From contig NZ_VBUM01000002.1 in the NCBI RefSeq assembly GCF_005774735.1, positions 1 through 64,000 of the forward strand: DNA of 64,000 nt, in the 5' to 3' direction. The notes under the pieces were generated by a model that was not told the origin of the DNA, did no database searches, and saw nothing but the letters and a program-made list of their open reading frames with translations. This document shows, one piece after another, positions 1 through 64,000 of this stretch; the first letter of the stretch is position 1, and each line of letters opens with the position of its first letter. This DNA comes from Microbacterium sp. 5K110. GTDB lineage: Bacteria > Actinomycetota > Actinomycetes > Actinomycetales > Microbacteriaceae. The position numbers and the translations under genes are program-made.

Positions 1-219
1 GGATTCCGCGGGCGGAGGATGGCCGCGGGAGTTTCGGTCCTCCGCTCCCCGAATCTCCTCCGCTGAAGCGCTCTCGCGCGAGAGAGGAACACAGGATGCC
101 GGTCGCGGCGGGGCCGCGCGGAGTTGAGGGTGTCGCGGGCCCGGGAAGCCGCCGGTCGGGCGGCCCAACGCGGCGACGACGTCTGGGCCGCGCTGGCGCC
201 GCCCGGCAGCGGTCGCGAA
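1..219. other. Intergenic stretch downstream of holA, no gene seen
   Basis: No convincing coding frame is visible between the window edge and the holA stop. A 14-base perfect palindrome, CTCTCGCGCGAGAG, lies at 71-84 and may be part of a terminator. The region could also be the edge of a gene cut off by the window. Confidence 0.4.
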
Positions 220-1257
220 TCAGCCGCCGTAGGGCTGGCGCGTGGCGATGATCGTGATCATGCGCTCCAGCGCGAACACCGGGTCGCGGGAGGCGCCCTT
301 GACCTCGGCGTCGGCGCGCGCGGTCGCATGGATCGCCATCCCGAGCGTGTTCCCGGTCCAGCCGACGAGGTCGCGCCGCGCGCGGTCGATCTGCCAGTCC
401 TTCATGCCCAAGCGTTGAGCGAGCACCCCCGACGATTCGCGGTGGCCGGCGACGCGCGCCATCGTCCGGAGCTTCATGGCCACGGCCGCGACGAGCGGGA
501 CGGGATCGGCCCCGGATGCCAGGGCGTGGCGCAACGCCAGGAGCGCGGGGCCGTACTGACCGGCGATCGCGGTGTCGGCGACCGTGAACGCGGAGGTCTC
601 GACGCGGCCGCCGTAGTATCGCTCGACCGTACGCTCATCGATGTCGCCGGGGACGTCGGCGATGAGCTGTTGGCACGCGGCCGCGAGCTCGGTGAGGTCG
701 TCGGCGAAGGCCGAGACGAGCGACCGCAAGGCGACCGGGGCGATGCGCTTCTGCGCGGCCTTGAACTCGCCGACGGCGAAGTCGAAGCGGTCGGAGTCGC
801 GCTTGACGGCGGGGCACGCGATCTCGATGCCGCCGCCCTGGCCCGCGCGGATGGCATCCAGGAGCTTCTTGCCGCGCACGCTCGCACCGGTGTGGCGGAG
901 GACGACCGTCGCGCCGTCCTGCGGGTGCGCGAGGTACGACAGCGCCTCGGTGAGGAAGGCGTCGCTGCACTTCTCGACTCCCCCGACGCGCACGAGCCGC
1001 GGTTCGCCGAACAAAGAGGGCGAAGTGACCGCGAGCAGAGTGCCCGCGGTGTAGTCATCGGCTCGGACGTCGGTGATCTCGAGGCTCGGGTCCTCGCTCT
1101 TGAGGTATTCGCGGATGCCCGCGGTCGCGCGCTCGGCGCACACTTCTTCCGGGCCCGAGATGAGCACGACCGGCGCGGGCTGGGGGGTGCGCCATCCGAT
1201 CTGGGGAATGGCCGACTTCGCCTTCGCGGGGGCGGAGCGTCGAGGGGCCGGGGTCAC
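220..1257 (-). CDS. holA: DNA polymerase III subunit delta (HolA)
   Basis: HolA opens the beta sliding clamp as part of the clamp loader of the replicative polymerase. The 345-residue length and layout fit the actinobacterial family: an N-terminal AAA+-like domain starting around VVLISGPEE (residues 30-38), a middle helical domain, and a C-terminal collar domain with the segment LGMKDWQIDRARRD. The GTG at 1257 is chosen because a TAGGCT -10 box ends exactly 6 bases upstream (1264-1269), so the mRNA is predicted to be leaderless. holA usually follows comEC directly. Here an HxlR/SDR/SnoaL module lies between them, which fits holA having its own promoter. Confidence 0.9.
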   Translation of the reverse strand: MTPAPRRSAPAKAKSAIPQIGWRTPQPAPVVLISGPEEVCAERATAGIREYLKSEDPSLEITDVRADDYTAGTLLAVTSPSLFGEPRLVRVGGVEKCSDAFLTEALSYLAHPQDGATVVLRHTGASVRGKKLLDAIRAGQGGGIEIACPAVKRDSDRFDFAVGEFKAAQKRIAPVALRSLVSAFADDLTELAAACQQLIADVPGDIDERTVERYYGGRVETSAFTVADTAIAGQYGPALLALRHALASGADPVPLVAAVAMKLRTMARVAGHRESSGVLAQRLGMKDWQIDRARRDLVGWTGNTLGMAIHATARADAEVKGASRDPVFALERMITIIATRQPYGG

Positions 1258-1263
1258 TCCCCC

Positions 1264-1269
1264 AGCCTA
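1264..1269 (-). promoter_or_regulatory. Leaderless -10 box of holA
   Basis: TAGGCT on the minus strand, 6 bases before the GTG start of holA. It lies in the short gap between the HxlR gene and holA. No clear -35 element is visible. Confidence 0.6.
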
Positions 1270-1298
1270 CCGACCGGGTCGGACACGGACGCCGAGGA

Positions 1299-1823
1299 TC
1301 AGCGGCCGGGGTCAGCCGTTCGCCCCGTCGAGGCGGGTGTGCGCGGGGTGGCGTAGCGGGCGCGCATCTCCGGCCCGGCGGCCGGTCCGGACCGGAACGC
1401 GAAGCGCGGATCCGAGACGGAGAGCCCGGTCACGGGGTCGATCGTCACCGGTTCCACTTCGTCGCCGGTCGTCACGTCCACGAGCACCATCGCCCGCTCC
1501 TCCGGGGCCAGCTGCTCGTTCCTCCACGCCGCGAGGGCGACGAGGATCGGTCGGAGCGACCGGCCGAACTCCGTGAGCACGTACTCGTTCCGGACGGGGC
1601 GGTCCTGGTACGGGCGGGTGGTGAGGATGCCGTTCTCGACGAGCACCTTGAGGCGCTTGGTCAGCATGCTCGAGGACAGGCCGATGTTCGCTTCGAACTC
1701 GTCGAAACGCGTGTAGCCGTCGAAGCAGTCATGGAGGATCAGCATGGTCCACCATTCGCCCACGTACGACATCGCGGTCGATAGCGGGCATTCGCGATCC
1801 TCGACCCGGATCTGTGCAGACAT
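1299..1823 (-). CDS. HxlR-family transcriptional regulator
   Basis: A 174-residue winged helix-turn-helix protein. The N-terminal ECPLSTAMSYVGEWWTMLIL matches the HxlR/YodB/HypR start, where a conserved Cys (Cys12 here) near the N-terminus often senses electrophiles or oxidants. The recognition region SSMLTKRLKVLVENGIL and the wing with TRPYQDRPVRNEYVLTEFG follow. A C-terminal tail after about residue 115 is longer than the HxlR core. An AAGGAG ribosome-binding site (1830-1835) precedes the ATG. The gene diverges from an SDR gene, and the 59-base gap holds a palindrome that covers the SDR promoter. It probably represses the SDR-SnoaL pair; the inducer is unknown. Confidence 0.85.
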   Translation of the reverse strand: MSAQIRVEDRECPLSTAMSYVGEWWTMLILHDCFDGYTRFDEFEANIGLSSSMLTKRLKVLVENGILTTRPYQDRPVRNEYVLTEFGRSLRPILVALAAWRNEQLAPEERAMVLVDVTTGDEVEPVTIDPVTGLSVSDPRFAFRSGPAAGPEMRARYATPRTPASTGRTADPGR

Positions 1824-1865
1824 CCGACACTCCTTCCGACCGTGACCGGCGCACTCGGCCAGTCA

Positions 1866-1880
1866 CTGCTAATGTAGCAG
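1866..1880. promoter_or_regulatory. Candidate HxlR operator over the SDR promoter
   Basis: CTGCTAATGTAGCAG is a perfect inverted repeat with 6-base arms around ATG. It contains the likely SDR -10 box TAATGT (1870-1875), which lies 7 bases before the ATG at 1883. A wider repeat, GTCAC (1862-1866) and GTGAC (1886-1890), encloses it. The size and symmetry are plausible for a winged-helix dimer. Binding by the HxlR protein is inferred from position. Confidence 0.55.
1870..1875 (+). promoter_or_regulatory. Leaderless -10 box of the SDR gene
   Basis: TAATGT, 7 bases before the ATG at 1883, in the centre of the candidate HxlR operator. Confidence 0.5.
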
Positions 1881-1882
1881 CC

Positions 1883-2683
1883 ATGGTGACTGTCGAAACA
1901 GAAGTTACGCCTTCCGGGGCACCCCACGGAAGACAGCATCGGGCTGTGGTCAGCGGAGGCACGAAGGGCACGGGTGCGGCCGTGGCTCGCCGGCTGCGGG
2001 CCGCGGGGATGCAGGTCACCGCGATCGCCCGGACGCCCGGCACCGACGAGGATGTCCGGTTCGTGGCCGCCGACGTGACCGACCCGGGTGCGGTTCGCGA
2101 CGCCGCGCGGGTCATCCTGACCGACGGGGCCCCCGACGTCGTCGTCCATGTTGCCGGCGGATCGCACTCCCCCGGCGGCGGCTTCGGAGCCCTCGGCGAG
2201 ACCGAGTGGGCGCGCGAGATCGACCTCAACCTCCTGGCGGCAGTGCGGCTCGATCGCGAGCTCGTCCCGGCCATGATCGAGGCCGGGCGCGGAGCGATCG
2301 TTCACGTGTCCTCGATCCAGGCGCGGATGCCGTTGTGGGACGGCACGCTGGCGTACGCGGCCGCGAAAGCGGCCCTGCGTACGTACAGCAAGGGCCTTTC
2401 GTGTCAGCTCGCTCCCCTCGGCATCCGCGTGAACACCGTCTCGCCGGGCGGTATCCAGACCGCGGGGGCCGAGGCGCTCGTCGAACGCCTCGCCGCGGAC
2501 CTCGACGGAGACAAAGACGCGGCGTGGGACTCACTCGTCTCCGCGCTCGGCGGTGTGCCGTGGGGGCGTTTCGCGACGCCCGACGAGGTCGCGTCCACGA
2601 TCGCCTTCTTGGCCTCGGATGCCGCGGCGAGCATCACCGGAGCCGACCTCGTCATCGACGGTGGCACCGTCCGAACCATCTGA
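1883..2683 (+). CDS. SDR-family NAD(P)-dependent oxidoreductase
   Basis: A classical short-chain dehydrogenase/reductase of 266 residues. The Rossmann motif SGGTKGTG lies near residues 24-31, the catalytic serine segment VHVSS near 140-144, and the YAAAK catalytic pair Tyr158/Lys162. The C-terminus ends in a typical SDR tail (LASDAAASITGADLVIDGG). The ATG at 1883 is preferred over an upstream in-frame start at 1814 because it follows a -10 box by 7 bases, and the Rossmann fold then starts about 20 residues in, as is usual. It is followed after 29 bases by a SnoaL-like gene, probably in one transcript. The substrate cannot be told. Confidence 0.85.
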   Translation: MVTVETEVTPSGAPHGRQHRAVVSGGTKGTGAAVARRLRAAGMQVTAIARTPGTDEDVRFVAADVTDPGAVRDAARVILTDGAPDVVVHVAGGSHSPGGGFGALGETEWAREIDLNLLAAVRLDRELVPAMIEAGRGAIVHVSSIQARMPLWDGTLAYAAAKAALRTYSKGLSCQLAPLGIRVNTVSPGGIQTAGAEALVERLAADLDGDKDAAWDSLVSALGGVPWGRFATPDEVASTIAFLASDAAASITGADLVIDGGTVRTI

Positions 2684-2712
2684 CCACCGATGATCCCTGG
2701 AAGGGACAGACC

Positions 2713-3069
2713 ATGACCGACGTGTACACGCCCTACGACCCGACCCTCCTTCCCTCCCCGGTCGTCGCCTACCTCGACGCGCGGGACGACCACCGCCACG
2801 CCGACGCCACGGCCGTGTTCTCTCCGGACGCGGTCGTGATCGACGACGGCCGGACCTACCGGGGTCGCGACGCGATCTCCGCCTGGATCGCAACGTCCTC
2901 GACGGAGTTCACGTACACGAGCTCCCGCCTGGACCAGTGGGTCGATGACACCCGTCGAGCAGTCGTGCGGGTCCGACTCGACGGCAACTTCCCCGGCGGT
3001 ACCGTCCTGCTCCGACACGGATTCGACCTCGCGGCCGGATGCATCGAGCGACTGGTGATCGAGGTCTGA
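2713..3069 (+). CDS. SnoaL-like / NTF2-fold small protein
   Basis: A 118-residue protein with the NTF2-like pattern: an N-terminal helix (VVAYLDARDDHRHADATAVFSPDAVVIDDGRTYRGRD contains the YLDARD...F..DAVVIDDG signature), then strands ending in LRHGFDL. Proteins of this fold act as cyclases, isomerases or small-molecule binders; the active-site chemistry cannot be assigned here. A GGAAGGGA ribosome-binding site ends about 7 bases before the ATG. It is co-directional with the SDR gene, and the pair looks like an inducible detoxification or modification unit under HxlR control. Confidence 0.7.
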   Translation: MTDVYTPYDPTLLPSPVVAYLDARDDHRHADATAVFSPDAVVIDDGRTYRGRDAISAWIATSSTEFTYTSSRLDQWVDDTRRAVVRVRLDGNFPGGTVLLRHGFDLAAGCIERLVIEV

Positions 3070-3082
3070 CCACTCGCGCGGG

Positions 3083-3099
3083 CAGCACCAGGAGTGCTG
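3083..3099. terminator. Short hairpin between convergent genes
   Basis: CAGCAC and GTGCTG arms around CAGGA, between the SnoaL-like stop and the comEC stop. It is weak compared with other terminators in the window. Confidence 0.4.
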
Positions 3100-3117
3100 T
3101 CAGGGCACAGGCGTGGC

Positions 3118-5484
3118 TCACGGCGGTCTCTGTCGCCACAGGGTCAACCGCTCCGACTCGTCGTACCAGACCGCCAGGATGCCGTCGGCGTCGGTGCGAG
3201 CCGCGGTGGTGCCGACGGACGTGAGGATGTCGAGCAATCGGGCCGTGGGATGGCCGTACGTGTTGTCCGCGCCGACACCGATGAGCCCGAGGGGCGCGTG
3301 CAGGCGACGGTAGAGCTCGGGGTCCTGGTCGGCGCTGCCGTGGTGCGAGACCTTCACGATCTCGACGCGGGGGACGTCGACGCGGCGGAGGAGCGCCGCC
3401 TGCGGCTCGGCGCCCAGGTCGCCGAGCATCACCGTGCGGGGGAAGCCGGGCCCGGAGACGTCGATGGCCACGCTCGCGTCGTTGCCGGGCTCCATGCCCG
3501 GAAGCGGGCCGAGCGCCTGCCACCGCGTCTCGCCGAGGGTGCCCGTGAGACCGAGGGATGCCGTGCGCAGCTCCGCCCCTCTCGCGGCGAAGCGGTCGAG
3601 CAGCCTCTCGTCCGCGCGCTCTCCGACCGGTCCGTGCAGGACGACGTCCGCGCGTCCGAGGATGGCCGGGGATCCGCCGACGTGGTCCTTGTCGAAGTGC
3701 GTGAGCACCACCAGGTCGAGGCGGTCGATCCCGAACGTCTGCAGACATTCCGCGAGCGGCTCGGGCTCGGGTCCGGTGTCGACGAGCGCCACCGCGGACC
3801 CGGATCGCCACAGCGTGGCATCGCCCTGACCGACGTCGCACATCGCAACCCGCCAGTCGGGCGGAACCGTGAGCGGCCCCGCGACCGTGCGGATCGTGCT
3901 GGTGCCGCCGATCGCGCCCAGGAGGATGGCCACCGCCGCCGTCGCGAGCGCGGTGATCCGCGGGCCGCGGCGGGGGCGAAGGATCGCGAGGACGACCGCG
4001 CCGCCCACCGCGGCCAGGAGCGCCGCGCCCGGCGGTCCGTCCGGCCAGGGAAGGTTCTGCGCAGGCCAGGACGCGGTGGTGTGCGCCACCCCGGCGATCC
4101 AGGCGGCGGGGATCCACGCCAGCGCGGTCAGCCCGTCGCGCAGCCACGGGAACGGCGCGACGCAGGCCAGGACCCCGGCGATCGTCGCCGGTGCCGCCGC
4201 CGGATCCGCGAGGAGGTTCGCGGCGACCCCGAGGAGGGGGACGTGCGGGTCGATCAGCACGATGAGCGGGCCGCAGACGAGCTGGGCAGCCGCCGGCACC
4301 GCGAGGGCGAGAGCGAGGGGCGCCGGCATCCATCGACCGAGCCCGTCCGCGAGCGGCCGGGCCAGGACGAGGAGCGCGGCGGTAGCGGCTGCCGACAGGG
4401 CGAAGCCGAGCGAGCGACACAGCCAGGGGTCGGCGATCAGGAGGAACGTGACCGCCGCCGACAGCACCGCGACGCCGAGCGTGGGACGCCCGAAGCCGAG
4501 GGCGAGGATGCCGATCGCGCTCATCGCCGCCGCCCGGACCACGCTGGGCTCGGGCGTGACGAGCACCACGAAGCCCGCGAGCACGAGCAGCGCACCGGCC
4601 ACCCGGACCCACCGGCGGGTACCGCACAGGGCGAGCACGCCGAACGCGGCGCCGACCACGAGCGCACAGTTCGCGCCCGACACCGCCGTCAGGTGTGACA
4701 GCGACGCGGCGTTCATCGCCTCCTCGGTCGCGGCGTCGAGCCCGGAGGTGTCGCCGACCGCGAGCCCGGGAATGAGACCCGCACCCGGCTGCGGCAGTCC
4801 ACGAGTCGAGGCCAGGAGCCCGTCGCGGAGCGCTGCGAACCAGCCCCAGAATCCGTCCGGCGGGGGCGCGCGGTCGACCTGGGTTGCGCGCAGCACGAGC
4901 ACGGCGCGGTCGGTGGGATCCGCGGGGATCGCCCGACCGGACAGGACGACCTCGCTTCCCTGCTCGGATGCCGCGAGTCGCTCGCGTCCGTCGGCGTCGA
5001 CCCCGATGCGCACGGGGAGCGCTCCGCGCACCGTACTCGCGCCCGCGGAGACGGCGGAGGCGACCGCATCGAACCACGCGCCTCCATCGACGCTGCGCGA
5101 CAGGTGGCCGGTGACCGTGGCGGTCACCCGGAGGTGGCGGCCGCCATCGACCTGCAGGTCGCCGACCTGCGCGCGAGTCGGGGCGAGGGTCGCAACGGTG
5201 CCCACACTGGCCGCCGCGCACGCGAGAGCGACGGCTGCCACGACGATCGCCGGATGCCGGAACTTCACGAGCACACCGATCGAGACCGCCGAGGCCATAG
5301 CGAGGATCAGCGCGAGGATCCATGGGTCCGGGAAGGCCGTCCCCGCCGCCGCTCCAGCCCAGGTCGTCGCGGCCACGGCGGCGGGGCGCCACGCGCGGCG
5401 ACGCAGAGCGCGGCGACCGTCTCCCTGCCCGTCGAGTCTCGGGAGGCCGGCCGCCTCGGCGCTGGACCGTACGGAGCCGTTCAC
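3118..5484 (-). CDS. comEC: ComEC/Rec2 DNA-uptake channel protein
   Basis: ComEC forms the inner-membrane channel that brings single-stranded DNA into the cell during natural transformation. The 788-residue protein has N-terminal membrane segments, the ComEC competence domain in the middle, and a C-terminal metallo-beta-lactamase-like domain. The metal motif THFDKDH is near residue 594, and SHHGSADQD follows further on. The GTG at 5484 overlaps the comEA stop by four bases (GTGA), so translation is coupled. A longer open frame continues upstream but runs through comEA and is not needed. With comEA it makes a complete uptake pair; pilus genes are not in view. Confidence 0.92.
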   Translation of the reverse strand: MNGSVRSSAEAAGLPRLDGQGDGRRALRRRAWRPAAVAATTWAGAAAGTAFPDPWILALILAMASAVSIGVLVKFRHPAIVVAAVALACAAASVGTVATLAPTRAQVGDLQVDGGRHLRVTATVTGHLSRSVDGGAWFDAVASAVSAGASTVRGALPVRIGVDADGRERLAASEQGSEVVLSGRAIPADPTDRAVLVLRATQVDRAPPPDGFWGWFAALRDGLLASTRGLPQPGAGLIPGLAVGDTSGLDAATEEAMNAASLSHLTAVSGANCALVVGAAFGVLALCGTRRWVRVAGALLVLAGFVVLVTPEPSVVRAAAMSAIGILALGFGRPTLGVAVLSAAVTFLLIADPWLCRSLGFALSAAATAALLVLARPLADGLGRWMPAPLALALAVPAAAQLVCGPLIVLIDPHVPLLGVAANLLADPAAAPATIAGVLACVAPFPWLRDGLTALAWIPAAWIAGVAHTTASWPAQNLPWPDGPPGAALLAAVGGAVVLAILRPRRGPRITALATAAVAILLGAIGGTSTIRTVAGPLTVPPDWRVAMCDVGQGDATLWRSGSAVALVDTGPEPEPLAECLQTFGIDRLDLVVLTHFDKDHVGGSPAILGRADVVLHGPVGERADERLLDRFAARGAELRTASLGLTGTLGETRWQALGPLPGMEPGNDASVAIDVSGPGFPRTVMLGDLGAEPQAALLRRVDVPRVEIVKVSHHGSADQDPELYRRLHAPLGLIGVGADNTYGHPTARLLDILTSVGTTAARTDADGILAVWYDESERLTLWRQRPP

Positions 5485-6101
5485 ACCCGCACCAGATCGC
5501 GCAGTCCCGCGAGCATCTTGTCGCCGATGCCGGGCACCGAACCGAGATCGTCGACGCTCGTGAAGCGGCCGTTCTCCTCGCGCCACGCGAGGATGCGATC
5601 CGCGAGCGCCGGACCGATCCGGGGCAGCGCGTCGAGCTGCTCGCGCGTCGCGGTGTTGAGGTCGAGCGGCCCGACCGTCGCTCCCGGCGCTCCCCCGGCG
5701 GCGGCCGTAGGTGCGGCGCCGACGACGGGCACGACGATCTGCTCCCCGTCCGTGACGGCGCGCGCGAGGTTCACGCCCGCGCGTTCGGCATCGTCCGCGA
5801 AGCCTCCCGCGCGCGCGATCGCGTCGGCCACGCGGTCGCCGACCTCCAGCCGGTAGAGCCCCGCTGCCCGTACCGCGCCCGCCACGTGAACGTACACGCC
5901 GGCCCCGGCGGGAGCGCTGGCCCGGCCCGTCGGCGCGGGCGTCGTCGTGACGGTCTCGGTGCCCGTCGTCCCGCGGAAGATCCCGATCCCCACGGTGATG
6001 GCGAAGGCGAGGAGCACGAGGACGATCACCGCCCCGACACCGAGACGGCGGCGCGAACCGAGGCGCGGAGGAGTCTCGATCGGGTCCGGTGATGCCATCA
6101 C
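5481..6101 (-). CDS. comEA: ComEA helix-hairpin-helix DNA-binding protein
   Basis: ComEA is the membrane-anchored receptor that binds double-stranded DNA outside the membrane and passes it to ComEC. This 206-residue protein has one N-terminal transmembrane helix (GVGAVIVLVLLAFAITVGIG), a SLBB domain (VYVHVAGAVRAAGLYRLEVG), and a C-terminal pair of helix-hairpin-helix motifs (LPRIGPALADRIL and VPGIGDKMLAGL). The GTG at 6101 is chosen over the next codon, ATG at 6098, because a TAGGGT -10 box (6108-6113) lies 6 bases upstream. It shares an intergenic region with the divergent DUF2087 gene. Confidence 0.9.
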   Translation of the reverse strand: MMASPDPIETPPRLGSRRRLGVGAVIVLVLLAFAITVGIGIFRGTTGTETVTTTPAPTGRASAPAGAGVYVHVAGAVRAAGLYRLEVGDRVADAIARAGGFADDAERAGVNLARAVTDGEQIVVPVVGAAPTAAAGGAPGATVGPLDLNTATREQLDALPRIGPALADRILAWREENGRFTSVDDLGSVPGIGDKMLAGLRDLVRV

Positions 6102-6107
6102 GCCAGC

Positions 6108-6113
6108 ACCCTA
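6108..6113 (-). promoter_or_regulatory. Leaderless -10 box of comEA-comEC
   Basis: TAGGGT on the minus strand, 6 bases before the GTG start of comEA. It supports the GTG start and a leaderless transcript. Confidence 0.55.
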
Positions 6114-6197
6114 CGAAGGTCGCGCGCACGCCCGTCGGGCTCTGCGCCGCATTCGTGGACGATGTCTCGGATCGCCTCCCTGGGGAGGAGTCGCGCC

Positions 6198-6203
6198 TAG
6201 CCT
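6198..6203 (+). promoter_or_regulatory. Leaderless -10 box of the DUF2087 gene
   Basis: TAGCCT followed by GGAACG and then the ATG at 6210. The same TANNNT-N6-ATG layout recurs through the window. Confidence 0.55.
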
Positions 6204-6209
6204 GGAACG

Positions 6210-6701
6210 ATGAACGAGAACGCGTGGCGCGCAATTCTGTCCGCCCTCGCCGATGACCGCGGTCGCGAGCTCTACGCGCGGATCGTGCGGGGCGAGCCGG
6301 TCGACAGCACCCAGACGCCCACGAAAGCACGACGGAGCCTTGCCGCCCTGATCTCAGCAGGACTCATCACCGAGACCGATGATGGCTACTCCGCGTCACC
6401 GACGGTGTTCCGTGATGCCCTCGCCGCGGCGCCGCGCACCCCGCGCGCCACAGGCCCGGAGCGCTTCTTCATGGAAGGGCGCCTGACGACCCTCCCATCC
6501 CGCGACGCCGACCGGCGCTCGGTGCTCACCGTCGTGGCATCCCGTTCGCTCTCGCCCGGCGAGGTCGTGACCGAGACCGAGATCAACACACGCCTCGCGA
6601 TGATCACCGACGACGTCGCTGCACTGCGCCGCGCCCTCGTCGACACCGGTCTCGTCGAACGCACGCGCACCGGAACCGCCTACGCCCTCGCCGCCCCCTG
6701 A
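6210..6701 (+). CDS. DUF2087-domain putative transcriptional regulator
   Basis: A 163-residue protein with two parts. The N-terminal part (residues 1-70) looks like a small winged-helix unit: ILSALADDRGRELYARIV, then SLAALISAGLITETDDGY. The C-terminal part (about 85-160) matches DUF2087, with GRLTTLPSRDADRRSVLTVV and the end DDVAALRRALVDTGLVERT. DUF2087 proteins are usually annotated as regulators, with little known of their targets. It is divergent from comEA and convergent with leuS, and a strong shared terminator follows. A role in regulating competence genes is possible but rests only on position. Confidence 0.65.
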   Translation: MNENAWRAILSALADDRGRELYARIVRGEPVDSTQTPTKARRSLAALISAGLITETDDGYSASPTVFRDALAAAPRTPRATGPERFFMEGRLTTLPSRDADRRSVLTVVASRSLSPGEVVTETEINTRLAMITDDVAALRRALVDTGLVERTRTGTAYALAAP

Positions 6702-6707
6702 ACGACG

Positions 6708-6752
6708 GATGCCACGCCCCCACGCTCGGCAGAGCGCCGGGGGCGTGGCATC
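6708..6752. terminator. Bidirectional terminator between DUF2087 gene and leuS
   Basis: Perfect 14-base arms at 6708-6721 (GATGCCACGCCCCC) and 6739-6752 enclose a 17-base loop. It lies between convergent genes, so it may serve both. Confidence 0.75.
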
Positions 6753-6754
6753 CG

Positions 6755-6768
6755 GATTGCATGCAATC
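6755..6768. repeat. 14-base perfect palindrome
   Basis: GATTGCATGCAATC directly follows the terminator. A related GATTGCGTGC occurs at about 6790. The role is unknown. It may be a protein-binding site or part of the leuS transcript end. Confidence 0.4.
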
Positions 6769-6811
6769 GGCCTCGACGATCAGCCCACGGATTGCGTGCT
6801 AAATCAACCGC

Positions 6812-9388
6812 TTACTTCGTCGAGAAGCTGACCACCTTCGGCGGGCGCACGACCGCGCGCACGATCTCGCGCTCACCGAGCGCCCGGCGCACCTTCTCGT
6901 CCTGGCGGGCCAGGGCCTCGAGCTCTTCGGCGCCGATCTTGGCCGAGACCTCGAGCGTGCCGCGCACCTTGCCGTCGATCTGCACGACCGCGGTCACGGT
7001 GTCTTCGACGAGCAGCGTCGGGTCGGCCTGGCGCCACGTCGTGAGCCCGACGAAGCCGTCGTAGCCGAGCGTCTGCCACATCTCCTCGGCGGTGTGCGGG
7101 GCGAACAGATCGAGCGTCATCGCGATGACCTCAGCCGCTTCGCGCACGGCGGGGTCGCTCGTGCCCGCGCTGCCGTCGATGGCCTTGCGGGTCGCGTTCA
7201 CGAGCTCCATGAGGCGCGCGACGACGACGTTGAACTTCGTCTGCTCGACGAGGTTCGGTGCCTCGGCCAGCAGACGGTGCGTGACGCGGCGCAGGGCCTG
7301 GTCGCCTTCGGCCCACACGACGTCGGTCTCGCTGTCGACGTCGTGCGCGATGCGGAGGGCACGAGCGAGGAACTTCGCCGCGCCCGTGGTCGAGACGTCG
7401 TTCCAGTCCTTGTCGTCTTCCACCGGGCCGGCGAAGGCGAGAGCCACGCGCAGCGCGTCGGCGCCGTGGGCGTCGAGCTCTTCCTGGAAGAGCACGAGGT
7501 TGCCCTTGCTCTTCGACATCTTGGCGCCGTCGAGGATCACCATGCCCTGGTTGATGAGGCTCGAGAAGGGCTCGGTGAACTCCACCAGGCCCATGTCGAA
7601 CAGGGCCTTGGTGATGAAGCGCGCGTACAGAAGGTGGAGGATCGCGTGCTCGACGCCACCGATGTAGTAGTCGACCGGTCCCCACTTGCCGGCCTCGCGG
7701 CCCGAGAACGCCTCGGTCTCGTCGTTCGGCGAGAGGAAGCGCAGGAAGTACCACGAGCTGTCGACGAACGTGTCCATCGTGTCGGGGTCGCGGAGCATCG
7801 TCTGACCCGTCTCGGGGTCGGTGACCTGCACCCAGTCGGTCGCGGCACCGAGCGGCGATGTGCCCTTGGGCTTGAGGTCGAGCCCCTCGACCGACGGCAG
7901 CACGACGGGCAGCTGGTCGGCAGGCACGGGCACGATCGTGCCGTCCTCGGCGTGCAGCATCGGGATGGGCGTGCCCCAGTAGCGCTGGCGCGAGATGAGC
8001 CAGTCACGCAGGCGGTAGGTCTTGGCCGCGCGGCCGACGCCCTTGGACTCGAGTTCCTCGATCATGCGCGCGATCGCGTGACGCTTGGACAGGCCGTTCA
8101 GCGAGCCGGAGTTGATCATGCGACCGTCACCGGTCAGGGCGATGCCCGTCTTCACCGGGTCGAGGTCGTCGACGTCGCCGAGCGGGTCGATCGGCACACC
8201 TTCGTCGTCGAGCTCGATCACGGGGATCGCGCCGGTCACCGGAGCGTTCGTGTCGACGACGACCTTCACGGGCAGGTCGAATGCGCGGGCGAAGTCGAGG
8301 TCGCGCTGGTCGTGCGCGGGCACGGCCATGACGGCGCCGTGTCCGTAGTCGGCGAGCACGTAGTCGGCGGCCCAGATCGGCAGCTTCTCGCCGTTGACCG
8401 GGTTGATCGCGTAGTGGCCGAGGAACACACCGGTCTTCGGGCGGTCGGTGGCCTGGCGCTCGATGTCGGTCGCGCGCTGGACCTCGGCGAGATAGCCCTG
8501 GAAGCGCTCGCGCACCTCGATATCGGCGGATGCCGCGAGCTCGGCCGCGAGGTCGGACTCGGGCGCGACGACGAAGAACGTCGCTCCGTGCAGCGTGTCG
8601 GGGCGGGTGGAGAAGACCGTGATCTTGTCGGCGCGACCCTCGATCTCGAACTCGATGTCGGCACCGATCGAACGGCCGATCCAGTTGCGCTGCATCTGGA
8701 TGACCTTCTGCGGCCAGAAGCCCTCGAGCTGGTTGAGGTCGTCGAGCAGACGGTCGGCGTAGTCGGTGATCCGCAGGAACCACTGCGTCAGCTTCTTCTT
8801 GACGACGACGGCACCGCTGCGCTCGCTCGTGCCGTCGGGCAGCACCTGCTCGTTCGCGAGCACCGTCTGGTCGACCGGGTCCCAGTTGACGAGGGCGTCC
8901 TTGCGGTAGGCGAGGCCCTTCTCGTACAGCTTCTGGAACAGCCACTGGTTCCAGCGGTAGTACTCGGGGTCGCTCGTGTGCAGCACGCGGCTCCAGTCGA
9001 ACGAGACGCCGTAGTCCTTCAGGCTCTCCTTCTGCTGCGCGATGTTCGCGTAGGTCCACTCCACGGGGTCGGCGCCGCGCTTGATCGCGGCGTTCTCAGC
9101 GGGCAGGCCGAACGAGTCCCACCCGATGGGGTTGAGGACGTTGTACCCGCGGTGGCGCCAGAACCGCGCCACGATGTCGGAGTAGAGGTAGTTCTCGGCG
9201 TGCCCCATGTGCAGATCGCCCGAGGGGTAGGGGAACATCGCGAGCACGTACTTGCGGGGGCGCGTGTCGGCGTCGCCGCCGGCGCGGAACGGGTCCTTCT
9301 CGGCCCACGCCTGCTGCCACTTCGCCTGGATCTCGTGCGGATCGAAGCCTCCGTCGGTGGACGGCGCGGAAGAGGGGTTCTGAGACAC
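6812..9388 (-). CDS. leuS: Leucyl-tRNA synthetase
   Basis: LeuS charges tRNA-Leu with leucine. It is a class I synthetase of 858 residues, the usual bacterial size. The HIGH-type motif appears as HMGH in [15 protein letters not shown], and the KMSKS motif in [13 protein letters not shown]. The long insertion between them is the CP1 editing domain. The GTG at 9388 gives the usual short N-terminal extension before the [14 protein letters not shown] core. A longer open frame reaches upstream but carries no family sequence. The gene is read alone: a terminator follows, and pabB ends about 90 bases upstream on the same strand. Confidence 0.95.
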
Positions 9389-9479
9389 GGGTGAGACCAA
9401 TCGTGAAGTCGGGAGAGCCGCGAGGGCCAGCGTCCAGGCTACCGGACCGCGCGCGGCCCCTTCCGGCGCGGGCAGCGCC

Positions 9480-10730
9480 TCACCATCCGGGCGGCACGGC
9501 GGCTCCGAGGGCCGCGAGCGGAGCCCGGGCCTTGATGCCCACTTCGGCGACCTCGGATGCCACGACTGACCGCCACGTGATGCCTCCCCCGGCACCGACC
9601 CAGGCGGCATCCGGCTCCACCACGATGCTGCGGATGACCATCGCGAGATCCGCGGCGCCGTCGTCGCCGACCCAGCCGAACGTCCCGGAGTAGACACCGC
9701 GTTCGGCGCCCTCCAGACCGGCGAGGATCTCCCGGGCCGAGGCCTTCGGAGCACCGGTCATGCTCCCGGCGGGGAAGGCGGCGTCGAGGAGATCGCCGAT
9801 CGTCGTCGCCGGACGCAGCGCCCCCGAGACCTCGCTCACCAGCTGGTGGACGGTCGGATATGTCTCGACCTCGAGCAGCCGATCCACGCCGACCGACGAC
9901 GGCACGCACACCCGCGAGAGGTCGTTGCGCATCAGGTCGACGATCATGACGTTCTCGGCGCGCTCCTTGGCATCCGATCGCAAGTCGTCGGCGAGGGCCG
10001 CATCGCGCTCCGGATCCGGATGCCGCGGACGCGTGCCCTTGATCGGGTGCGTGTGCACGCGTCCCCCGCGCACCTCGAGGAAGCGCTCCGGCGACGCGCT
10101 GACGAGCGTCGTGTCGCCCAGACGCAGGAAGCCCCCGTGGTGCGACGAGGCGGCGATACGCAGCCGGCGGAAGGCGGCCAGCGCGTCGACTGTTCCCGGC
10201 ACGGTGAAGCGGGTGGTGAGGCAGAGCTGGTAGGCGTCGCCGTCGGCGATGCGCTCGCGGCAGGCTCCGATGAGTCCGGCGTACTCCTCGGGGGAATGAC
10301 GAGCGGATGCCACGCCCCGGCCTTCCACGATCGGAGGCGTCGCGGCCCGTGGCGCATCTGCGCCCGCGGCAGCGAGGGAGCCTCCAGACCCTGTGGACGA
10401 CAGCGCCCAGACGCGCCGCGACGCATGGTCGAAGGCCAGCAGTTCCTCCACCCGCAGCCAGGCGGGAGCGCCCTCGTACGAGACCCAGCCCACCCATCCA
10501 CCGCGGAAGTCGGGGCCGGAGATGCCCGGGGGCGGGGGGATCGTGGCATCCACGTTCCGGGGCGATCCGGCCGTGTCCGGACGCCCGGCGCCGAGGTAGC
10601 TCCACCCCGTCGAGGCGTCGGGGCCGGCGTCGAGCCAGAACGCGTGCGGCTCGTCGGCGAACAGGGCGCAGAAGACGTCGTCGGGCTCCCGCCACCGCGG
10701 CAGGGCGACCGTGGAGAGGGAGCGCGGCAC
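9480..10730 (-). CDS. pabB: Aminodeoxychorismate synthase component I (PabB-type chorismate-binding enzyme)
   Basis: A chorismate-utilising enzyme that probably aminates chorismate for p-aminobenzoate and folate synthesis. The 416-residue protein has the C-terminal chorismate-binding domain with HPIKGTRPR, where PIKGT is typical of PabB. Other family motifs are [25 protein letters not shown] and [14 protein letters not shown]. Anthranilate synthase component I is the alternative, but the absence of trp genes and the PIKGT motif favour PabB. The GTG at 10730 lies 6 bases after a TAGCCT box, so the mRNA is probably leaderless. It is divergent from the DedA gene. Confidence 0.85.
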
Positions 10731-10736
10731 GCTCTC

Positions 10737-10742
10737 AGGCTA
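10737..10742 (-). promoter_or_regulatory. Leaderless -10 box of pabB
   Basis: TAGCCT on the minus strand, 6 bases before the GTG at 10730. The divergent dedA-like box is only 18 bases away, so the two promoters lie back to back. Confidence 0.55.
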
Positions 10743-10759
10743 TGCCTCACCGCCGGCCC

Positions 10760-10765
10760 TAGGCT
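10760..10765 (+). promoter_or_regulatory. Leaderless -10 box of the DedA gene
   Basis: TAGGCT, 7 bases before the GTG at 10773. It decides the start, as a much longer in-frame frame runs upstream through pabB. Confidence 0.55.
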
Positions 10766-10772
10766 GAGCGAG

Positions 10773-11453
10773 GTGAACGAGATCCTCACGTGGCTGCTCG
10801 ACGTCGTCCAGAACGTCGACCCCGTGGTGCGCACGCTGGTCGCCGGAGTCGCGATGGTGCTCGAGACGAGCGTGCTCGTCGGTCTCGTGGTCCCCGGGGA
10901 CACGGTGGTGATCGTCGCGGGCACCGCGATCGCCTCGCCCCTCGAGGGCGTGCTCCTCGGCATCGCCGTCGTGCTCGGCTCGCTGGCGGGCGAGAGCCTG
11001 GGATTCTGGCTCGGCCGGTACTTCGGCCCCCGCATCCGGGCCTCACGCCTCGGACAGAAGCTCGGCGACCGCAACTGGGACCGCGCCGACCGGTACTTGC
11101 GCCGCCGCGGCGGACCCGCGATCTTCCTCTCGCGCTTCCTGCCCGTGCTCCACTCGCTGGTGCCCCTGACGGTGGGGATGAGCGGCTACCGCTACCGGCG
11201 ATTCCTGGCGTGGACGGCGCCCGCGTGCATCGTCTGGGCGAGCCTGTACATCACGGTGGCGGCCACCGCGGCGGGTACCTACCGGGAGCTCGCGGACCGG
11301 ATCCACTACGCGGGGTATGTCTTCGTCGGGATCATCGTCGTCTTCCTCGTGCTCGTGTACGTGGGCAAGAAGGTGCTGGAGCGTATCGAGCGCCGTCACC
11401 TCGCCGAGGAGGCCGATTCCCTGGAGCCGGCGGGCGACGACGTGAAAGACTGA
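10773..11453 (+). CDS. DedA-family membrane protein
   Basis: A 226-residue integral membrane protein of the DedA/SNARE-associated family, whose members include undecaprenyl-phosphate and phospholipid flippases. Hydrophobic segments include TLVAGVAMVLETSVLVGLVVPGD and VLLGIAVVLGSLAGESLGFWLGRYFG. The family signature around the reentrant loop (FLSRFLPVLHSLVPLTVGMSGYRYRRFLAW) has the conserved F-x3-R-x2-P pattern. The last helix is followed by a charged tail (KKVLERIERRHLAEEA). The next gene starts 5 bases after its stop, so the pair is probably one operon. Confidence 0.85.
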   Translation: MNEILTWLLDVVQNVDPVVRTLVAGVAMVLETSVLVGLVVPGDTVVIVAGTAIASPLEGVLLGIAVVLGSLAGESLGFWLGRYFGPRIRASRLGQKLGDRNWDRADRYLRRRGGPAIFLSRFLPVLHSLVPLTVGMSGYRYRRFLAWTAPACIVWASLYITVAATAAGTYRELADRIHYAGYVFVGIIVVFLVLVYVGKKVLERIERRHLAEEADSLEPAGDDVKD

Positions 11454-11458
11454 GCGGG

Positions 11459-12490
11459 ATGCCTCGCTCCCCTCGCGCCAAAGTGCTCTGGTTCGCCCGC
11501 CTCGAGTACCGCTTCCATGCCTGGCGCGAACGTCGCGCGCGGGCCCGCGGGCTCCGCCCCGCCGTCGCCGGGTTCCCGGGGTACGGCACCGAGGAGTGGG
11601 TGCGGGTGCTGGGCCGTGTCCTCATCGCGCCGCCGCTCAAGCGCACGGCTGCCGGGGACTCGGCGAGCCTGCGGGGCTGGCGCAGCTTCGCCGCCGTCCC
11701 GGTGGGCTACGCGCAGGTCACGGTGACCATCGAGGGCGTCTCGCACGAGGTCGTCGCCGACCGGGGAGGCGTCATCGACGCCACACTGCCCGCCTCGCTC
11801 GCACCCGGGTGGCAGACGGTGTCCATGAGAGTCGAGGGCAGCGAGCCGACCGAGACCCGCGTCTTCGTCGTGGGCTCCGACATCCGCTTCGGCGTCGTGA
11901 GCGACATCGACGACACGGTCATGGTCACCGCGCTCCCCCGACCGCTGCTCGCGGCCTGGAACTCCTTCGTCGTCGACGAGCACGCACGCCAACCCGTTCC
12001 CGGGATGGCCGTCATGCTCGAGCGCCTGTCGCGCGAGCACCCCGGCGCGCCCGTCATCTACCTGTCGACGGGTGCCTGGAACGTCGCCCCGACCCTCACG
12101 CGCTTCATGCGCCGCCACCTGTTCCCGGCGGGGTCTTTCCTGCTCACGGACTGGGGTCCCACCCACGACCGGTGGTTCCGCAGCGGCCGCGATCACAAGG
12201 AACAGAACCTGCGCCGTCTGGCCGCGGAGTTCCCCCACGTGAAATGGCTGCTGGTCGGCGACGACGGCCAGCACGACGATTCGATCTACACGGGCTTCGC
12301 GATCGAGCACCCCGAGAGCGTCGCGGCCGTCGCCATCCGACGTCTGCTGCCCGCCGAAGCTGTGCTCGCCGGTGGTCGCACCGTCGTCGACGACCACTCC
12401 GCCGCCGACGTGCCGTGGGTGAGCGAGTCGGATGGCGCCGGCCTCCTCGAGCGGCTCGAGGACGTCGGGGTCGTCTCGCGCGACGCCTGA
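11459..12490 (+). CDS. App1-type phosphatidate phosphatase domain protein (DUF2183)
   Basis: A 343-residue protein with the catalytic domain of yeast App1, a Mg-dependent phosphatidate phosphatase of the HAD superfamily. The nucleophile motif DIDDT is at residues 149-153 (SDIDDTV). Later HAD motifs are YLSTGAWN (lid serine/threonine) and LLVGDDGQHDDSIY. The N-terminal 140 residues form a beta-rich domain. Bacterial members are mostly uncharacterised. It follows a DedA lipid-flippase-like gene by only 5 bases, which suggests a shared role in phospholipid or polyprenyl-phosphate turnover. That role is inferred. Confidence 0.8.
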   Translation: MPRSPRAKVLWFARLEYRFHAWRERRARARGLRPAVAGFPGYGTEEWVRVLGRVLIAPPLKRTAAGDSASLRGWRSFAAVPVGYAQVTVTIEGVSHEVVADRGGVIDATLPASLAPGWQTVSMRVEGSEPTETRVFVVGSDIRFGVVSDIDDTVMVTALPRPLLAAWNSFVVDEHARQPVPGMAVMLERLSREHPGAPVIYLSTGAWNVAPTLTRFMRRHLFPAGSFLLTDWGPTHDRWFRSGRDHKEQNLRRLAAEFPHVKWLLVGDDGQHDDSIYTGFAIEHPESVAAVAIRRLLPAEAVLAGGRTVVDDHSAADVPWVSESDGAGLLERLEDVGVVSRDA

Positions 12491-12563
12491 CCCGCGCGGG
12501 GTCGGTGCCGCGGGGTGCCGGTGCGGTGCCGGTGTCGCCCCGTGTCGGTGCGGCGCGGCGATT

Positions 12564-12636
12564 CCGCGAGACTGCAGCCGGCTGACATCCCGGTTGCAGC
12601 CTGCAGTGGAGTTGTCAGCGGCGTGAAGTCTCGCGG
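12564..12636. repeat. Nested intergenic palindrome (element A)
   Basis: The outer arms are perfect over 10 bases: CCGCGAGACT (12564-12573) and AGTCTCGCGG (12627-12636). The inner arms are GCTGACA (12581-12587) and TGTCAGC (12613-12619). The 12-mer GTTGTCAGCGGC (12611-12622) recurs in the palindrome near 50.9 kb. It could end the App1 transcript, but it lacks a T-run. Confidence 0.6.
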
Positions 12637-12678
12637 GCCCACGGCTCCGTCGCCACCCCGCGTGTCCGAGGTGCCGCG

Positions 12679-12684
12679 TACGGT
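12679..12684 (+). promoter_or_regulatory. Leaderless -10 box of the SRAP gene
   Basis: TACGGT, then GGAGAC, then the ATG at 12691. The ATG must be the start because Cys2 is the catalytic residue of this family. Confidence 0.55.
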
Positions 12685-12690
12685 GGAGAC

Positions 12691-13401
12691 ATGTGCGGTC
12701 GATTCGTCGTGGCCAATGTGGCATCCGAGCTCGTGGGCGTGTTGCGCGTCGACGTCGAGGCCGACGAACTCCCTCCGCCGTCGTACAACATCGCGCCCAC
12801 GGCATCCGTCGCGATCGTGCTCGACTCGGTGAAGACCGAGCCGCCCGTCCGGCGCCTCGAGGTCGCGCGGTGGGGTCTCGTCCCGGGCTGGGCGAAAGAC
12901 GTCAAGATCGGGGCGCGCGCCTTCAACGCCCGGTCCGAAGAAGTCGAAGAGAAGCCGATGTTCCGGAACGCCCTCATCAAGCGGCGCGCCGTGATCCCCG
13001 CGTCGGGGTACTACGAGTGGAAGACGACCGAGGCGGGCAAGACCCCCCATTACATCCACCCCGCCGACGGTTCACCGCTGTTCTTCGCCGGCCTGTACGA
13101 ATGGTGGAAAGACCCGACCAAAGCCGACGACGACCCGGCGCGCTGGGTGCTGAGCTGCACGATCCTCACGCGCGACGCCATCGGGCGGCTCGGGTCGATC
13201 CACGACCGGATGCCACTGTTCATGGATCCCGACTTCGCCGATGCGTGGCTCGACCCCACGACAGAGAACGTCGGCGACATCCTGGATGCCGCGATCGACG
13301 CGGCCCCCGACATGGTCGAGACCCTTGACGACCACGTCGTGTCGGCGGCGGTGGGGAACGTCCGCAACGATTCCCCCGACCTCATCGAGCCCGTCGAATG
13401 A
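12691..13401 (+). CDS. SOS response-associated peptidase (SRAP/HMCES/YedK family)
   Basis: A 236-residue SRAP protein. HMCES/YedK proteins shield abasic sites in single-stranded DNA by forming a thiazolidine crosslink through Cys2. The sequence starts MCGRF, so Cys2 is exposed after loss of the initiator Met. The other active-site residues are present: Asn79 in FNARSE, Glu109 in SGYYEW and His171 in IHDRMP. The start is certain because the family requires Cys at position 2. The stop overlaps the next gene by four bases (ATGA), linking it to a glycosylase-like protein. This fits a small DNA repair operon. Confidence 0.93.
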   Translation: MCGRFVVANVASELVGVLRVDVEADELPPPSYNIAPTASVAIVLDSVKTEPPVRRLEVARWGLVPGWAKDVKIGARAFNARSEEVEEKPMFRNALIKRRAVIPASGYYEWKTTEAGKTPHYIHPADGSPLFFAGLYEWWKDPTKADDDPARWVLSCTILTRDAIGRLGSIHDRMPLFMDPDFADAWLDPTTENVGDILDAAIDAAPDMVETLDDHVVSAAVGNVRNDSPDLIEPVE

Positions 13402-14303
13402 GCGCCGTCCTCGATGGAACCGCCCTCTCCCGCGCCGAGTGGAGCGCCCGGGCCGAGGCGCACGCTGCGCGGGCCGACGAACTGACCGCCGCCCACCGCG
13501 CCCGTGCCGCCCGACAGCAGAAGCACCCCGTCGAGGACTTCCTGTTCACCTACTACTCGTACAAGCCGGCGATCCTGCGCAAGTGGCATCCGGGTCCGGG
13601 TGTGGCGCTGTGCGATGCCGAGGAGCGCGCGTCCTGGCGCTGGTACTGCGAGTCCGCCGACGGCGTCGAGGTGGATGCCGAGACCTTCCGCCGCGAACGG
13701 GGCTCGCTGTACCGCGGAGTCGTGAACCTGCTGCGGGCGACGGCCGCGCGTCCGGCGCGTTTCGGCTGCTTCGGGCTCCACGAATGGGCGATGGCCTACC
13801 GCTCCGATGACGTGCGCCACGCCGTGCCGCTGCGGCTGGGGCGCGACGGCACAGATGCCGTCGTCGAGACCCATGAGCTCACCTGTACGCACTTCGACGC
13901 GTTCCGGTTCTTCACGCCGGATGCCGCTCCCCGGAACCGCACTGCGCTGACCCGCGACCTGCAGGTGCGCCACGAGCAGCCCGGCTGCCTGCACGCGGGC
14001 ATGGACGTCTACAAGTGGGCGGTGAAGCTCGGGCCGCTCGTGCCGGGCGACATCCTGCTCGACGCGTTCGCGCTGGCCCGCGACATCCGCACGCTCGACA
14101 TGGAGGCATCGCCCTACGACCTCGCCGACTGGGGCTACTCCCCCGTCGCGATCGAGACGCCCGCCGGAAAAGCGCAGTACGTCGCTCGCCAGCGCGCGCT
14201 GAGCGAGCGGTCCCAGGCTCTGCGCACGGGCCTGCTGAATGCCGTCACCGCGGGCGACGACACGCCCGGTGGAGCCGATTTCTTGCGTCCTGATTCCGTG
14301 TAG
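13398..14303 (+). CDS. Conserved actinobacterial protein, often annotated 3-methyladenine DNA glycosylase
   Basis: A 301-residue protein. Recognisable blocks are KHPVEDFLFTYYSYKPAILRKWHPGPGV (residues about 40-67), FGCFGLHEWAMAYR and LTCTHFDAFRFFTPDA. I recall this family being annotated as 3-methyladenine DNA glycosylase in high-G+C actinobacteria, but I cannot see the helix-hairpin-helix signature of AlkA, so the activity is unproven. The ATG overlaps the stop of the SRAP abasic-site protein, which supports a DNA repair role. Two codons in the last 60 residues (TAGDDTPGG) suggest a disordered tail. Confidence 0.6.
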   Translation: MSAVLDGTALSRAEWSARAEAHAARADELTAAHRARAARQQKHPVEDFLFTYYSYKPAILRKWHPGPGVALCDAEERASWRWYCESADGVEVDAETFRRERGSLYRGVVNLLRATAARPARFGCFGLHEWAMAYRSDDVRHAVPLRLGRDGTDAVVETHELTCTHFDAFRFFTPDAAPRNRTALTRDLQVRHEQPGCLHAGMDVYKWAVKLGPLVPGDILLDAFALARDIRTLDMEASPYDLADWGYSPVAIETPAGKAQYVARQRALSERSQALRTGLLNAVTAGDDTPGGADFLRPDSV

Positions 14304-14347
14304 TAAGCTCATGGAGTTGCCTCGAACGGGGCGAAACAAACGAATAC

Positions 14348-14423
14348 GGGCCTGTGGCGCAGCTGGTAGCGCACCTGCATGGCATGCAGGGGGTCAGGGG
14401 TTCGAGTCCCCTCAGGTCCACCA
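14348..14423 (+). tRNA. tRNA-Ala (GGC)
   Basis: A complete cloverleaf of 76 bases with encoded CCA. The anticodon stem CCTGC/GCAGG encloses ATGGCAT, giving anticodon GGC. The acceptor stem GGGCCTG/CAGGTCC contains the G3:U70 wobble that identifies tRNA-Ala. The T-loop TTCGAGT is standard. It reads GCC, a very common alanine codon in this G+C-rich genome. A strong terminator follows. Confidence 0.97.
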
Positions 14424-14427
14424 ACAC

Positions 14428-14464
14428 AACGTCTCGCGGCATCCGTCGCGAGACGTTTTCGTTT
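14428..14464 (+). terminator. Rho-independent terminator of tRNA-Ala
   Basis: Arms AACGTCTCGCG (14428-14438) and CGCGAGACGTT (14447-14457), followed by the T-rich tract TTTTCGTTT. It is one of the few classic T-tailed terminators here. Confidence 0.85.
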
Positions 14465-14499
14465 CCCCCGCGATGGCTCGCCGAGGTGGCATCCGGTCG

Positions 14500-15441
14500 C
14501 TACCCGATCAGCTCCACGTCGAACTCCGTGACGACCGCGCGCACTTCGTCGAGGTACTTCTGCGCCTGAGCGGTCAGTGGGATGGCGGAATGGGCGATCC
14601 AGCCGATCTCGATGCGCTCGTCGACCTGGAGCGGGACGGCCACGATCTCGGGGTCGAGGTCGTCGCTGATGATGCCGGTCGAGATCGTGTAGCCCTCGAG
14701 GCCGATCATGAGGTTGAAGATCGTTGCGCGGTCCGACACCCGGATCTCCTGTGCGCTGGACAGCGTCGAGAGGATCTCCTCGGCGAAGTAGAACGAGTTG
14801 TTCGTGCCCTGGTCGAACGTCAGCCGGGGAAGACCGGCGAGATCGTCGAGAGTCACTCGTTCGCGCGCCGCGAGCGGATTCTTGCGCGATACGAAGATGT
14901 GCGGGTCGGCGAGGAAGAGCGGGTGGAAGACGAGGCCCGAATCGCGCAGCAGCTTGTCGATCACGTTGCGGTTGAAATCGTTGCGGTACAGGATGCCGAG
15001 TTCGCTCCGCAGCGTGCGGACGTCCTCGATGATGTCCCACGTGCGCGTCTCGCGGAGCGAGAACTCGTACTCGGCGGCGTCGCTCGCCTTCACCATCCGG
15101 ACGAATGCGTCCACCGCGAAGGAGTAATGCTGGGTCGAGACGCCGAGAAGACGACGCGACGGAGGCCGGTCCAGGTACCGCTGTTCGAGGAGCGCCACCT
15201 GTTCGACGACCTGGCGCGCATATCCGAGGAACTCGACACCGTCGGCGGTCAGTGTGATCCCGCGCGCCGACCGGACGAGGAGGGCGCGCCCGACGCGGGC
15301 TTCGAGATCCTTCATCGCCGCGGACATCGTCGGCTGCGACACGTAGAGGAGGTCGGCGGCCGCGGTGATGGAGCCCTCCGCGGCGACCTCGATGAAGGAC
15401 TGCAGCTGCTGCAGCGTCACGCCGCTCGCCCGTCGTGCCAT
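14500..15441 (-). CDS. LysR-family regulator of the mesX-mesD operon (inferred)
   Basis: A 313-residue LysR regulator. The N-terminal helix-turn-helix is LQQLQSFIEVAAEGSITAAADLLYVSQPTMSAAMKDLEARVGRALLVR. The effector-binding domain runs from about residue 95. It is divergent from mesX, 120 bases away, so it is likely to control the methionine synthase pair and perhaps itself. The ATG at 15441 lies 6 bases after a TAGGAT box, predicting a leaderless mRNA. The effector could be methionine, homocysteine or a sulfur metabolite, by analogy with MetR and CysB. This cannot be read from the sequence. Confidence 0.85.
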   Translation of the reverse strand: MARRASGVTLQQLQSFIEVAAEGSITAAADLLYVSQPTMSAAMKDLEARVGRALLVRSARGITLTADGVEFLGYARQVVEQVALLEQRYLDRPPSRRLLGVSTQHYSFAVDAFVRMVKASDAAEYEFSLRETRTWDIIEDVRTLRSELGILYRNDFNRNVIDKLLRDSGLVFHPLFLADPHIFVSRKNPLAARERVTLDDLAGLPRLTFDQGTNNSFYFAEEILSTLSSAQEIRVSDRATIFNLMIGLEGYTISTGIISDDLDPEIVAVPLQVDERIEIGWIAHSAIPLTAQAQKYLDEVRAVVTEFDVELIG

Positions 15442-15447
15442 AGGTGA

Positions 15448-15464
15448 ATCCTATAGTTACGGAT
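15448..15464. promoter_or_regulatory. LysR promoter and candidate operator
   Basis: ATCC and GGAT arms separated by nine bases form an inverted repeat at 15448-15464. On the minus strand its left half is the TAGGAT -10 box (15448-15453) of the LysR gene. Binding there would repress the regulator and could activate mesX, as is usual for divergent LysR pairs. Binding is inferred. Confidence 0.5.
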
Positions 15465-15560
15465 AGTGGCGATGGATTACCCGATGATCGATGGTGGCCC
15501 GCACGATGGACTCACCGACGACCGCCCGGTCGTGGGACGACGAGCTACAGGAGTGGCGCC

Positions 15561-16553
15561 ATGGCGAACGAGTTCACCTTCCGGATCTCGACCACCCGGT
15601 TCGACGAGGACTACTCGCCGTCCGACAGCTCTCGGGCCACGACGAACTTCGCCAATCTGGCGCGCGGCGAGGCCCGGCAGGAGAACCTCCGCAACGCGCT
15701 GACGATGATCGACCGCCGGTTCAACGACCTCGCGCGGTGGGACAACCCGGACGGCAACCGCTACACCGTCGAGCTCGACATCGTCTCGGTCGACCTGGAG
15801 TTCGCCGAGGCGGGCGAGGCCCAGCGGTTCCCGCTCCTCGAGGTGCTCGACGTGCAGGTCGTCGACCGGGCGACCGGAAAGCGCCTCCCGGGGATCGTCG
15901 GCAACAACTTCTCGTCGTACCTCCGCGACTTCGACTTCAGCGTGCTGCTGCCCGCGGTCAACGCGGACGCGACGACCTTCACGGTGCCCGAGGACTTCGG
16001 CACCCTCCACGGCGCCCTCTTCCAGCACTTCCTCGAGTCCGAGGCCTATCGCGAGCGCTTCGCGCTGTCGCCCGTGATCTGCATCAGTGTCTCGACGAGC
16101 AAGACCTACCGTCGCACCGACAACGTCCACCCCGTCCTCGGCGTCGAGTACGCGCAGAACGAGTACTCCCTCACCGACGAGTACTTCGGCAAGATGGGAC
16201 TCCAGGTGCGCTACTTCCTGCCCGAGGGCAGCGTCGCGCCCCTCGCGTTCTACTTCCAGGGCGACCTCCTCAACGACTACAGCAACCTGCAGCTCATCGG
16301 CACGATCAGCACCATGGAATCGTTCCAGAAGATCTATCGGCCCGAGCTGTACAACGCCAACTCGGCCGCGGCGAACATCTACCGCCCGACCCTCGAGAAC
16401 CACGACTTCTCGCGGACTCGCGTCGAGTATGACCGCGAGGAGCGCTCGCGACTCGCCGTGACGCAGGGCAAGTACGCCGAGGAGCACTTCATCGCGCCGC
16501 ACGGAGACCTCCTCGCCCGTTGGGCCGGCCTCTCCCCCGCTCTCGTCCGCTGA
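15561..16553 (+). CDS. mesX: MesX, DUF1852 accessory protein of folate-independent methionine synthase
   Basis: A 330-residue DUF1852 protein, with the typical start FTFRISTTRFDEDYSPSDSSRATTNFANLARG (only its first residues are needed to recognise it). DUF1852 genes are nearly always next to a MetE C-terminal-domain protein. They have been described as MesX, which is required for MesD-type methionine synthesis without a folate methyl donor. The chemistry of MesX is not established. No catalytic motif is obvious to me. A CAGGAG ribosome-binding site (15548-15553) precedes the ATG by 7 bases. mesD starts 18 bases after its stop, so the two are one operon under the divergent LysR gene. Confidence 0.85.
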   Translation: MANEFTFRISTTRFDEDYSPSDSSRATTNFANLARGEARQENLRNALTMIDRRFNDLARWDNPDGNRYTVELDIVSVDLEFAEAGEAQRFPLLEVLDVQVVDRATGKRLPGIVGNNFSSYLRDFDFSVLLPAVNADATTFTVPEDFGTLHGALFQHFLESEAYRERFALSPVICISVSTSKTYRRTDNVHPVLGVEYAQNEYSLTDEYFGKMGLQVRYFLPEGSVAPLAFYFQGDLLNDYSNLQLIGTISTMESFQKIYRPELYNANSAAANIYRPTLENHDFSRTRVEYDREERSRLAVTQGKYAEEHFIAPHGDLLARWAGLSPALVR

Positions 16554-16571
16554 TCCCCGGGACCCCCACAC

Positions 16572-17609
16572 ATGAACACACTTCTGCCCACCGCCGTCGT
16601 CGGCAGCCTGCCCAAGCCCTCGTGGCTCGCGGAACCCGAGAAGCTCTGGTCACCGTGGGCACTCGAGGGCGACGCTCTCGTCGAGGGCCAGCAGGACGCC
16701 TTGCGCGCGGCCGTCCACGAGCAGCACCGGCGCGGCATCGACATCGTCAGTGACGGCGAGCAGACCCGTCAGCACTTCGTCACGACGTTCATCGAGCACC
16801 TCAGCGGTGTCGACTTCGAGAACCGCGAGACGGTTCGCATCCGCAACCGGTACGACGCGAGCGTGCCCACCGTCGTCGGCGCCGTCGAGCGCGAGAAGCC
16901 CGTCTTCGTTCAGGATGCCGCGTTCCTCCGGTCCCAAACCGACCAGCCCATCAAGTGGGCCCTCCCCGGCCCCATGACGATGATCGACACGCTCGCCGAC
17001 CGGTACTACGGCAGTCGCGAGAAGCTCGCGTGGGAGTTCGCCGGCATCCTGAACCAGGAGGCGCGCGAACTCGAAGCGGCGGGGGTCGATGTCATCCAGT
17101 TCGACGAGCCCGCGTTCAACGTGTTCTTCGACGATGTGCGGGACTGGGGCATGGCGACCCTGGAACGGGCCGTCGAGGGCCTCCGCGCCGAGACCGCTGT
17201 GCACATCTGCTACGGCTACGGGATCAAGGCGAACACCGACTGGAAGGCGACGCTCGGGCCCGAGTGGCGGCAGTACGAAGAGTCGTTCCCGCTGCTGCAG
17301 CAGTCGAGCATCGACATCGTGTCGCTCGAGTCCCACAACTCCCGGATCCCGATGCAGATCATCGAATTGATCCGCGGCAAGAAGGTCATGCTCGGGGCCG
17401 TGGACGTGGCCACCCACGACATCGAGACCCCCGACGAGGTGGCGGACACGCTGCGGAAGGCGCTGCAATACGTCGATGCCGACAAGCTCATCCCGAGCTC
17501 GAACTGCGGAATGGCGCCGCTGCCCCGGGACGTGGCCCTCGCGAAACTGAGCGCGCTGAGCGCCGGTGCGGCGATCCTGCGCGAGGAGCTCACGGGCGCG
17601 CTGGTCTGA
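16572..17609 (+). CDS. mesD: MesD-type methionine synthase (MetE C-terminal domain only)
   Basis: A 345-residue protein equal to the catalytic C-terminal barrel of cobalamin-independent methionine synthase. It lacks the N-terminal half of MetE (about 750 residues), which helps bind polyglutamyl folate. The zinc ligands are present: His211 and Cys213 in HICYG, Glu253 in LESHN and Cys312 in SSNCGM. The homocysteine-binding region includes SDGEQ (60-64) and QFDEPAF. Its partner DUF1852 gene marks it as the MesD type, which does not use methyl-tetrahydrofolate. The methyl donor is unknown. A hairpin terminator follows. Confidence 0.85.
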   Translation: MNTLLPTAVVGSLPKPSWLAEPEKLWSPWALEGDALVEGQQDALRAAVHEQHRRGIDIVSDGEQTRQHFVTTFIEHLSGVDFENRETVRIRNRYDASVPTVVGAVEREKPVFVQDAAFLRSQTDQPIKWALPGPMTMIDTLADRYYGSREKLAWEFAGILNQEARELEAAGVDVIQFDEPAFNVFFDDVRDWGMATLERAVEGLRAETAVHICYGYGIKANTDWKATLGPEWRQYEESFPLLQQSSIDIVSLESHNSRIPMQIIELIRGKKVMLGAVDVATHDIETPDEVADTLRKALQYVDADKLIPSSNCGMAPLPRDVALAKLSALSAGAAILREELTGALV

Positions 17610-17615
17610 AACGCC

Positions 17616-17645
17616 GAAGGGCCGCTCCGGTGGGGGCGGCCCTTC
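17616..17645. terminator. Terminator between mesD and rsfS
   Basis: Perfect 10-base arms GAAGGGCCGC (17616-17625) and GCGGCCCTTC (17636-17645). It lies between convergent genes and probably ends both transcripts. Confidence 0.75.
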
Positions 17646-17658
17646 GATGCGTCTCGGC

Positions 17659-18036
17659 TCAGTCGGCGGATGCCGGGGTCGGAAGCTCCAGCGGAACGAC
17701 GGGGCAGTCCTTCCACAGGCGCTCGAGGCCGTAGTAGACGCGCTCCTGCTCGTGGAAGACGTGCACCACGAGGTCACCGAAGTCCAGCAGGATCCAGCGC
17801 GATTCCTGACGGCCCTCACGGCGGAGGCGCTTGTGGCCCGCTTCGAGGAGCTTCTCTTCGACCTCGTCGGCGATGGCGGCGACGTTGCGCTCGTTGCGTC
17901 CCGTCACGAGGAGGAAGATGTCGACGAGCGGCAGCGGCTCGGACACGTCGAGGGCGACCAGGTCTTCACCCGCCTTCGAGTCGGCGGCGATGGCGGCGAT
18001 ACGCGCCATCTCGATTCCGTTGGCGCTGGCGGTCAT
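17659..18036 (-). CDS. rsfS: Ribosome silencing factor RsfS
   Basis: RsfS binds ribosomal protein L14 and stops subunit joining when nutrients are short. The 125-residue length and core match: LVALDVSEPLPLVDIFLLVTGRNERNVAAIADEVEEKL, then the segment ESRWILLDFGDLVVHVFHEQERVYYGLERLW, which is the most conserved part. It is the last gene of the obgE-proBA-nadD cluster. Its start overlaps the stop of the upstream unknown membrane protein by four bases (ATGA). The nadD-x-rsfS order is common in actinobacteria. Confidence 0.93.
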   Translation of the reverse strand: MTASANGIEMARIAAIAADSKAGEDLVALDVSEPLPLVDIFLLVTGRNERNVAAIADEVEEKLLEAGHKRLRREGRQESRWILLDFGDLVVHVFHEQERVYYGLERLWKDCPVVPLELPTPASAD

Positions 18037-19325
18037 CCGAAGACTCCTGTCGTGAAGGCGAGGACCAGCGCGACGGCGACCGCGACGGCGAGGGCGCCGG
18101 TGGTGATGATGAGACCGATGACGAGCTTGCTGCCCTTCTCGGGTGCCGGTGGCCGGATGATCTCCCCGGGTTGCTTGACGGTGCTGATCGCGGCACTGGC
18201 GGCGATCGGCGTCGGGGACGATGCCGGCGGCAGCTCCCCGTCCAGAAGCACGGCGTCGACGTCGCGACCGTCCGTGGTGCCGGGAGCGTGTCCGGCCGAG
18301 CCGAGTCCCTCGGGGAGTTCGAACGTGCCGGTGATGAGCACCTCGCCCGTCGATGTCACGGGGCCGACGAGCGGCACGCCCGAGGGGGTCTGCGACAGGA
18401 TCAGGGCGTTCGGCGTCGACACCGAACCGGTGGAGGGGCCACGGGCGATGAGCTGGTCGAAGGACGGCGGGAGCGAGATCTCGGGTGTCTGGCCGGCGAG
18501 GAGGTCGGACCCGAGGGCCGGGTTCACGGTGGACACCGGGGCGTCCTCATCGCCTCCCGCGGAGGGCTCCGGTGCCACGGGGGTCTCTTCCGCGGCTGCG
18601 GGGCGGAAGATCGCTGGGAGCGAGTCCTTCTCGCGTTCGTCCGCGTGGTCGGCCGCGGTGGACGGCGTCTCATCGGGCGAGGCCGAATCCGCTGTGGCGA
18701 CGGCGACGGCGTGCTCCGTGGCGGGCTCTTCGTCCGCGGGTGCCTCAGCCGTCGATGCCGCCGACAGCGGCGCCGGGAGGCCGGGCTGCAGATCGGGCGA
18801 GATGATCGGCACGGACGCGGTGCGGATGCGCTCCTGCGCGCGGGCCTGGCGGCGGGTCAGGCCGGTCACACCGAGGTCGCCGGGGTCGGACGCGGGCGCG
18901 AAGGATGCGGGAACGATGGGGTGTTCCGTCACGACGGGGGCGGTGGCATCCGTCGATTCCGGCGCCGCGGGAGCGACCTCGTCCGAGGATGGCTCGTCCT
19001 CGTCCGCTGCGGCGGGGGCGGCCTCGGTCTTGTCGGCCCTTCCTCGACCGAACAGTCCGCCGAGCACGCCGCCCTTCTTCGCCGGCGCCTCGGGAGCCCG
19101 CTGCGGCTCGACGACGGGCTCTTCGGCCGATGCTTCCTCGATCGTGGCGTCGCCGGAGGGCGAGGGGATCTGGGCGTCGACCGGCGCGGACTCCGGCTCG
19201 GCGGGCGCCTCCGGTGCCGGCTCGTCGAGCTGCGGCGTGATGATCGGCGTCGCGCCGGTGTTGCGGAGTTCGCGCAGCTGACGCCGCGTCAGCGGCGGGG
19301 TCTCGGGGTTCTCGGATGTGCTCAT
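18033..19325 (-). CDS. Unknown Pro/Ala/Glu-rich single-pass membrane protein
   Basis: I do not recognise the family. The 430-residue protein is mostly low-complexity and acidic (Ala, Pro, Glu), and has one C-terminal transmembrane helix near residues 400-427 ([20 protein letters not shown]). Two copies of one motif stand out: [20 protein letters not shown] at residues 12-31 and [20 protein letters not shown] at 156-175. A short Gly/Lys segment ([18 protein letters not shown]) lies near 82-99. It overlaps nadD and rsfS by four bases on each side, so it is co-translated with both. It is probably a tail-anchored cytoplasmic protein. Confidence 0.75.
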
Positions 19326-19918
19326 GCAGGGCTCCGGTAGAGGTGATGCTTCGCGATGTACTGCACGACACCGTCGGGCACGAGGTACCACACCGGGTGG
19401 CCTCGGCGCACGCGGGCGCGACAGTCTGTGGACGAGATGGACAGCGCCGGGATCTCGAGTTGGCTGACGTCGTCGGTGGGCAGTCCCTCGGTCGTCAGCA
19501 CGTGCCCGGGACGGGACACGGCGACGAAATGGGCGAGGTCCCACAGCTCCTGGTGATTGCGCCATCCGAGGATCTGCGCGACGGCGTCGGCACCGCTGAT
19601 GAAGAACAGATCGGCGCCGGGGCGCTCGCGCTTCAGATCCCGCAAGGTGTCGATCGTGTAGGTGGGGCCAGCGCGATCGATGTCGACACGGCTCACCGTG
19701 AACTGCGGATTGGAAGCGGTCGCGATGACCGTCATCAGGTAGCGGTGTTCGCTCTCGGTGACGTCCGCCTTCTGCCACGGTCGCCCCGTCGGCACGAAGA
19801 TGACCTCATCGAGATCGAACGACTGCGCGACCTCGCTCGCGGCGACCAGGTGACCGTGGTGGATGGGATCGAACGTCCCACCCATGACCCCGATGCGAGG
19901 GGTTCGCGTCACCGACAT
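19322..19918 (-). CDS. nadD: Nicotinate-nucleotide adenylyltransferase
   Basis: NadD adenylates nicotinate mononucleotide to deamido-NAD in the final steps of NAD synthesis. The 198-residue protein has the nucleotidyltransferase motif [12 protein letters not shown] near residues 13-24, and the [13 protein letters not shown] segment near the C-terminus. The length is normal. It is in a minus-strand cluster and overlaps the next gene by four bases. A GAGG stretch precedes the ATG, but no promoter is obvious. Confidence 0.95.
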
Positions 19919-19928
19919 ATGGTGGGCC

Positions 19929-20153
19929 TCAGTGGCCGTGCGCCTCGGGAGTGGGCGTCCCGTTCTTGCGCGCGTAGGCCTCGGCCTTGTGCGCGTGACG
20001 GTTCGAGACGTTGCGGTACGACAGGGTGACCAGGCTCAGCGAGATGAACACGACGAACGCCACCGCGCCGATCCAGAGGGTCTCGGCCTGAACGTTGCCG
20101 CCGTGGTGTGCGCCTTCTTCAGCGGCGTGGGCGATCAGCGAGGCGAAAGTCAT
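19929..20153 (-). CDS. Small single-pass membrane protein, function unknown
   Basis: A 74-residue protein with one transmembrane helix ([24 protein letters not shown]). It is flanked by a His-rich N-terminus ([11 protein letters not shown]) and a His/Lys-rich C-terminus ([12 protein letters not shown], then EAHGH). It sits between proA and nadD in the same direction. A GGAG site precedes the ATG. The histidines at both ends suggest metal or pH sensing, but this is only a guess. Confidence 0.7.
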
Positions 20154-20202
20154 CAGTGCTCCGTTCGAGAATTCTGCGCGAGGCGCAGATCCATTTTAGC
20201 GG

Positions 20203-21462
20203 TCAGGCCCGGACCTGGCCGTCGCCGCGCCCGAGCCACTTGGTGCTGGTGAGTTCGGCGAGCCCCATGGGGCCGCGGGCGTGCAGTTTCTGGGTCGAGA
20301 TCCCGACCTCGGCACCGAAGCCGAATTCGCCACCGTCGGTGAAGCGCGTCGACGCGTTCACGAGCACGACGGCCGAATCCACCTCGGCCAGGAATCGCGC
20401 TGCGGATGCCGCGTCGTCGGTGATGATCGATTCGGTGTGGTGCGTCGAGTACCGGCGGATGTGCTCGAGAGCGCCGTCGAGATCGTCGACCACGCGCACG
20501 GCGAGGTCGAGGCTGAGGTACTCGGTCGCCCAGTCCTCTTCCGTGGCCGCGACGATCCGCGGGTCGTAGCCCGCCGCCGTCTCGTCTCCATGAACGCGCA
20601 CCCCTGCGGTGGCGAGCGAGTCGAGGAGGTCGGGCAGGAGCCGGTCGGCCGCGTCCCGGTGCACGAGCACCGTCTCGACGGCGTTGCAGACGCTCGGACG
20701 CTGGGTCTTGGCGTTCAGCACGATGTCGCGCGCCCAGTCGGCCCGCGCCGTGGCATCCAGGTAGACGTGCACGACACCGGCGCCGGTCTCGATGACGGGC
20801 ACGGTGGACTCGGTCACGACCGTTTCGATGAGCCCGGCGCTCCCGCGAGGAACGAGGACGTCGACCAGGCCGCGCGCGTTCATGAGGGCGCGGGCGCCCG
20901 CACGTCCGAATTCGTCCACGGTCTGGATCGCCTCGGGCGAGACGCCGCGGCTCTTCAGCGCGCCGCGCATGACCTCGACGAGCGCCGCGTTGGAGCTCTG
21001 GGCGGCGGACCCTCCGCGCAGCACCACCGCATTGCCCGAGCGGAGGGCGAGGGCGGCGATATCGACCGTGACGTTGGGGCGTGCCTCGTAGATCGAGCCG
21101 ACGACGCCGAACGGCACGGCGACCTTCTCGAGCGCGAGACCGTTCGCCAGCGTGCGGCGGTCGAGCACGCGGCCGACCGGGTCGGGAAGCTCAGCGACGT
21201 CGCGGACCGCGGCGGCCAGAGACGCCACCCGCTCGGCGTCCAGGCGCAGTCGGTCGAGCAGGGCGTCGCCGATGTCGGCATCCCGGCCACGGTCGAGATC
21301 CTCGGCGTTGGCCGCGACGATGTCGTCGGTGGCGGCGTCGATCGCGTCGGCGATCGCGCGCAGCATCGCCGTCTTGGCTGCGGAGTCGAGGAGTCCGACC
21401 TGACGGGCGGCGTCCTTCGCCAGACGCAGGCGATCGTCGACCGAGACGGCGGTGAGGGTCAT
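20203..21462 (-). CDS. proA: Glutamate-5-semialdehyde dehydrogenase (gamma-glutamyl phosphate reductase)
   Basis: ProA reduces gamma-glutamyl phosphate to glutamate semialdehyde in proline synthesis. The 419-residue protein has the aldehyde dehydrogenase fold, with the catalytic Cys in KTQRPSVCNAVETVLVH and the segment LALRSGNAVVLRGGSAA. It follows proB. The ATG lies 6 bases after a TAGACT box at 21469-21474, and that box is inside the last codons of proB. So proA can be made from its own leaderless promoter as well as by read-through. Confidence 0.95.
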   Translation of the reverse strand: MTLTAVSVDDRLRLAKDAARQVGLLDSAAKTAMLRAIADAIDAATDDIVAANAEDLDRGRDADIGDALLDRLRLDAERVASLAAAVRDVAELPDPVGRVLDRRTLANGLALEKVAVPFGVVGSIYEARPNVTVDIAALALRSGNAVVLRGGSAAQSSNAALVEVMRGALKSRGVSPEAIQTVDEFGRAGARALMNARGLVDVLVPRGSAGLIETVVTESTVPVIETGAGVVHVYLDATARADWARDIVLNAKTQRPSVCNAVETVLVHRDAADRLLPDLLDSLATAGVRVHGDETAAGYDPRIVAATEEDWATEYLSLDLAVRVVDDLDGALEHIRRYSTHHTESIITDDAASAARFLAEVDSAVVLVNASTRFTDGGEFGFGAEVGISTQKLHARGPMGLAELTSTKWLGRGDGQVRA

Positions 21463-21466
21463 CGTG

Positions 21467-24164
<2,698 letters not shown>

Positions 24165-24182
24165 CTCTGCGTCTCCTGGCTC

Positions 24183-24491
24183 TTACTTGATGCCGGTGAT
24201 CTTGACGCGCGTGAGGTCCTGACGGTGGCCCTGGCGCTTCTTGTAGCCGGTCTTGTTCTTGAACTTCTGGATCACGATCTTCGGACCGCGCTCCTCGCCG
24301 AGCACCTCGGCCGTGACCGAGACCTTCGCGAGCTTGTCGGCGTCGGTCGTGACCGCGTCGCCGTCGACGAACAGGACGGCGGGCAGCTGGATGCTCTCGC
24401 CGATCTTCGCCTTCTGGCGGTCGAGCACAACGATCGTGCCGACCTGGACCTTCTCCTGGCGGCCGCCGGCGCGCACAACTGCGTAAACCAC
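24183..24491 (-). CDS. rplU: 50S ribosomal protein L21
   Basis: L21 binds 23S rRNA in the large subunit. The 102-residue product from GTG at 24491 ([20 protein letters not shown]) has the normal family length. A longer open frame upstream would add about 43 residues with no homology and is rejected. The C-terminus has the typical [18 protein letters not shown]. The gene has a leader of about 140 bases after a good promoter. A leader of this kind may hold an autoregulatory site. Confidence 0.97.
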
Positions 24492-24665
24492 TTCACACCT
24501 GTTTCGTTCGGGAGCGCACGGCTCCGGTTTGTCTGATGACGTCGGGAGGGCTTCACGCCCTGAGTCTCGGTGCGATCTGCCGGCCGAAGCCCGCGGGGTC
24601 TCGCGCCAACGCGCGGACACGACGCACCAAAGGACGAGTTTAGCTCACCGGGCGGCATCCGGCAA
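24492..24665 (-). promoter_or_regulatory. rplU promoter and long leader
   Basis: A -35 box TTGCCG (24660-24665) and a -10 box TAAACT (24637-24642) are 17 bases apart on the minus strand. The transcript would have a leader of about 140 bases before the GTG. The leader contains a GGAGC/GCTCC hairpin close to the gene. L21 leaders are known to be autoregulatory in some bacteria. Whether this one is cannot be judged. Confidence 0.6.
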
Positions 24666-24690
24666 AAGCATCGGGGGTGCGTGTCGGCCG

Positions 24691-24696
24691 TAGGAT
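24691..24696 (+). promoter_or_regulatory. Leaderless -10 box of the DUF4031 gene
   Basis: TAGGAT, then CACGGA, then GTG at 24703. Confidence 0.5.
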
Positions 24697-24702
24697 CACG
24701 GA

Positions 24703-24984
24703 GTGGCGATTCTCATCGACGACCCGCAGTGGCCTGCGCACGGGCGACTCTGGGCGCACCTCGTGAGCGACGCCAGCATCGACGAGTTGCACGCCTTCGC
24801 CGCCGCCGCGGGGATTCCTCGCCGCGCTTTCGATCTGGACCACTACGACGTGCCCGATGAGCGCCACGCCGACCTCGTCGCCGCGGGCGCCGAGCACGTC
24901 GGGGGACGTGAACTCGTCCGCCGCTTGCGCGCGTCCGGTCTGCGGATCACCGCCCGCGAGCGCCGGGCCCGCGCGGAGGCGTGA
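24703..24984 (+). CDS. DUF4031 domain-containing protein
   Basis: A 93-residue protein matching DUF4031, a small actinobacterial domain of unknown function. Landmarks are ILIDDPQWPAHGRLWAHLVSD at the N-terminus, then LHAFAAAAGIPRRAFDLDHYDVP. The many conserved Asp, His and Arg residues suggest an enzyme or nucleic acid contact, but nothing is proven. The GTG start at 24703 is supported by the -10 box 6 bases upstream. The stop codon lies inside the left arm of the palindrome that follows, and the gene is convergent with RNase E. Confidence 0.8.
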   Translation: MAILIDDPQWPAHGRLWAHLVSDASIDELHAFAAAAGIPRRAFDLDHYDVPDERHADLVAAGAEHVGGRELVRRLRASGLRITARERRARAEA

Positions 24985-25041
24985 GGGGTCAAGAATTGTC
25001 GCCTGACCGCGTCTGAAGCGACAGATCTTGACCCCTCACGC
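24979..25041. repeat. Nested intergenic palindrome (element B1)
   Basis: The outer arms are perfect over 16 bases (24979-24994 and 25026-25041), built from GCGTGAGGGGTCAAGA and its complement. The inner arms are TGTCGC (24997-25002) and GCGACA (25018-25023). The left arm covers the DUF4031 stop codon. It is related to the palindrome at 55737-55795 and may end both convergent transcripts. Confidence 0.75.
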
Positions 25042-25059
25042 GCGGGTGGCCTGGGGGAC

Positions 25060-27648
25060 TCAGGAACCGTCGGAGGGCTGGGCGTTCACCGGGGTGCCGG
25101 TGAGCGCGGCGGTCGTCACGCGGCGGCGTGAGCGGCCCTGACCCGGCGCCTTGGGCTCGGGGAGAGCCTCGAGCACCGACTCGAGCAGCGCGTCCTTCTC
25201 GGTGCGCGCTGCCTTCGGCTCGCGCTTCTTGCGCGGGCGCTTCTCGCGCACGGGCGCCTCGACCTTGGCATCCATGACCGCCTCGACCGAGGCGACGACG
25301 GCCGCCTCGACCACGGCCGGGTCTTCGACCGTGGGGTGGATCGTGGATGCCGCGATCTGGGCGAGTGCGGACTTGACGCCCTCGGTGATGACGTGCGTGC
25401 CGCCGGTCGGGGCGGCCTGTCCGCCGTTCGCGGGGGCGGTGCCGTTACCCGCGCCGTTCCCGGCGGACGGGCCGTTGCCACCACGGCTGCGACGGTTGTT
25501 GCCGTTGCCGTTGCCGTTGGAGCCACCGTTACCGTTGCCTGCGGAGGCCGAACGGTGCTTGACGACGGGGTCGTGGTGCACGACGACGCCGCGACCCGCG
25601 CAAACCTCGCACGCCTCGCTGAAGGTCTCGAGCAGACCCAGACCCAGCTTCTTGCGGGTCATCTGCACGAGCCCGAGCGAGGTGACTTCGGCGACCTGGT
25701 GCTTCGTCCGGTCGCGGCTCAGGCACTCGATCAGGCGACGCAGCACGAGATCGCGGTTGGACTCCAGCACCATGTCGATGAAGTCGACGACGATGATGCC
25801 GCCGATGTCCCGCAGCCGCAGCTGACGGACGATCTCTTCCGCGGCCTCGAGGTTGTTCTTGGTGACGGTCTCTTCGAGGTTGCCGCCGGAACCGACGAAC
25901 TTGCCTGTGTTGACGTCGACGACGGTCATCGCCTCGGTGCGGTCGATGACCAGCGAACCGCCGGATGGGAGCCACACCTTGCGGTCCAGGGCCTTCTCGA
26001 TCTGCTCCGTCACGCGGAACGCGTCGAACGGGTCCTGGTCGCCGTCGTACTTCTCGACGCGCTCCAGCAGGTCGGGAGCGACACCCTGCAGGTAGGTGGA
26101 GATCGTCGACAGTGCCTCGTCGCCCTGGATGAGCATGCGCGTGAAGTCCTCGTTGAAGACGTCGCGGACGATCTTGACCAGCAGATCGGGCTCGGAGTGC
26201 AACAGCGCCGGGGCCTGGATGGTCTTCACCTGGGTGCTGATGTGCTCCCACTGCGCGGTCAGACGCTGCACGTCGCGCGTCAACTGGTCCTCGGTCGCGC
26301 CCTCGGCGGCCGTGCGGACGATGACGCCCGACGACTCGGGCAGCACCTCCTTGAGGATCTTCTTCAGGCGCGCGCGCTCGGTGTCGGGGAGCTTGCGCGA
26401 AATGCCGTTCATCGACCCGTTCGGCACGTACACGAGGTAGCGGCCGGGCAGCGAGATCTGGCTCGTCAGGCGCGCGCCCTTGTGACCCACGGGGTCCTTC
26501 GTGACCTGCACGAGAACGCGGTCGCCGGACTTCAGGGCCAGCTCGATGCGGCGCGGCTGGTTGCCGGTCTCGACGCCGTCCCAGTCGACCTCGCCGGAGT
26601 ACAGCACGGCGTTGCGTCCACGACCGATGTCGACGAACGCCGCCTCCATGCTCGGCAGGACGTTCTGCACGCGGCCCAGGTACACGTTGCCGATGAGCGA
26701 CGCGTCCTGGTTGCGGGCGACGTAGTGCTCGACGAGCACGTTGTCTTCGAGGACGGCGATCTGGATGCGACCGGCCTTGGACCGCACGACCATGACGCGG
26801 TCGACGGCCTCGCGGCGGGCCAGGAACTCGGCCTCGGTCACGACCGGGCGACGGCGACCGGCCTCGCGACCGTCGCGGCGACGCTGCTTCTTGGCCTCGA
26901 GACGCGTGGAGCCCTTGATGCGCTGCGGCTCGGTGATGAGCTCGACGGCGCGCTGGCGCACGGGGGCGGCCGGGGCCTCGAGCTGCTCGTCGGAACCGTT
27001 CGCCGCCGCTCCCCCGCGGCGACGGTTGCGACGGCGTGCGTTCGAGGAGACCCGGTCGTTCGGAGCCTCGTCCTCGATCTCGTCGACCTCGTCGCGCGCG
27101 GGCGCTGCCGGAAGCTCGGGAGCGTAGAAGTGCAGCTGCGTCGAGACGGCCGAGACGAAGACCTCGGGCAGCAGCCCCAGCGAGACCGCGGTCGGGATCA
27201 CCGGCGTGGCGGGCGCGGCCGGAGCATCGGATGCCGCGGGCTCGGCAGGAGCGTCGGATGCCGGGGCCTCGGGCTCGGCCGGAGCGGCGGATTCCGGGGC
27301 GTCGGGCTCGACGGGCGCCGCGGGCTGCGACTCGGCCGCTGCAGACTCCTCCGCCGCTGCGGGCTCCTCCGCCGGCGCGGGCTCATCTGCTGCCGCGACG
27401 TCGCCGTCGGCGGGCTGCGCCTCGGGCTCTGCCTCGCCGGTCTCGAGCACCGCGGGGGCGCCGGAGTCCGTATCGGCCGCAGCCTCGGCGGCATCCACGG
27501 CCGCCTCGTCGTCGGCGTCCTCGACGGGGGCGGTCTCTTCGGCCGGGGCGTGGCCGGCGGTGAGGGTCTCGTCGTGCGCCGCCTCGGCGGGAGGCGTATC
27601 GGTCGCCGGGGTCTCGGCGGGGGTCTGATCGTCGGTTGCGTCGGCCAT
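25060..27648 (-). CDS. rne: Ribonuclease E/G (actinobacterial type)
   Basis: RNase E/G cuts single-stranded RNA in rRNA maturation and mRNA decay. The 862-residue protein has an acidic Ala/Pro/Glu-rich N-terminal extension (about residues 1-240), an S1 domain starting near residue 295, and a catalytic core. The Mg-binding segment DRTEAMTVVDVNTGKF is near residue 572, and the zinc-link CEVCAGRG near 679. The C-terminal third is Gly/Asn-rich then Lys/Arg-rich, suited to RNA or partner binding. The catalytic core in the centre is the usual actinobacterial arrangement. An AGGGAG ribosome-binding site precedes the ATG, and the leader is long. Confidence 0.95.
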   Translation of the reverse strand: MADATDDQTPAETPATDTPPAEAAHDETLTAGHAPAEETAPVEDADDEAAVDAAEAAADTDSGAPAVLETGEAEPEAQPADGDVAAADEPAPAEEPAAAEESAAAESQPAAPVEPDAPESAAPAEPEAPASDAPAEPAASDAPAAPATPVIPTAVSLGLLPEVFVSAVSTQLHFYAPELPAAPARDEVDEIEDEAPNDRVSSNARRRNRRRGGAAANGSDEQLEAPAAPVRQRAVELITEPQRIKGSTRLEAKKQRRRDGREAGRRRPVVTEAEFLARREAVDRVMVVRSKAGRIQIAVLEDNVLVEHYVARNQDASLIGNVYLGRVQNVLPSMEAAFVDIGRGRNAVLYSGEVDWDGVETGNQPRRIELALKSGDRVLVQVTKDPVGHKGARLTSQISLPGRYLVYVPNGSMNGISRKLPDTERARLKKILKEVLPESSGVIVRTAAEGATEDQLTRDVQRLTAQWEHISTQVKTIQAPALLHSEPDLLVKIVRDVFNEDFTRMLIQGDEALSTISTYLQGVAPDLLERVEKYDGDQDPFDAFRVTEQIEKALDRKVWLPSGGSLVIDRTEAMTVVDVNTGKFVGSGGNLEETVTKNNLEAAEEIVRQLRLRDIGGIIVVDFIDMVLESNRDLVLRRLIECLSRDRTKHQVAEVTSLGLVQMTRKKLGLGLLETFSEACEVCAGRGVVVHHDPVVKHRSASAGNGNGGSNGNGNGNNRRSRGGNGPSAGNGAGNGTAPANGGQAAPTGGTHVITEGVKSALAQIAASTIHPTVEDPAVVEAAVVASVEAVMDAKVEAPVREKRPRKKREPKAARTEKDALLESVLEALPEPKAPGQGRSRRRVTTAALTGTPVNAQPSDGS
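25433..25550. repeat. Gly/Asn-coding low-complexity tract in rne
   Basis: Repeats of CCGTTGCCGTTG and similar code for GN-rich stretches such as NGNGGSNGNGNGNN. Such tracts can change length by slippage. Confidence 0.6.
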
Positions 27649-27835
27649 ATCGGACGTACTCCCTGGCGGGCGACACCGCGCGTCGCCCGGCGAAATCTCG
27701 TGCGGCGCCGCACCCGGCGGGGCCGCGAACTCACTCGGTCTGCAGCCGGCCTGCGGCTCGTGCTGCGAAGGGCGGTCATCGCCCGAAGTCTGCTGGTGAT
27801 GGTCCTGCGGCGCGGCCGCGGCTCATCGAAGCTCC

Positions 27836-27864
27836 ATTATCGCACGGTCGGCCCGATTCGGTCA
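27836..27864 (-). promoter_or_regulatory. Promoter of rne
   Basis: A -10 box GATAAT (27836-27841) is preceded by TGACCG (27859-27864) with a 17-base spacer. The leader would be about 180 bases, fitting the long leaders through which RNase E often regulates its own mRNA. Confidence 0.6.
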
Positions 27865-27889
27865 CCGTGCACGCCCACCTTGCCCAGCA

Positions 27890-27952
27890 ATAAACGCTTC
27901 CTGCACTGGGAAACGCTCGCAGACGGCGTGTTTCAGTGCCGAAAGCGTTTAT
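27890..27952. repeat. Nested intergenic palindrome (element C)
   Basis: Outer arms ATAAACGCTT (27890-27899) and AAGCGTTTAT (27943-27952). Inner arms are GCACTG (27903-27908) and CAGTGC (27934-27939), with AAAC/GTTT inside. The A+T-rich outer arms are unusual here. It lies between two divergent genes, so it is not a terminator of either. Confidence 0.65.
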
Positions 27953-28035
27953 CGCGGCACCGGCAGCGCCGCAGCGTCTCGACGGCGAAGGATCGCACAG
28001 TGTTGCCACCGTTCGGCAGTGGAAGAATCGGCCGC

Positions 28036-28635
28036 ATGAGCGAAACCGTCACGCCCCGCCGTCCGACCGTCCTGGCGGTCTGGCTCATCATCGCGGGAGT
28101 CGTGGGGTGGTGGGCGGCGTTCTCGCTGACGATGGAGCGCTTCCACCAATTGATGGACGGCGGCGCCGCCGCCTCGTGCGACTTCAGCGTGCTGGTGCAG
28201 TGCAGCGCGAACCTGCAGTCGTGGCAGGGCAGCGTCTTCGGGTTCCCGAACCCGATCATCGGCCTCGCCGCCTGGATCGCGCCGATCGTGGTCGGGGTCG
28301 CGATCCTCGCGGGGGCTCGCTTCGCCCGCTGGTTCTGGATCCTGTTCTGGCTCGGCATCGCCGGGGCCATGACCTTCGTCATCTGGCTGATCTCGCAGAG
28401 CATCTTCGTGCTCGGGACGCTCTGCCCGTGGTGCATGGTGACGTGGTCGGTCGTGATCCCCACGTTCTTCGCCGTCACGCTGCACCTGTTGCGCGAGGGC
28501 GTCGTCCCGGTGAGCGCGAAGGTTCGGGATGCCGCGGCCTCCCTCATGCCGTGGGTCCCGCTCATGGCCCTCGGGGGCTATGTCGTCGTCGCGGTGCTGG
28601 CCCAGCTGCGTCTGGACGTGCTCTCCCAGCTGTGA
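28036..28635 (+). CDS. Vitamin K epoxide reductase (VKOR) family protein
   Basis: VKOR reoxidises the thiol oxidase system and passes electrons to quinones, driving disulfide bond formation outside the membrane in actinobacteria. The 199-residue membrane protein has the loop cysteines Cys48 and Cys56 (CDFSVLVQC) and the active-site CPWC (Cys130, Cys133). The serine/Asn-rich region between them and four to five membrane helices fit the family. A GGAAGA site precedes the ATG. No DsbA-like partner is next to it, unlike fused VKOR proteins. Confidence 0.9.
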   Translation: MSETVTPRRPTVLAVWLIIAGVVGWWAAFSLTMERFHQLMDGGAAASCDFSVLVQCSANLQSWQGSVFGFPNPIIGLAAWIAPIVVGVAILAGARFARWFWILFWLGIAGAMTFVIWLISQSIFVLGTLCPWCMVTWSVVIPTFFAVTLHLLREGVVPVSAKVRDAAASLMPWVPLMALGGYVVVAVLAQLRLDVLSQL

Positions 28636-28669
28636 GGCTTGCGCACCGGCCCGTCCCGCTGCGCGTGCG

Positions 28670-28675
28670 TAGGGT
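28670..28675 (+). promoter_or_regulatory. Leaderless -10 box of the PLDc_N-like gene
   Basis: TAGGGT, then CGGATC, then the ATG at 28682. Confidence 0.5.
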
Positions 28676-28681
28676 CGGATC

Positions 28682-28948
28682 ATGGACGTGCCGAACCCGC
28701 TCATGCCCGTGCCCCTGGGGGTCGTCTTCGCCGGCGTCGCCGCGTGCTCGTTCCTGCTGACGGTCGGGGCGCTGGCATCCCTCTTCGGACGCTCCCGTCG
28801 CCTCGCCACCGCGCAGTACGTCGGCTGGACGCTGATGATCCTGTTCGTGCCGCTCATCGGTGCCGGACTGTGGTTCCGCGAGACGCGACACATCGCCCCA
28901 CGCCCGATCGACGAGCGCTCCGCGGACGACGACGGCCGCCGCCCCTGA
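28682..28948 (+). CDS. Small PLDc_N-like membrane protein
   Basis: An 88-residue protein with two transmembrane helices: PLGVVFAGVAACSFLLTVGALASLF, then QYVGWTLMILFVPLIGAGLWF. The LMILFVPLIGAGLWF segment is typical of the PLDc_N domain found as a membrane anchor before phospholipases and also alone. Function as a stand-alone protein is unknown. The stop codon lies in the loop of the following hairpin. It converges on ndk. Confidence 0.7.
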   Translation: MDVPNPLMPVPLGVVFAGVAACSFLLTVGALASLFGRSRRLATAQYVGWTLMILFVPLIGAGLWFRETRHIAPRPIDERSADDDGRRP

Positions 28949-28963
28949 CGGGGACGGCGGCCG
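28933..28963. terminator. Terminator with a stop codon in its loop
   Basis: Arms CGGCCGCCGCCCC (28933-28945) and GGGGACGGCGGCCG (28950-28963) pair with one bulge. The TGA stop (28946-28948) of the PLDc_N-like gene is the loop. It lies before the convergent ndk stop. Confidence 0.65.
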
Positions 28964-28978
28964 CGGTGGCATCCGGGA

Positions 28979-29395
28979 TCAGTCGAACCAGATCGACAGT
29001 TCGCGTGCGGCCGACTCGGGGCTGTCGCTGCCGTGGACCAGGTTCTGCTGAACCTTGAGGCCCCAGTCGCGGCCGAAGTCGCCGCGGATCGTGCCCGGGG
29101 CGGCGGTCGTGGGGTCGGTGGTGCCGGCGAGGGAGCGGAAGCCCTCGATGACGCGGTTGCCGGCGAGGCGGATCGCCACCGACGGGCCCGAGAGCATGAA
29201 CTCCAGCAGGGGCTCGTAGAAGGGCTTGCCCTCGTGCTCGGCGTAGTGCTCGGCGAGCCGCTCACGGTCGGGCTCGACGAGGCGGATGTCGACGAGGGCG
29301 TAGCCCTTCGCCTCGATGCGGGCGAGGATCGCGCCGGTCAGGCCGCGGGCGACGCCATCGGGCTTGACCAGGACGAGGGTCTCTTCGGTGGCCAT
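28979..29395 (-). CDS. ndk: Nucleoside diphosphate kinase
   Basis: Ndk transfers phosphate between nucleoside di- and triphosphates through a histidine. The 138-residue protein has the family opening ETLVLVKPDGVARGL and the active site NLVHGSDSPESAARE, with His as the phosphate carrier. It starts 3 bases after the DUF4233 stop, so the ileS-folC-DUF4233-ndk genes form one run. Confidence 0.97.
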   Translation of the reverse strand: MATEETLVLVKPDGVARGLTGAILARIEAKGYALVDIRLVEPDRERLAEHYAEHEGKPFYEPLLEFMLSGPSVAIRLAGNRVIEGFRSLAGTTDPTTAAPGTIRGDFGRDWGLKVQQNLVHGSDSPESAARELSIWFD

Positions 29396-29398
29396 GGG

Positions 29399-29803
29399 TC
29401 ATTCTCCGTTCGAGAGGTCGGGGTCGGCGGCTCGTCGTGCATTGGCACGGTCGAGGGCCGCTCCCTTGATGGTCGCATACGCCCACATCCCGCCGAAAAT
29501 GAGCGCGACCACCGCGAGGGCGGGAACCAGGATGCCGCCGAGGGCGAGGATCACCTGCAGCGCCCATCCGGCGACGATCGCCCAGCGGTGGCGCAGCAGT
29601 CCCGAAACCGCGACCATCGCGACCGCCATCACGGCGCCGCCGACGATGCCCCACCACGGTTCGATCCCCCAGGGCAGAGCCTTGAGACCGTAGACGACGA
29701 GGCCGCCGAGGAACACGACGATCGACTCGAAGCCGAGGACGACCGCTCCGAGGGACTCCAGGGCACCGCGGGTGCGGCGCGGGCGGCGCTCGCGCGGACT
29801 CAT
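29399..29803 (-). CDS. DUF4233 membrane protein
   Basis: A 134-residue integral membrane protein of DUF4233, with about four helices: GAVVLGFESIVVFLGGLVVYGL, WGIVGGAVMAVAMVAV, IVAGWALQVILALGG and VPALAVVALIFGGMWAYA. The function is unknown. The ATG at 29803 overlaps the folC stop (ATGA). An in-frame start three codons upstream is less likely. Genes of this family often sit between folC and ndk in actinobacteria. Confidence 0.85.
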   Translation of the reverse strand: MSPRERRPRRTRGALESLGAVVLGFESIVVFLGGLVVYGLKALPWGIEPWWGIVGGAVMAVAMVAVSGLLRHRWAIVAGWALQVILALGGILVPALAVVALIFGGMWAYATIKGAALDRANARRAADPDLSNGE

Positions 29804-31152
29804 CGCTGCCACCCGGACTTCCAGTCCTCGAGCGCGGAGAGGCGGATCGCTTCACCGGCCAGCACGACGGAGCCGGCGATGACGACGGCGCGACGGTCGG
29901 ACTCGGCGGCCCACTCGCGCGCCGCGTCCGCTGCCTCTTCGAGCGTGGGGTGCACGGTGACGGGAACGTCGGCGGCCTCGGCGACATCGGCGATCGCGTC
30001 GGGGTCGGCGGCGCGGTCGCTGTCCGGCGCCGTGGCGAAGACGCGAGCGACGGCGGGGGTGAGCGTCGAGACGATGCCGGCAGTGTCCTTGCCGGACAGG
30101 ATGCCGATCACGGCCCCCCACTCGTCGATGTCGAACGCCTCATCGAGCGCGGCCACGAGGGCACGAGCGCCGTGGGGGTTGTGCGCGGCGTCGACGAGCA
30201 CGGTGGGCGCCGTGCCGAGGAGCTGCAGGCGGCCCGGGGAGGTCGTCGCACCGAGCCCGTCGGTGACGACGTCGGAGGCGAGGGGCTGCGCGCCTCCTCC
30301 GATGAGCGATTCGACGGCGGCGATCGCCAGGGCCGCGTTCGCTCCCTGGTGCGCGCCGTACAGCGGCAGGTACAGCTCGGCGTAGGTCCCGGCGATCCCG
30401 CGGACCGTGAGCAACTGTCCACCGACCGCGAGGGTCTGGGACTCGAGCGCGAAGGCCTCGCCCTGGAAGGCCACGGAGGCGTTCATCTGCTCGGCGCGCG
30501 AGAGGATCGCGCGCTTCGCCGCGTCGGGCTGGGCGGCCGAGACGACGGCCGCGCCCTCTTTGATGATCCCGGCCTTGACGGTGGCGATCTCGGCGATCGT
30601 CGTCCCCAGGCGGTCGACGTGGTCGATGTCGATCGGGGTGAAGACCGCGACGTCGCCGTCGGCGGTGTTCGTGGAGTCCCACGCCCCGCCCATGCCGACC
30701 TCCAGCACGAGCACGTCGATCGGCGCATCGGCGCACGCGACGAACGCCAGCACTGTCAGGAGCTCGAAGAACGTCAGCGGCGCGTCATCGGCGGCGACGA
30801 GCTCGGCATCCACCATCTGCACGAACGGCTGGATCTCGTCCCACGCGTCGGCGATCGCGGCATCCGCGACGGGTTCGCCGTCGATGAGGATGCGCTCGGT
30901 GAACCGCTCGAGGTGAGGGCTGGTGAACAGGCCCGTCCGCAGCCCGAGGGCGCGCAGCAGACTCTCGATGATGCGGCTCGTCGAGGTCTTGCCGTTCGTC
31001 CCGGTGACGTGGATGACGCGGTACGTGCGTTGCGGGTCGTCGAGCAGCTCAAGGACGCGCCGGGTCCGCTCGATGCGGGGCTGCACCCACTGCTCACCCT
31101 GGCGCTCCAGGAGCGCAGCGTAGACGGCGTCGGCCCGGCTGCGGTCGCTCAC
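29800..31152 (-). CDS. folC: Folylpolyglutamate synthase / dihydrofolate synthase
   Basis: FolC adds glutamate to folates and joins dihydropteroate to glutamate. The 450-residue Mur ligase-like protein has the P-loop [13 protein letters not shown] near residues 50-62, then [13 protein letters not shown], and [11 protein letters not shown]. The GTG at 31152 overlaps the ileS stop by four bases (GTGA). The longer upstream frame is inside ileS and is rejected. The enzyme supports folate use alongside pabB in this window. Confidence 0.95.
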
Positions 31153-34100
31153 GCGGCACCTCCCGCCGTGCGCGCGACTGCGACGGTCACGGCACCGACG
31201 TTCGCGTACGTCTTCGCGGCGATCACGGTCTCGAACTCCGGGGCGCGAGTCTCGCCGCGTTCGATGAGCCGTGCGGTGCGGCTCGCGAGCACGACGCCCT
31301 CGGCGAGGGTCTCGGATGCCACCCCGGCGACGTCGAAGGCCTGGGCCACGGCCGCGGCGTCCTCGGCGTCGTCGAACGTCAGCGTGAGCGAGATGCGGTC
31401 GCTCACATCGAAGCCGGCGGCCTTGCGGGTGTCCTGGATGCCGCGGATCATGTCGCGCGCCAGGCCCTCGGCCTCGAGCTCGGGGGTGGTCGACGTGTCG
31501 AGCACGAGGAATCCGTCGGCGGTGACGAGCAGCGCGACGGCCTCGCCCTCGGCGAGGCGCGACGCGTCGGTCTCGAGCGTTCCCTCGCCATCCGCGAGGA
31601 CGACCTCCCCGTCGGGGGTCTGCACGACGATCCCGCGGTCGGTCTCGGCCCACGCGCCGGACTTCGCCGCCTGGATGACCTGCTGCACACGCTTCCCGAG
31701 TCGCGGACCGGCCACGCGGGCGTTGACGACCAGACGCTGGGCGAGCCCGAAGTCGTCGAACGACTGCGGGCTCAACTCCACCAGCGACACCGCCTTGACG
31801 TTGAGCTCCTCGCGCACGAGGTCTTCGAACTGCGCGAGGCCCGCGGCATCCGGGGTCACGACCGTCAGACGCGGCAGCGGCAGGCGCACGCGCTTGCCCT
31901 CGCGCTTGCGCAGGGCGTTGGCGACGCTCGAGACGTCGCGCACGGTGTCCATCGCGGTGCGGATGTCGGCCGCGGCCGGGAACGCCGTGGCATCCGGCCA
32001 GTCCTCGAGGTGGACGCTGCGGCCGCCGGTGAGGCCCTGCCATACCCGCTCGGTCACGAGCGGAAGCAGCGGCGCCGCGACGCGCGTGAGGGTCTCGAGC
32101 ACGGTGTACAGCGTGTCGAACGCCTCGCGGCTGGTCGGGTCGTCGGTCACGCCGACCCAGAACCGGTCGCGCGACCGGCGGATGTACCAGTTCGTCAGCA
32201 CCTCGACGAAGTCGCGCAGCCGCTCGGCCGCGGTCGTGGAGTCGAGGCCTTCGAGATCGGCGGCGACGTCGCGCACGAGGTCGCCGGTGAGCGCGAGGAT
32301 GTAGCGGTCGAGCACATCCGTCGAGTCCGTGCGCCACTGCGCCTCGTAGCCCTCGGTCCCGGAGGCGTTCGCGTACGTCGCGAAGAAGTACCACGCGTTC
32401 CACATCGGGAGCAGGAACTCCCGCACGCCGGAGCGAATGCCCTCCTCCGTCACGACGAGGTTGCCGCCGCGCAGCACCGAGCTCGACATGAGGAACCACC
32501 GCATGGCATCCGAGCCGTCGCGGTCGAACACTTCGCGCACGTCGGGGTAGTTGCGCAGCGACTTCGACATCTTCTGCCCGTCGTTGCCGAGCACGATGCC
32601 GTGGCACGAGACCCCCGTGAACGCGGGGCGGTCGAACAGGGCGGTCGAGAGCACGTGCATGACGTAGAACCAGCCGCGGGTCTGACCGATGTACTCCACG
32701 ATGAAGTCCGCGGGCGCGTGCTCGTCGAACCACTCGTGGTTCTCGAACGGGTAGTGCACTTGCGCGAACGGCATCGAGCCCGAGTCGAACCACACGTCCA
32801 GCACGTCCTCGATGCGACGCATCGTGGAGCGGCCAGTGGGGTCGTCGGGGTTCGGACGCGTCAGGTCGTCGATGTAGGGACGGTGGAGGTCGACCTCGTC
32901 GTCCGCGTTGCGCGGCAGACGGCCGAAGTCGGCCTCCATCTCGGCGAGCGAACCGTACACGTCGACGCGCGGGTAGTTCGGGTCGTCGCTCTTCCACACC
33001 GGGATCGGCGAGCCCCAGTAGCGGTTGCGGCTGATCGACCAGTCGCGCGCGCCCTCGAGCCATTTGCCGAACTGGCCCTCCTTGACGTTCTCGGGCACCC
33101 AGGTGATCTGCTCGTTGTTCTCGAGCAGACGGTCCTTGACGTCGGTGACGCGCACGAACCAGCTCGACACCGCCTTGTAGATCAGGGGGTTCCGGCAGCG
33201 CCAGCAGTGCGGGTACGAGTGCTCGTAGGAGGCTTCGCGCAGAAGACGCCCCTGCTGCTTCAGCAGGCGGATGAGGGGCCGGTTGGCCTCCATCCACAGC
33301 TCCCCCGCCACGTCGGTGACGGCAGAGAGGAACCGGCCGCCGTCGTCGAGCGAGATGATCGTGGGCAGGCCCGCGGCGTCCGCGAGACGCTTGTCGTCCT
33401 CGCCGTAGGCCGGGGCCTGGTGGACGATGCCCGTGCCGTCGCTGACGGTGACGTAGTCGTCGACGAGGATCTTCCAGGCGTTGCCCGTCCCCCACGTCTC
33501 GGCGTCGGCGTAGTAGTCGAACAGCCGGTCGTACGAGACGCCCGCGAGCTCCGAACCCAGGATCGTCGTCTGCACGGCCTGGCGGGCGGCATCCGGCGTC
33601 TCGTACCCGAGGTCCTTCGCGTAGCCGGGCAGCAGGTCTTCGGCGAGCAGGTAGCGGTGCGCGGTGGCCTCGATCGCTTCGTCGGGCGTGCCGTCGGGCG
33701 CGCGGTGCACGTCGGCGGCACCGTGGGGTCCGCCCTCGATCACGGCGTACCGGATGCCGGGACCCACCGCGAGCGCGAGGTTCGTCGGCAGGGTCCACGG
33801 CGTCGTCGTCCACGCGAGCGCTCGCACACCGGTGAGGCCGAGCGCCTCGGCCTTGGCACCGACGAGCGGGAACGTGACGGTGACCGAGGGGTCCTGGCGC
33901 ATCTTGTAGACGTCGTCGTCCATGCGCAGCTCATGGCTGGACAGCGGCGTCTCGTCGCGCCAGCAGTAGGGCAGGACGCGGTAGCCCTCGTACGCCAGAC
34001 CCTTGTCGTGCAGGGTCTTGAAGGCCCAGAGAACGCTCTCCATGTACGTCGTGTCGAGCGTCTTGTAGCCGCGCTCGAAGTCGACCCAGCGCGCCTGGCG

Positions 34101-34550
34101 CGTGACGTAGTCCTGCCAGTCCCGCGTGTACTCGAGCACCGACTCGCGCGCCTTGCCGTTGAAGACGGCGACGCCCATGCGCTCGATCTCGTCCTTCTCG
34201 GTGATCCCGAGCTGCTTCATGGCCTCGAGCTCGGCGGGCAGGCCGTGCGTGTCCCACCCGAAGACGCGATCGACCTTCTTGCCGCGCATCGTCTGGAAGC
34301 GCGGGAAGACGTCCTTGGCGTAGCCGGTGAGGAGGTGCCCGTAGTGGGGCAGGCCGTTCGCGAACGGCGGGCCGTCGTAGAACACCCACTCCTCGCCGCC
34401 GTCGCGCTGTGCGATCGAGGCCCGGAAGGTGTCGTCGGCGTCCCAGAACGCGAGCGTGTCTCTCTCGATCTCCGGGAACCGGGGGCTGGGAACGACGGAT
34501 GCCGCGGCATCGGCCGCCGGTCCGAAGGATGAGGGGCGTGGGTAGGTCAT
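31149..34550 (-). CDS. ileS: Isoleucyl-tRNA synthetase
   Basis: IleS charges tRNA-Ile and edits valine. The 1133-residue length is that of the larger, eukaryote-like bacterial type. The HIGH-type motif is HYGH in [14 protein letters not shown], and the KMSKS motif is in [17 protein letters not shown] at 34550 (MTYPRPSS) follows a GGAGAGA ribosome-binding site; an in-frame start eight codons upstream falls in the leader hairpin. A T-box leader controls it. It heads ileS-folC-DUF4233-ndk. Confidence 0.96.
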
Positions 34551-34740
34551 GTCTCTCCGCAGGTCGCGATCCACCTGCGAGGACGATCCGTTCGGACCGC
34601 GGTACCACCCCGCATTGCGCCCACCGGGGTGTGCGCCTCTCTCACTGCGGCTGTGACGGGCCTGCCCCGCTCGGTTCTACTGCGGGCCGTGGCCCGGTTC
34701 TTCCGAGAGCTCCCCGGTGATGGCCGGATCGGTGCTGATT
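34551..34740 (-). ncRNA. T-box riboswitch leader of ileS (tRNA-Ile sensor)
   Basis: The T-box core GGGTGGTACCGCGG is on the minus strand at 34597-34610, with TGG as the site that pairs with tRNA NCCA. A probable specifier ATC (34719-34721) lies in the loop of a short GGCC/ACCGG stem, as in the ultrashort stem I of actinobacterial ileS T-boxes. GGGGAGCTCTCGGAAGAA follows, another family landmark. A GCAGGT/ACCTGC hairpin adjoins the ribosome-binding site GGAGAGA. This suggests control of translation: uncharged tRNA-Ile would free the site. Confidence 0.88.
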
Positions 34741-34745
34741 CGCCC

Positions 34746-34751
34746 AGTCTA
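34746..34751 (-). promoter_or_regulatory. ileS T-box promoter -10 box
   Basis: TAGACT on the minus strand, just before the T-box transcript. The TAG stop codon of the upstream ABC ATPase gene (34749-34751) lies inside it. Confidence 0.6.
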
Positions 34752-36308
34752 CGCCGTCGTGCCGGGACCGGAGGGCGCGGATGCCGCGGCGTCGAGCAGC
34801 TCTCTCGTGAACGGATGGCGCGGCTCGGCGAAGATGCGCGCGACCGGGCCTGCCTCCACGACCCGGCCGTCCTGCATCACGAGGACGTCGTCGGCGATGC
34901 CCCGCACCACGTCGAGGTCGTGGGTGACGAACACCATCGCGAGGTCGCGCTCGTGCTGGAGGTCGAGGAGGCGGTCGAGGATACGCGCGCGCACGGTGGC
35001 GTCCAGGGCCGACACGGGCTCGTCGAGCACCAGCAGCTCCGGACCGACCGCGAGGGCTCGGGCGATCGCGACCCGCTGCCGTTGTCCGCCCGACAGTTGC
35101 GCCGGTCGCCGGGTGGCGAAGGCCGGCGAGAGCCCGACCTCGCGGAGCAGATCGGTGACGAGAGCACGGCGCTGGGAGCGAGGCGCGCCGGTGACGGCGA
35201 CGGCTTCGCGGAGCGTCCGCCCGACGCTCCAGCGCGGATCGAGGGCACCCCACGGGTTCTGCTGCACGAGTTGTATCCGGCGTCGGGCAGCGCCCCGCGC
35301 GGCGCGCGGCGACCACGCGCGGCCGTCGACGCGCAGAGTGCCGGCGTCGGCCTCGGCGACGCCCACGATCATTCGGGCGAGCGTCGTCTTGCCCGACCCG
35401 GACTCCCCCACGACCGCGAGCGTGCGCCCTCGACGCACCTCGAACGAGACGCCGTCGACGGCGACGCGGTCGCCGAACCGCTTGGTCAGGCCCTCGGCGC
35501 TCAGCAGCGGAGCGTCGGTCCGCGGCGCGCGACGCAACGGCGCGGCAGCGGCCGCGGCGACGAGGGTGCGCGTGTGCGGGTCGCGTGGAGCGGCCATCAC
35601 CGCGGCGGTCGGTCCGGTCTCGACGACGGCGCCCTCGTGCAGGATGACGACGCGGTCGGCGATGCGACGGACGGCGGCCAAGTCGTGGGTGATGAGGACG
35701 ACCGCGACGCCTTCGTCGGCGACGGAACGCAGCAGATCGAGCACGCGCGCCTGCACCGTGGCATCCAGGGCCGTCGTCGGTTCGTCGGCGATGAGCACGG
35801 CCGGTCGCGCGGCCACCGCCGAGGCGATGAGGGCGCGCTGGCGGAGACCGCCCGACAACTCGTGCGGATACTGCCGTGCCCGGAGGTCGGGTTCGGGAAG
35901 GGCGACCCGCGTGAGCGCGTCGCGGACACGGTCACGCAGGGCCGCTCCGCGGACCGACGGCGCGTGGATGCGGAGAGGTTCGGCCACCTCGGCACCGATG
36001 CGCCGCAGCGGATCGAGGGAGACGAGCGCATCCTGCGACACGAGGGCGACCCGGCGTCCACGGAGTGTGCGCCACTGCCGCTCGCCGAAGCCGCGCACGT
36101 CGACGCCGTCGATCTCCATCGTCTCGGCGGCGGCGGTCAACCCGCGGGGCAGCAGACCGAGGAGCGACCGGGCGGTGAGCGACTTGCCGGTGCCGGACTC
36201 ACCGACGAGCGCGACGCACTCCCACGCCGCGACATCGAGGTCCAGGCCCCGCACGATCTCGCCGTCCGCTCCCGCGATGCGCAGGCCGCGAACCCGGATG
36301 CCGCTCAT
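34749..36308 (-). CDS. Peptide-type ABC transporter ATPase, two fused ATP-binding domains
   Basis: A 519-residue protein with two complete ATP-binding domains, equal to DppD plus DppF or OppD plus OppF. The first has Walker A GESGTGKS and signature HELSGGLRQRA; the second has GESGSGKT and QLSGGQRQRVAIARAL. Walker B sites are LIADEPTTALD and LVLDEPVSALD. It energises the two permeases upstream. The ATG overlaps the stop of the second permease. Fused Dpp/Opp ATPases are common in actinobacteria. The substrate (peptide, nickel or other) is not evident. Confidence 0.9.
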   Translation of the reverse strand: MSGIRVRGLRIAGADGEIVRGLDLDVAAWECVALVGESGTGKSLTARSLLGLLPRGLTAAAETMEIDGVDVRGFGERQWRTLRGRRVALVSQDALVSLDPLRRIGAEVAEPLRIHAPSVRGAALRDRVRDALTRVALPEPDLRARQYPHELSGGLRQRALIASAVAARPAVLIADEPTTALDATVQARVLDLLRSVADEGVAVVLITHDLAAVRRIADRVVILHEGAVVETGPTAAVMAAPRDPHTRTLVAAAAAAPLRRAPRTDAPLLSAEGLTKRFGDRVAVDGVSFEVRRGRTLAVVGESGSGKTTLARMIVGVAEADAGTLRVDGRAWSPRAARGAARRRIQLVQQNPWGALDPRWSVGRTLREAVAVTGAPRSQRRALVTDLLREVGLSPAFATRRPAQLSGGQRQRVAIARALAVGPELLVLDEPVSALDATVRARILDRLLDLQHERDLAMVFVTHDLDVVRGIADDVLVMQDGRVVEAGPVARIFAEPRHPFTRELLDAAASAPSGPGTTA

Positions 36309-37165
36309 GCCCCACGCTCCTCGGACCGTGCACGGAGGATCCGACCGACGATGCTGACCGCGACCACGGTGGCCGTGATGGCCAGTCCCGGGAAGACCGC
36401 GACCCACGGTGCCTGGACGAGGAGGTTGCGGCCCGACGAAAGCATGAGCCCCCACTCGGGCGTCGGCTCGGTCGGCCCGAGTCCGAGGAAGCTCAGTCCG
36501 GCGGCCGCGAGGATGCTGGTGCCGATGCCGATCGTCGCCAACACGCTCGCGGATGCCAGGACCCCGGGGAGCACATGCGTCACGTGCACCACGGGCCGGG
36601 GCACGCCGACGATCCGGGCGGCCTCGGCGTACTCGGTCGACGAGAGCGCGCGCGTGCGGGTTCGGGCGAGCCGGACGTACACGGGCAGCGCCGCGAGGGT
36701 GACGGCGACCGCGACGTTCGTCGCTCCGGGCCCGAGGACGGCGACCACCAAAAGGGCGAGCAAGAACTCGGGGAACGCCAGCAGGACGTCGATCACCCGC
36801 ATCGCCGCGGCATCCACGGGGCGCGGCGCGACCGCGGCGAGCGAACCGATCGCGACCCCCACGACGAGGGCGAGTCCGGTGGCGAGCAGCCCGATGCCGA
36901 TCGAGCGCCCGGCGCCGAACACGACGCGCGAGTACACGTCGCGTCCGCTCTGGTCGGTGCCGAACCAGTGCTGCGCGCTCGGAGCCTGCAGCGCTTGACG
37001 GACGTCGGTGAGGAGCGGGTCGTGCGTCGCGAGCAGGCCGGGCGCGAGCGCCGCGAAGCCGAGGGCGAGCAGTACCACGGCGGCGGCGATCAGCGCGACC
37101 CGTCGCGCGGTGCCGCCCGGGGCGGAGCGACGCCGGACGAGCGTCGAGCGGATCTCGGTGCTCAC
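36305..37165 (-). CDS. ABC transporter permease (DppC/OppC type)
   Basis: A 286-residue inner-membrane permease of the DppC family. It starts with one helix (VALIAAAVVLLALGFAALAPG). The HWFGTDQSGRDVYSRVVFGAGRS segment is the DppC signature. The EAA loop ALSSTEYAEAARIVGVPRP contacts the ATPase. The GTG overlaps the stop of the upstream permease by four bases. It works with that permease and the fused ATPase. Confidence 0.92.
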   Translation of the reverse strand: MSTEIRSTLVRRRSAPGGTARRVALIAAAVVLLALGFAALAPGLLATHDPLLTDVRQALQAPSAQHWFGTDQSGRDVYSRVVFGAGRSIGIGLLATGLALVVGVAIGSLAAVAPRPVDAAAMRVIDVLLAFPEFLLALLVVAVLGPGATNVAVAVTLAALPVYVRLARTRTRALSSTEYAEAARIVGVPRPVVHVTHVLPGVLASASVLATIGIGTSILAAAGLSFLGLGPTEPTPEWGLMLSSGRNLLVQAPWVAVFPGLAITATVVAVSIVGRILRARSEERGA

Positions 37166-38145
37166 GCGGGCACCTCCGTCCGGGGGCCGAGCGCGGGGGT
37201 CGCGCGTGCGAGCCGCGGGTCCAGCAGCGGCACGACGAGGTCGGCGATCGTGTTGACGACGACGAAGACGAGGGCGCTCAACAGGATGACGCCCGTGACG
37301 ACCGGCAGATCCCGGTCGGTGATCGCGGTCAGGGTGACCCGGCCGATGCCGGGACGGGCGAAGACGGTCTCCACGAGCACCGCCCCGCCGAGAAGAGACC
37401 CGACGAGGTAGGCGGCGAGCGTGGCCCCGCCGACGGAGGCGTGGCGCAGCGTGTGGTGGGTACTCTCCCGCAGCGGGGAGGCTCCGCGGGCGCGGACGGT
37501 CAGCAGGAACGGCTCTCGTTCGGCGGTCTCGACGCCGTCGCGGAGGACTTGCGACAGCAGCGCCGCGACGGGAAGCGCGAGAGTGATCGCCGGAAGCACG
37601 ACGGCGGCGGGATCGCGCGCTCCCGACACCGGGAACCACCCCAGCTGGAACGAGAACACCGACAGCAGCAGCAGGCCCGTCCAAAACACGGGGGACGACA
37701 GCACGACGAGTTCGACACCGCCGGCCACCGCTCGCGCGGTCCGGCCGCGCACGAGCAGCACCGACGCCAGCGCCAGCACGATCGCGATGACGAGTGCCAG
37801 ACCCGTGAGCTGCAGGGTCGATCCGAGCTGGCGCCCGATCACCTCGGTCACCGGCAGGCGCAACTGGTACGACTCCCCGAGATCGCCGCGCGCAAGCCGT
37901 GCGAGGAACGCCGCATACTGCTCGAGCACCGGCCGGTCGAAGCCGAGCTCCGCGCGGATGCCGTCCTTCACCGCTTCGCTCACTTGCGCCTGGGGTCCGA
38001 GCAACACGTCGACCGCGTCTCCCGGGATGATCCGGAACGCCAGGAACGCCAGCGTCGCGGCGCCCCACAGCACGAGAACGACGGATGCCGCGATCCCGCC
38101 GATCCGCATCAGCGCGGCGCGCGCACGATCGCGGGAACGCGGCAT
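37162..38145 (-). CDS. ABC transporter permease (DppB/OppB type)
   Basis: A 327-residue permease of the DppB family. It has the N-terminal helix SVVLVLWGAATLAFLAFRIIPGDAV, the ELGFDRPVLEQYAAFLARLARGDLGESY segment typical of the family, and a late ARPGIGRVTLTAITDRDLPVVTG block. It lies 13 bases downstream of the binding-protein gene. The operon is SBP, DppB, DppC, then ATPase. Confidence 0.92.
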   Translation of the reverse strand: MPRSRDRARAALMRIGGIAASVVLVLWGAATLAFLAFRIIPGDAVDVLLGPQAQVSEAVKDGIRAELGFDRPVLEQYAAFLARLARGDLGESYQLRLPVTEVIGRQLGSTLQLTGLALVIAIVLALASVLLVRGRTARAVAGGVELVVLSSPVFWTGLLLLSVFSFQLGWFPVSGARDPAAVVLPAITLALPVAALLSQVLRDGVETAEREPFLLTVRARGASPLRESTHHTLRHASVGGATLAAYLVGSLLGGAVLVETVFARPGIGRVTLTAITDRDLPVVTGVILLSALVFVVVNTIADLVVPLLDPRLARATPALGPRTEVPA

Positions 38146-38158
38146 CCGTCTCTCCGGG

Positions 38159-39772
38159 TCAGCCGAGGTTCGCCGTGGCGAACAGCGGCCGGCCGTACAG
38201 GTCGAAGCTGAGGCCGGTGACGTCGGGACGCACGGCGGTGATCAGGGCCGGGCTGTACAGCGGCACGATCGCGACGTGCTGGGCGTTCCACTGCTGCACC
38301 TGGGCGTAGATGTCGGCGCGAGCCGCGGGGTCGGTCGTGGCCGCGCCCTGCTCGAGCAGCGCGTCGAGGGCCGGGTCGCTCACTTGCGAGGCGTTCTGGA
38401 AGCCGTCGGTGGCGAGGTGGCTGCGCAGCAGATCGGCGTCCACGCCCGAGAAGCCCCAATCGGTGAGATCGAAGGTCTTCGGGCCGTACTGCTCGTTGTA
38501 CGCGCCGGGCTCGAGCACTTCGCGCTGCAGGTCGAAGCCCACCGCGCGCAGGTCGGACTGCAGGGCGTTCGCGAGGGCGGCGCGGTCGTCGGGCACGGGG
38601 GTCCAGGCGATCCAGCGGGCGGTGAGGCGCTGACCGTCCTTGGTGCGGATGCCGTCGGCATCCCGTCCCGTCCAGCCCGCCTCGTCGAGGAGCGCGTTCG
38701 CGGCCGCCGGGTCGAAGGGCCACGAGCCCTCGAGGCTCGCGTCGTAGCCGGGGGTCGTCGCGCCGAGGATGCTCCACGCGCGGGGGTACTGGCCGAAGAA
38801 GATCTCCTGCACGGCGGTATCGACGTCGATCGCGCGCGAGAACGCCTGACGCACCTTCTGATCGGCGAAGACGCCGTACTTCTCGTTGAGGTAGAGCGAG
38901 TAGGGCAGTCCGGGGTACTCGATCGCGTTCACGGTGTCGTCGGCGGGAACCTGCGACACGAGGTTCGGCGGCAGGTTCGTCACGACGTCGGCTTCGCCGC
39001 TGGAAAGGACGCCCAGGCGCACGGAGGCCTCGGGGAGGATCTCGACGCGGAGAGTCTTCACCCGCGGGGCACCGCCGCCGTCGGGTCCCCACGAGTAGTC
39101 CTCGTTGGCGGTGTACACGATCTCCTGATCGGGCGTGTACGAGCTGAGCACGTACGGACCGGTGCCGACGGTGACGTCCGGGCCTCCGGCCTTGAGCTGA
39201 TCGGCGGAGGTCTCGATCACCTTCGGCGAGTAGAAGCCGAGCAGGGCGGTGCTCGCGGCCTGGAGGAACGGCGCGTAGGGCTGCGAGAAACGCACGCGGA
39301 CGGTGTTCTCGTCGACGACATCGGTGCCGGCGTACAGGTCGCCGCCGAGCATCGCGGCGGCCTGCGCCGACGCGGTCTCGGGGTCGACGATGCGGTCGAA
39401 GTTGGCCTTCACCGCGGCGGCGTCGAACGGCGAGCCGTCGTGGAAGGTCACACCCTGGCGCAGACGGAAGGTGTACGTCGCTCCGCCGTCCTCGACGTCC
39501 CACGACTCGGCGAGCCACGGCGTGAACGACCCGTCGGCCCCCTGGAACACGAGCGAGTCGAGCACGGCGCGCTGCACCATGGCCGACACGTCGAGCTGAC
39601 TGGTCTGCGGGTCCATGTGGCCGGCCGAGAGGTTGGCGCCCTCGATGGCCCACACCAGCTCGCTGTCGCTGGAGGAACCCTCATCCGTTCCCGAGCAGGC
39701 CGAGAGGGCCAGGGCGGACACGGCCGCGACGGCGGTCACGGAGAGGAGACGGCGCAGGAGCACGGACGGCAT
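38159..39772 (-). CDS. ABC transporter substrate-binding lipoprotein (family 5)
   Basis: A 537-residue extracellular solute-binding protein of the peptide/nickel family 5. The signal peptide ends in LSAC, with the lipid-modified Cys at position 26. The mature part has the SBP_bac_5 pattern, with YTFRLRQGVTFHDGSPFDAAAVKANFDRI. It delivers the substrate to the permeases. A TAAACT box (39808-39813) gives a leader of about 30 bases. A GGTAA/TTACC repeat covers that box and may be an operator. Confidence 0.92.
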   Translation of the reverse strand: MPSVLLRRLLSVTAVAAVSALALSACSGTDEGSSSDSELVWAIEGANLSAGHMDPQTSQLDVSAMVQRAVLDSLVFQGADGSFTPWLAESWDVEDGGATYTFRLRQGVTFHDGSPFDAAAVKANFDRIVDPETASAQAAAMLGGDLYAGTDVVDENTVRVRFSQPYAPFLQAASTALLGFYSPKVIETSADQLKAGGPDVTVGTGPYVLSSYTPDQEIVYTANEDYSWGPDGGGAPRVKTLRVEILPEASVRLGVLSSGEADVVTNLPPNLVSQVPADDTVNAIEYPGLPYSLYLNEKYGVFADQKVRQAFSRAIDVDTAVQEIFFGQYPRAWSILGATTPGYDASLEGSWPFDPAAANALLDEAGWTGRDADGIRTKDGQRLTARWIAWTPVPDDRAALANALQSDLRAVGFDLQREVLEPGAYNEQYGPKTFDLTDWGFSGVDADLLRSHLATDGFQNASQVSDPALDALLEQGAATTDPAARADIYAQVQQWNAQHVAIVPLYSPALITAVRPDVTGLSFDLYGRPLFATANLG

Positions 39773-39796
39773 GGAACGACCTCGAAATCGCGTAGG

Positions 39797-39815
39797 GGTA
39801 AGCCCTCAGTTTACC
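39797..39815. promoter_or_regulatory. Candidate operator and -10 box of the ABC transporter operon
   Basis: GGTAA (39797-39801) and TTACC (39811-39815) arms, with the minus-strand -10 box TAAACT (39808-39813) inside. The regulator is unknown. Confidence 0.4.
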
Positions 39816-39960
39816 GAGTTCCTGGACGCGGTCTCGAAATCGGCGGAGTTCCACGCCCGTCCGCCCATCGCGCGAGCACGCGGGCCGGACTCGGTATCCT
39901 GGAGGCGACCACAGTCAGGCACGCACACACGGTGCCGCACATATCGCTCGAGGAGTACCC

Positions 39961-42528
39961 ATGTCGCTGATTCCGGACAAGCCCGCCCTGGAGGGCCTCG
40001 AGCAGAAGTGGGATGCCGCGTGGACCGAGCGCGGCACGTATGTCTTCGACCGTGCCCGCGCCGTCGAGGTGGGCCGCGAGGGCGTCTATTCCATCGACAC
40101 CCCGCCGCCCACGGCATCCGGAAGCCTGCACATCGGGCACGTCTTCAGCTACACCCACACCGACGTGAAGGTGCGCTTCGAGCGCATGCGCGGCAAGACG
40201 GTGTTCTATCCCATGGGCTGGGACGACAACGGCCTCCCCACCGAGCGCCGCGTGCAGAACTACTACGGCGTGCGCTGCGACCCCTCCCTCCCCTACGACG
40301 CCGACTTCACTCCGCCGTTCGCGGGCGGCGACAACAAGAGCAGCAAGGCCGCCGACCAGGTGCCCATCAGCCGCCGCAACTTCATCGAGCTGTGCGAAGA
40401 GCTCACCGTCGAGGATGAGAAGGCGTTCGAGGCGCTGTGGCGCGACCTCGGGCTCAGCGTCGACTGGAACCAGACGTACCGCACGATCTCCGACGACGCG
40501 ATGCGCACGAGCCAGCTGGCGTTCCTCCGCAACATCGAGCGCGGCGAGGCGTACCAGGCCCTCGCCCCGACGCTGTGGGACGTCGACTTCCGCTCCGCGA
40601 TCGCGCAGGCCGAGCTCGAGGACCGCGACCAGCCGGCGGCGTACCACCGCCTCGGATTCCACAAGACCGACGGCTCGGGCGACGTGTTCATCGAGACGAC
40701 CCGCCCTGAACTGCTCGCCGCGTGCGTGGCGCTCGTCGCCAACCCCGACGACGAGCGCTACCAGCCGCTGTTCGGCACGACGGTGCGCACGCCCCTGTTC
40801 GACGTCGAGGTGCCGGTGCTCCCCCACCCGCTCGCGCAGCAGGACAAGGGCTCGGGCATCGCGATGATCTGCACGTTCGGCGACGTCACCGACATCATCT
40901 GGTGGCGCGAACTCGACCTCCCCAACCGCACGATCATCGGCAAAGACGGCCGCATCGTCGCCGACGCTCCCGACGTCATCGTGACGGATGCCGCGAAGGC
41001 GGCGTACGCGGAACTGGCGGGCAAGACGGTCTTCAGCGCCAAGAAGCGCATCGTCGAGCTGCTGCAGGAGTCCGGCGAGATGGAGGGCGCCCCGAAGCCC
41101 TTCACGCACCCGGTGAAGTTCTTCGAGAAGGGCGACCGCCCGCTCGAGATCGTGTCGACGCGCCAGTGGTACATCCGCAACGGCGCGCGCGACGCGGAGC
41201 TGCGCGAACGCCTCGTGGCCCTCGGCCGCGAGATGTCGTGGCATCCGGACTTCATGCGCGTGCGCTACGAGAACTGGACCAACGGCCTCACCGGTGACTG
41301 GCTCGTCTCGCGCCAGCGCTTCTTCGGCGTGCCGATCCCGGTCTGGTACGCCCTCGACGAGAACGGGGAGCGCGATTACGCGCGCGTGATCACCCCCGAG
41401 GCGGCCACCCTCCCCGTCGACCCGACGACCGACGTGCCCCCGGGCTACACCGAGGACCAGCGCGGCGTTCCGGGCGGCTTCGACGCCGAGCGCGACATCC
41501 TCGACACGTGGGCGACGTCGTCGCTCACCCCGCAGCTGGCCGGTGGGTGGCAGCGCGACGACGAGCTGTGGAACCTCGTGGCACCGTTCGACCTGCGCCC
41601 GCAGGGGCAGGACATCATCCGCACGTGGCTGTTCTCGACGATGCTGCGCAGCGCCCTCGAAGACGGTCGGGTGCCGTGGACGGATGCCGCCATCTCGGGC
41701 TTCATCGTCGACCCCGACCGCAAGAAGATGTCGAAGTCCAAGGGCAACGTCGTCACGCCCGCCAACATTCTGCAGCAGCACGGTTCCGACGCCGTGCGCT
41801 ACTGGGCGGCCTCGAGCCGTCTCGGAACCGACGCCGCGTTCGACCCGCAGAACCCGACGCAGATCAAGATCGGCCGGCGCCTGGCGATCAAGCTGCTGAA
41901 CGCGGCGAAGTTCGTGCTGTCGTTCCCGGTGCCCGAGGGCGCCGAGGTCACGCACGCGCTCGACGCGTCGATGCTCGCGACCCTGGATGCCGTCGTGCAC
42001 GACGCCACGGCGGCTTTCGAGGCGTACGACCACGCGCGCGCGCTGGAGATCACCGAGTCGTTCTTCTGGACGTTCTGCGACGACTACCTCGAGCTCGTCA
42101 AGGAGCGGGCGTACGACCGCACCGACGCCGGTCAGGCGTCTGCGGCCCTCGCCCTGCGGACCGCCCTGTCGGCCCTCGTCCGCCTGTTCGCCCCCGTGCT
42201 GTCGTTCGCGGCCGAAGAGACCTGGTCGTGGTTCGAAGAGGGCTCGGTGCACACCGCCGCGTGGCCCACGCCGCTCGGCATCGAGGGCGACCCGGCCGTG
42301 CTCACCGCGGTCAGCGAAGCACTCATCGGCATCCGTCGCGCCAAGACCGAGGCCAAGGCCTCGCAGAAGACGCCGGTGACCTCGCTGACGATCGCGAGCC
42401 CGCACGCGGCGCTCCTGCGCCTCGCCGAGGGCGACCTGCGCGCCGTGGGACGCATCGAGACGATCGCGTTCGCCGACGCCGAGGCCACCACCGTCACCGA
42501 CATCGTGTTCGCACCCCAGGAGGACTGA
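39961..42528 (+). CDS. valS: Valyl-tRNA synthetase
   Basis: ValS charges tRNA-Val and edits threonine. The 855-residue protein has HIGH in PTASGSLHIGHVFSYTHTD and KMSKS in [20 protein letters not shown] ribosome-binding site precedes the ATG by a few bases. It diverges from the ABC transporter operon. No T-box is visible upstream. The stop overlaps the next ATG by one base (TGATG), so a small protein is coupled to it. Confidence 0.96.
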   Translation: MSLIPDKPALEGLEQKWDAAWTERGTYVFDRARAVEVGREGVYSIDTPPPTASGSLHIGHVFSYTHTDVKVRFERMRGKTVFYPMGWDDNGLPTERRVQNYYGVRCDPSLPYDADFTPPFAGGDNKSSKAADQVPISRRNFIELCEELTVEDEKAFEALWRDLGLSVDWNQTYRTISDDAMRTSQLAFLRNIERGEAYQALAPTLWDVDFRSAIAQAELEDRDQPAAYHRLGFHKTDGSGDVFIETTRPELLAACVALVANPDDERYQPLFGTTVRTPLFDVEVPVLPHPLAQQDKGSGIAMICTFGDVTDIIWWRELDLPNRTIIGKDGRIVADAPDVIVTDAAKAAYAELAGKTVFSAKKRIVELLQESGEMEGAPKPFTHPVKFFEKGDRPLEIVSTRQWYIRNGARDAELRERLVALGREMSWHPDFMRVRYENWTNGLTGDWLVSRQRFFGVPIPVWYALDENGERDYARVITPEAATLPVDPTTDVPPGYTEDQRGVPGGFDAERDILDTWATSSLTPQLAGGWQRDDELWNLVAPFDLRPQGQDIIRTWLFSTMLRSALEDGRVPWTDAAISGFIVDPDRKKMSKSKGNVVTPANILQQHGSDAVRYWAASSRLGTDAAFDPQNPTQIKIGRRLAIKLLNAAKFVLSFPVPEGAEVTHALDASMLATLDAVVHDATAAFEAYDHARALEITESFFWTFCDDYLELVKERAYDRTDAGQASAALALRTALSALVRLFAPVLSFAAEETWSWFEEGSVHTAAWPTPLGIEGDPAVLTAVSEALIGIRRAKTEAKASQKTPVTSLTIASPHAALLRLAEGDLRAVGRIETIAFADAEATTVTDIVFAPQED

Positions 42529-42776
42529 TGCAGCTCGGAACCCGTTGGACCGCTCGCGAGCAGCCGCCGGCCGCCGTGCCGGCCGTGTTGCACGCCCAGA
42601 TCGCCGCCGTCGAAGCGGCGCTGAACCCCGACGGGCTGAGCGCGCCGGCTCCGCGGTGGACGTTGACGTTCCTCGAGGGGCGCCCCGTCGCTGAGCTCGA
42701 TACGGGCGTGATCGTGTCGCAGGACGCCTCGGGCGAGGTCGTCGTGCGGTATGACACGGACGACGAGTTCGCCTGA
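42528..42776 (+). CDS. Small protein coupled to valS, function unknown
   Basis: An 82-residue protein. I do not recognise the family. It has a Pro/Ala-rich start (ARWTAREQPPAAVPAVL is the style), a helix (LHAQIAAVEAALNPDG), and a beta-rich end (RWTLTFLEGRPVAELDTG, EVVVRYDTDDEFA) with an acidic C-terminus. It has no membrane segment or signal. The ATG overlaps the valS stop (TGATG). A strong terminator follows directly, so it is expressed only with valS. Confidence 0.7.
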   Translation: MQLGTRWTAREQPPAAVPAVLHAQIAAVEAALNPDGLSAPAPRWTLTFLEGRPVAELDTGVIVSQDASGEVVVRYDTDDEFA

Positions 42777-42782
42777 TTCGAC

Positions 42783-42819
42783 GACCGAGGGCCGGGATGC
42801 CGTATCCCGGCCCTCGGTC
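42783..42819. terminator. Bidirectional terminator after the valS operon
   Basis: Perfect 16-base arms (42783-42798 and 42804-42819) around the loop GCCGT. It separates the valS operon from the convergent winged-helix operon. Confidence 0.85.
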
Positions 42820-42825
42820 ATTCGG

Positions 42826-43029
42826 TCAGCGCACTCTGAGGTAGGACTCGGCCTCGAACACCGGCCGACGAGACTTCGTCAGCAGGACGGCGCGCTGAGC
42901 GGTGGCGTCGGCGCGAACCACGCGTGCCTGCATGCGGGCGTGGGCGTGCTCGGCCAGGGCCCGCGACAGAGCGAGGAGCAGTTTCTCGACGGTCGTGGCG
43001 GCCACGAGCGGCGCGGTGAGCGCGGTCAT
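42826..43029 (-). CDS. Small protein coupled to the winged-helix regulator
   Basis: A 67-residue basic protein, not recognised. It begins MTALTAPLVAATTVEKLLLA, then SRALAEHAHARMQARVVRAD, and ends KSRRPVFEAESYLRV. It has no membrane segment. The ATG overlaps the stop of the upstream regulator by four bases (ATGA), so the two are co-translated. It may act with the regulator or be an accessory of it. Its length is close to that of small regulator-linked proteins, but no function can be given. Confidence 0.65.
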   Translation of the reverse strand: MTALTAPLVAATTVEKLLLALSRALAEHAHARMQARVVRADATAQRAVLLTKSRRPVFEAESYLRVR

Positions 43030-43619
43030 GAGGAGCCTCCTTCGGCGGGCAGGGGGAAGACGTCGGCGCGCATCGTGACGACGCGCAGCCCGTCTCCGGT
43101 CTGATGGCGATAGCGCTGGACGGTCTCGTCGACGACCGCCTGCAGCCGGGCGCTGAGTTCGGTCATCTGCTCCGCGGTGAGCCGCGCGCTGGCGGTGGAG
43201 ATGAGGCTGCCCTCGCGCCACGGCTCGGGTTCCTCCCATCCGTGGATGGCGAAGTGCAGCAGTCGTTGCTGGCGGATGTTGAGGGTCTCGCTGTGCACGG
43301 CCTCTTGAATCGCACGACCCGCGGCGGTGTGCGAGAGCTCGGGATTCGACAGCGTCACCATCCCGACGGGGCGCTCCCACCAGCGTTCGCGCGCGGTCCC
43401 GCGCCCCTCGACCTCGCGGATGAGGTCCTGCCGGGCGAGGGCGCGCAAGTGGTAGCTCGTCGCCCCGGTGGATTCGCCGGTGAGCGACGCCAGTCCACTC
43501 GCCGTCTGCGGTCCGTACTGGCTGAGCAGATCGAACAGCTGTGCCCGCAGCGGGTGGGCCAGGGCGCGGAGGGCTCCCGCGTCGAGAACGCGGTCGCGGG
43601 GGTCGGTTGGGCTGGTCAC
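43026..43619 (-). CDS. ArsR-like winged-helix transcriptional regulator
   Basis: A 197-residue protein with an N-terminal ArsR-type winged helix: LRALAHPLRAQLFDLLSQYGPQTASGLASLTGESTGATSYHLRAL, where the last helix is the recognition helix. The rest resembles a dimerisation and ligand region. No Cys pair for metal binding is seen. The GTG at 43619 is chosen over an upstream in-frame ATG at 43655 because that ATG lies in the operator, while a TTGCAT-N17-TAACTT promoter ends 7 bases before the GTG. The two repeats over the promoter indicate self-repression. It is divergent from an M3 peptidase gene. Confidence 0.8.
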   Translation of the reverse strand: MTSPTDPRDRVLDAGALRALAHPLRAQLFDLLSQYGPQTASGLASLTGESTGATSYHLRALARQDLIREVEGRGTARERWWERPVGMVTLSNPELSHTAAGRAIQEAVHSETLNIRQQRLLHFAIHGWEEPEPWREGSLISTASARLTAEQMTELSARLQAVVDETVQRYRHQTGDGLRVVTMRADVFPLPAEGGSS

Positions 43620-43622
43620 GAA

Positions 43623-43640
43623 TGCAAAGTTACCTTTGCA
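43623..43640. promoter_or_regulatory. Operator 1 over the winged-helix -10 box
   Basis: TGCAAAG and CTTTGCA arms around TTAC, a perfect 7-base inverted repeat. The minus-strand -10 box TAACTT (43627-43632) lies inside. Confidence 0.7.
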
Positions 43641-43650
43641 TCGAAAGTTA

Positions 43651-43668
43651 TGCAAACCCTTCTTTGCA
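43651..43668. promoter_or_regulatory. Operator 2 over the winged-helix -35 box
   Basis: TGCAAA and TTTGCA arms around CCCTTC. It covers the -35 box TTGCAT (43650-43655, minus strand). Its centre is 28 bases from that of operator 1, just under three helical turns. Confidence 0.7.
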
Positions 43669-43680
43669 TGTCGGAGTGAC

Positions 43681-43686
43681 TACGCT
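43681..43686 (+). promoter_or_regulatory. Leaderless -10 box of the M3 peptidase
   Basis: TACGCT, then GGAACG, then the ATG at 43693. Operator 2 ends 12 bases upstream, so the regulator may also affect this promoter. Confidence 0.5.
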
Positions 43687-43692
43687 GGAACG

Positions 43693-45744
43693 ATGACGGA
43701 TGCCGTGACCAATCCCCTCCTCGCTCCGACGCCGCTCCCCTACGATCTGCCGCCCTACGGCAGCATCCGCCCGGAGCACTACCTCCCCGCGTTCCACGAG
43801 GCCTTCGCCGCGCAGCGCGCAGAAGTCGATGCGATCACCGCCCAGATCGAGCCCCCGAGGTTCGAGAACACCCTCGTCGCGCTCGAGCGCAGCGGAGAGA
43901 TGCTCGACCGCGTCGCTCGCACGTTCTACACCGTCGCCTCGGCCGACGGCACGCCCGAGATCCAGGCCATCGAGGAAGAGCTCGCACCGCTCATGTCCGC
44001 CCACGGCGACGCGATCCAGCTCGACACCGCGCTGTTCGCGCGCGTCACCGCCGTGCACGAGTCCCTGGACGCCCTCGACCTGGATGCCGAGAGCCGGTAT
44101 CTCGTCGAACGTCGCCACCGCGAGATGTCGCTGGCGGGCGCGGGACTCGATGACGCGCAGAAGCAGCGCCTCACCGACCTCAACCAGCGCCTGTCGACGC
44201 TCACCACGACGTTCGAGAAGAACCTGCTCGCCGACACCAACGACCTCGCCGTCGTGTTCGACGACGCCGCCGAACTCGACGGACTGAGCGAGGGCGAGCT
44301 GTCGGCCGCCGCGCAGGCCGCAACCGAGCGCGGGCTCGACGGTCGCTACGTCGTCACGCTCACGCTGTACACCGGGCACCCGTATCTCGCTTCGCTCACG
44401 AACCGCGACTCCCGTCGTCGGCTGCTGGAGGCCTCGCGGGCGCGCGGGACCCGCGGGAACGCGAACGACAACCGTGCGACGCTCCGCGAGATCGTGCGGC
44501 TGCGCGCCGAGCGCGCCGCCCTGCTCGGTTACCCCTCGCACGCGGCCGCGGTGCTCGCCGACCAGACCGCCGGGTCTCCGGATGCCGCGCGCGATCTGCT
44601 CCGCCGCCTCGCCGGTCCCGCGGCCGCCAACGCGCGCGCCGAGCAGCAGGCCCTCCAGCGGATCGCCGACACCGATGGCGTGGCGATCGAAGCGCACGAC
44701 TGGGCGTTCTACACCGAGAAGGTGCGGGCCGAGCAATACGACCTCGATCGTGCGGCGCTGCGGCCCTGGTTCGAAGCGGAGCGAGTGCTGCGCGACGGCG
44801 TGTTCTCGGCCGCCGAGCAGCTGTACGGCATCCGGATCGCCGAGCGCCACGACCTCCAGGGCTACCACCCCGACGTGCGGGTGTTCGAGGTGCACAACGC
44901 CGACGGCAGCGAACTCGGCCTGTTCCTGCTCGACCTGTACACGCGCGACTCCAAGCGCGGCGGCGCGTGGATGAACTCGATCGTGACGCAGTCACGACTG
45001 CGCGGCACAGCCCCGGTCGTGGTCAACAACCTCAACGTGAACAAGCCCGCACCGGGCACGCCGACGCTCTTGACCCTCGACGAGGTCACGACGCTGTTCC
45101 ACGAGTTCGGTCACGCACTGCACGGACTGTTCGCGACGGTCACCTACCCGCACTTCGCCGGCACCGCGGTGCACCGCGACTTCGTGGAGTTCCCGAGCCA
45201 GGTGAACGAGATGTGGATCTTCTGGCCCGAGATCCTCGCCCACTACGCGCGACACCACGAGACCGGCGAGCCGCTGCCGGCCGACGTCGTCGAGCGGCTG
45301 CACGCGTCGGAGGCGTTCAACCAGGGCTTCGCCACGAGCGAGTACCTTGCGGCATCCTGGATCGATCAGGCCTGGCACGGTCTGTCGGTCGGTGAGGCGG
45401 CGGGCGAGATCGACGTCGCGGCGTTCGAGGCGGCGGCCCTCGCCGACATCGGTCTCGACAACCCCGCGGTGCCCACTCGCTACGCCTCGACGTACTTCGC
45501 GCACGTGTTCTCGGGCGGGTACAGCGCCGGGTACTACTCCTACATCTGGAGCGAGGTGCTCGACGCCGACACGGTGGAGTGGTTCCGCGAGAACGGCGGC
45601 CTCACGCGCGAGAACGGCGACCGGTTCCGCCAGCGTCTCCTCGGCGTCGGCGGCTCCGGCGACCCGCTCGCGGCCTACCGTGACTTCCGCGGTCGGGATG
45701 CCGAGATCCAGCCGCTGCTCGAGCGTCGCGGCCTCACCGGCTGA
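43693..45744 (+). CDS. M3-family metallopeptidase (peptidyl-dipeptidase Dcp type)
   Basis: A 683-residue zinc peptidase that trims oligopeptides in the cytoplasm. The zinc motif HEFGH is near residue 470 (TLFHEFGHALHGLF), and the third ligand Glu lies further on in FVEFPSQVNEMW. The late GGYSAGYYSYIWSEVLDADT matches Dcp/OpdA. No signal peptide is seen. The ATG is fixed by the leaderless -10 box. It is divergent from the winged-helix regulator and may belong to its regulon. Confidence 0.93.
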   Translation: MTDAVTNPLLAPTPLPYDLPPYGSIRPEHYLPAFHEAFAAQRAEVDAITAQIEPPRFENTLVALERSGEMLDRVARTFYTVASADGTPEIQAIEEELAPLMSAHGDAIQLDTALFARVTAVHESLDALDLDAESRYLVERRHREMSLAGAGLDDAQKQRLTDLNQRLSTLTTTFEKNLLADTNDLAVVFDDAAELDGLSEGELSAAAQAATERGLDGRYVVTLTLYTGHPYLASLTNRDSRRRLLEASRARGTRGNANDNRATLREIVRLRAERAALLGYPSHAAAVLADQTAGSPDAARDLLRRLAGPAAANARAEQQALQRIADTDGVAIEAHDWAFYTEKVRAEQYDLDRAALRPWFEAERVLRDGVFSAAEQLYGIRIAERHDLQGYHPDVRVFEVHNADGSELGLFLLDLYTRDSKRGGAWMNSIVTQSRLRGTAPVVVNNLNVNKPAPGTPTLLTLDEVTTLFHEFGHALHGLFATVTYPHFAGTAVHRDFVEFPSQVNEMWIFWPEILAHYARHHETGEPLPADVVERLHASEAFNQGFATSEYLAASWIDQAWHGLSVGEAAGEIDVAAFEAAALADIGLDNPAVPTRYASTYFAHVFSGGYSAGYYSYIWSEVLDADTVEWFRENGGLTRENGDRFRQRLLGVGGSGDPLAAYRDFRGRDAEIQPLLERRGLTG

Positions 45745-45749
45745 AACGA

Positions 45750-45786
45750 CGACGGTCCCGATCGCGAGGTGCGATCGGGACCGTCG
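45750..45786. terminator. Bidirectional terminator between M3 peptidase and clpX
   Basis: Perfect 16-base arms at 45750-45765 and 45771-45786 with loop GAGGT. Confidence 0.85.
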
Positions 45787-45799
45787 GAGATCGTGAAGG

Positions 45800-47068
45800 T
45801 CAGGCGCTCTTGCGCTTCTGAGCGAGCACGATCGTCGCGGGCGCACCGTCTTCGACGGCCGCGCGGGTGATGACCACCTTGGCGATGTCGTCGGCCGACG
45901 GCACGTCGAACATGACCGGACCCAGCACGTCCTCGAGGATCGCCCGAAGACCACGCGCGCCGGTCTTGCGGCCCACCGCGAGGTCGGCGATCGCGCGCAA
46001 CGCGTCCTCCTCGAACTCCAGCTGCACGCCGTCGAGCTCGAACATGCGCTGGTACTGCTTGACCAGGGCGTTGCGCGGGGCCGTGAGAATCTCCATGAGC
46101 GCGTCTTGGTCGAGCGGCGACACGGATGCCACGACGGGCAGACGACCGATGAACTCGGGGATCAGACCGAACTTGTGGAGGTCTTCGGGCAGGACCTCGC
46201 TGAACAGGTCGGGCGCATCTTCTTTGCGGTGCAGCGGAGCGCCGAAACCGACGCCATGCTTGCCCACGCGGGACGAGATGATCTCTTCGAGTCCCGCGAA
46301 GGCGCCGGCCACGATGAACAGGACGTTCGTCGTGTCGATCTGGATGAACTCCTGATGCGGGTGCTTGCGACCACCCTGAGGAGGCACCGAGGCGACCGTG
46401 CCCTCGAGGATCTTGAGGAGGGCCTGCTGCACGCCCTCGCCCGACACGTCGCGCGTGATCGACGGGTTCTCGGCCTTGCGGGCGATCTTGTCGACCTCGT
46501 CGATGTAGATGATGCCGGTCTCGGCGCGCTTCACGTCGAAATCGGCGGCCTGCAGGAGCTTGAGCAGGATGTTCTCGACATCCTCACCGACGTAGCCGGC
46601 CTCGGTGAGGGCCGTGGCATCCGCGACCGCGAACGGCACGTTGAGGCGCTTCGCGAGGGTCTGGGCCAAGTACGTCTTGCCGCACCCCGTGGGTCCGAGC
46701 AGAAGGATGTTGCTCTTGGCGATGTCGATCTCTTCGGCGCGCTGCTCGGCGGGCTGAAGAGTGCCGTGCGAGCGCACGCGCTTGTAGTGGTTGTAGACGG
46801 CGACAGCCAGGGCCCGCTTCGCGGACTCCTGTCCGACGACGTACTCCTCGAGGAAGCCGAAGATCTCTCGCGGCTTCGGCAGGTCGAAGTCGGCGACCTC
46901 GCCGGAGGACGACTCGGCCATGCGCTCTTCGATGATCTCGTTGCACAGCTCTACGCATTCGTCGCAGATGTACACGCCGGGACCCGCGATCAGCTGCTGC
47001 ACCTGCTTCTGGCTCTTGCCGCAGAAGGAGCATTTGAACAGGTCGGCGCTCTCTCCGATGCGTGCCAT
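45800..47068 (-). CDS. clpX: ClpX ATPase subunit
   Basis: ClpX unfolds substrates for the ClpP protease. The 422-residue protein has the C4 zinc finger at the N-terminus ([11 protein letters not shown], then CDECVELC), Walker A GPTGCGKT, and Walker [14 protein letters not shown] at 47068 follows GAGGACGG; a longer upstream frame is rejected since the family starts at [20 protein letters not shown] box (47112-47117) gives it its own promoter, separate from clpP1-clpP2. Confidence 0.97.
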
Positions 47069-47111
47069 GCCCGTCCTCCTCGTCACCCGGCCCACTCGCC
47101 CGAGTGCCTCC

Positions 47112-47117
47112 GAGCCT
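47112..47117 (-). promoter_or_regulatory. -10 box of clpX
   Basis: TAGGCT on the minus strand, giving a leader of about 35-40 bases before the clpX ribosome-binding site. Confidence 0.45.
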
Positions 47118-47262
47118 AACCGCTGCCCACGACAATCGAGGGCATTTGCGCGAGTGCCGTTCGTCTGATCGCCACGGGCGGACACGGATGCCGCGCCCTC
47201 CGGGCACCGCATCCGCTCTCCTTCGGCCTTGGCGACTCACCCTCAGAAGACCCGGACGCGAC

Positions 47263-47295
47263 GATGCCCCGCCGATGAGATTTCGGCGGGGCATC
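47263..47295 (-). terminator. Terminator of clpP1-clpP2
   Basis: Perfect 13-base arms GATGCCCCGCCGA (47263-47275) and TCGGCGGGGCATC (47283-47295). It lies after clpP2 and before the clpX promoter. Confidence 0.8.
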
Positions 47296-47307
47296 GATGA
47301 GGGGCGC

Positions 47308-47970
47308 TCAGGCGGTCAGGGCCGCCGGGACGCGCTTGCGCGTCGTCAGGACCTGGTCGACGATGCCGTACTCCATCGCCTCCTGAGCGGAGAGGATCTT
47401 GTCGCGGTCGATGTCCTTGTTGACCTTCGCGACGTCCTGGCCGGTGTGACGGGCCATGGTCTCTTCGAGCCACGTGCGCATGCGCATGATCTCGGCAGCC
47501 TGGATCTCGATGTCCGACGCCTGACCGTGACCGGACTCGCCGACGGCGGGCTGGTGGATCAGGATGCGGGCGTTGGGCAGAGCCAGACGCTTGCCGGGGG
47601 CGCCGGCCGCCAGCAGCACCGACGCAGCGGACGCGGCCTGGCCCAGCACGACGGTCTGGATCTGCGGCGAGACGTACTGCATCGTGTCGTAGATCGCCGT
47701 CATGGCAGTGAAGGAGCCGCCGGGCGAGTTGATGTACATGATGATGTCGCGGTCGGGGTCCTGCGACTCGAGCACGAGCAGCTGGGCCATGACGTCGTCG
47801 GCCGACGCGTCGTCGACCTGGACGCCCAGGAAGATCACGCGGTCCTCGAAGAGCTTGTTGTACGGGTCCTGGCGCTTGTAGCCGTAGGCTGTCCGCTCCT
47901 CGAACTGGGGCAGGATGTAGCGGCTGCTCGGCATGTGCGCGGCGCCGCCGCCGAAGGTGGGAGTGTGCAT
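47308..47970 (-). CDS. clpP2: ClpP2 protease subunit
   Basis: Actinobacteria have two ClpP subunits that form a mixed tetradecamer. The 220-residue protein has the active-site Ser in GQAASAASVLL and His in RILIHQPAVG. It ends KRVPAALTA. GAGGAAAGGA precedes the ATG. It is transcribed after clpP1 with a 29-base gap. A later in-frame ATG (MPSSRY, 12 codons in) is also possible. Confidence 0.95.
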   Translation of the reverse strand: MHTPTFGGGAAHMPSSRYILPQFEERTAYGYKRQDPYNKLFEDRVIFLGVQVDDASADDVMAQLLVLESQDPDRDIIMYINSPGGSFTAMTAIYDTMQYVSPQIQTVVLGQAASAASVLLAAGAPGKRLALPNARILIHQPAVGESGHGQASDIEIQAAEIMRMRTWLEETMARHTGQDVAKVNKDIDRDKILSAQEAMEYGIVDQVLTTRKRVPAALTA

Positions 47971-47999
47971 TGCGGTGTCCTTTCCTCTCGCCCTCGGCC

Positions 48000-48584
48000 T
48001 CAGGCCGCGGTCCCGCCGCCGCCGGCGACGTCGGTGGCGTGCTCACGCATGTGGTCGACGAAGCCGTACTCGAGGGCCTCGGCCGCGCTGAACCAGCGGT
48101 CGCGGTCGCCGTCGGCGTTGATCTGCTCGACGCTCTTGCCCGTCTGGGCGGCGGTGATCTCGGCGAGACGCTTCTTCATGTCGAGAATGAGCTGCGCCTG
48201 CGTCTGGATGTCGCTCGCGGTTCCGCCGAAGCCGCCGTGCGGCTGGTGCAGCAGCACGCGGGCGTTGGGCGTGATGTAGCGCTTGCCCTTGGTGCCGCTG
48301 GTCAGCAGGAGCTGGCCCATCGACGCGGCCATGCCGATGCCGACCGTGACGATGTCGTTCGGCACGAACTGCATGGTGTCGTAGATCGCCATGCCGGCCG
48401 TGATCGAGCCGCCGGGCGAGTTGATGTAGAGGTAGATGTCCTTCTGCGAGTCCTCGGCTGCCAGCAGCAGGATCTTGGCGCAGATCTCGTTGGCGTTCTC
48501 GTCACGCACCTCCGAACCGAGCCAGATGATGCGGTCCTTGAGCAGCCTGTCGAAGACGCTCGTTGCCATAAGGGGTTCGGGCAT
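48000..48584 (-). CDS. clpP1: ClpP1 protease subunit
   Basis: The 194-residue ClpP1 has the active-site Ser in [11 protein letters not shown] and His in [13 protein letters not shown] at 48584 follows GAGGAG with a good spacing; an upstream in-frame ATG at 48611 lies before this site and is less likely. It pairs with ClpP2 and is fed by ClpX. A TAGATT box lies 30 bases upstream. Confidence 0.95.
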
Positions 48585-48613
48585 GTGTGCTCCTCTTCCG
48601 GTGATCTGCAACG

Positions 48614-48619
48614 AATCTA
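48614..48619 (-). promoter_or_regulatory. -10 box of clpP1-clpP2
   Basis: TAGATT on the minus strand, about 30 bases before the clpP1 ATG and upstream of its GAGGAG site. Confidence 0.5.
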
Positions 48620-48662
48620 CCGGCGCGGTTCGGGGCCGGTCGCCGTGTTCGCCGCGGGCGGA

Positions 48663-49151
48663 TCAGGCGTGTCCGTCCGCGATCTCGCGGGCGTATCCGG
48701 TCACGGAACGGGTATAGCGCGGCAGGTGCGGAGCGAGGGCCTGAAGCGAGATGGATGCCGCTCGCTCGGCCTCGCCGGCCGACACGAGCGCGAGGGCGTA
48801 GAACGCCGCAGCCGCGTCGTGCAGCGGTCCGCGCGGCTCCCGCTCGTACTCCGCCCGCAACATCTCTCGCGCCTCGTCGATCTTGCCGAGGTTGCGGATG
48901 GTGCTGGCCAGCTGAATCGTCGCTCGAGTACGGCGCTCGTCGTCGAGCCCGATCTCCAGGGCTCGGCGGTACAGGACCTCGGCCTCCGCCTCGCGGCCCG
49001 CCGAGTCACGCGCGCCCGCCCGCTCGAACAGGGCGACGGGGTCGTCGACGGAGCGCTCGGCGGCGAGGACGTCGATGCGGTCGATCACCTCGTCCTCGGT
49101 CAGGGCGCTGTCCGCCCAAACGGCATCCACGCGGTCCTGCCAGTCGCTCAT
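48663..49151 (-). CDS. Tetratricopeptide repeat protein
   Basis: A 162-residue helical protein with TPR-like pairs: DDPVALFERAGARDSAGREAEAEVLYRRALEIG, then ATIQLASTIRNLGKIDEAREMLRAEY, then DAAAAFYALALVSAGEAERA. Such proteins are scaffolds for protein contacts. No other domain is seen. It lies between tig and clpP1 in the same direction, as in other Micrococcales. A longer open frame upstream is not needed. A role with the chaperone or protease genes is only suggested by position. Confidence 0.75.
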   Translation of the reverse strand: MSDWQDRVDAVWADSALTEDEVIDRIDVLAAERSVDDPVALFERAGARDSAGREAEAEVLYRRALEIGLDDERRTRATIQLASTIRNLGKIDEAREMLRAEYEREPRGPLHDAAAAFYALALVSAGEAERAASISLQALAPHLPRYTRSVTGYAREIADGHA

Positions 49152-49179
49152 GTCGAGCCCTTCGTCTCCGGGAAAAGAG

Positions 49180-49211
49180 CAGGGGGCGGATGCCGTGGCA
49201 TCCACCCCCTG
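49180..49211 (-). terminator. Terminator of tig
   Basis: CAGGGGG-c-GGATGCC and its complement GGCATCC-a-CCCCCTG with a two-base loop. On the minus strand it is followed by CTCTTTTCCC. It separates tig from the TPR gene. Confidence 0.75.
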
Positions 49212-49231
49212 TCGAGAATGACGATCGAGTC

Positions 49232-50698
49232 TTACTCGCTGTCGGCGGCCTTCTCGGCGGCCTTCTTCTTGGCGGGAGCGCGCTTCTTGGCGGGGGCCTT
49301 CTTGGGGGCCTCCTCCTCGGCGGCGGCTTCTCCGGCCTCGATGACGGCGTCCGCGTCGGCGGCGGCGTCGGCGATCTCCTGAGCCTCTTCGACGACCTCG
49401 TCCTCGGCGGCCTCTTCACCCTCGACGGCGATGAAGCCGGCCAGGTCGACGGGCTTGCCGTTGGAGTCGACGACGGTGACCTTGCCGAGGGCGATCGCGA
49501 GCGCCTTGTTCCGAGCGACCTCGCCGACCATCGCGGGCAGCTGGTTGCCCTGCTGCAGCGCGTTGACGAAGTCCTGCGGAGCCATGCCGTACTGCGCGGC
49601 CGACTGGATCAGGTACTGCGTGAGCTCGTCCTGCGACACCTGCACGTTGGCATCCTCGGCGATCTTGTCGAGGATCATCTGGGTGCGGAACTGCTTCTCG
49701 CTCGCCTCGGTGACCTCGGCGCGGTGCACGTCGTCCTCGAGGCGGTTCTCGCCCTCGAGGTGGTTGTGGACCTCGTCCTCGATGAGCTGCGGCGGCACGG
49801 GGATCTCGACGGCCTCGATGAGCGCCTCGACGAACTTGTCGCGCGCGGCGGCACCCTGCGTGAAGACCGACTGCTCCGAGACTCGCTCGGCGAGCGACGC
49901 CCGCAGCTCGGCGAGGGTGTCGAACTCCGACGCCATCTGGGCGAAGTCGTCGTCGGCCTCGGGGAGCTCGCGCTCCTTGACGGCGGTGATGGTGACCGCG
50001 ACCTCGGCCTCTTCGCCGGCGTGGTCGCCACCGACGAGCTTCGAACGGAACGTGGTCTGCTCGTCGGCGGTGAGCGAGTCGACGGCCTCATCGATACCCT
50101 CGAGCAGCTCGCCGGAGCCGACCTCGTACGACACGCCTTCGGCGCGGTCGATCTCGGCGCCGTCGATCGTGGCGACGAGATCGAGCTCGACGAAATCGCC
50201 CGTCGCGGCCGGACGGTCGACGGTCACGAGCGTGCCGAAGCGGGCGCGCAGGCGGTCGAGCTCGGCATCCACCGCGGCGTCATCGGCCTCGACGGCGTCG
50301 ACGGTCACGGTGATCGTGTCGTAGGCGGGCAGGTCGAACTCGGGACGCACGTCGACCTCGACGTCGATCACGAGGTCTCCGGAGTAGTCCTTGAGCTCGG
50401 GCAGCTCGACGATCTCGGCGCTGGGACGGCCGATCACGCGCAGCTCCTGGTCCTCGACGGCCTGGCGGTAGAACCCGTCGAGACCCTCGTTGACGGCGTG
50501 CTCGATGACGGCGCCGCGACCGATGCGCTGGTCGATGATCGGCGCGGGCACCTTGCCCTTGCGGAAGCCGGGGATCTGCACGTCCTGCGCGATGTGCTCG
50601 TAGGCGTGGCTGATGCTCGGCTTGAGCTCGTCGGGCGAGACCGTGATGTGGAGCTTGACCCGGGTCGGGCTGAGCTTCTCGACGGTGCTGTTGACCAT
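49232..50698 (-). CDS. tig: Trigger factor
   Basis: Trigger factor is the ribosome-bound chaperone and prolyl isomerase that meets new chains. The 488-residue protein has the ribosome-binding domain with GFRKGKVP near residues 44-51, the FKBP-type PPIase domain ([17 protein letters not shown]), and the C-terminal chaperone arms. The end is Lys/Ala-rich ([20 protein letters not shown]), an actinobacterial tail. ATG at 50698 follows GGAG; a longer frame upstream runs into the tRNA-Pro gene and is rejected. Confidence 0.97.
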
Positions 50699-50771
50699 GC
50701 GGTGTGTTCTCCTCGTGTGGCCCGCGCGCACGCGGGGGCCGGCTAGGCCTGTGGTCCGTGGGGCCGTTGCG

Positions 50772-50845
50772 TCGGGGCGACAGGATTTGAACCTGCGGCC
50801 TCCCGCTCCCAAAGCGGGCGCTCTACCAAGCTGAGCTACGCCCCG
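50772..50845 (-). tRNA. tRNA-Pro (TGG)
   Basis: A 74-base cloverleaf on the minus strand. The anticodon stem CCCGC/GCGGG encloses TTTGGGA, so the anticodon is TGG. The acceptor stem is CGGGGCG/CGCCCCG. The 3' CCA is not encoded, unlike the other two tRNAs here. It lies 73 bases before tig in the same direction and may share its transcript. Confidence 0.96.
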
Positions 50846-50938
50846 GGGCGACGCGTAGGACGCGTTCGACGAAACGACCCCTGAAAGTCTAGTCGATCGA
50901 GGTGCGGGGGCTGGTGTGAGCGGAATCCGCGGCTCGCG

Positions 50939-51032
50939 GCTGATGTTGTCAGCGGCTCGAGAACAGGCGATGCGTCAGAAACAGGCGGATTTCCGGAGGA
51001 TCGCCCTGTTGTCGCGACACAGCCTGTTCTCG
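50939..51032. repeat. Nested intergenic palindrome (element D)
   Basis: The outer arms are perfect over 12 bases (50957-50968, 51022-51033), from TCGAGAACAGGC and its complement. Inside, AACAGGCG (50980-50987) pairs with CGCCCTGTT (51002-51010) with one bulge. A GCTGA/TCAGC hairpin (50939-50953) stands at the left end and carries GTTGTCAGCGGC (50945-50956), also found in element A. It lies between tRNA-Pro and tRNA-Gly. Confidence 0.65.
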
Positions 51033-51114
51033 ACACGGCGACGCGCGCTCCGTGGTGTGTTCAGGCCAGGCCCACGCGTGAAGTAGAGTGGATGCCGCTG
51101 CGGTTCGCCGCCGC

Positions 51115-51188
51115 GGGGATGTAGCTCAATGGTAGAGCCTCAGTCTTCCAAACTGATGGTGCGGGTTCGATTCCCGTCATCCCCTCCA
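51115..51188 (+). tRNA. tRNA-Gly (TCC)
   Basis: A 74-base cloverleaf with encoded CCA. The acceptor stem is GGGGATG/CATCCCC, and the anticodon stem TCAGT/ACTGA encloses CTTCCAA, giving anticodon TCC. The T-loop is TTCGATT. It reads GGA and GGG glycine codons. Confidence 0.96.
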
Positions 51189-51314
51189 CTTCGCCGGTCA
51201 CCGGCCGCCTCCGTGGCCGCTCGGCCCACCGTGACGGATCTGGCCATCCAGCCGGCTCACCGCCGGTGGCCGACCGTTGCCGCGGAGTCCGGCCGACCTC
51301 CCGCAACAGCGCAA

Positions 51315-51341
51315 GGGCCCGCCACCGACGGTGACGGGCCC
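51315..51341. terminator. Terminator between tRNA-Gly and the DUF4190 gene
   Basis: GGGCCCG (51315-51321) and CGGGCCC (51335-51341), with inner CACCG/CGGTG. It lies after the minus-strand DUF4190 gene and downstream of the tRNA. Confidence 0.65.
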
Positions 51342-51358
51342 CCGCCGGAAGCGCGCTT

Positions 51359-51706
51359 CTAGCGGCTGACCGTGGTGCAGGAGATCTCGGTGCCCGCGAC
51401 GATGACGGTTCCCGAGAAGTCCACCGCTTCACAGGCCTGGTAGGCCTCGGTGGCCACGCCGATGACGGAGGCCACCGAGACGATCACGACGATCGCGACG
51501 ATGGTCAGCAGGGCACCGACGATGATCGCCGCGACCGCGAAGCCGTTCTTGTACCCGGCCTTGCGGCTCTGGACGAGCGCGACGATGCCGAGGATCAGTC
51601 CGATGACGTTGAAGAAGATCGCCACGACGAGGGCGACGATGCCGAGAGTCTTGCCGGGGACGGACGCGGGAGCGGCGGCCGGTGGCGGCGGGGGTGCTGT
51701 GGTCAT
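51359..51706 (-). CDS. DUF4190 small membrane protein
   Basis: A 115-residue protein with a Pro-rich N-terminus (APPPPPAAAPASVPG), two transmembrane helices (GIVALVVAIFFNVIGLILGIVAL and VAAIIVGALLTIVAIVVIVS) and a short outer tail with two Cys (ACEAVDF, ISCTTV) that may form a disulfide. The helix pair around QSRKAGYKNGFA matches DUF4190. Function unknown. A CTGGAG site precedes the ATG. Confidence 0.8.
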   Translation of the reverse strand: MTTAPPPPPAAAPASVPGKTLGIVALVVAIFFNVIGLILGIVALVQSRKAGYKNGFAVAAIIVGALLTIVAIVVIVSVASVIGVATEAYQACEAVDFSGTVIVAGTEISCTTVSR

Positions 51707-51818
51707 GATGACTCCAGATCAGAGGTGGCGACGTTTCAGGCCCGAGCGTAGCGTTTTCGTGCCTTTTCTGAACAGAAGCTGAGCGTCTTCTCTGTCCGGG
51801 CTGTGAGGGATTCCCCCG

Positions 51819-51824
51819 TAGGCT
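51819..51824 (+). promoter_or_regulatory. Leaderless -10 box of the ACR3-like transporter
   Basis: TAGGCT, 7 bases before the ATG at 51832. Confidence 0.5.
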
Positions 51825-51831
51825 CGGGGCG

Positions 51832-52788
51832 ATGATGGAGTGGGCGAACCGGTGGCAGGTCCCTTTCTTCGTCGCGGGTATCCTCCTCGGCGCAACGCTC
51901 GGTCTTCTCGCCCCCCGGAGCGCACCGATCGCCGAGGCACTCGTGGCACCCGCCCTCATCGCGCTGCTGTACGCGACATTCCTCGCGGTCCCGTTCGTCG
52001 ACGTCGCCCGCGGCCTTCGCGATCTCCGCTTCCTCTCTGCGGCCGTGGTGCTGAACTTCGTCCTCCTTCCGGCGGTGGTCTTCGGCCTGTCCCGGCTCGT
52101 CGCGCACGACCACGCACTCCTCGTGGGTGTGCTCCTGGTGCTTCTGACTCCGTGCATCGACTACGTCATCGTCTTCACGCGCATGGCCGGAGGTGCGGCG
52201 TCGAAACTCCTTGCGGTATCGCCCCTGCTGATGCTCCTGCAGATCGCGCTCCTCCCCATATTCCTGGCGATGATGGCGGGCCCCGACGTTCTCGGCACCC
52301 TTCGGGTGGGACCGTTCGTGCGGGCGTTCCTGCTGTTCATCGCGCTCCCTCTCGGCCTCGCGGTCTGCACGCAGCTCCTGGCCCGCCGATCCGTCTTCGC
52401 CCGGGGCGTGGAGAGGACGATGGATGCCGGCATGGTGCCGATCATGACGGTCACCCTCGCCGTCATCGTCGCGGCGCAGGTCGAGACGGTTCGCGCTCAT
52501 GCGTCCGACCTCGTGGGGCTGGTGCCGATCTACGTGACGTTCCTCGTGATCGCGTGCGCCCTCGGTCTGCTCGTCGCGCGCGTCTGGCGTCACGACGTGG
52601 CCTCCACGCGGGGTCTGATGTTCTCCGGGGCGACGCGGAACTCGCTCGTCATCCTGCCGATCGCACTGGCCCTCCCCGCGCCGCTCGCGCCTGCGGCCGC
52701 GGCCGTCGTCACGCAGACGCTCGTGGAGCTGGTCGGGATGGTCGTGTTGGTCACTTCGATCAGGCATCTCGAGCGCCGTGGTGGTTGA
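51832..52788 (+). CDS. Bile acid:sodium symporter/ACR3-family transporter
   Basis: A 318-residue integral membrane protein with about ten helices of the BASS/ACR3 fold. Landmarks are PALIALLYATFLAVPF, LLVLLTPCIDYVIVFTRMAGG with a Cys in the unwound helix, and SGATRNSLVILPIALALP. The Cys in LLTPCIDYV is placed like the Cys essential in ACR3 arsenite exporters. No ArsR or ArsC gene is next to it, so arsenite is only one possible substrate. A second ATG follows the first directly. Confidence 0.75.
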   Translation: MMEWANRWQVPFFVAGILLGATLGLLAPRSAPIAEALVAPALIALLYATFLAVPFVDVARGLRDLRFLSAAVVLNFVLLPAVVFGLSRLVAHDHALLVGVLLVLLTPCIDYVIVFTRMAGGAASKLLAVSPLLMLLQIALLPIFLAMMAGPDVLGTLRVGPFVRAFLLFIALPLGLAVCTQLLARRSVFARGVERTMDAGMVPIMTVTLAVIVAAQVETVRAHASDLVGLVPIYVTFLVIACALGLLVARVWRHDVASTRGLMFSGATRNSLVILPIALALPAPLAPAAAAVVTQTLVELVGMVVLVTSIRHLERRGG

Positions 52789-52862
52789 TCGCTGCGCTTG
52801 CCGTCGGAGAGAACCCGCGGCCTTCAGCGTGCACCGGACCTGGCCGACTACTGTTTCCGGTG

Positions 52863-53783
52863 ATGATCAAGGCGGTGAAATTTCGACACGCCCGGCGCGC
52901 AGAACTTCCTGCCGTCGGCCTTGCGCTCATGATCGTCGTGGTCGTCGGAATCCTGGTCTTGGGCTCGGGCGTGATGTTCCGCGGCGACAACCAGAGAGCG
53001 CTGAGGATAGATGCACCGTCCCTGACTTTCACCTCCCCGGACGACGTACGGCTCCGCGTTCACAACGAGGGCGGCCAGCTCCGCTGGACCGTGACGAATC
53101 ATGCGGGGACGGTCGTCGACTCAGGAACGGACGACGAAGTTCCATCCACCGACATCGTTCCTCGGATAGTGGACACGGGCTACTACGCATTCGAGATCAA
53201 CAACGGTCACGATAAAGTCTCCGCGCACTTTTTGGTGTCGGGCCGAGCCCCTGGCACACCCTCTCCGTTCTTCGCTGTCGCCACGCACTGGGGCAAGCAG
53301 ACATACGTGGAATCAACCTGGCCGCTCACACCGACCATCCCGTTGGTCACCGCACTCGGCATCAATGAGATCCGCGACGAGACCACCTGGACCAGCGTCG
53401 AGCGCGTCGCCGGGGAGTACTCCGTCCCAGATTTCGCCGAGAATTTGTCGGACGCCGCCCAAGCGAACGATCTGCACATGATGTTCGTAGCCAGCTACGG
53501 CAATCCGCGCGCCTACGGCGGGGATATGAGCGGTCCGATGTCGCCTCCGACAACGGCAGAAGGTAAAGACGCTTTCGTCAAATACATCAATACCGTCCTC
53601 GATGCGAACCCGACGGTCGACAAGGTCGAAGTGTGGAACGAGTTCAATCGACCGCGGCGCAACACCAGCGGCTGCCAATCGGGCGCTTGCTATGCCGACC
53701 TCGTGAAGGCTGTGTGGCAGGGAGTCAAGCCTGAGCATCCGTCGGTGAAGATCGTCGCGGGAACACCGCAGGTATCCCGATGA
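52863..53783 (+). CDS. Glycosidase-like protein, N-terminal part of a frameshifted gene
   Basis: The 306-residue product has an N-terminal membrane anchor or signal (PAVGLALMIVVVVGILVLGS), a beta-rich domain, and the first half of a TIM-barrel glycosidase of clan GH-A. The probable acid/base Glu is in VEVWNEFN. The frame ends at 53783 with the barrel incomplete. The other half continues in the -1 frame from 53780. Base use is less G+C-rich than in its neighbours, with ATA, AAA and TTT codons, suggesting transfer. It is probably a pseudogene or a sequence error. A TACTGT box lies 8 bases upstream. Confidence 0.65.
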   Translation: MIKAVKFRHARRAELPAVGLALMIVVVVGILVLGSGVMFRGDNQRALRIDAPSLTFTSPDDVRLRVHNEGGQLRWTVTNHAGTVVDSGTDDEVPSTDIVPRIVDTGYYAFEINNGHDKVSAHFLVSGRAPGTPSPFFAVATHWGKQTYVESTWPLTPTIPLVTALGINEIRDETTWTSVERVAGEYSVPDFAENLSDAAQANDLHMMFVASYGNPRAYGGDMSGPMSPPTTAEGKDAFVKYINTVLDANPTVDKVEVWNEFNRPRRNTSGCQSGACYADLVKAVWQGVKPEHPSVKIVAGTPQVSR

Positions 53784-54508
53784 CCTGGTTCGCCGACTTC
53801 ATCGACGCCGGCGGTCTCGCCTACGCCGACGTCATCTCGACGCACGGATATGCAGCGAACATCGACGACCTCCGCAAGGGCATCGGCGGGTTGGACAGGC
53901 TCATCCGTCAACACAATGCCGGCAAATCCAAGCCGATCATCGTCAGCGAGGTCGGGCTGACGAACACAACCGTGAGCCCGCCTCTGGGTAACGTGAGCCG
54001 CGTTCTCAACGCGGAACAAGCGGGAGCGGGATTGGTCAAGATATACGCGACGATGAAGTCGATCCCCGCCGTCGCGCAGACGGTCTGGTATGCGGCACTC
54101 GATGACGGAACGGATCCCCGGGAGCCAGAGGCGAACTTCGGTCTTTACCGTCAGCCGACCGCAGGCGTCAGCGCGTATCAGCCCAAACCCGCGGCGGCCG
54201 CGATGAGCTTCTTCATCCGCCATCTCGACGGATACAGATTCTCGTCCGCGGCCTCAGTCGGTGCGGACGTCTCCGAGATGACCTTCACAAATGAAGCCGG
54301 TGGCACGCGTCGACTGATGTGGAAGAACGCACCGTTCGCGGACAACGACACCGCGACACAGGATGTCCCCATCACCACGGCGACGGACCACCGCACGATC
54401 GTGCGTTCCTATACGGGTGATGTCCTCGCCGAATTGGGGCCGGGCACATCGAACATCGCCGTCGGCATCGAACCGGTCTATGTCGAGGAAGTGACCGCGC
54501 CGAGGTGA
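53780..54508 (+). CDS. Glycosidase-like protein, C-terminal part of the frameshifted gene
   Basis: The 242-residue frame begins at ATG 53780, inside the end of the N-terminal part (ATGA). It holds the second half of the barrel: STHGYA, then the probable nucleophile Glu in IIVSEVGLTN, then WYAALDDG. Read in this frame, the bases before the ATG give GIPMTWFADF, which flows from the first part. So one base is missing in the genome or assembly, unless the two halves are made by coupled translation. A C-terminal beta domain follows. Confidence 0.65.
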   Translation: MTWFADFIDAGGLAYADVISTHGYAANIDDLRKGIGGLDRLIRQHNAGKSKPIIVSEVGLTNTTVSPPLGNVSRVLNAEQAGAGLVKIYATMKSIPAVAQTVWYAALDDGTDPREPEANFGLYRQPTAGVSAYQPKPAAAAMSFFIRHLDGYRFSSAASVGADVSEMTFTNEAGGTRRLMWKNAPFADNDTATQDVPITTATDHRTIVRSYTGDVLAELGPGTSNIAVGIEPVYVEEVTAPR

Positions 54509-54528
54509 AAAGCGGGTCTCATTTCACC
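54504..54528. terminator. Short hairpin between glycosidase and carbonic anhydrase genes
   Basis: GGTGAAA (54504-54510) and TTTCACC (54522-54528) at the meeting of two convergent stops. It is weak. Confidence 0.4.
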
Positions 54529-55058
54529 GGCGCCGCCCTCGCGTGCCGCTCCGCGTGCGCGAGGTACGTCTCGGCGTTCCGCAGAATCCCCTCCCGCTCC
54601 TCGGCGGTCAGCGCGCGCCGCACCTTCGCTGGCACACCCGCGACCAGGGAACCCTCCGGAATGACCGAGCCCTCGAGTACTACCGCTCCCCCGGCGACGA
54701 GGCATCCGGGGCCGATCTCGGCGCCCGACAGCACCACACTCCCCATCCCGATGAGGCTGCCGTCGCCGATCGTGCACCCGTGGACGACGGCATTGTGCCC
54801 CACCGACACGTCGGCGCCGATGGTGACGGGGCGTCCGCGGTCGACGTGGACCGACACGTTGTCCTGCAGATTGCTCCGCGGACCGAGCACGATCGCGGCA
54901 CTGTCCCCGCGAACGACGGCGTTGTACCAGACGCTCGATCCCTCGCGCAGTGTCACTTCTCCCACGACCCGGGCACCGGATGCCACGAACGCGGTCTCGT
55001 GGACCGTCGGGGCGGCGTCGGGGAGAGCGAGGACCGTGGCATCCGAGGCGATCGTCAT
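54519..55058 (-). CDS. Gamma carbonic anhydrase family protein
   Basis: A 179-residue left-handed beta-helix trimer protein. Hexapeptide repeats run through ARVVGEVTLREGSSVWYNAVVRGDSAAIVLG and onwards. The three zinc-type histidines are in NVSVHVDRG, VSVGHNAVVHG. Members bind zinc or iron; only some have carbonic anhydrase activity. The C-terminal helix (TYLAHAERHA) packs on the trimer. ATG at 55058 follows TAGTGT by 6 bases. Confidence 0.88.
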   Translation of the reverse strand: MTIASDATVLALPDAAPTVHETAFVASGARVVGEVTLREGSSVWYNAVVRGDSAAIVLGPRSNLQDNVSVHVDRGRPVTIGADVSVGHNAVVHGCTIGDGSLIGMGSVVLSGAEIGPGCLVAGGAVVLEGSVIPEGSLVAGVPAKVRRALTAEEREGILRNAETYLAHAERHARAAPVK

Positions 55059-55064
55059 GCTGTG

Positions 55065-55070
55065 ACACTA
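55065..55070 (-). promoter_or_regulatory. Leaderless -10 box of the carbonic anhydrase gene
   Basis: TAGTGT on the minus strand, then CACAGC, then the ATG at 55058. Confidence 0.5.
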
Positions 55071-55081
55071 CCGCCAGGTAA

Positions 55082-55156
55082 GGCGAGGATTGCCTCGCCA
55101 CCAGGGATTTAGCCGAGCCTCATCTTGCTTGCGGAATGTTCGCGTGTGAGTAGCGT
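55082..55156 (+). promoter_or_regulatory. dps promoter region with candidate operator
   Basis: GGCGAGG/CCTCGCC around ATTG (55082-55099) is a perfect 7-base inverted repeat. Upstream AGGTAAGG gives some likeness to a DtxR/IdeR iron box, but the match is loose. A -35 TTGCGG (55129-55134) and -10 TAGCGT (55151-55156) are 16 bases apart. Confidence 0.5.
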
Positions 55157-55195
55157 TGCTGTCAACACGACTTCCGCAGAACCCGAGGAGATCTC

Positions 55196-55681
55196 ATGAG
55201 CACCGTTCAGACGCCCGCCGCCACCACCGTCGACTCGACCATGGCCTCCAGCACCGCGCAGTTCCTGTCCCCGATCGTCCTCGGCCTCGAGGCCCTCGTC
55301 GTCAACGGCAAGCAGGCCCACTGGCACGTCCGCGGCTCGAACTTCATCGGCGTGCACGAGCTGCTCGACACGGTCGTCGCTCACGCGCAGGACTGGGCCG
55401 ACCTCGCCGCCGAGCGGATCGTCGCCCTGGGTCTGCCGATCGACGCGCGCCTCTCCACCGTCGCCGCCAAGGCGAAGCAGACCGCCGTCCCCGCCGGTTT
55501 CGCGCAGTCCGACGTGGTCATCCAGGCCGTCATCGCCGACATCGACGCCGTCCTTGTCGACATCCAGACCGCCATCGACGGCCTCGACGAGACGGACCTC
55601 TCGAGCCAGGACGTCGCGATCGAGATCAAGCGCGGCCTCGACAAGGACCGCTGGTTCCTCTTCGCACACCTCGCGGCCTGA
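55196..55681 (+). CDS. dps: Dps-family DNA-binding ferritin-like protein
   Basis: Dps stores iron, uses peroxide, and protects DNA in starved or stressed cells. The 161-residue protein has the inter-subunit ferroxidase residues in AHWHVRGSNFIGVHELLDTVVAHAQDWADLAAERI. An N-terminal tail of about 20 residues could bind DNA but has few Lys. GAGGAG (55185-55190) precedes the ATG by 5 bases. A hairpin with a TTCG loop ends the transcript. Confidence 0.95.
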   Translation: MSTVQTPAATTVDSTMASSTAQFLSPIVLGLEALVVNGKQAHWHVRGSNFIGVHELLDTVVAHAQDWADLAAERIVALGLPIDARLSTVAAKAKQTAVPAGFAQSDVVIQAVIADIDAVLVDIQTAIDGLDETDLSSQDVAIEIKRGLDKDRWFLFAHLAA

Positions 55682-55692
55682 GCTCTTTTTGA

Positions 55693-55722
55693 AAGGGGGC
55701 GGTGCTTCGGCACCGCCCCCTT
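55693..55722 (+). terminator. Terminator of dps
   Basis: Perfect 13-base arms AAGGGGGCGGTGC (55693-55705) and GCACCGCCCCCTT (55710-55722) with a TTCG loop. Confidence 0.85.
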
Positions 55723-55736
55723 CGCCGTTCCGCGGG

Positions 55737-55795
55737 GTGAGGAGTCAATTTCTGTCGCCTGAGTCGCCCGGAGGCGACAGAAATCGACCCCTCAC
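55737..55795. repeat. Long intergenic palindrome (element B2)
   Basis: Arms of 24 bases (55737-55760 and 55772-55795) pair with two mismatches around an 11-base loop. It shares TGTCGCCTGA and ACCCCTCACGCG with element B1 near 25.0 kb. It lies between the dps terminator and the convergent amidohydrolase stop at 55807. Confidence 0.8.
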
Positions 55796-55806
55796 GCGCC
55801 GGCGGG

Positions 55807-57303
55807 TCAGGACGTGTGCGTGACGCGACCCGCGAGGAGCGTCGTGCGCACCGGCATCGCGCGGAGGCCCGCCTCGTCGGCCGCGCGCGGGTCGGCGTCG
55901 ACGATCACGAGGTCAGCTGATGCGCCGGGGGCGATCTCCGCCGGCGCCGTCGAACCGCCGACCGTGGATGCCGCGATCGCGGTGTCGATGTCGATCCGCT
56001 CGTGCGGCTGCCAGGCGTCGCGCCCATCGCGGGTACGGAAGACCGCCGAGGCGATCGCGGCCCACGGGTCGAGCGGCGACACCGGAGCATCGGAGCCGAA
56101 GCGGAGATTGGCCCCGCTGTCGGCGAGGGCCCGCAGCGGGTAGGCCTGAGCGGACTGCTCGGCCCAGATGGCATCCGTCATGTCCCGATCGTCGAGCGCG
56201 TGCTCGGGTTGGACGCTCGCCGCGACCCCCAGCCGGGCGAAGCGCGGGATGTCCGCGTGCGCGACCAACTGCGCGTGCTCGATCGTGCCGACGGCACCGG
56301 TGCGGGCGTAGGCGTCGAGGGCGTAGGCGTTGGCGAGGTCGCCGATCGCGTGGATCGCACATTCCAGGCCCGCGGCCGTCGCGCGGGTCATGAGATCGAC
56401 GAGTTCATCGGGAGGGATCGTGAGAAGCCCGTGGTTGTGCACGTCGCCCGGGTAGTGGTGCGCGCACGCCGCGGTGCGCGTGCCGAGCGATCCGTCGGTG
56501 ATCGCCTTGAGCGGGCCCACGCGCACGAGGTCGTGCGCCGCACCGCGCACGGGGTCGCCCGTGCGCAGGCCTTCCGCGATGGCCCGGTCGAGATGCTCCG
56601 GATACGTGCCGTACGACACGCGCAGCGCGTCGAACCCCCGCGCCGCCCGGCGCTGCCAGGCTTCGTCGTTCCACGTCATGTCGAGATCGACGAGCCCCAC
56701 GACCCCCCGCGCAGCGGCAGCCCGCGCCATCCGCTCGACGGCCCGGTCGGCGATCTCGGGGTCGACGGCGTTGATCCGCCGGGAGATCTCGAAGGCATCT
56801 TCTTCACGGAGCATTCCGGATGCCGGGGGCTCGAAGCCCTCGCGACGGAACGCCGCTGAGTTGAGCCACACGCTGTGAACGTCGGCGTTGACGAGGTACG
56901 TCGGAACCTCGCCGGTGGTGGCATCCAAGAGCTCGAGGGTCGGAACGTCGTCCCAGAGCCCGTCGCGGAAGCCCACCCCCACGCGCCGCCCGTCCACGGC
57001 GGGGACGCGCCCCATGACTCCGGCGGCCTCCCGTGCCGACGTGGTGTCACCCAGGGCGATGCGGTCTGCCGACAGCGCCCACTGCAGGACGTGGACGTGG
57101 TGGTCCCACAGCCCCGGGAGGAGCCAGCCGCCCGCCCCCTCGACGACATGCCCGCGCGGACGAAGGTTGCCGGTGGGAGCGATGTCGACGATGCGTCCGC
57201 CGAGGATGACGAGATCGACGGGCTCATCGGGCGTCGGCAGGAACTCCCGGCCCGGGCCCGCGACGCGCACGGCGCGGAGGAACCCCGCGGTCTCGCCGAT
57301 CAT
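55807..57303 (-). CDS. Amidohydrolase family protein (YtcJ-like)
   Basis: A 498-residue metal-dependent hydrolase. The metal-binding DHHVHVLQW is near residue 68-76. Later landmarks are LKAITDGSLGTRTAA, IHAIGDLAN, EHAQL and FGSDAPVSPLDPW with the catalytic Asp. This is the amidohydrolase-3/YtcJ group, which acts on amides or esters of unknown kind. The ATG overlaps the stop of the PaiB-like gene (ATGA). It is the last gene of the run from rpiB. Confidence 0.88.
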   Translation of the reverse strand: MIGETAGFLRAVRVAGPGREFLPTPDEPVDLVILGGRIVDIAPTGNLRPRGHVVEGAGGWLLPGLWDHHVHVLQWALSADRIALGDTTSAREAAGVMGRVPAVDGRRVGVGFRDGLWDDVPTLELLDATTGEVPTYLVNADVHSVWLNSAAFRREGFEPPASGMLREEDAFEISRRINAVDPEIADRAVERMARAAAARGVVGLVDLDMTWNDEAWQRRAARGFDALRVSYGTYPEHLDRAIAEGLRTGDPVRGAAHDLVRVGPLKAITDGSLGTRTAACAHHYPGDVHNHGLLTIPPDELVDLMTRATAAGLECAIHAIGDLANAYALDAYARTGAVGTIEHAQLVAHADIPRFARLGVAASVQPEHALDDRDMTDAIWAEQSAQAYPLRALADSGANLRFGSDAPVSPLDPWAAIASAVFRTRDGRDAWQPHERIDIDTAIAASTVGGSTAPAEIAPGASADLVIVDADPRAADEAGLRAMPVRTTLLAGRVTHTS

Positions 57304-57932
57304 GCGCGCGGACGCGCGTCGGCTGCGCGGCGCATCTCGGCGGCGAGTTCCGGATTGGCGTAGGGTGCCCCGCCGAGACCGTCGATGATCGTGTCCACGA
57401 CCTCGGCGGACCGGTTCTGGCTGAGCTTGCGCTTGGCCGTCACGCGCGTCGGGGTCAGGCGGAAACCGACGGTGCCGCGCTCCAGGCGCTCCACGAACCC
57501 GGCGTCGTTCGGCGCGCGGTAGAGGCCCCGCGCGTCGTCGCCATCGCCCTCGAAGCGCGCGACCAGCCGATCGAGGGTGCGCAGGTTCTCATCGGGCGAG
57601 AGAAGCTCCGGGATGCCACTCAAGTGGGCCGAGACGAAGTTCCACGTCGGCACCGCCGCCACATCGCCGTACCACTGCGGGGACACGTAGCCATGAGGGC
57701 CCTGGACCACGACGAGAAGTTCGTTCTCGCCGAGACCGAGGATCACGTCGTCCGGCTTGCCGACGTGGCCGACGATCGTCAGATCGTCACGGTCCTCGTC
57801 GAGCAGGACGGCGTAGTGAGACGCCACCAGCCCATCCGCCCCGGAGGAGACGAGGGTGACCCACGGATGGCGGTCGATGAGACGCCGGATCTCCCCGACG
57901 TCGGTCATCACGAAGCTCGGATTCTGACGCAC
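57300..57932 (-). CDS. PaiB-family FMN-binding protein
   Basis: A 210-residue protein of the PaiB group, split-barrel FMN-binding proteins named as negative regulators in Bacillus. It begins with PSFVMTDVGEIRRLIDRHPWVTLVSSG. VVVQGPHGYVSPQWYGDVAAVPTWNFVSAHLSG is the flavin-site region and its hallmark. The GTG at 57932 is set by a TAGGCT box 6 bases upstream. The gene lies 18 bases after the Nei gene. Regulation or flavin-linked reduction are both possible. Confidence 0.88.
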   Translation of the reverse strand: MRQNPSFVMTDVGEIRRLIDRHPWVTLVSSGADGLVASHYAVLLDEDRDDLTIVGHVGKPDDVILGLGENELLVVVQGPHGYVSPQWYGDVAAVPTWNFVSAHLSGIPELLSPDENLRTLDRLVARFEGDGDDARGLYRAPNDAGFVERLERGTVGFRLTPTRVTAKRKLSQNRSAEVVDTIIDGLGGAPYANPELAAEMRRAADARPRA

Positions 57933-57938
57933 CGGATC

Positions 57939-57944
57939 AGCCTA
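57939..57944 (-). promoter_or_regulatory. Leaderless -10 box of the PaiB-like gene
   Basis: TAGGCT on the minus strand, 6 bases before the GTG at 57932. It lies in the 18-base gap after the Nei gene, so the PaiB-amidohydrolase pair can be made on its own. Confidence 0.55.
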
Positions 57945-57950
57945 GAACGC

Positions 57951-58940
57951 TCACGCCTGGCAGCTCGGGCACCAGTACAGCTTGCGTCCCGCCGCCTCTT
58001 CCATCAGTACCGTCGTGCCGCAGACCCGGCACGGCAGGCCGGCACGGTGGTACACCCAGTGGCGGTCGTCGCGACGCGCCATCGCGCGACGGTACGCCTC
58101 GGGATCGAGGTCGTCCATCGTCATCATCTGGCCGGTCTCGACGCCGATCGCCAAGAGCCGCACCCAGTCGTGCCAGATCTCGCGCACCGTGTCTTCGGGA
58201 ACGTCACGGCCCGGGGTGTGGGGGTTCTGGCGTGCGCGGAAGAGGATCTCGGCGCGGTACACGTTGCCGATGCCGCTGACGACCGCCTGGTCCATCAGGA
58301 GCAGGCCGATCGCGGTGGGCTTGCGGCGCACGGTCGCGACGAACCGCTCTTCCCCTTCGGCGAGGTCGTCGACGAGCGGGTCGGGGCCGAGCTTGGCGAT
58401 CGTCGCGGCGACCTCGTCGGGCGTCTGCAGCGCGCACGTCGTCGGTCCGCGCAGGTCGGCGCACGTCGCCTCGGTCAGCAAGCGCAGACGCACCGCGCCC
58501 ACGACCGGCGGCGGCCACTCGGTCTGCTCCTCGAGCCCCATGGTCTGCTCCGACATGCGCACGCGGGTGCGGCGCGGAGCACCGATCGAGGTGAGCGAGT
58601 TCTCGCCGGCGGCATCCAGGATCGGCGTGTCGAGGAGTGTGCCGCGCTGATTGGTCTGGCCCATGCGACCGTTGGCCGCGGCAATCGTCGCGTCGACCGC
58701 GACCTCTCCGGAGAAGTCCCACGCTCCGTACATGCCGAGGTGCACGCGCAACCACACGTCGCCGTCGAAACGCAGGAACATCTGCTTGCCGACCGCGCGG
58801 ACCTCGAGGGCCTCGCGGCCGTCGATGACCGAAGCGCCCTCGACGAAGCGGCCCTGCGGGCTGGATGCCGCCACCGTGCGGCCCACGATGTTGCGATCGA
58901 ACTGGCGCGCGATGCGGTGGACGGAATGCCCTTCGGGCAT
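57951..58940 (-). CDS. Fpg/Nei-family DNA glycosylase (Nei2-like)
   Basis: A 329-residue base-excision repair enzyme that removes oxidised bases and cuts the strand. It begins MPEGHSVHR, with Pro2 as nucleophile and Glu3, the Nei-type start. The H2TH region holds VVSGIGNVYRAEILF. The C-terminal zinc finger is C-x2-C (CRVC) and C-x2-C (CPSC). The ATG overlaps the rpiB stop by one base (TGATG). The longer length than Fpg (about 270) comes from a loop near residues 100-150. Confidence 0.93.
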   Translation of the reverse strand: MPEGHSVHRIARQFDRNIVGRTVAASSPQGRFVEGASVIDGREALEVRAVGKQMFLRFDGDVWLRVHLGMYGAWDFSGEVAVDATIAAANGRMGQTNQRGTLLDTPILDAAGENSLTSIGAPRRTRVRMSEQTMGLEEQTEWPPPVVGAVRLRLLTEATCADLRGPTTCALQTPDEVAATIAKLGPDPLVDDLAEGEERFVATVRRKPTAIGLLLMDQAVVSGIGNVYRAEILFRARQNPHTPGRDVPEDTVREIWHDWVRLLAIGVETGQMMTMDDLDPEAYRRAMARRDDRHWVYHRAGLPCRVCGTTVLMEEAAGRKLYWCPSCQA

Positions 58941-59482
58941 CAGCCTGCCTCGGGGTCGAAGGAGTCGCTCGCGTCGAGGACGTCGGGCGTCGCACGCCCC
59001 TCGCGCGGGTCGGGCAGCAGAATGCCGTCCTGCTCGAAGGCGGCGAGTTGTGCGATTCGGCGCGCGTGGCGCTCTTCGCCCGAGAACGGCGTTGCGATGA
59101 AGCGGTCGATGAAGGAGACGGCCTCATCGAACGTGTGTTGACGGGCGCCGATCGCAATCACGTTCGCGTCGTTGTGTTCGCGCGCGAGCTCGGCCGTCGC
59201 GATGCTCCAGACGAGCGCGGCTCGCACACCCGGCACCTTGTTCGCCGCGATCTGCTCGCCGTTGCCGGAGCCGCCGAACACCACGCCCAGAGTCTCGACG
59301 CCGTCGGCGTGGTCGCGCACGACCGCTTGAGCGGCGCGGATGCAGAAGGCCGGGTAGTCGTCGAGCGGGTCGTACTCGATCGGTCCGTGATCGACGACCT
59401 CGTGGCCCTGCGAGGCCAAGTGGTGCTGCAGCTGGGTGGAGAACTCGAGACCGGCGTGATCGGTGCCGATGTGAATGCGCAT
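58940..59482 (-). CDS. rpiB: Ribose-5-phosphate isomerase B
   Basis: RpiB interconverts ribose-5- and ribulose-5-phosphate in the pentose phosphate pathway. The 180-residue protein has the family opening IHIGTDHAGLEF, the phosphate loop FGGSGNGEQIAANK, and an actinobacterial C-terminal extension. In the family position where many enzymes have a catalytic Cys, actinobacterial enzymes use Glu, here in GNGEQ. The ATG follows TAAGAT by 6 bases. It heads rpiB-nei. Confidence 0.95.
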   Translation of the reverse strand: MRIHIGTDHAGLEFSTQLQHHLASQGHEVVDHGPIEYDPLDDYPAFCIRAAQAVVRDHADGVETLGVVFGGSGNGEQIAANKVPGVRAALVWSIATAELAREHNDANVIAIGARQHTFDEAVSFIDRFIATPFSGEERHARRIAQLAAFEQDGILLPDPREGRATPDVLDASDSFDPEAG

Positions 59483-59488
59483 GCGCTC

Positions 59489-59494
59489 ATCTTA
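59489..59494 (-). promoter_or_regulatory. Leaderless -10 box of rpiB
   Basis: TAAGAT on the minus strand, then GAGCGC, then the ATG at 59482. Confidence 0.55.
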
Positions 59495-59526
59495 TTGAGA
59501 GCTTCGGACACCCCGGCCGCACACGA

Positions 59527-59560
59527 CGAAGCCGCCCGGTGCGGACACCGGGCGGCTTCG
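59527..59560 (-). terminator. Terminator of the ferrochelatase gene
   Basis: Perfect 15-base arms at 59527-59541 and 59546-59560 with loop CGGA. It lies between the ferrochelatase stop and the rpiB promoter. Confidence 0.85.
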
Positions 59561-59566
59561 GTCGAG

Positions 59567-60760
59567 TCAGGGGCGCAGGCCCGCAGCGACCGGCTTGAAG
59601 CCGGCGCGGATGTTCTCGCAGCAGCCCGGGCGGCACACGTCGTACCAGGGACCGAGATCGGTGACGTGGGGGCGCTCGGACTTCGGCGTGCCCGCCAGGC
59701 GCTCCTCGACGAGGTCGACCAGACCCGACACGTACGCCGGGTCGACGCCCGGGGTCGGCGTGCGGACGGCCCGGATGCCGGCTTCTTCGGCCGCCTCCAT
59801 CGCCTCGGTGTCGAGGTCCCACAGCACTTCCATGTGGTCGCTGACGAAGCCGAGCGGCACGATGACGACAGCCTCGGCTCCGCGACCGGGGAGCTCCGCG
59901 ATGACGTCGTTGACGTCCGGCTCGAGCCACGGCTGCGAGGCCGGGCCGGAGCGGGACTGGTACACCAGCTCCCACTCGACGTCGGCCACCGAGGCGGCGA
60001 CCTCGGCCATGACGTACGCGGCGACGGCCTTGTGCTGAGCCTCGTAGGCGCCGCCTTCGCCGAAGTCGACGTCCCGCGGGCCGGAGCGCTGCGCGTCGGC
60101 GGTCGGGATCGAGTGGGTCGAGAACAGCACCCGGATCTTCTCGGCGGCGATGCCGTCGGCGACGTACGCCGACACGGCATCCTTCACGCCCTCGACGAAG
60201 GCCGAGACGAAGCCGGGGTGGTCGAAGAACTGGCGGACCTTGTCGATCGTGACGGTCTCGCCGAGTCCGGTGGCCTCCAGCACGCGGGCGTAGTCCTCGC
60301 GGTACTGGCGGCAGCTCGAGAAGGAGCTGTAGGCGCTCGTCGCGATCGCCAGGAGCGTCGTGTCGCCGGCCTCGGCCGCCTCGGTGACGGCCTCTTCGAG
60401 GTACGGCGCCCAGTTGCGGTTGCCCCAGTAGACCGGCAGGTTCAGCCCACGCCGCGCGATCTCGGCCTCCAGCGCCGCCTTCAGCTCGCGGTTGTGCTGA
60501 TTGATGGGGCTCACTCCGCCGAAGTGACGGTAGTGGTGAGCGACCTCTTCGAGGCGCTCATCGGGGATGCCGCGCCCGCGCGTGACGTTGCGCAGGAACG
60601 GGATGACGTCGTCCTGTCCCTCGGGACCGCCGAAGCCGGCGAGGAGGATGGCGTCGTACGCCACGGGCGTCTCGACCCATTTGGGTCCGGATGCCGCGGC
60701 GGGAGACGCGTACAGGACGGTCTCGGGGCTGGTGTCCGTATCGATCGTGCTCACCCCCAC
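59567..60760 (-). CDS. cpfC: Coproporphyrin III ferrochelatase
   Basis: Inserts iron into coproporphyrin III in the actinobacterial haem pathway (also named HemH). The 397-residue protein has the catalytic His216 in STHSIP, and GFVSDHMEVLWDLD further on. Four cysteines, Cys150 (SSCRQY), Cys376, Cys380 and Cys381 (DVCRPGCCENIR), form the [2Fe-2S] site known in actinobacterial enzymes. The start is either GTG 60760 or GTG 60754, and neither has a clear signal. It is read alone. Confidence 0.94.
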   Translation of the reverse strand: MGVSTIDTDTSPETVLYASPAAASGPKWVETPVAYDAILLAGFGGPEGQDDVIPFLRNVTRGRGIPDERLEEVAHHYRHFGGVSPINQHNRELKAALEAEIARRGLNLPVYWGNRNWAPYLEEAVTEAAEAGDTTLLAIATSAYSSFSSCRQYREDYARVLEATGLGETVTIDKVRQFFDHPGFVSAFVEGVKDAVSAYVADGIAAEKIRVLFSTHSIPTADAQRSGPRDVDFGEGGAYEAQHKAVAAYVMAEVAASVADVEWELVYQSRSGPASQPWLEPDVNDVIAELPGRGAEAVVIVPLGFVSDHMEVLWDLDTEAMEAAEEAGIRAVRTPTPGVDPAYVSGLVDLVEERLAGTPKSERPHVTDLGPWYDVCRPGCCENIRAGFKPVAAGLRP

Positions 60761-60880
60761 ATCTTTCCACCTACGCGGTGAGCCCGACCGTGGGATGTCT
60801 CGACAGTAGGCTTATACGGTTGTCGTCGGCGCCAGCAGCGTCATCCGCGACGATCCACCCTCATCCACGGGAGAACGCCA

Positions 60881-63430
60881 GTGCCAGGAGAGAACCTCAC
60901 CCGCATCGAAGCGCAGGAGCGCCGCGCGATCGTCGACACGCACGAGTACGACGTGCACCTCGACCTGACGCGGGGCGACGAGGTCTTCGGTTCGGTCACG
61001 ACCGTCCGCTTCGCCGCGGCCGAGGGCGCTTCGACCTTCATCGACCTGATCGCCCGCACGGTCAACTCGGTGACCCTGAACGGTCGCACGATCGACCCCG
61101 CCGCCGCGTTCGCCGACTCGCGCATCGCGCTGGACGGACTCGAGGCCACGAACGAGCTCGTCGTCGACGCCGACTGCGAGTACACCAACACCGGCGAGGG
61201 CCTGCACCGCTTCGTCGACCCCGTCGACGGCGAGGTGTACCTCTACTCGCAGTTCGAGGTGCCCGATTCGCGGCGTGTCTTCACGGTGTTCGAGCAGCCC
61301 GACCTCAAGGCCGCGTTCACCTTCACCGTGACCGCTCCCGCCGCGTGGAAGGTCGTCTCCAACTCCCCCACTCCCGAGCCGGTCGAGCTCGGCGACGGCG
61401 CGGCACGGTGGGAGTTCCCGCCCACGCCCCGCATCTCCTCGTACATCACCGCGCTCGTCGCGGGCCCGTACGAATCCACATTCTCGGAACTCACGAGCGC
61501 CGACGGCCGCGTCATCCCGCTCGGCGTCTACGCCCGCAAGAGCCTGTGGCAGTACCTGGATGCCGATTACGTCTTCGACAAGACCCGTCAGGGCTTCGCG
61601 TACTTCGAGGAGAAGTTCGGCTTCCCCTACCCCTTCGCCAAGTACGACCAGCTCTTCGTGCCGGAGTTCAACGCAGGCGCGATGGAGAACGCCGGCGCCG
61701 TCACGTTCACCGAGACGTACGTCTTCCGGAGCAAGGTCACGGATGCCGTCAAGGAACGCCGCGTCGTGACGATCCTGCACGAGCTGGCGCACATGTGGTT
61801 CGGCGACCTCGTGACCATGAAGTGGTGGAACGACCTGTGGCTGAACGAGTCGTTCGCCGAGTGGGCGTCGACGATCGCGACCGCCGAGGCCACCGAGTGG
61901 AAGGCCGCATGGACGACCTTCAACGCGATGGAGAAGACCTGGGCCTATCGCCAGGACCAGCTCCCCTCGACGCACCCCGTCGTCGCCGAGATCACCGACC
62001 TCGAAGACGTCCAGGTCAACTTCGACGGCATCACGTACGCCAAGGGCGGGTCGGTTCTCAAGCAGCTGGCCGCGTGGGTCGGCATCGAGCAGTTCTTCGC
62101 CGGTGTCGCCGCGTACTTCCAGAAGCACCAGTGGTCGAACACCGAGGTCGGCGACCTCCTCGCCGAGCTCGAGGCCACGAGCGGCCGCGACCTCGGCGAC
62201 TGGGCGAAGAAGTGGCTCGAGACGGCGGGCGTCAACACCCTCTCCCCCCTTATCGAGCAGGACGAGCACGGGTCGATCACGCGCTTCGCGATCGTGCAGA
62301 CGGCACCGTCGGACTACCCGACGATCCGTCCGCACCGCCTCGCGGTCGGGTTCTACTCGCTCGACCGGTCCGGTCGCCTCGAGCGCGTGCACCGCGCCGA
62401 GCTCGACGTGGACGGTGACCGCACCGAGGTGCCCGAGCTGCGCGGCATCCGTCGTCCCGACCTCGTGCTCCTGAACGACGACGATCTCGCTTACGCGAAG
62501 ATCCGTCTCGACGAGCGGTCGCTGGCCACGGCGATCGCGCACCTGAAGGACATCGCCGACCCGCTGGCTCGCTCGCTCGTCTGGGGCGCCGCATGGGACC
62601 AGACCCGGGATGCCGAGTCCTCGGCGACCGACTACATCGATCTGGTGCTGCGCAACATCGGCGCCGAGACGGAGTCGACCACCGTCCGCACGACCCTCGC
62701 CCAGCTGCAGCTCGCCGCCAACAGCTACGTCGCCCCCGGGAAGCGCGCGGAGGCCCGTGAGCGGGTCGCCGACGGGCTGTGGGAGCTGGCCCAGGCTGCC
62801 GAGTCCGGCAGCGACAGCCAGCTGCAGTTCGTGACGGCCTTCGCGTCGGCCGCGGCCACGCCCGCCCACGTCGAGACCGTCCGGGCGCTGCGCGACGGTG
62901 AGACCGTGCTCGAGGGTCTCGAGATCGACACCGACCTGTCGTGGCAGCTCCTCGTGGCCCTCGCCGCGGGCGGATCCGTCACCGCGGCCGACATCGACGC
63001 GGCGCGCGCGGCCGACAACACGGCCAAGGGCGGCGAGTTCGCGGCCCAGGCCCGGGCCGCCCTGCCCTCCCACGAGGCGAAGCAGGAAGCGTGGAGCTCG
63101 CTCATCGATCGGGCGGACGCCCCGAACACGATCGTGCGCGCGGCCGCTCTCGGCTTCACCCACCCGGCCACGGTCGACGTGCTGGCCGATTTCGTCGAGC
63201 CGTACTTCGCGATGCTGCTGCCGATCTGGGAGAGCCGCAGCTACCAGATCGCGCAGTACCTCATCGTGGGGCTGTACCCCGCGGCCCTGGCGAACCGCGC
63301 GCTGCGTGACGCCACCCGCGCCTGGCTCTCGTCGCACTCCGACGCGGCGCCGGCGCTGCGCCGCCTGGTGAGCGAGAACCTCGCGGGCGTCGAGCGCGCG
63401 CTCGCGGTGCAGGAGCGCGACGCGCAGTAG
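60881..63430 (+). CDS. pepN: Aminopeptidase N
   Basis: An 849-residue zinc aminopeptidase of family M1 that removes N-terminal residues from peptides. The exopeptidase motif GAMEN is near residue 268, the zinc motif HELAH near 303, and the third ligand Glu in LWLNESFAEW. The C-terminal helical ERAP1-like domain fills the last 350 residues. The GTG follows a GGGAG site. A TAGGCTTATAC stretch about 70 bases upstream may be the promoter. Confidence 0.95.
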   Translation: MPGENLTRIEAQERRAIVDTHEYDVHLDLTRGDEVFGSVTTVRFAAAEGASTFIDLIARTVNSVTLNGRTIDPAAAFADSRIALDGLEATNELVVDADCEYTNTGEGLHRFVDPVDGEVYLYSQFEVPDSRRVFTVFEQPDLKAAFTFTVTAPAAWKVVSNSPTPEPVELGDGAARWEFPPTPRISSYITALVAGPYESTFSELTSADGRVIPLGVYARKSLWQYLDADYVFDKTRQGFAYFEEKFGFPYPFAKYDQLFVPEFNAGAMENAGAVTFTETYVFRSKVTDAVKERRVVTILHELAHMWFGDLVTMKWWNDLWLNESFAEWASTIATAEATEWKAAWTTFNAMEKTWAYRQDQLPSTHPVVAEITDLEDVQVNFDGITYAKGGSVLKQLAAWVGIEQFFAGVAAYFQKHQWSNTEVGDLLAELEATSGRDLGDWAKKWLETAGVNTLSPLIEQDEHGSITRFAIVQTAPSDYPTIRPHRLAVGFYSLDRSGRLERVHRAELDVDGDRTEVPELRGIRRPDLVLLNDDDLAYAKIRLDERSLATAIAHLKDIADPLARSLVWGAAWDQTRDAESSATDYIDLVLRNIGAETESTTVRTTLAQLQLAANSYVAPGKRAEARERVADGLWELAQAAESGSDSQLQFVTAFASAAATPAHVETVRALRDGETVLEGLEIDTDLSWQLLVALAAGGSVTAADIDAARAADNTAKGGEFAAQARAALPSHEAKQEAWSSLIDRADAPNTIVRAAALGFTHPATVDVLADFVEPYFAMLLPIWESRSYQIAQYLIVGLYPAALANRALRDATRAWLSSHSDAAPALRRLVSENLAGVERALAVQERDAQ

Positions 63431-63440
63431 GTCGAGTCCC

Positions 63441-63479
63441 CGTACGCCCCCTTCCCGCTCCGGCGGGAGGGGGCGTACG
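63441..63479 (+). terminator. Terminator of pepN
   Basis: CGTACGCCCCC (63441-63451) and GGGGGCGTACG (63469-63479), with an inner CCCGC/GCGGG stem. Confidence 0.8.
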
Positions 63480-63549
63480 TACGTCTGGAGATGTACATAC
63501 GGGTCAGAGATCAGCCGTGCGGGGGACGCGCCGGTGTGGGGGTGATTCC

Positions 63550-63555
63550 TAGCCT
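63550..63555 (+). promoter_or_regulatory. Leaderless -10 box of the ABC ATPase
   Basis: TAGCCT, then GGACAC, then the ATG at 63562. Confidence 0.55.
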
Positions 63556-63561
63556 GGACAC

Positions 63562-64000
63562 ATGATCGTCGCAGACCACCTCACCAAGCGCTACGGCACA
63601 CGCACGGCCGTGTCCGACGTCTCCTTCACCGTGCCGCCGGGCCGGGTCACGGGCTTTCTCGGGCCCAACGGCGCCGGCAAGTCGACCACGATGCGCATGA
63701 TCGTGGGGCTCGACCGCCCCACCGCCGGCAGCGTCACCGTCAACGGCACCCCCTACGGCCGCCTCGCGGCTCCCCTCACCGAGGTGGGTGTGCTGCTGGA
63801 CGCCAAGGCCGTCCACACCGGGCGCTCGGCCCGCAACCACCTCCGGGTGATGGCGGCCACGCAGGGCATCGACCGCCGTCGTGTCGACGAGGTCATCGAC
63901 CTCACCGGCCTCGCCTCGGTCGCCGACAAGCGGGCCGGCGGCTTCTCGCTGGGCATGGGGCAGCGACTGGGGATCGCCGCGGCGCTGCTCGGCGACCCCC
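63562..64000 (+). CDS. ABC transporter ATP-binding protein, cut by the window end
   Basis: The first 146 residues of an ABC ATPase. Walker A GPNGAGKST is near residue 35, and the signature region FSLGMGQRLGIAAALLGDP is at the visible end. The sequence opens with VADHLTKRYGTRTAVSDVSF, typical of the drug/lantibiotic export group (CcmA-like, DRA type). A partner permease would be expected beyond the window. The ATG is supported by the leaderless -10 box. Confidence 0.85.
   Translation, partial: MIVADHLTKRYGTRTAVSDVSFTVPPGRVTGFLGPNGAGKSTTMRMIVGLDRPTAGSVTVNGTPYGRLAAPLTEVGVLLDAKAVHTGRSARNHLRVMAATQGIDRRRVDEVIDLTGLASVADKRAGGFSLGMGQRLGIAAALLGDP

Follow-up and report, generated by a model that had tools for sequence, protein, structure and literature searches.

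The window analysed here, the whole 64,000-nucleotide stretch of Microbacterium sp. 5K110, carries on its minus strand a gene for a winged-helix regulator followed by a small reading frame, and divergently from these, on the plus strand, a gene (dcp) for an M3 peptidase (Table 1). Regulator and peptidase genes are separated by a 73-base gap with a G+C content of 45%, against 70% for the window, and within this gap lie a repeated TGCA motif and the predicted promoter elements of both genes. The peptidase resembles Dcp, with 398.9 bits to PF01432 and 734.2 bits to its best model, NF007624, whose equivalog cut-off is 944. The 67-residue product of the small frame has no match in Pfam or NCBIfam, and a similar protein is encoded at three related loci (L064–L066).

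Table 1. Features of the regulator–dcp locus, with positions in the window
Feature	Position	Strand	Remarks
Small 67-aa protein	42826..43029	-	ATG overlaps regulator stop codon
ArsR-like HTH_20 winged-helix regulator	43026..43619	-	197 aa; predicted leaderless GTG start at 43619
Promoter-proximal operator unit (candidate)	43623..43640	-	TGCAAAGGTAACTTTGCA; both arms perfect; spans regulator -10
-10 hexamer TAACTT, regulator promoter	43627..43632	-	17-bp spacer from -35
Middle array unit	43637..43654	-	TGCATAACTTTCGATGCA; TGCA anchors intact, arms decayed
-35 hexamer TTGCAT, regulator promoter	43650..43655	-	made from array sequence itself
Distal operator unit (candidate)	43651..43668	-	TGCAAAGAAGGGTTTGCA; overlaps regulator -35
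dcp -10 TACGCT	43681..43686	+	6 nt before dcp ATG at 43693
M3 peptidase, Dcp-like peptidyl-dipeptidase (dcp)	43693..45744	+	divergent from regulator

The regulator groups with the ArsR-like HTH_20 winged-helix proteins on the strength of its Pfam HTH_20 score (PF12840; 40.2 bits against a gathering cut-off of 27) and its winged-helix fold, and HTH_5 also scores above cut-off. It falls outside the ArsR/SmtB metalloregulators as modelled by NCBIfam NF033788 (35.6 bits against a cut-off of 55). ArsR/SmtB metalloregulators carry a cysteine metal site; the translation of the window regulator has no cysteine, and no column that is invariant across 51 relatives contains one. In these sequences the DNA-binding segment GES.G.TSYHLRALA and the motif RERWW hardly vary. 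An AlphaFold2 model (mean pLDDT 87.3) aligned with chains of CzrA, SmtB, CadC, HlyU and ArsR at VIA-align Z scores of 9.5–11.7, mostly over the N-terminal domain. The nearest full-length solved fold is that of Kfla_6221 of Kribbella flavida (PDB 4g6q chain A; Z 12.1, rmsd 4.8 over 170 residues, Foldseek E 4.5e-5), which is only 13–15% identical in sequence and whose entry title names no function; a sequence search for solved relatives of known function gave only weak matches to ArsR-type winged helices. The regulator thus resembles ArsR/SmtB-type repressors (CzrA, SmtB, CadC, HlyU, NolR) in its winged-helix fold and its HTH_20 and HTH_5 scores, and in this family the operator characteristically lies over the protein's own promoter, as the candidate operator does here. 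It differs from them in its length of 197 residues with a long C-terminal part, in its lack of cysteine and in the organization of its candidate operator as a multi-unit array with a period of 14 bp.

The TGCA array and the regulator promoter

Two palindromes, ATGCAAAGTTACCTTTGCAT at 43622–43641 and ATGCAAACCCTTCTTTGCAT at 43650–43669, lie in the gap with their centres 28 bp apart, just where a sequence-only reading had placed them. That reading had taken the pair for two phased operators, a view that does not hold, because 28 bp corresponds to 2.67 turns at 10.5 bp per turn and the two sites therefore lie on different faces of the helix. The spacing is instead 2 x 14 bp, since TGCA recurs every 14 bp, at 43623, 43637, 43651 and 43665, and these four anchors form one array. 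On the evidence of the anchors, the palindromes form the two ends of a single array whose middle unit has decayed. The left arm of the middle unit is gone in the window, where the unit begins TGCAT, and in five of the seven relatives compared alongside it (L063, L065–L067, L075), and is still present in L064 and L068. The array is the sole 14-bp chain of at least two TGCA within the 64 kb, and a chain of at least three appeared in none of 200 Markov-simulated windows. The palindrome TGCAAAGN4CTTTGCA, allowed up to three mismatches, has two matches in the window against 0.28 expected by chance, a number reached in one of 100 shuffles.

A genome search with this palindrome had been suggested as a way to define a regulon. 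At up to two mismatches it returned these two places and no further site in the whole 3.71-Mb genome (five matches for a reversed control pattern), and a three-TGCA pattern at the same tolerance gave this locus and one match of unlike sequence (C102:102024). At up to two mismatches, palindrome and array are thus features of this locus alone, and the regulator was rejected as a candidate for a global controller with a genome-wide regulon.

Read along the minus strand, the predicted promoter consists of TTGCAT (43655–43650), a spacer of 17 bp and TAACTT (43632–43627), followed after 7 nt by GTG (43619–43617), and the palindromes do cover the -10 and -35 of the winged-helix regulator as had been noted. 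The hexamers, the spacer and the GTG are as described earlier; to call the promoter well formed was generous, as each hexamer has, by eye, three of the six bases of the E. coli consensus and a generic sigma-70 scan called no promoter at the regulator start. Support for the promoter comes rather from its conservation across loci. The comparison set comprised 76 named loci encoding relatives of the regulator plus the window, nearly all filed as Microbacterium, with others from Arthrobacter, Sanguibacter and some metagenome bins; because protein similarity was the criterion by which the 76 were collected, and they are related to each other, the counts over these 77 loci are not independent. One member, L106 (JACEFY010000068.1), is a contig filed under Stenotrophomonas maltophilia with a Microbacterium-like regulator–dcp locus and probably a contaminant, and L117, filed under Microthrixaceae, may likewise be misbinned.

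All 77 loci carry TGCA pairs 14 bp apart upstream of the regulator. Chains of at least three TGCA are present in 71 of them (70 when the reading is confined to the 160 bp ahead of the aligned start), six arrays have just two exact TGCA, and among periods of 8–30 bp tested only 28, besides 14, gives more than two loci. When the 77 loci were aligned on the promoter, the -35 read TTGCAA in 67 and TTGCAT in six, with the next TGCA inside the 17-bp spacer, and the -10 read TATCTT in 33; an in-frame start followed the -10 after 6 nt in 42 loci and 7 nt in 29, in a procedure that presupposed an 8-bp distance from TGCA to the -10 and favoured candidates with an in-frame start 5–9 nt on. Five loci had no start in that range and L096 had one at 9 nt; a looser search that dispensed with the TGCA register placed a start at 6–7 nt in L085, L096, L102, L108 and L112, and failed only in L138. 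Because the 8-bp step and the preference for a nearby start were built into the alignment, a recount was made with exact TGCA and with all distances from 0 to 20 given equal weight. In 45 of the 77 loci it placed TANNNT 6 nt ahead of an in-frame start, and in 29 it did so at 7 nt; in 66 loci the second of two exact TGCA 14 bp apart starts 8 bp upstream of the hexamer, every other distance or offset occurring in at most three loci. The complete layout (TGCA-10-TGCA, 8 bp to TANNNT, 6–7 nt to an in-frame start) is present in 66 loci. As far as sequence can, the recount settles the start at 43619 and not 43655, as the sequence-only reading had proposed, and the regulator is predicted to be translated from a leaderless GTG.

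The arrays fall into two layouts. At 34 loci, the window among them, the array continues beyond the -10, and it is the unit covering this hexamer that has the highest average palindrome score (4.24 out of 5 inner pairs), with its downstream TGCA intact in 17 of the 34; at 37 loci the array stops before the -10 and the most palindromic unit (3.49) lies between the -35 and the -10. A protein bound at either position would stand in the way of RNA polymerase. Among the 205 units, 139 preserve the left arm TGCAAAG and 55 the right arm CTTTGCA, so that inner units resemble direct repeats and the promoter-proximal unit a palindrome. Alternating occupancy, with units 1 and 3 better than unit 2, was considered as a general rule and set aside: it holds for the window and the loci closest to it, but in the second layout the good palindrome is promoter-proximal only.

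Directional repeats in register with promoter elements recall the sites of SARP and BldC proteins, whose repeat periods are 11 and 9 bp, respectively; the period here is 14 bp and the regulator belongs to another protein family. SARP-type regulators bind direct repeats beside a weak -35 and recruit RNA polymerase, and by analogy the regulator might activate its own gene, a reading in keeping with repeats that lie mostly on or upstream of the -35 and with the non-consensus TTGCAA at that position. Yet such a role appears improbable, as the best palindrome occupies the -10, a blocking position, in the 34 loci that include the window, and the fold is that of ArsR-type repressors.

Co-occurrence of array and regulator

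Among 149 genomes of the genus, 107 encode a strong orthologue of the regulator (E <= 1e-30), and the site was found at up to one mismatch in 105 of these, against one of the 42 others (hand tally); the two orthologue genomes without a tight site, G018 and G107, carry looser arrays (L164, L165). Across the family, the three-TGCA pattern at up to three mismatches matched 73 of 199 genomes in 43 of 85 genera, against 13 for the reversed control (manual row count), and at all 20 loci delivered by the scan (L170–L189) a relative of the regulator adjoins the array. At the level of the class, the DNA pattern alone, at up to two mismatches, matched 58 of 246 genomes in 22 of 103 genera, the reversed control matching two. 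Of the 58 matched genomes, 27 loci, chosen by DNA alone, were examined, and this regulator family adjoins the array at all 27, with L207 counted after correction of its reading frame. The recognition helices at these loci are close to GESSG.TSYHLR, the most divergent being that of L220 (SSASASFHLR). The window's own array is missed by the three-TGCA pattern at two mismatches and matched at three, which marks it as a degraded example and accounts for the absence of its genome from the class matches.

The promoter register extends beyond the genus as well. The strict layout is complete at 28 of 46 outside loci, drawn from the family and class levels together, and a tolerant test (offsets of 7–9 bp and 5–8 nt, mildly penalized where they departed from 8 bp and 6–7 nt, and one TGCA mismatch) is passed by 42 of the 46, the exceptions being L178, L215, L216 and L218. 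In the 42 passing loci the -10 lies 6 nt (30 loci) or 7 nt (12 loci) before the start, and TGCA lies 8 bp before the -10 in 32 and 7 or 9 bp before it in 10. The count covers 46 of 47 loci; L170 was omitted as a short contig with no regulator reading frame, in which tblastn found residues 13–57. Taken together, the co-occurrence in genus, family and class argues strongly that the regulator is the protein that binds the array.

The distance between the divergent -10s of regulator and dcp differs among L080, L082, L092, L117 and others by roughly whole 14-bp units (53, 67/68, 81, 95), which points to gain and loss of array units. Slippage would produce such steps, and the array could in principle be promoter architecture to which the regulator is irrelevant, its repeats serving some other DNA-binding protein or arising as slippage products of the -35-like TTGCAA. 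Against this stand the 105 of 107 genomes with array and orthologue, compared with one of 42, and the 27 of 27 class loci picked by DNA that adjoin this gene family, and such an explanation is very hard to credit.

The transporter gene and the divergent peptidase

A gene for an MFS transporter lies directly behind the regulator at 43 of the 77 loci by a strict measure of adjacency; it does not at 31, and at three the sequence ends too early to tell. Counted among the 31 are L116 and L119, where MFS matches are present and the strict distance failed. In several closely inspected relatives the order is regulator, small protein, MFS gene, and the transporter of L089 matches both MFS_1 and MFS_3. 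Comparable small reading frames between regulator and MFS gene were seen in some relatives, e.g. L089, L118 and L121. In other genera, nine of 20 downstream frames scanned match MFS families and 11 match no family, these frames being the longest reading frames and many of them cut by the end of the fetched stretch. The arrangement at the 43 loci is like that of a local repressor of a transporter operon, the logic of MarR, TetR and PadR systems. The window departs from it, in that no MFS gene follows the regulator and the genome has no orthologue of the transporter, and its stacked array on a leaderless promoter is a further difference. Relocation of the transporter elsewhere in the genome was dismissed, as the best matches there, in an assembly of 179 contigs, are partial and 30–31% identical.

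The MFS gene is missing not only in the window but also at 12 of the 13 nearest named loci (L063–L075; L069 is cut too short) and at the four loci of M. oleivorans (L127, L130–L132), and each of these keeps an array with at least two TGCA. Because 26 of the 31 loci that fail strict adjacency keep at least three TGCA, the transporter cannot be the sole reason for retention of the array.

The second neighbour is the peptidase gene, which lies upstream of the regulator on the opposite strand at 73 of the 76 named loci (828 bp away in L115) and does not adjoin it in L116, L135 and L137. That the promoter of the divergent M3 peptidase shares the 73-base gap, as had been proposed, agrees with the wider comparison: a -10 of the TA[CG]GCT type, located by pattern and with no distance to the start imposed, was found at 72 of the 74 dcp loci, window counted, either 6 nt (44) or 7 nt (28) before the start, the pattern missing L063 and L138. 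The gene also looks leaderless, TA[CG]GCT and a following G being conserved across the genus (43681–43692 in the window). No clear -35 for dcp is conserved across the loci. The array lies 10–39 bp from the dcp -10, with one outlier at 755 bp, and 12 bp from it in the window. The interval between the divergent -10s is 81 in 15, 67 in 10 and 55 in eight of the 72 loci, and 48 in the window; it equals 11 modulo 14 in 30 of 71 (an outlier of 791 omitted). A fixed relation between array and dcp was considered and abandoned, since the distances cluster but not universally and shared descent and slippage can explain the clustering.

The array might serve mainly as a bidirectional switch over the regulator and the divergent Dcp, in a peptide- or nutrient-linked response. 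The frequency of the divergent arrangement, the persistence of arrays where the MFS gene is not adjacent and the clustering of -10-to--10 distances in whole units at part of the loci all favour this reading, as does the position of the window's distal unit, which by inference overlaps the expected dcp -35 when this is counted from the dcp -10 with a 17-bp spacer, and which makes an effect on dcp plausible in the window. However, both the register of the array and the polarity of its arms track the regulator promoter, dcp has no clearly conserved -35, its distance from the array varies, and the gene was not found in the fetched stretch at eight of the 20 loci from other genera (L170–L189), in addition to the three loci where it does not adjoin the regulator. 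A switch devoted chiefly to both genes is accordingly judged unlikely, and some control of dcp by the array and its regulator possible.

A proposed autorepressor and its relatives

The recurrence of the same array before the same type of regulator in many actinobacteria indicates that the protein most likely switches itself off, and often a transporter too. The reading preferred here, with a probability of roughly 0.8, is of an ArsR-like HTH_20 autorepressor with stacked, promoter-occluding operators, released by a ligand and governing its own gene together with that of the small protein and, at loci that have one, the MFS gene; at the level of sequence, the candidate operator overlaps the regulator's own -35 and -10. 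In this model, the regulator would bind tandem palindromic units of 18 bp, repeated at 14-bp intervals over its leaderless promoter and overlapping in TGCA, and the bound dimers would occlude the -35 and -10. Expression of the regulator, the coupled small protein and the transporter would be held low until an inducing ligand releases the regulator. All units could hardly be filled at once, since neighbours share a TGCA, and if each dimer needs its own TGCA, at most alternate units would be occupied. In the window, where the transporter gene is gone and the middle unit has decayed, two strong sites for dimers would remain at a spacing of 28 bp, and both might be bound simultaneously. The asymmetry of most inner units counts against the autorepressor, in that a symmetric dimer does not obviously require it. 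What the autorepressor model retains of the sequence-only reading is operators on the regulator promoter, the start at 43619 and the divergent promoter; the phased pair and the wider regulon are given up.

The type of protein and its autorepression are of known kinds. No description of a class-wide operator of several units with a 14-bp period, fixed in register to a leaderless promoter, was found in the part of the open-access literature that was searched. A regulator family without a function name in the libraries used can be identified by its operator DNA alone across a class, as it was at all 27 loci examined, and the sequence allows its promoter and start codon to be assigned with single-base precision. 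The model makes predictions for the site, the spacing, the leaderless start and the transporter as a frequent target, and the lineages that lack the transporter and retained the switch constitute a natural experiment.

It is tempting, if still speculative, to extend the model to self-regulating modules throughout the Actinomycetes, where members of an HTH_20 family would recognize sites arranged as a helical ladder and the helices of paralogues pair with other outer bases in a partly readable protein–DNA code. If so, units of 14 bp, each rotated by about 120 degrees, would let dimers wind round the promoter as a three-fold staircase, with cooperative switching tuned by how many units there are. 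A lead in this direction comes from 20 loci of paralogues (L144–L163, 26–36% identical), whose operators were read by eye and from a palindrome listing. No such site was seen in L163, and in L147 and L162 no more than a single short palindrome, lying within or at the reading frame; several of the others have overlapping palindromes of their own close to the start codon, in which the outer bases differ. These take the form CTAAAG..CTTGCGAAAG..CTTTAG in L151, L152, L155 and L156, CTGAAA..CTTTCAG in L145, L153, L154, L158 and L161, TGCA with a 13-bp period in L157, L159 and L160, and other variants in L144, L146 and L148–L150. Recognition helix and outer bases appear to pair, SNCSYHLR going with CTGAAA-, TSYHLR with TGCA- and SCSFHLR with CTAAAG/GCGAAAG, the exceptions to the last being L146 and L150, which have ATGAAAG/GCGCAAG.
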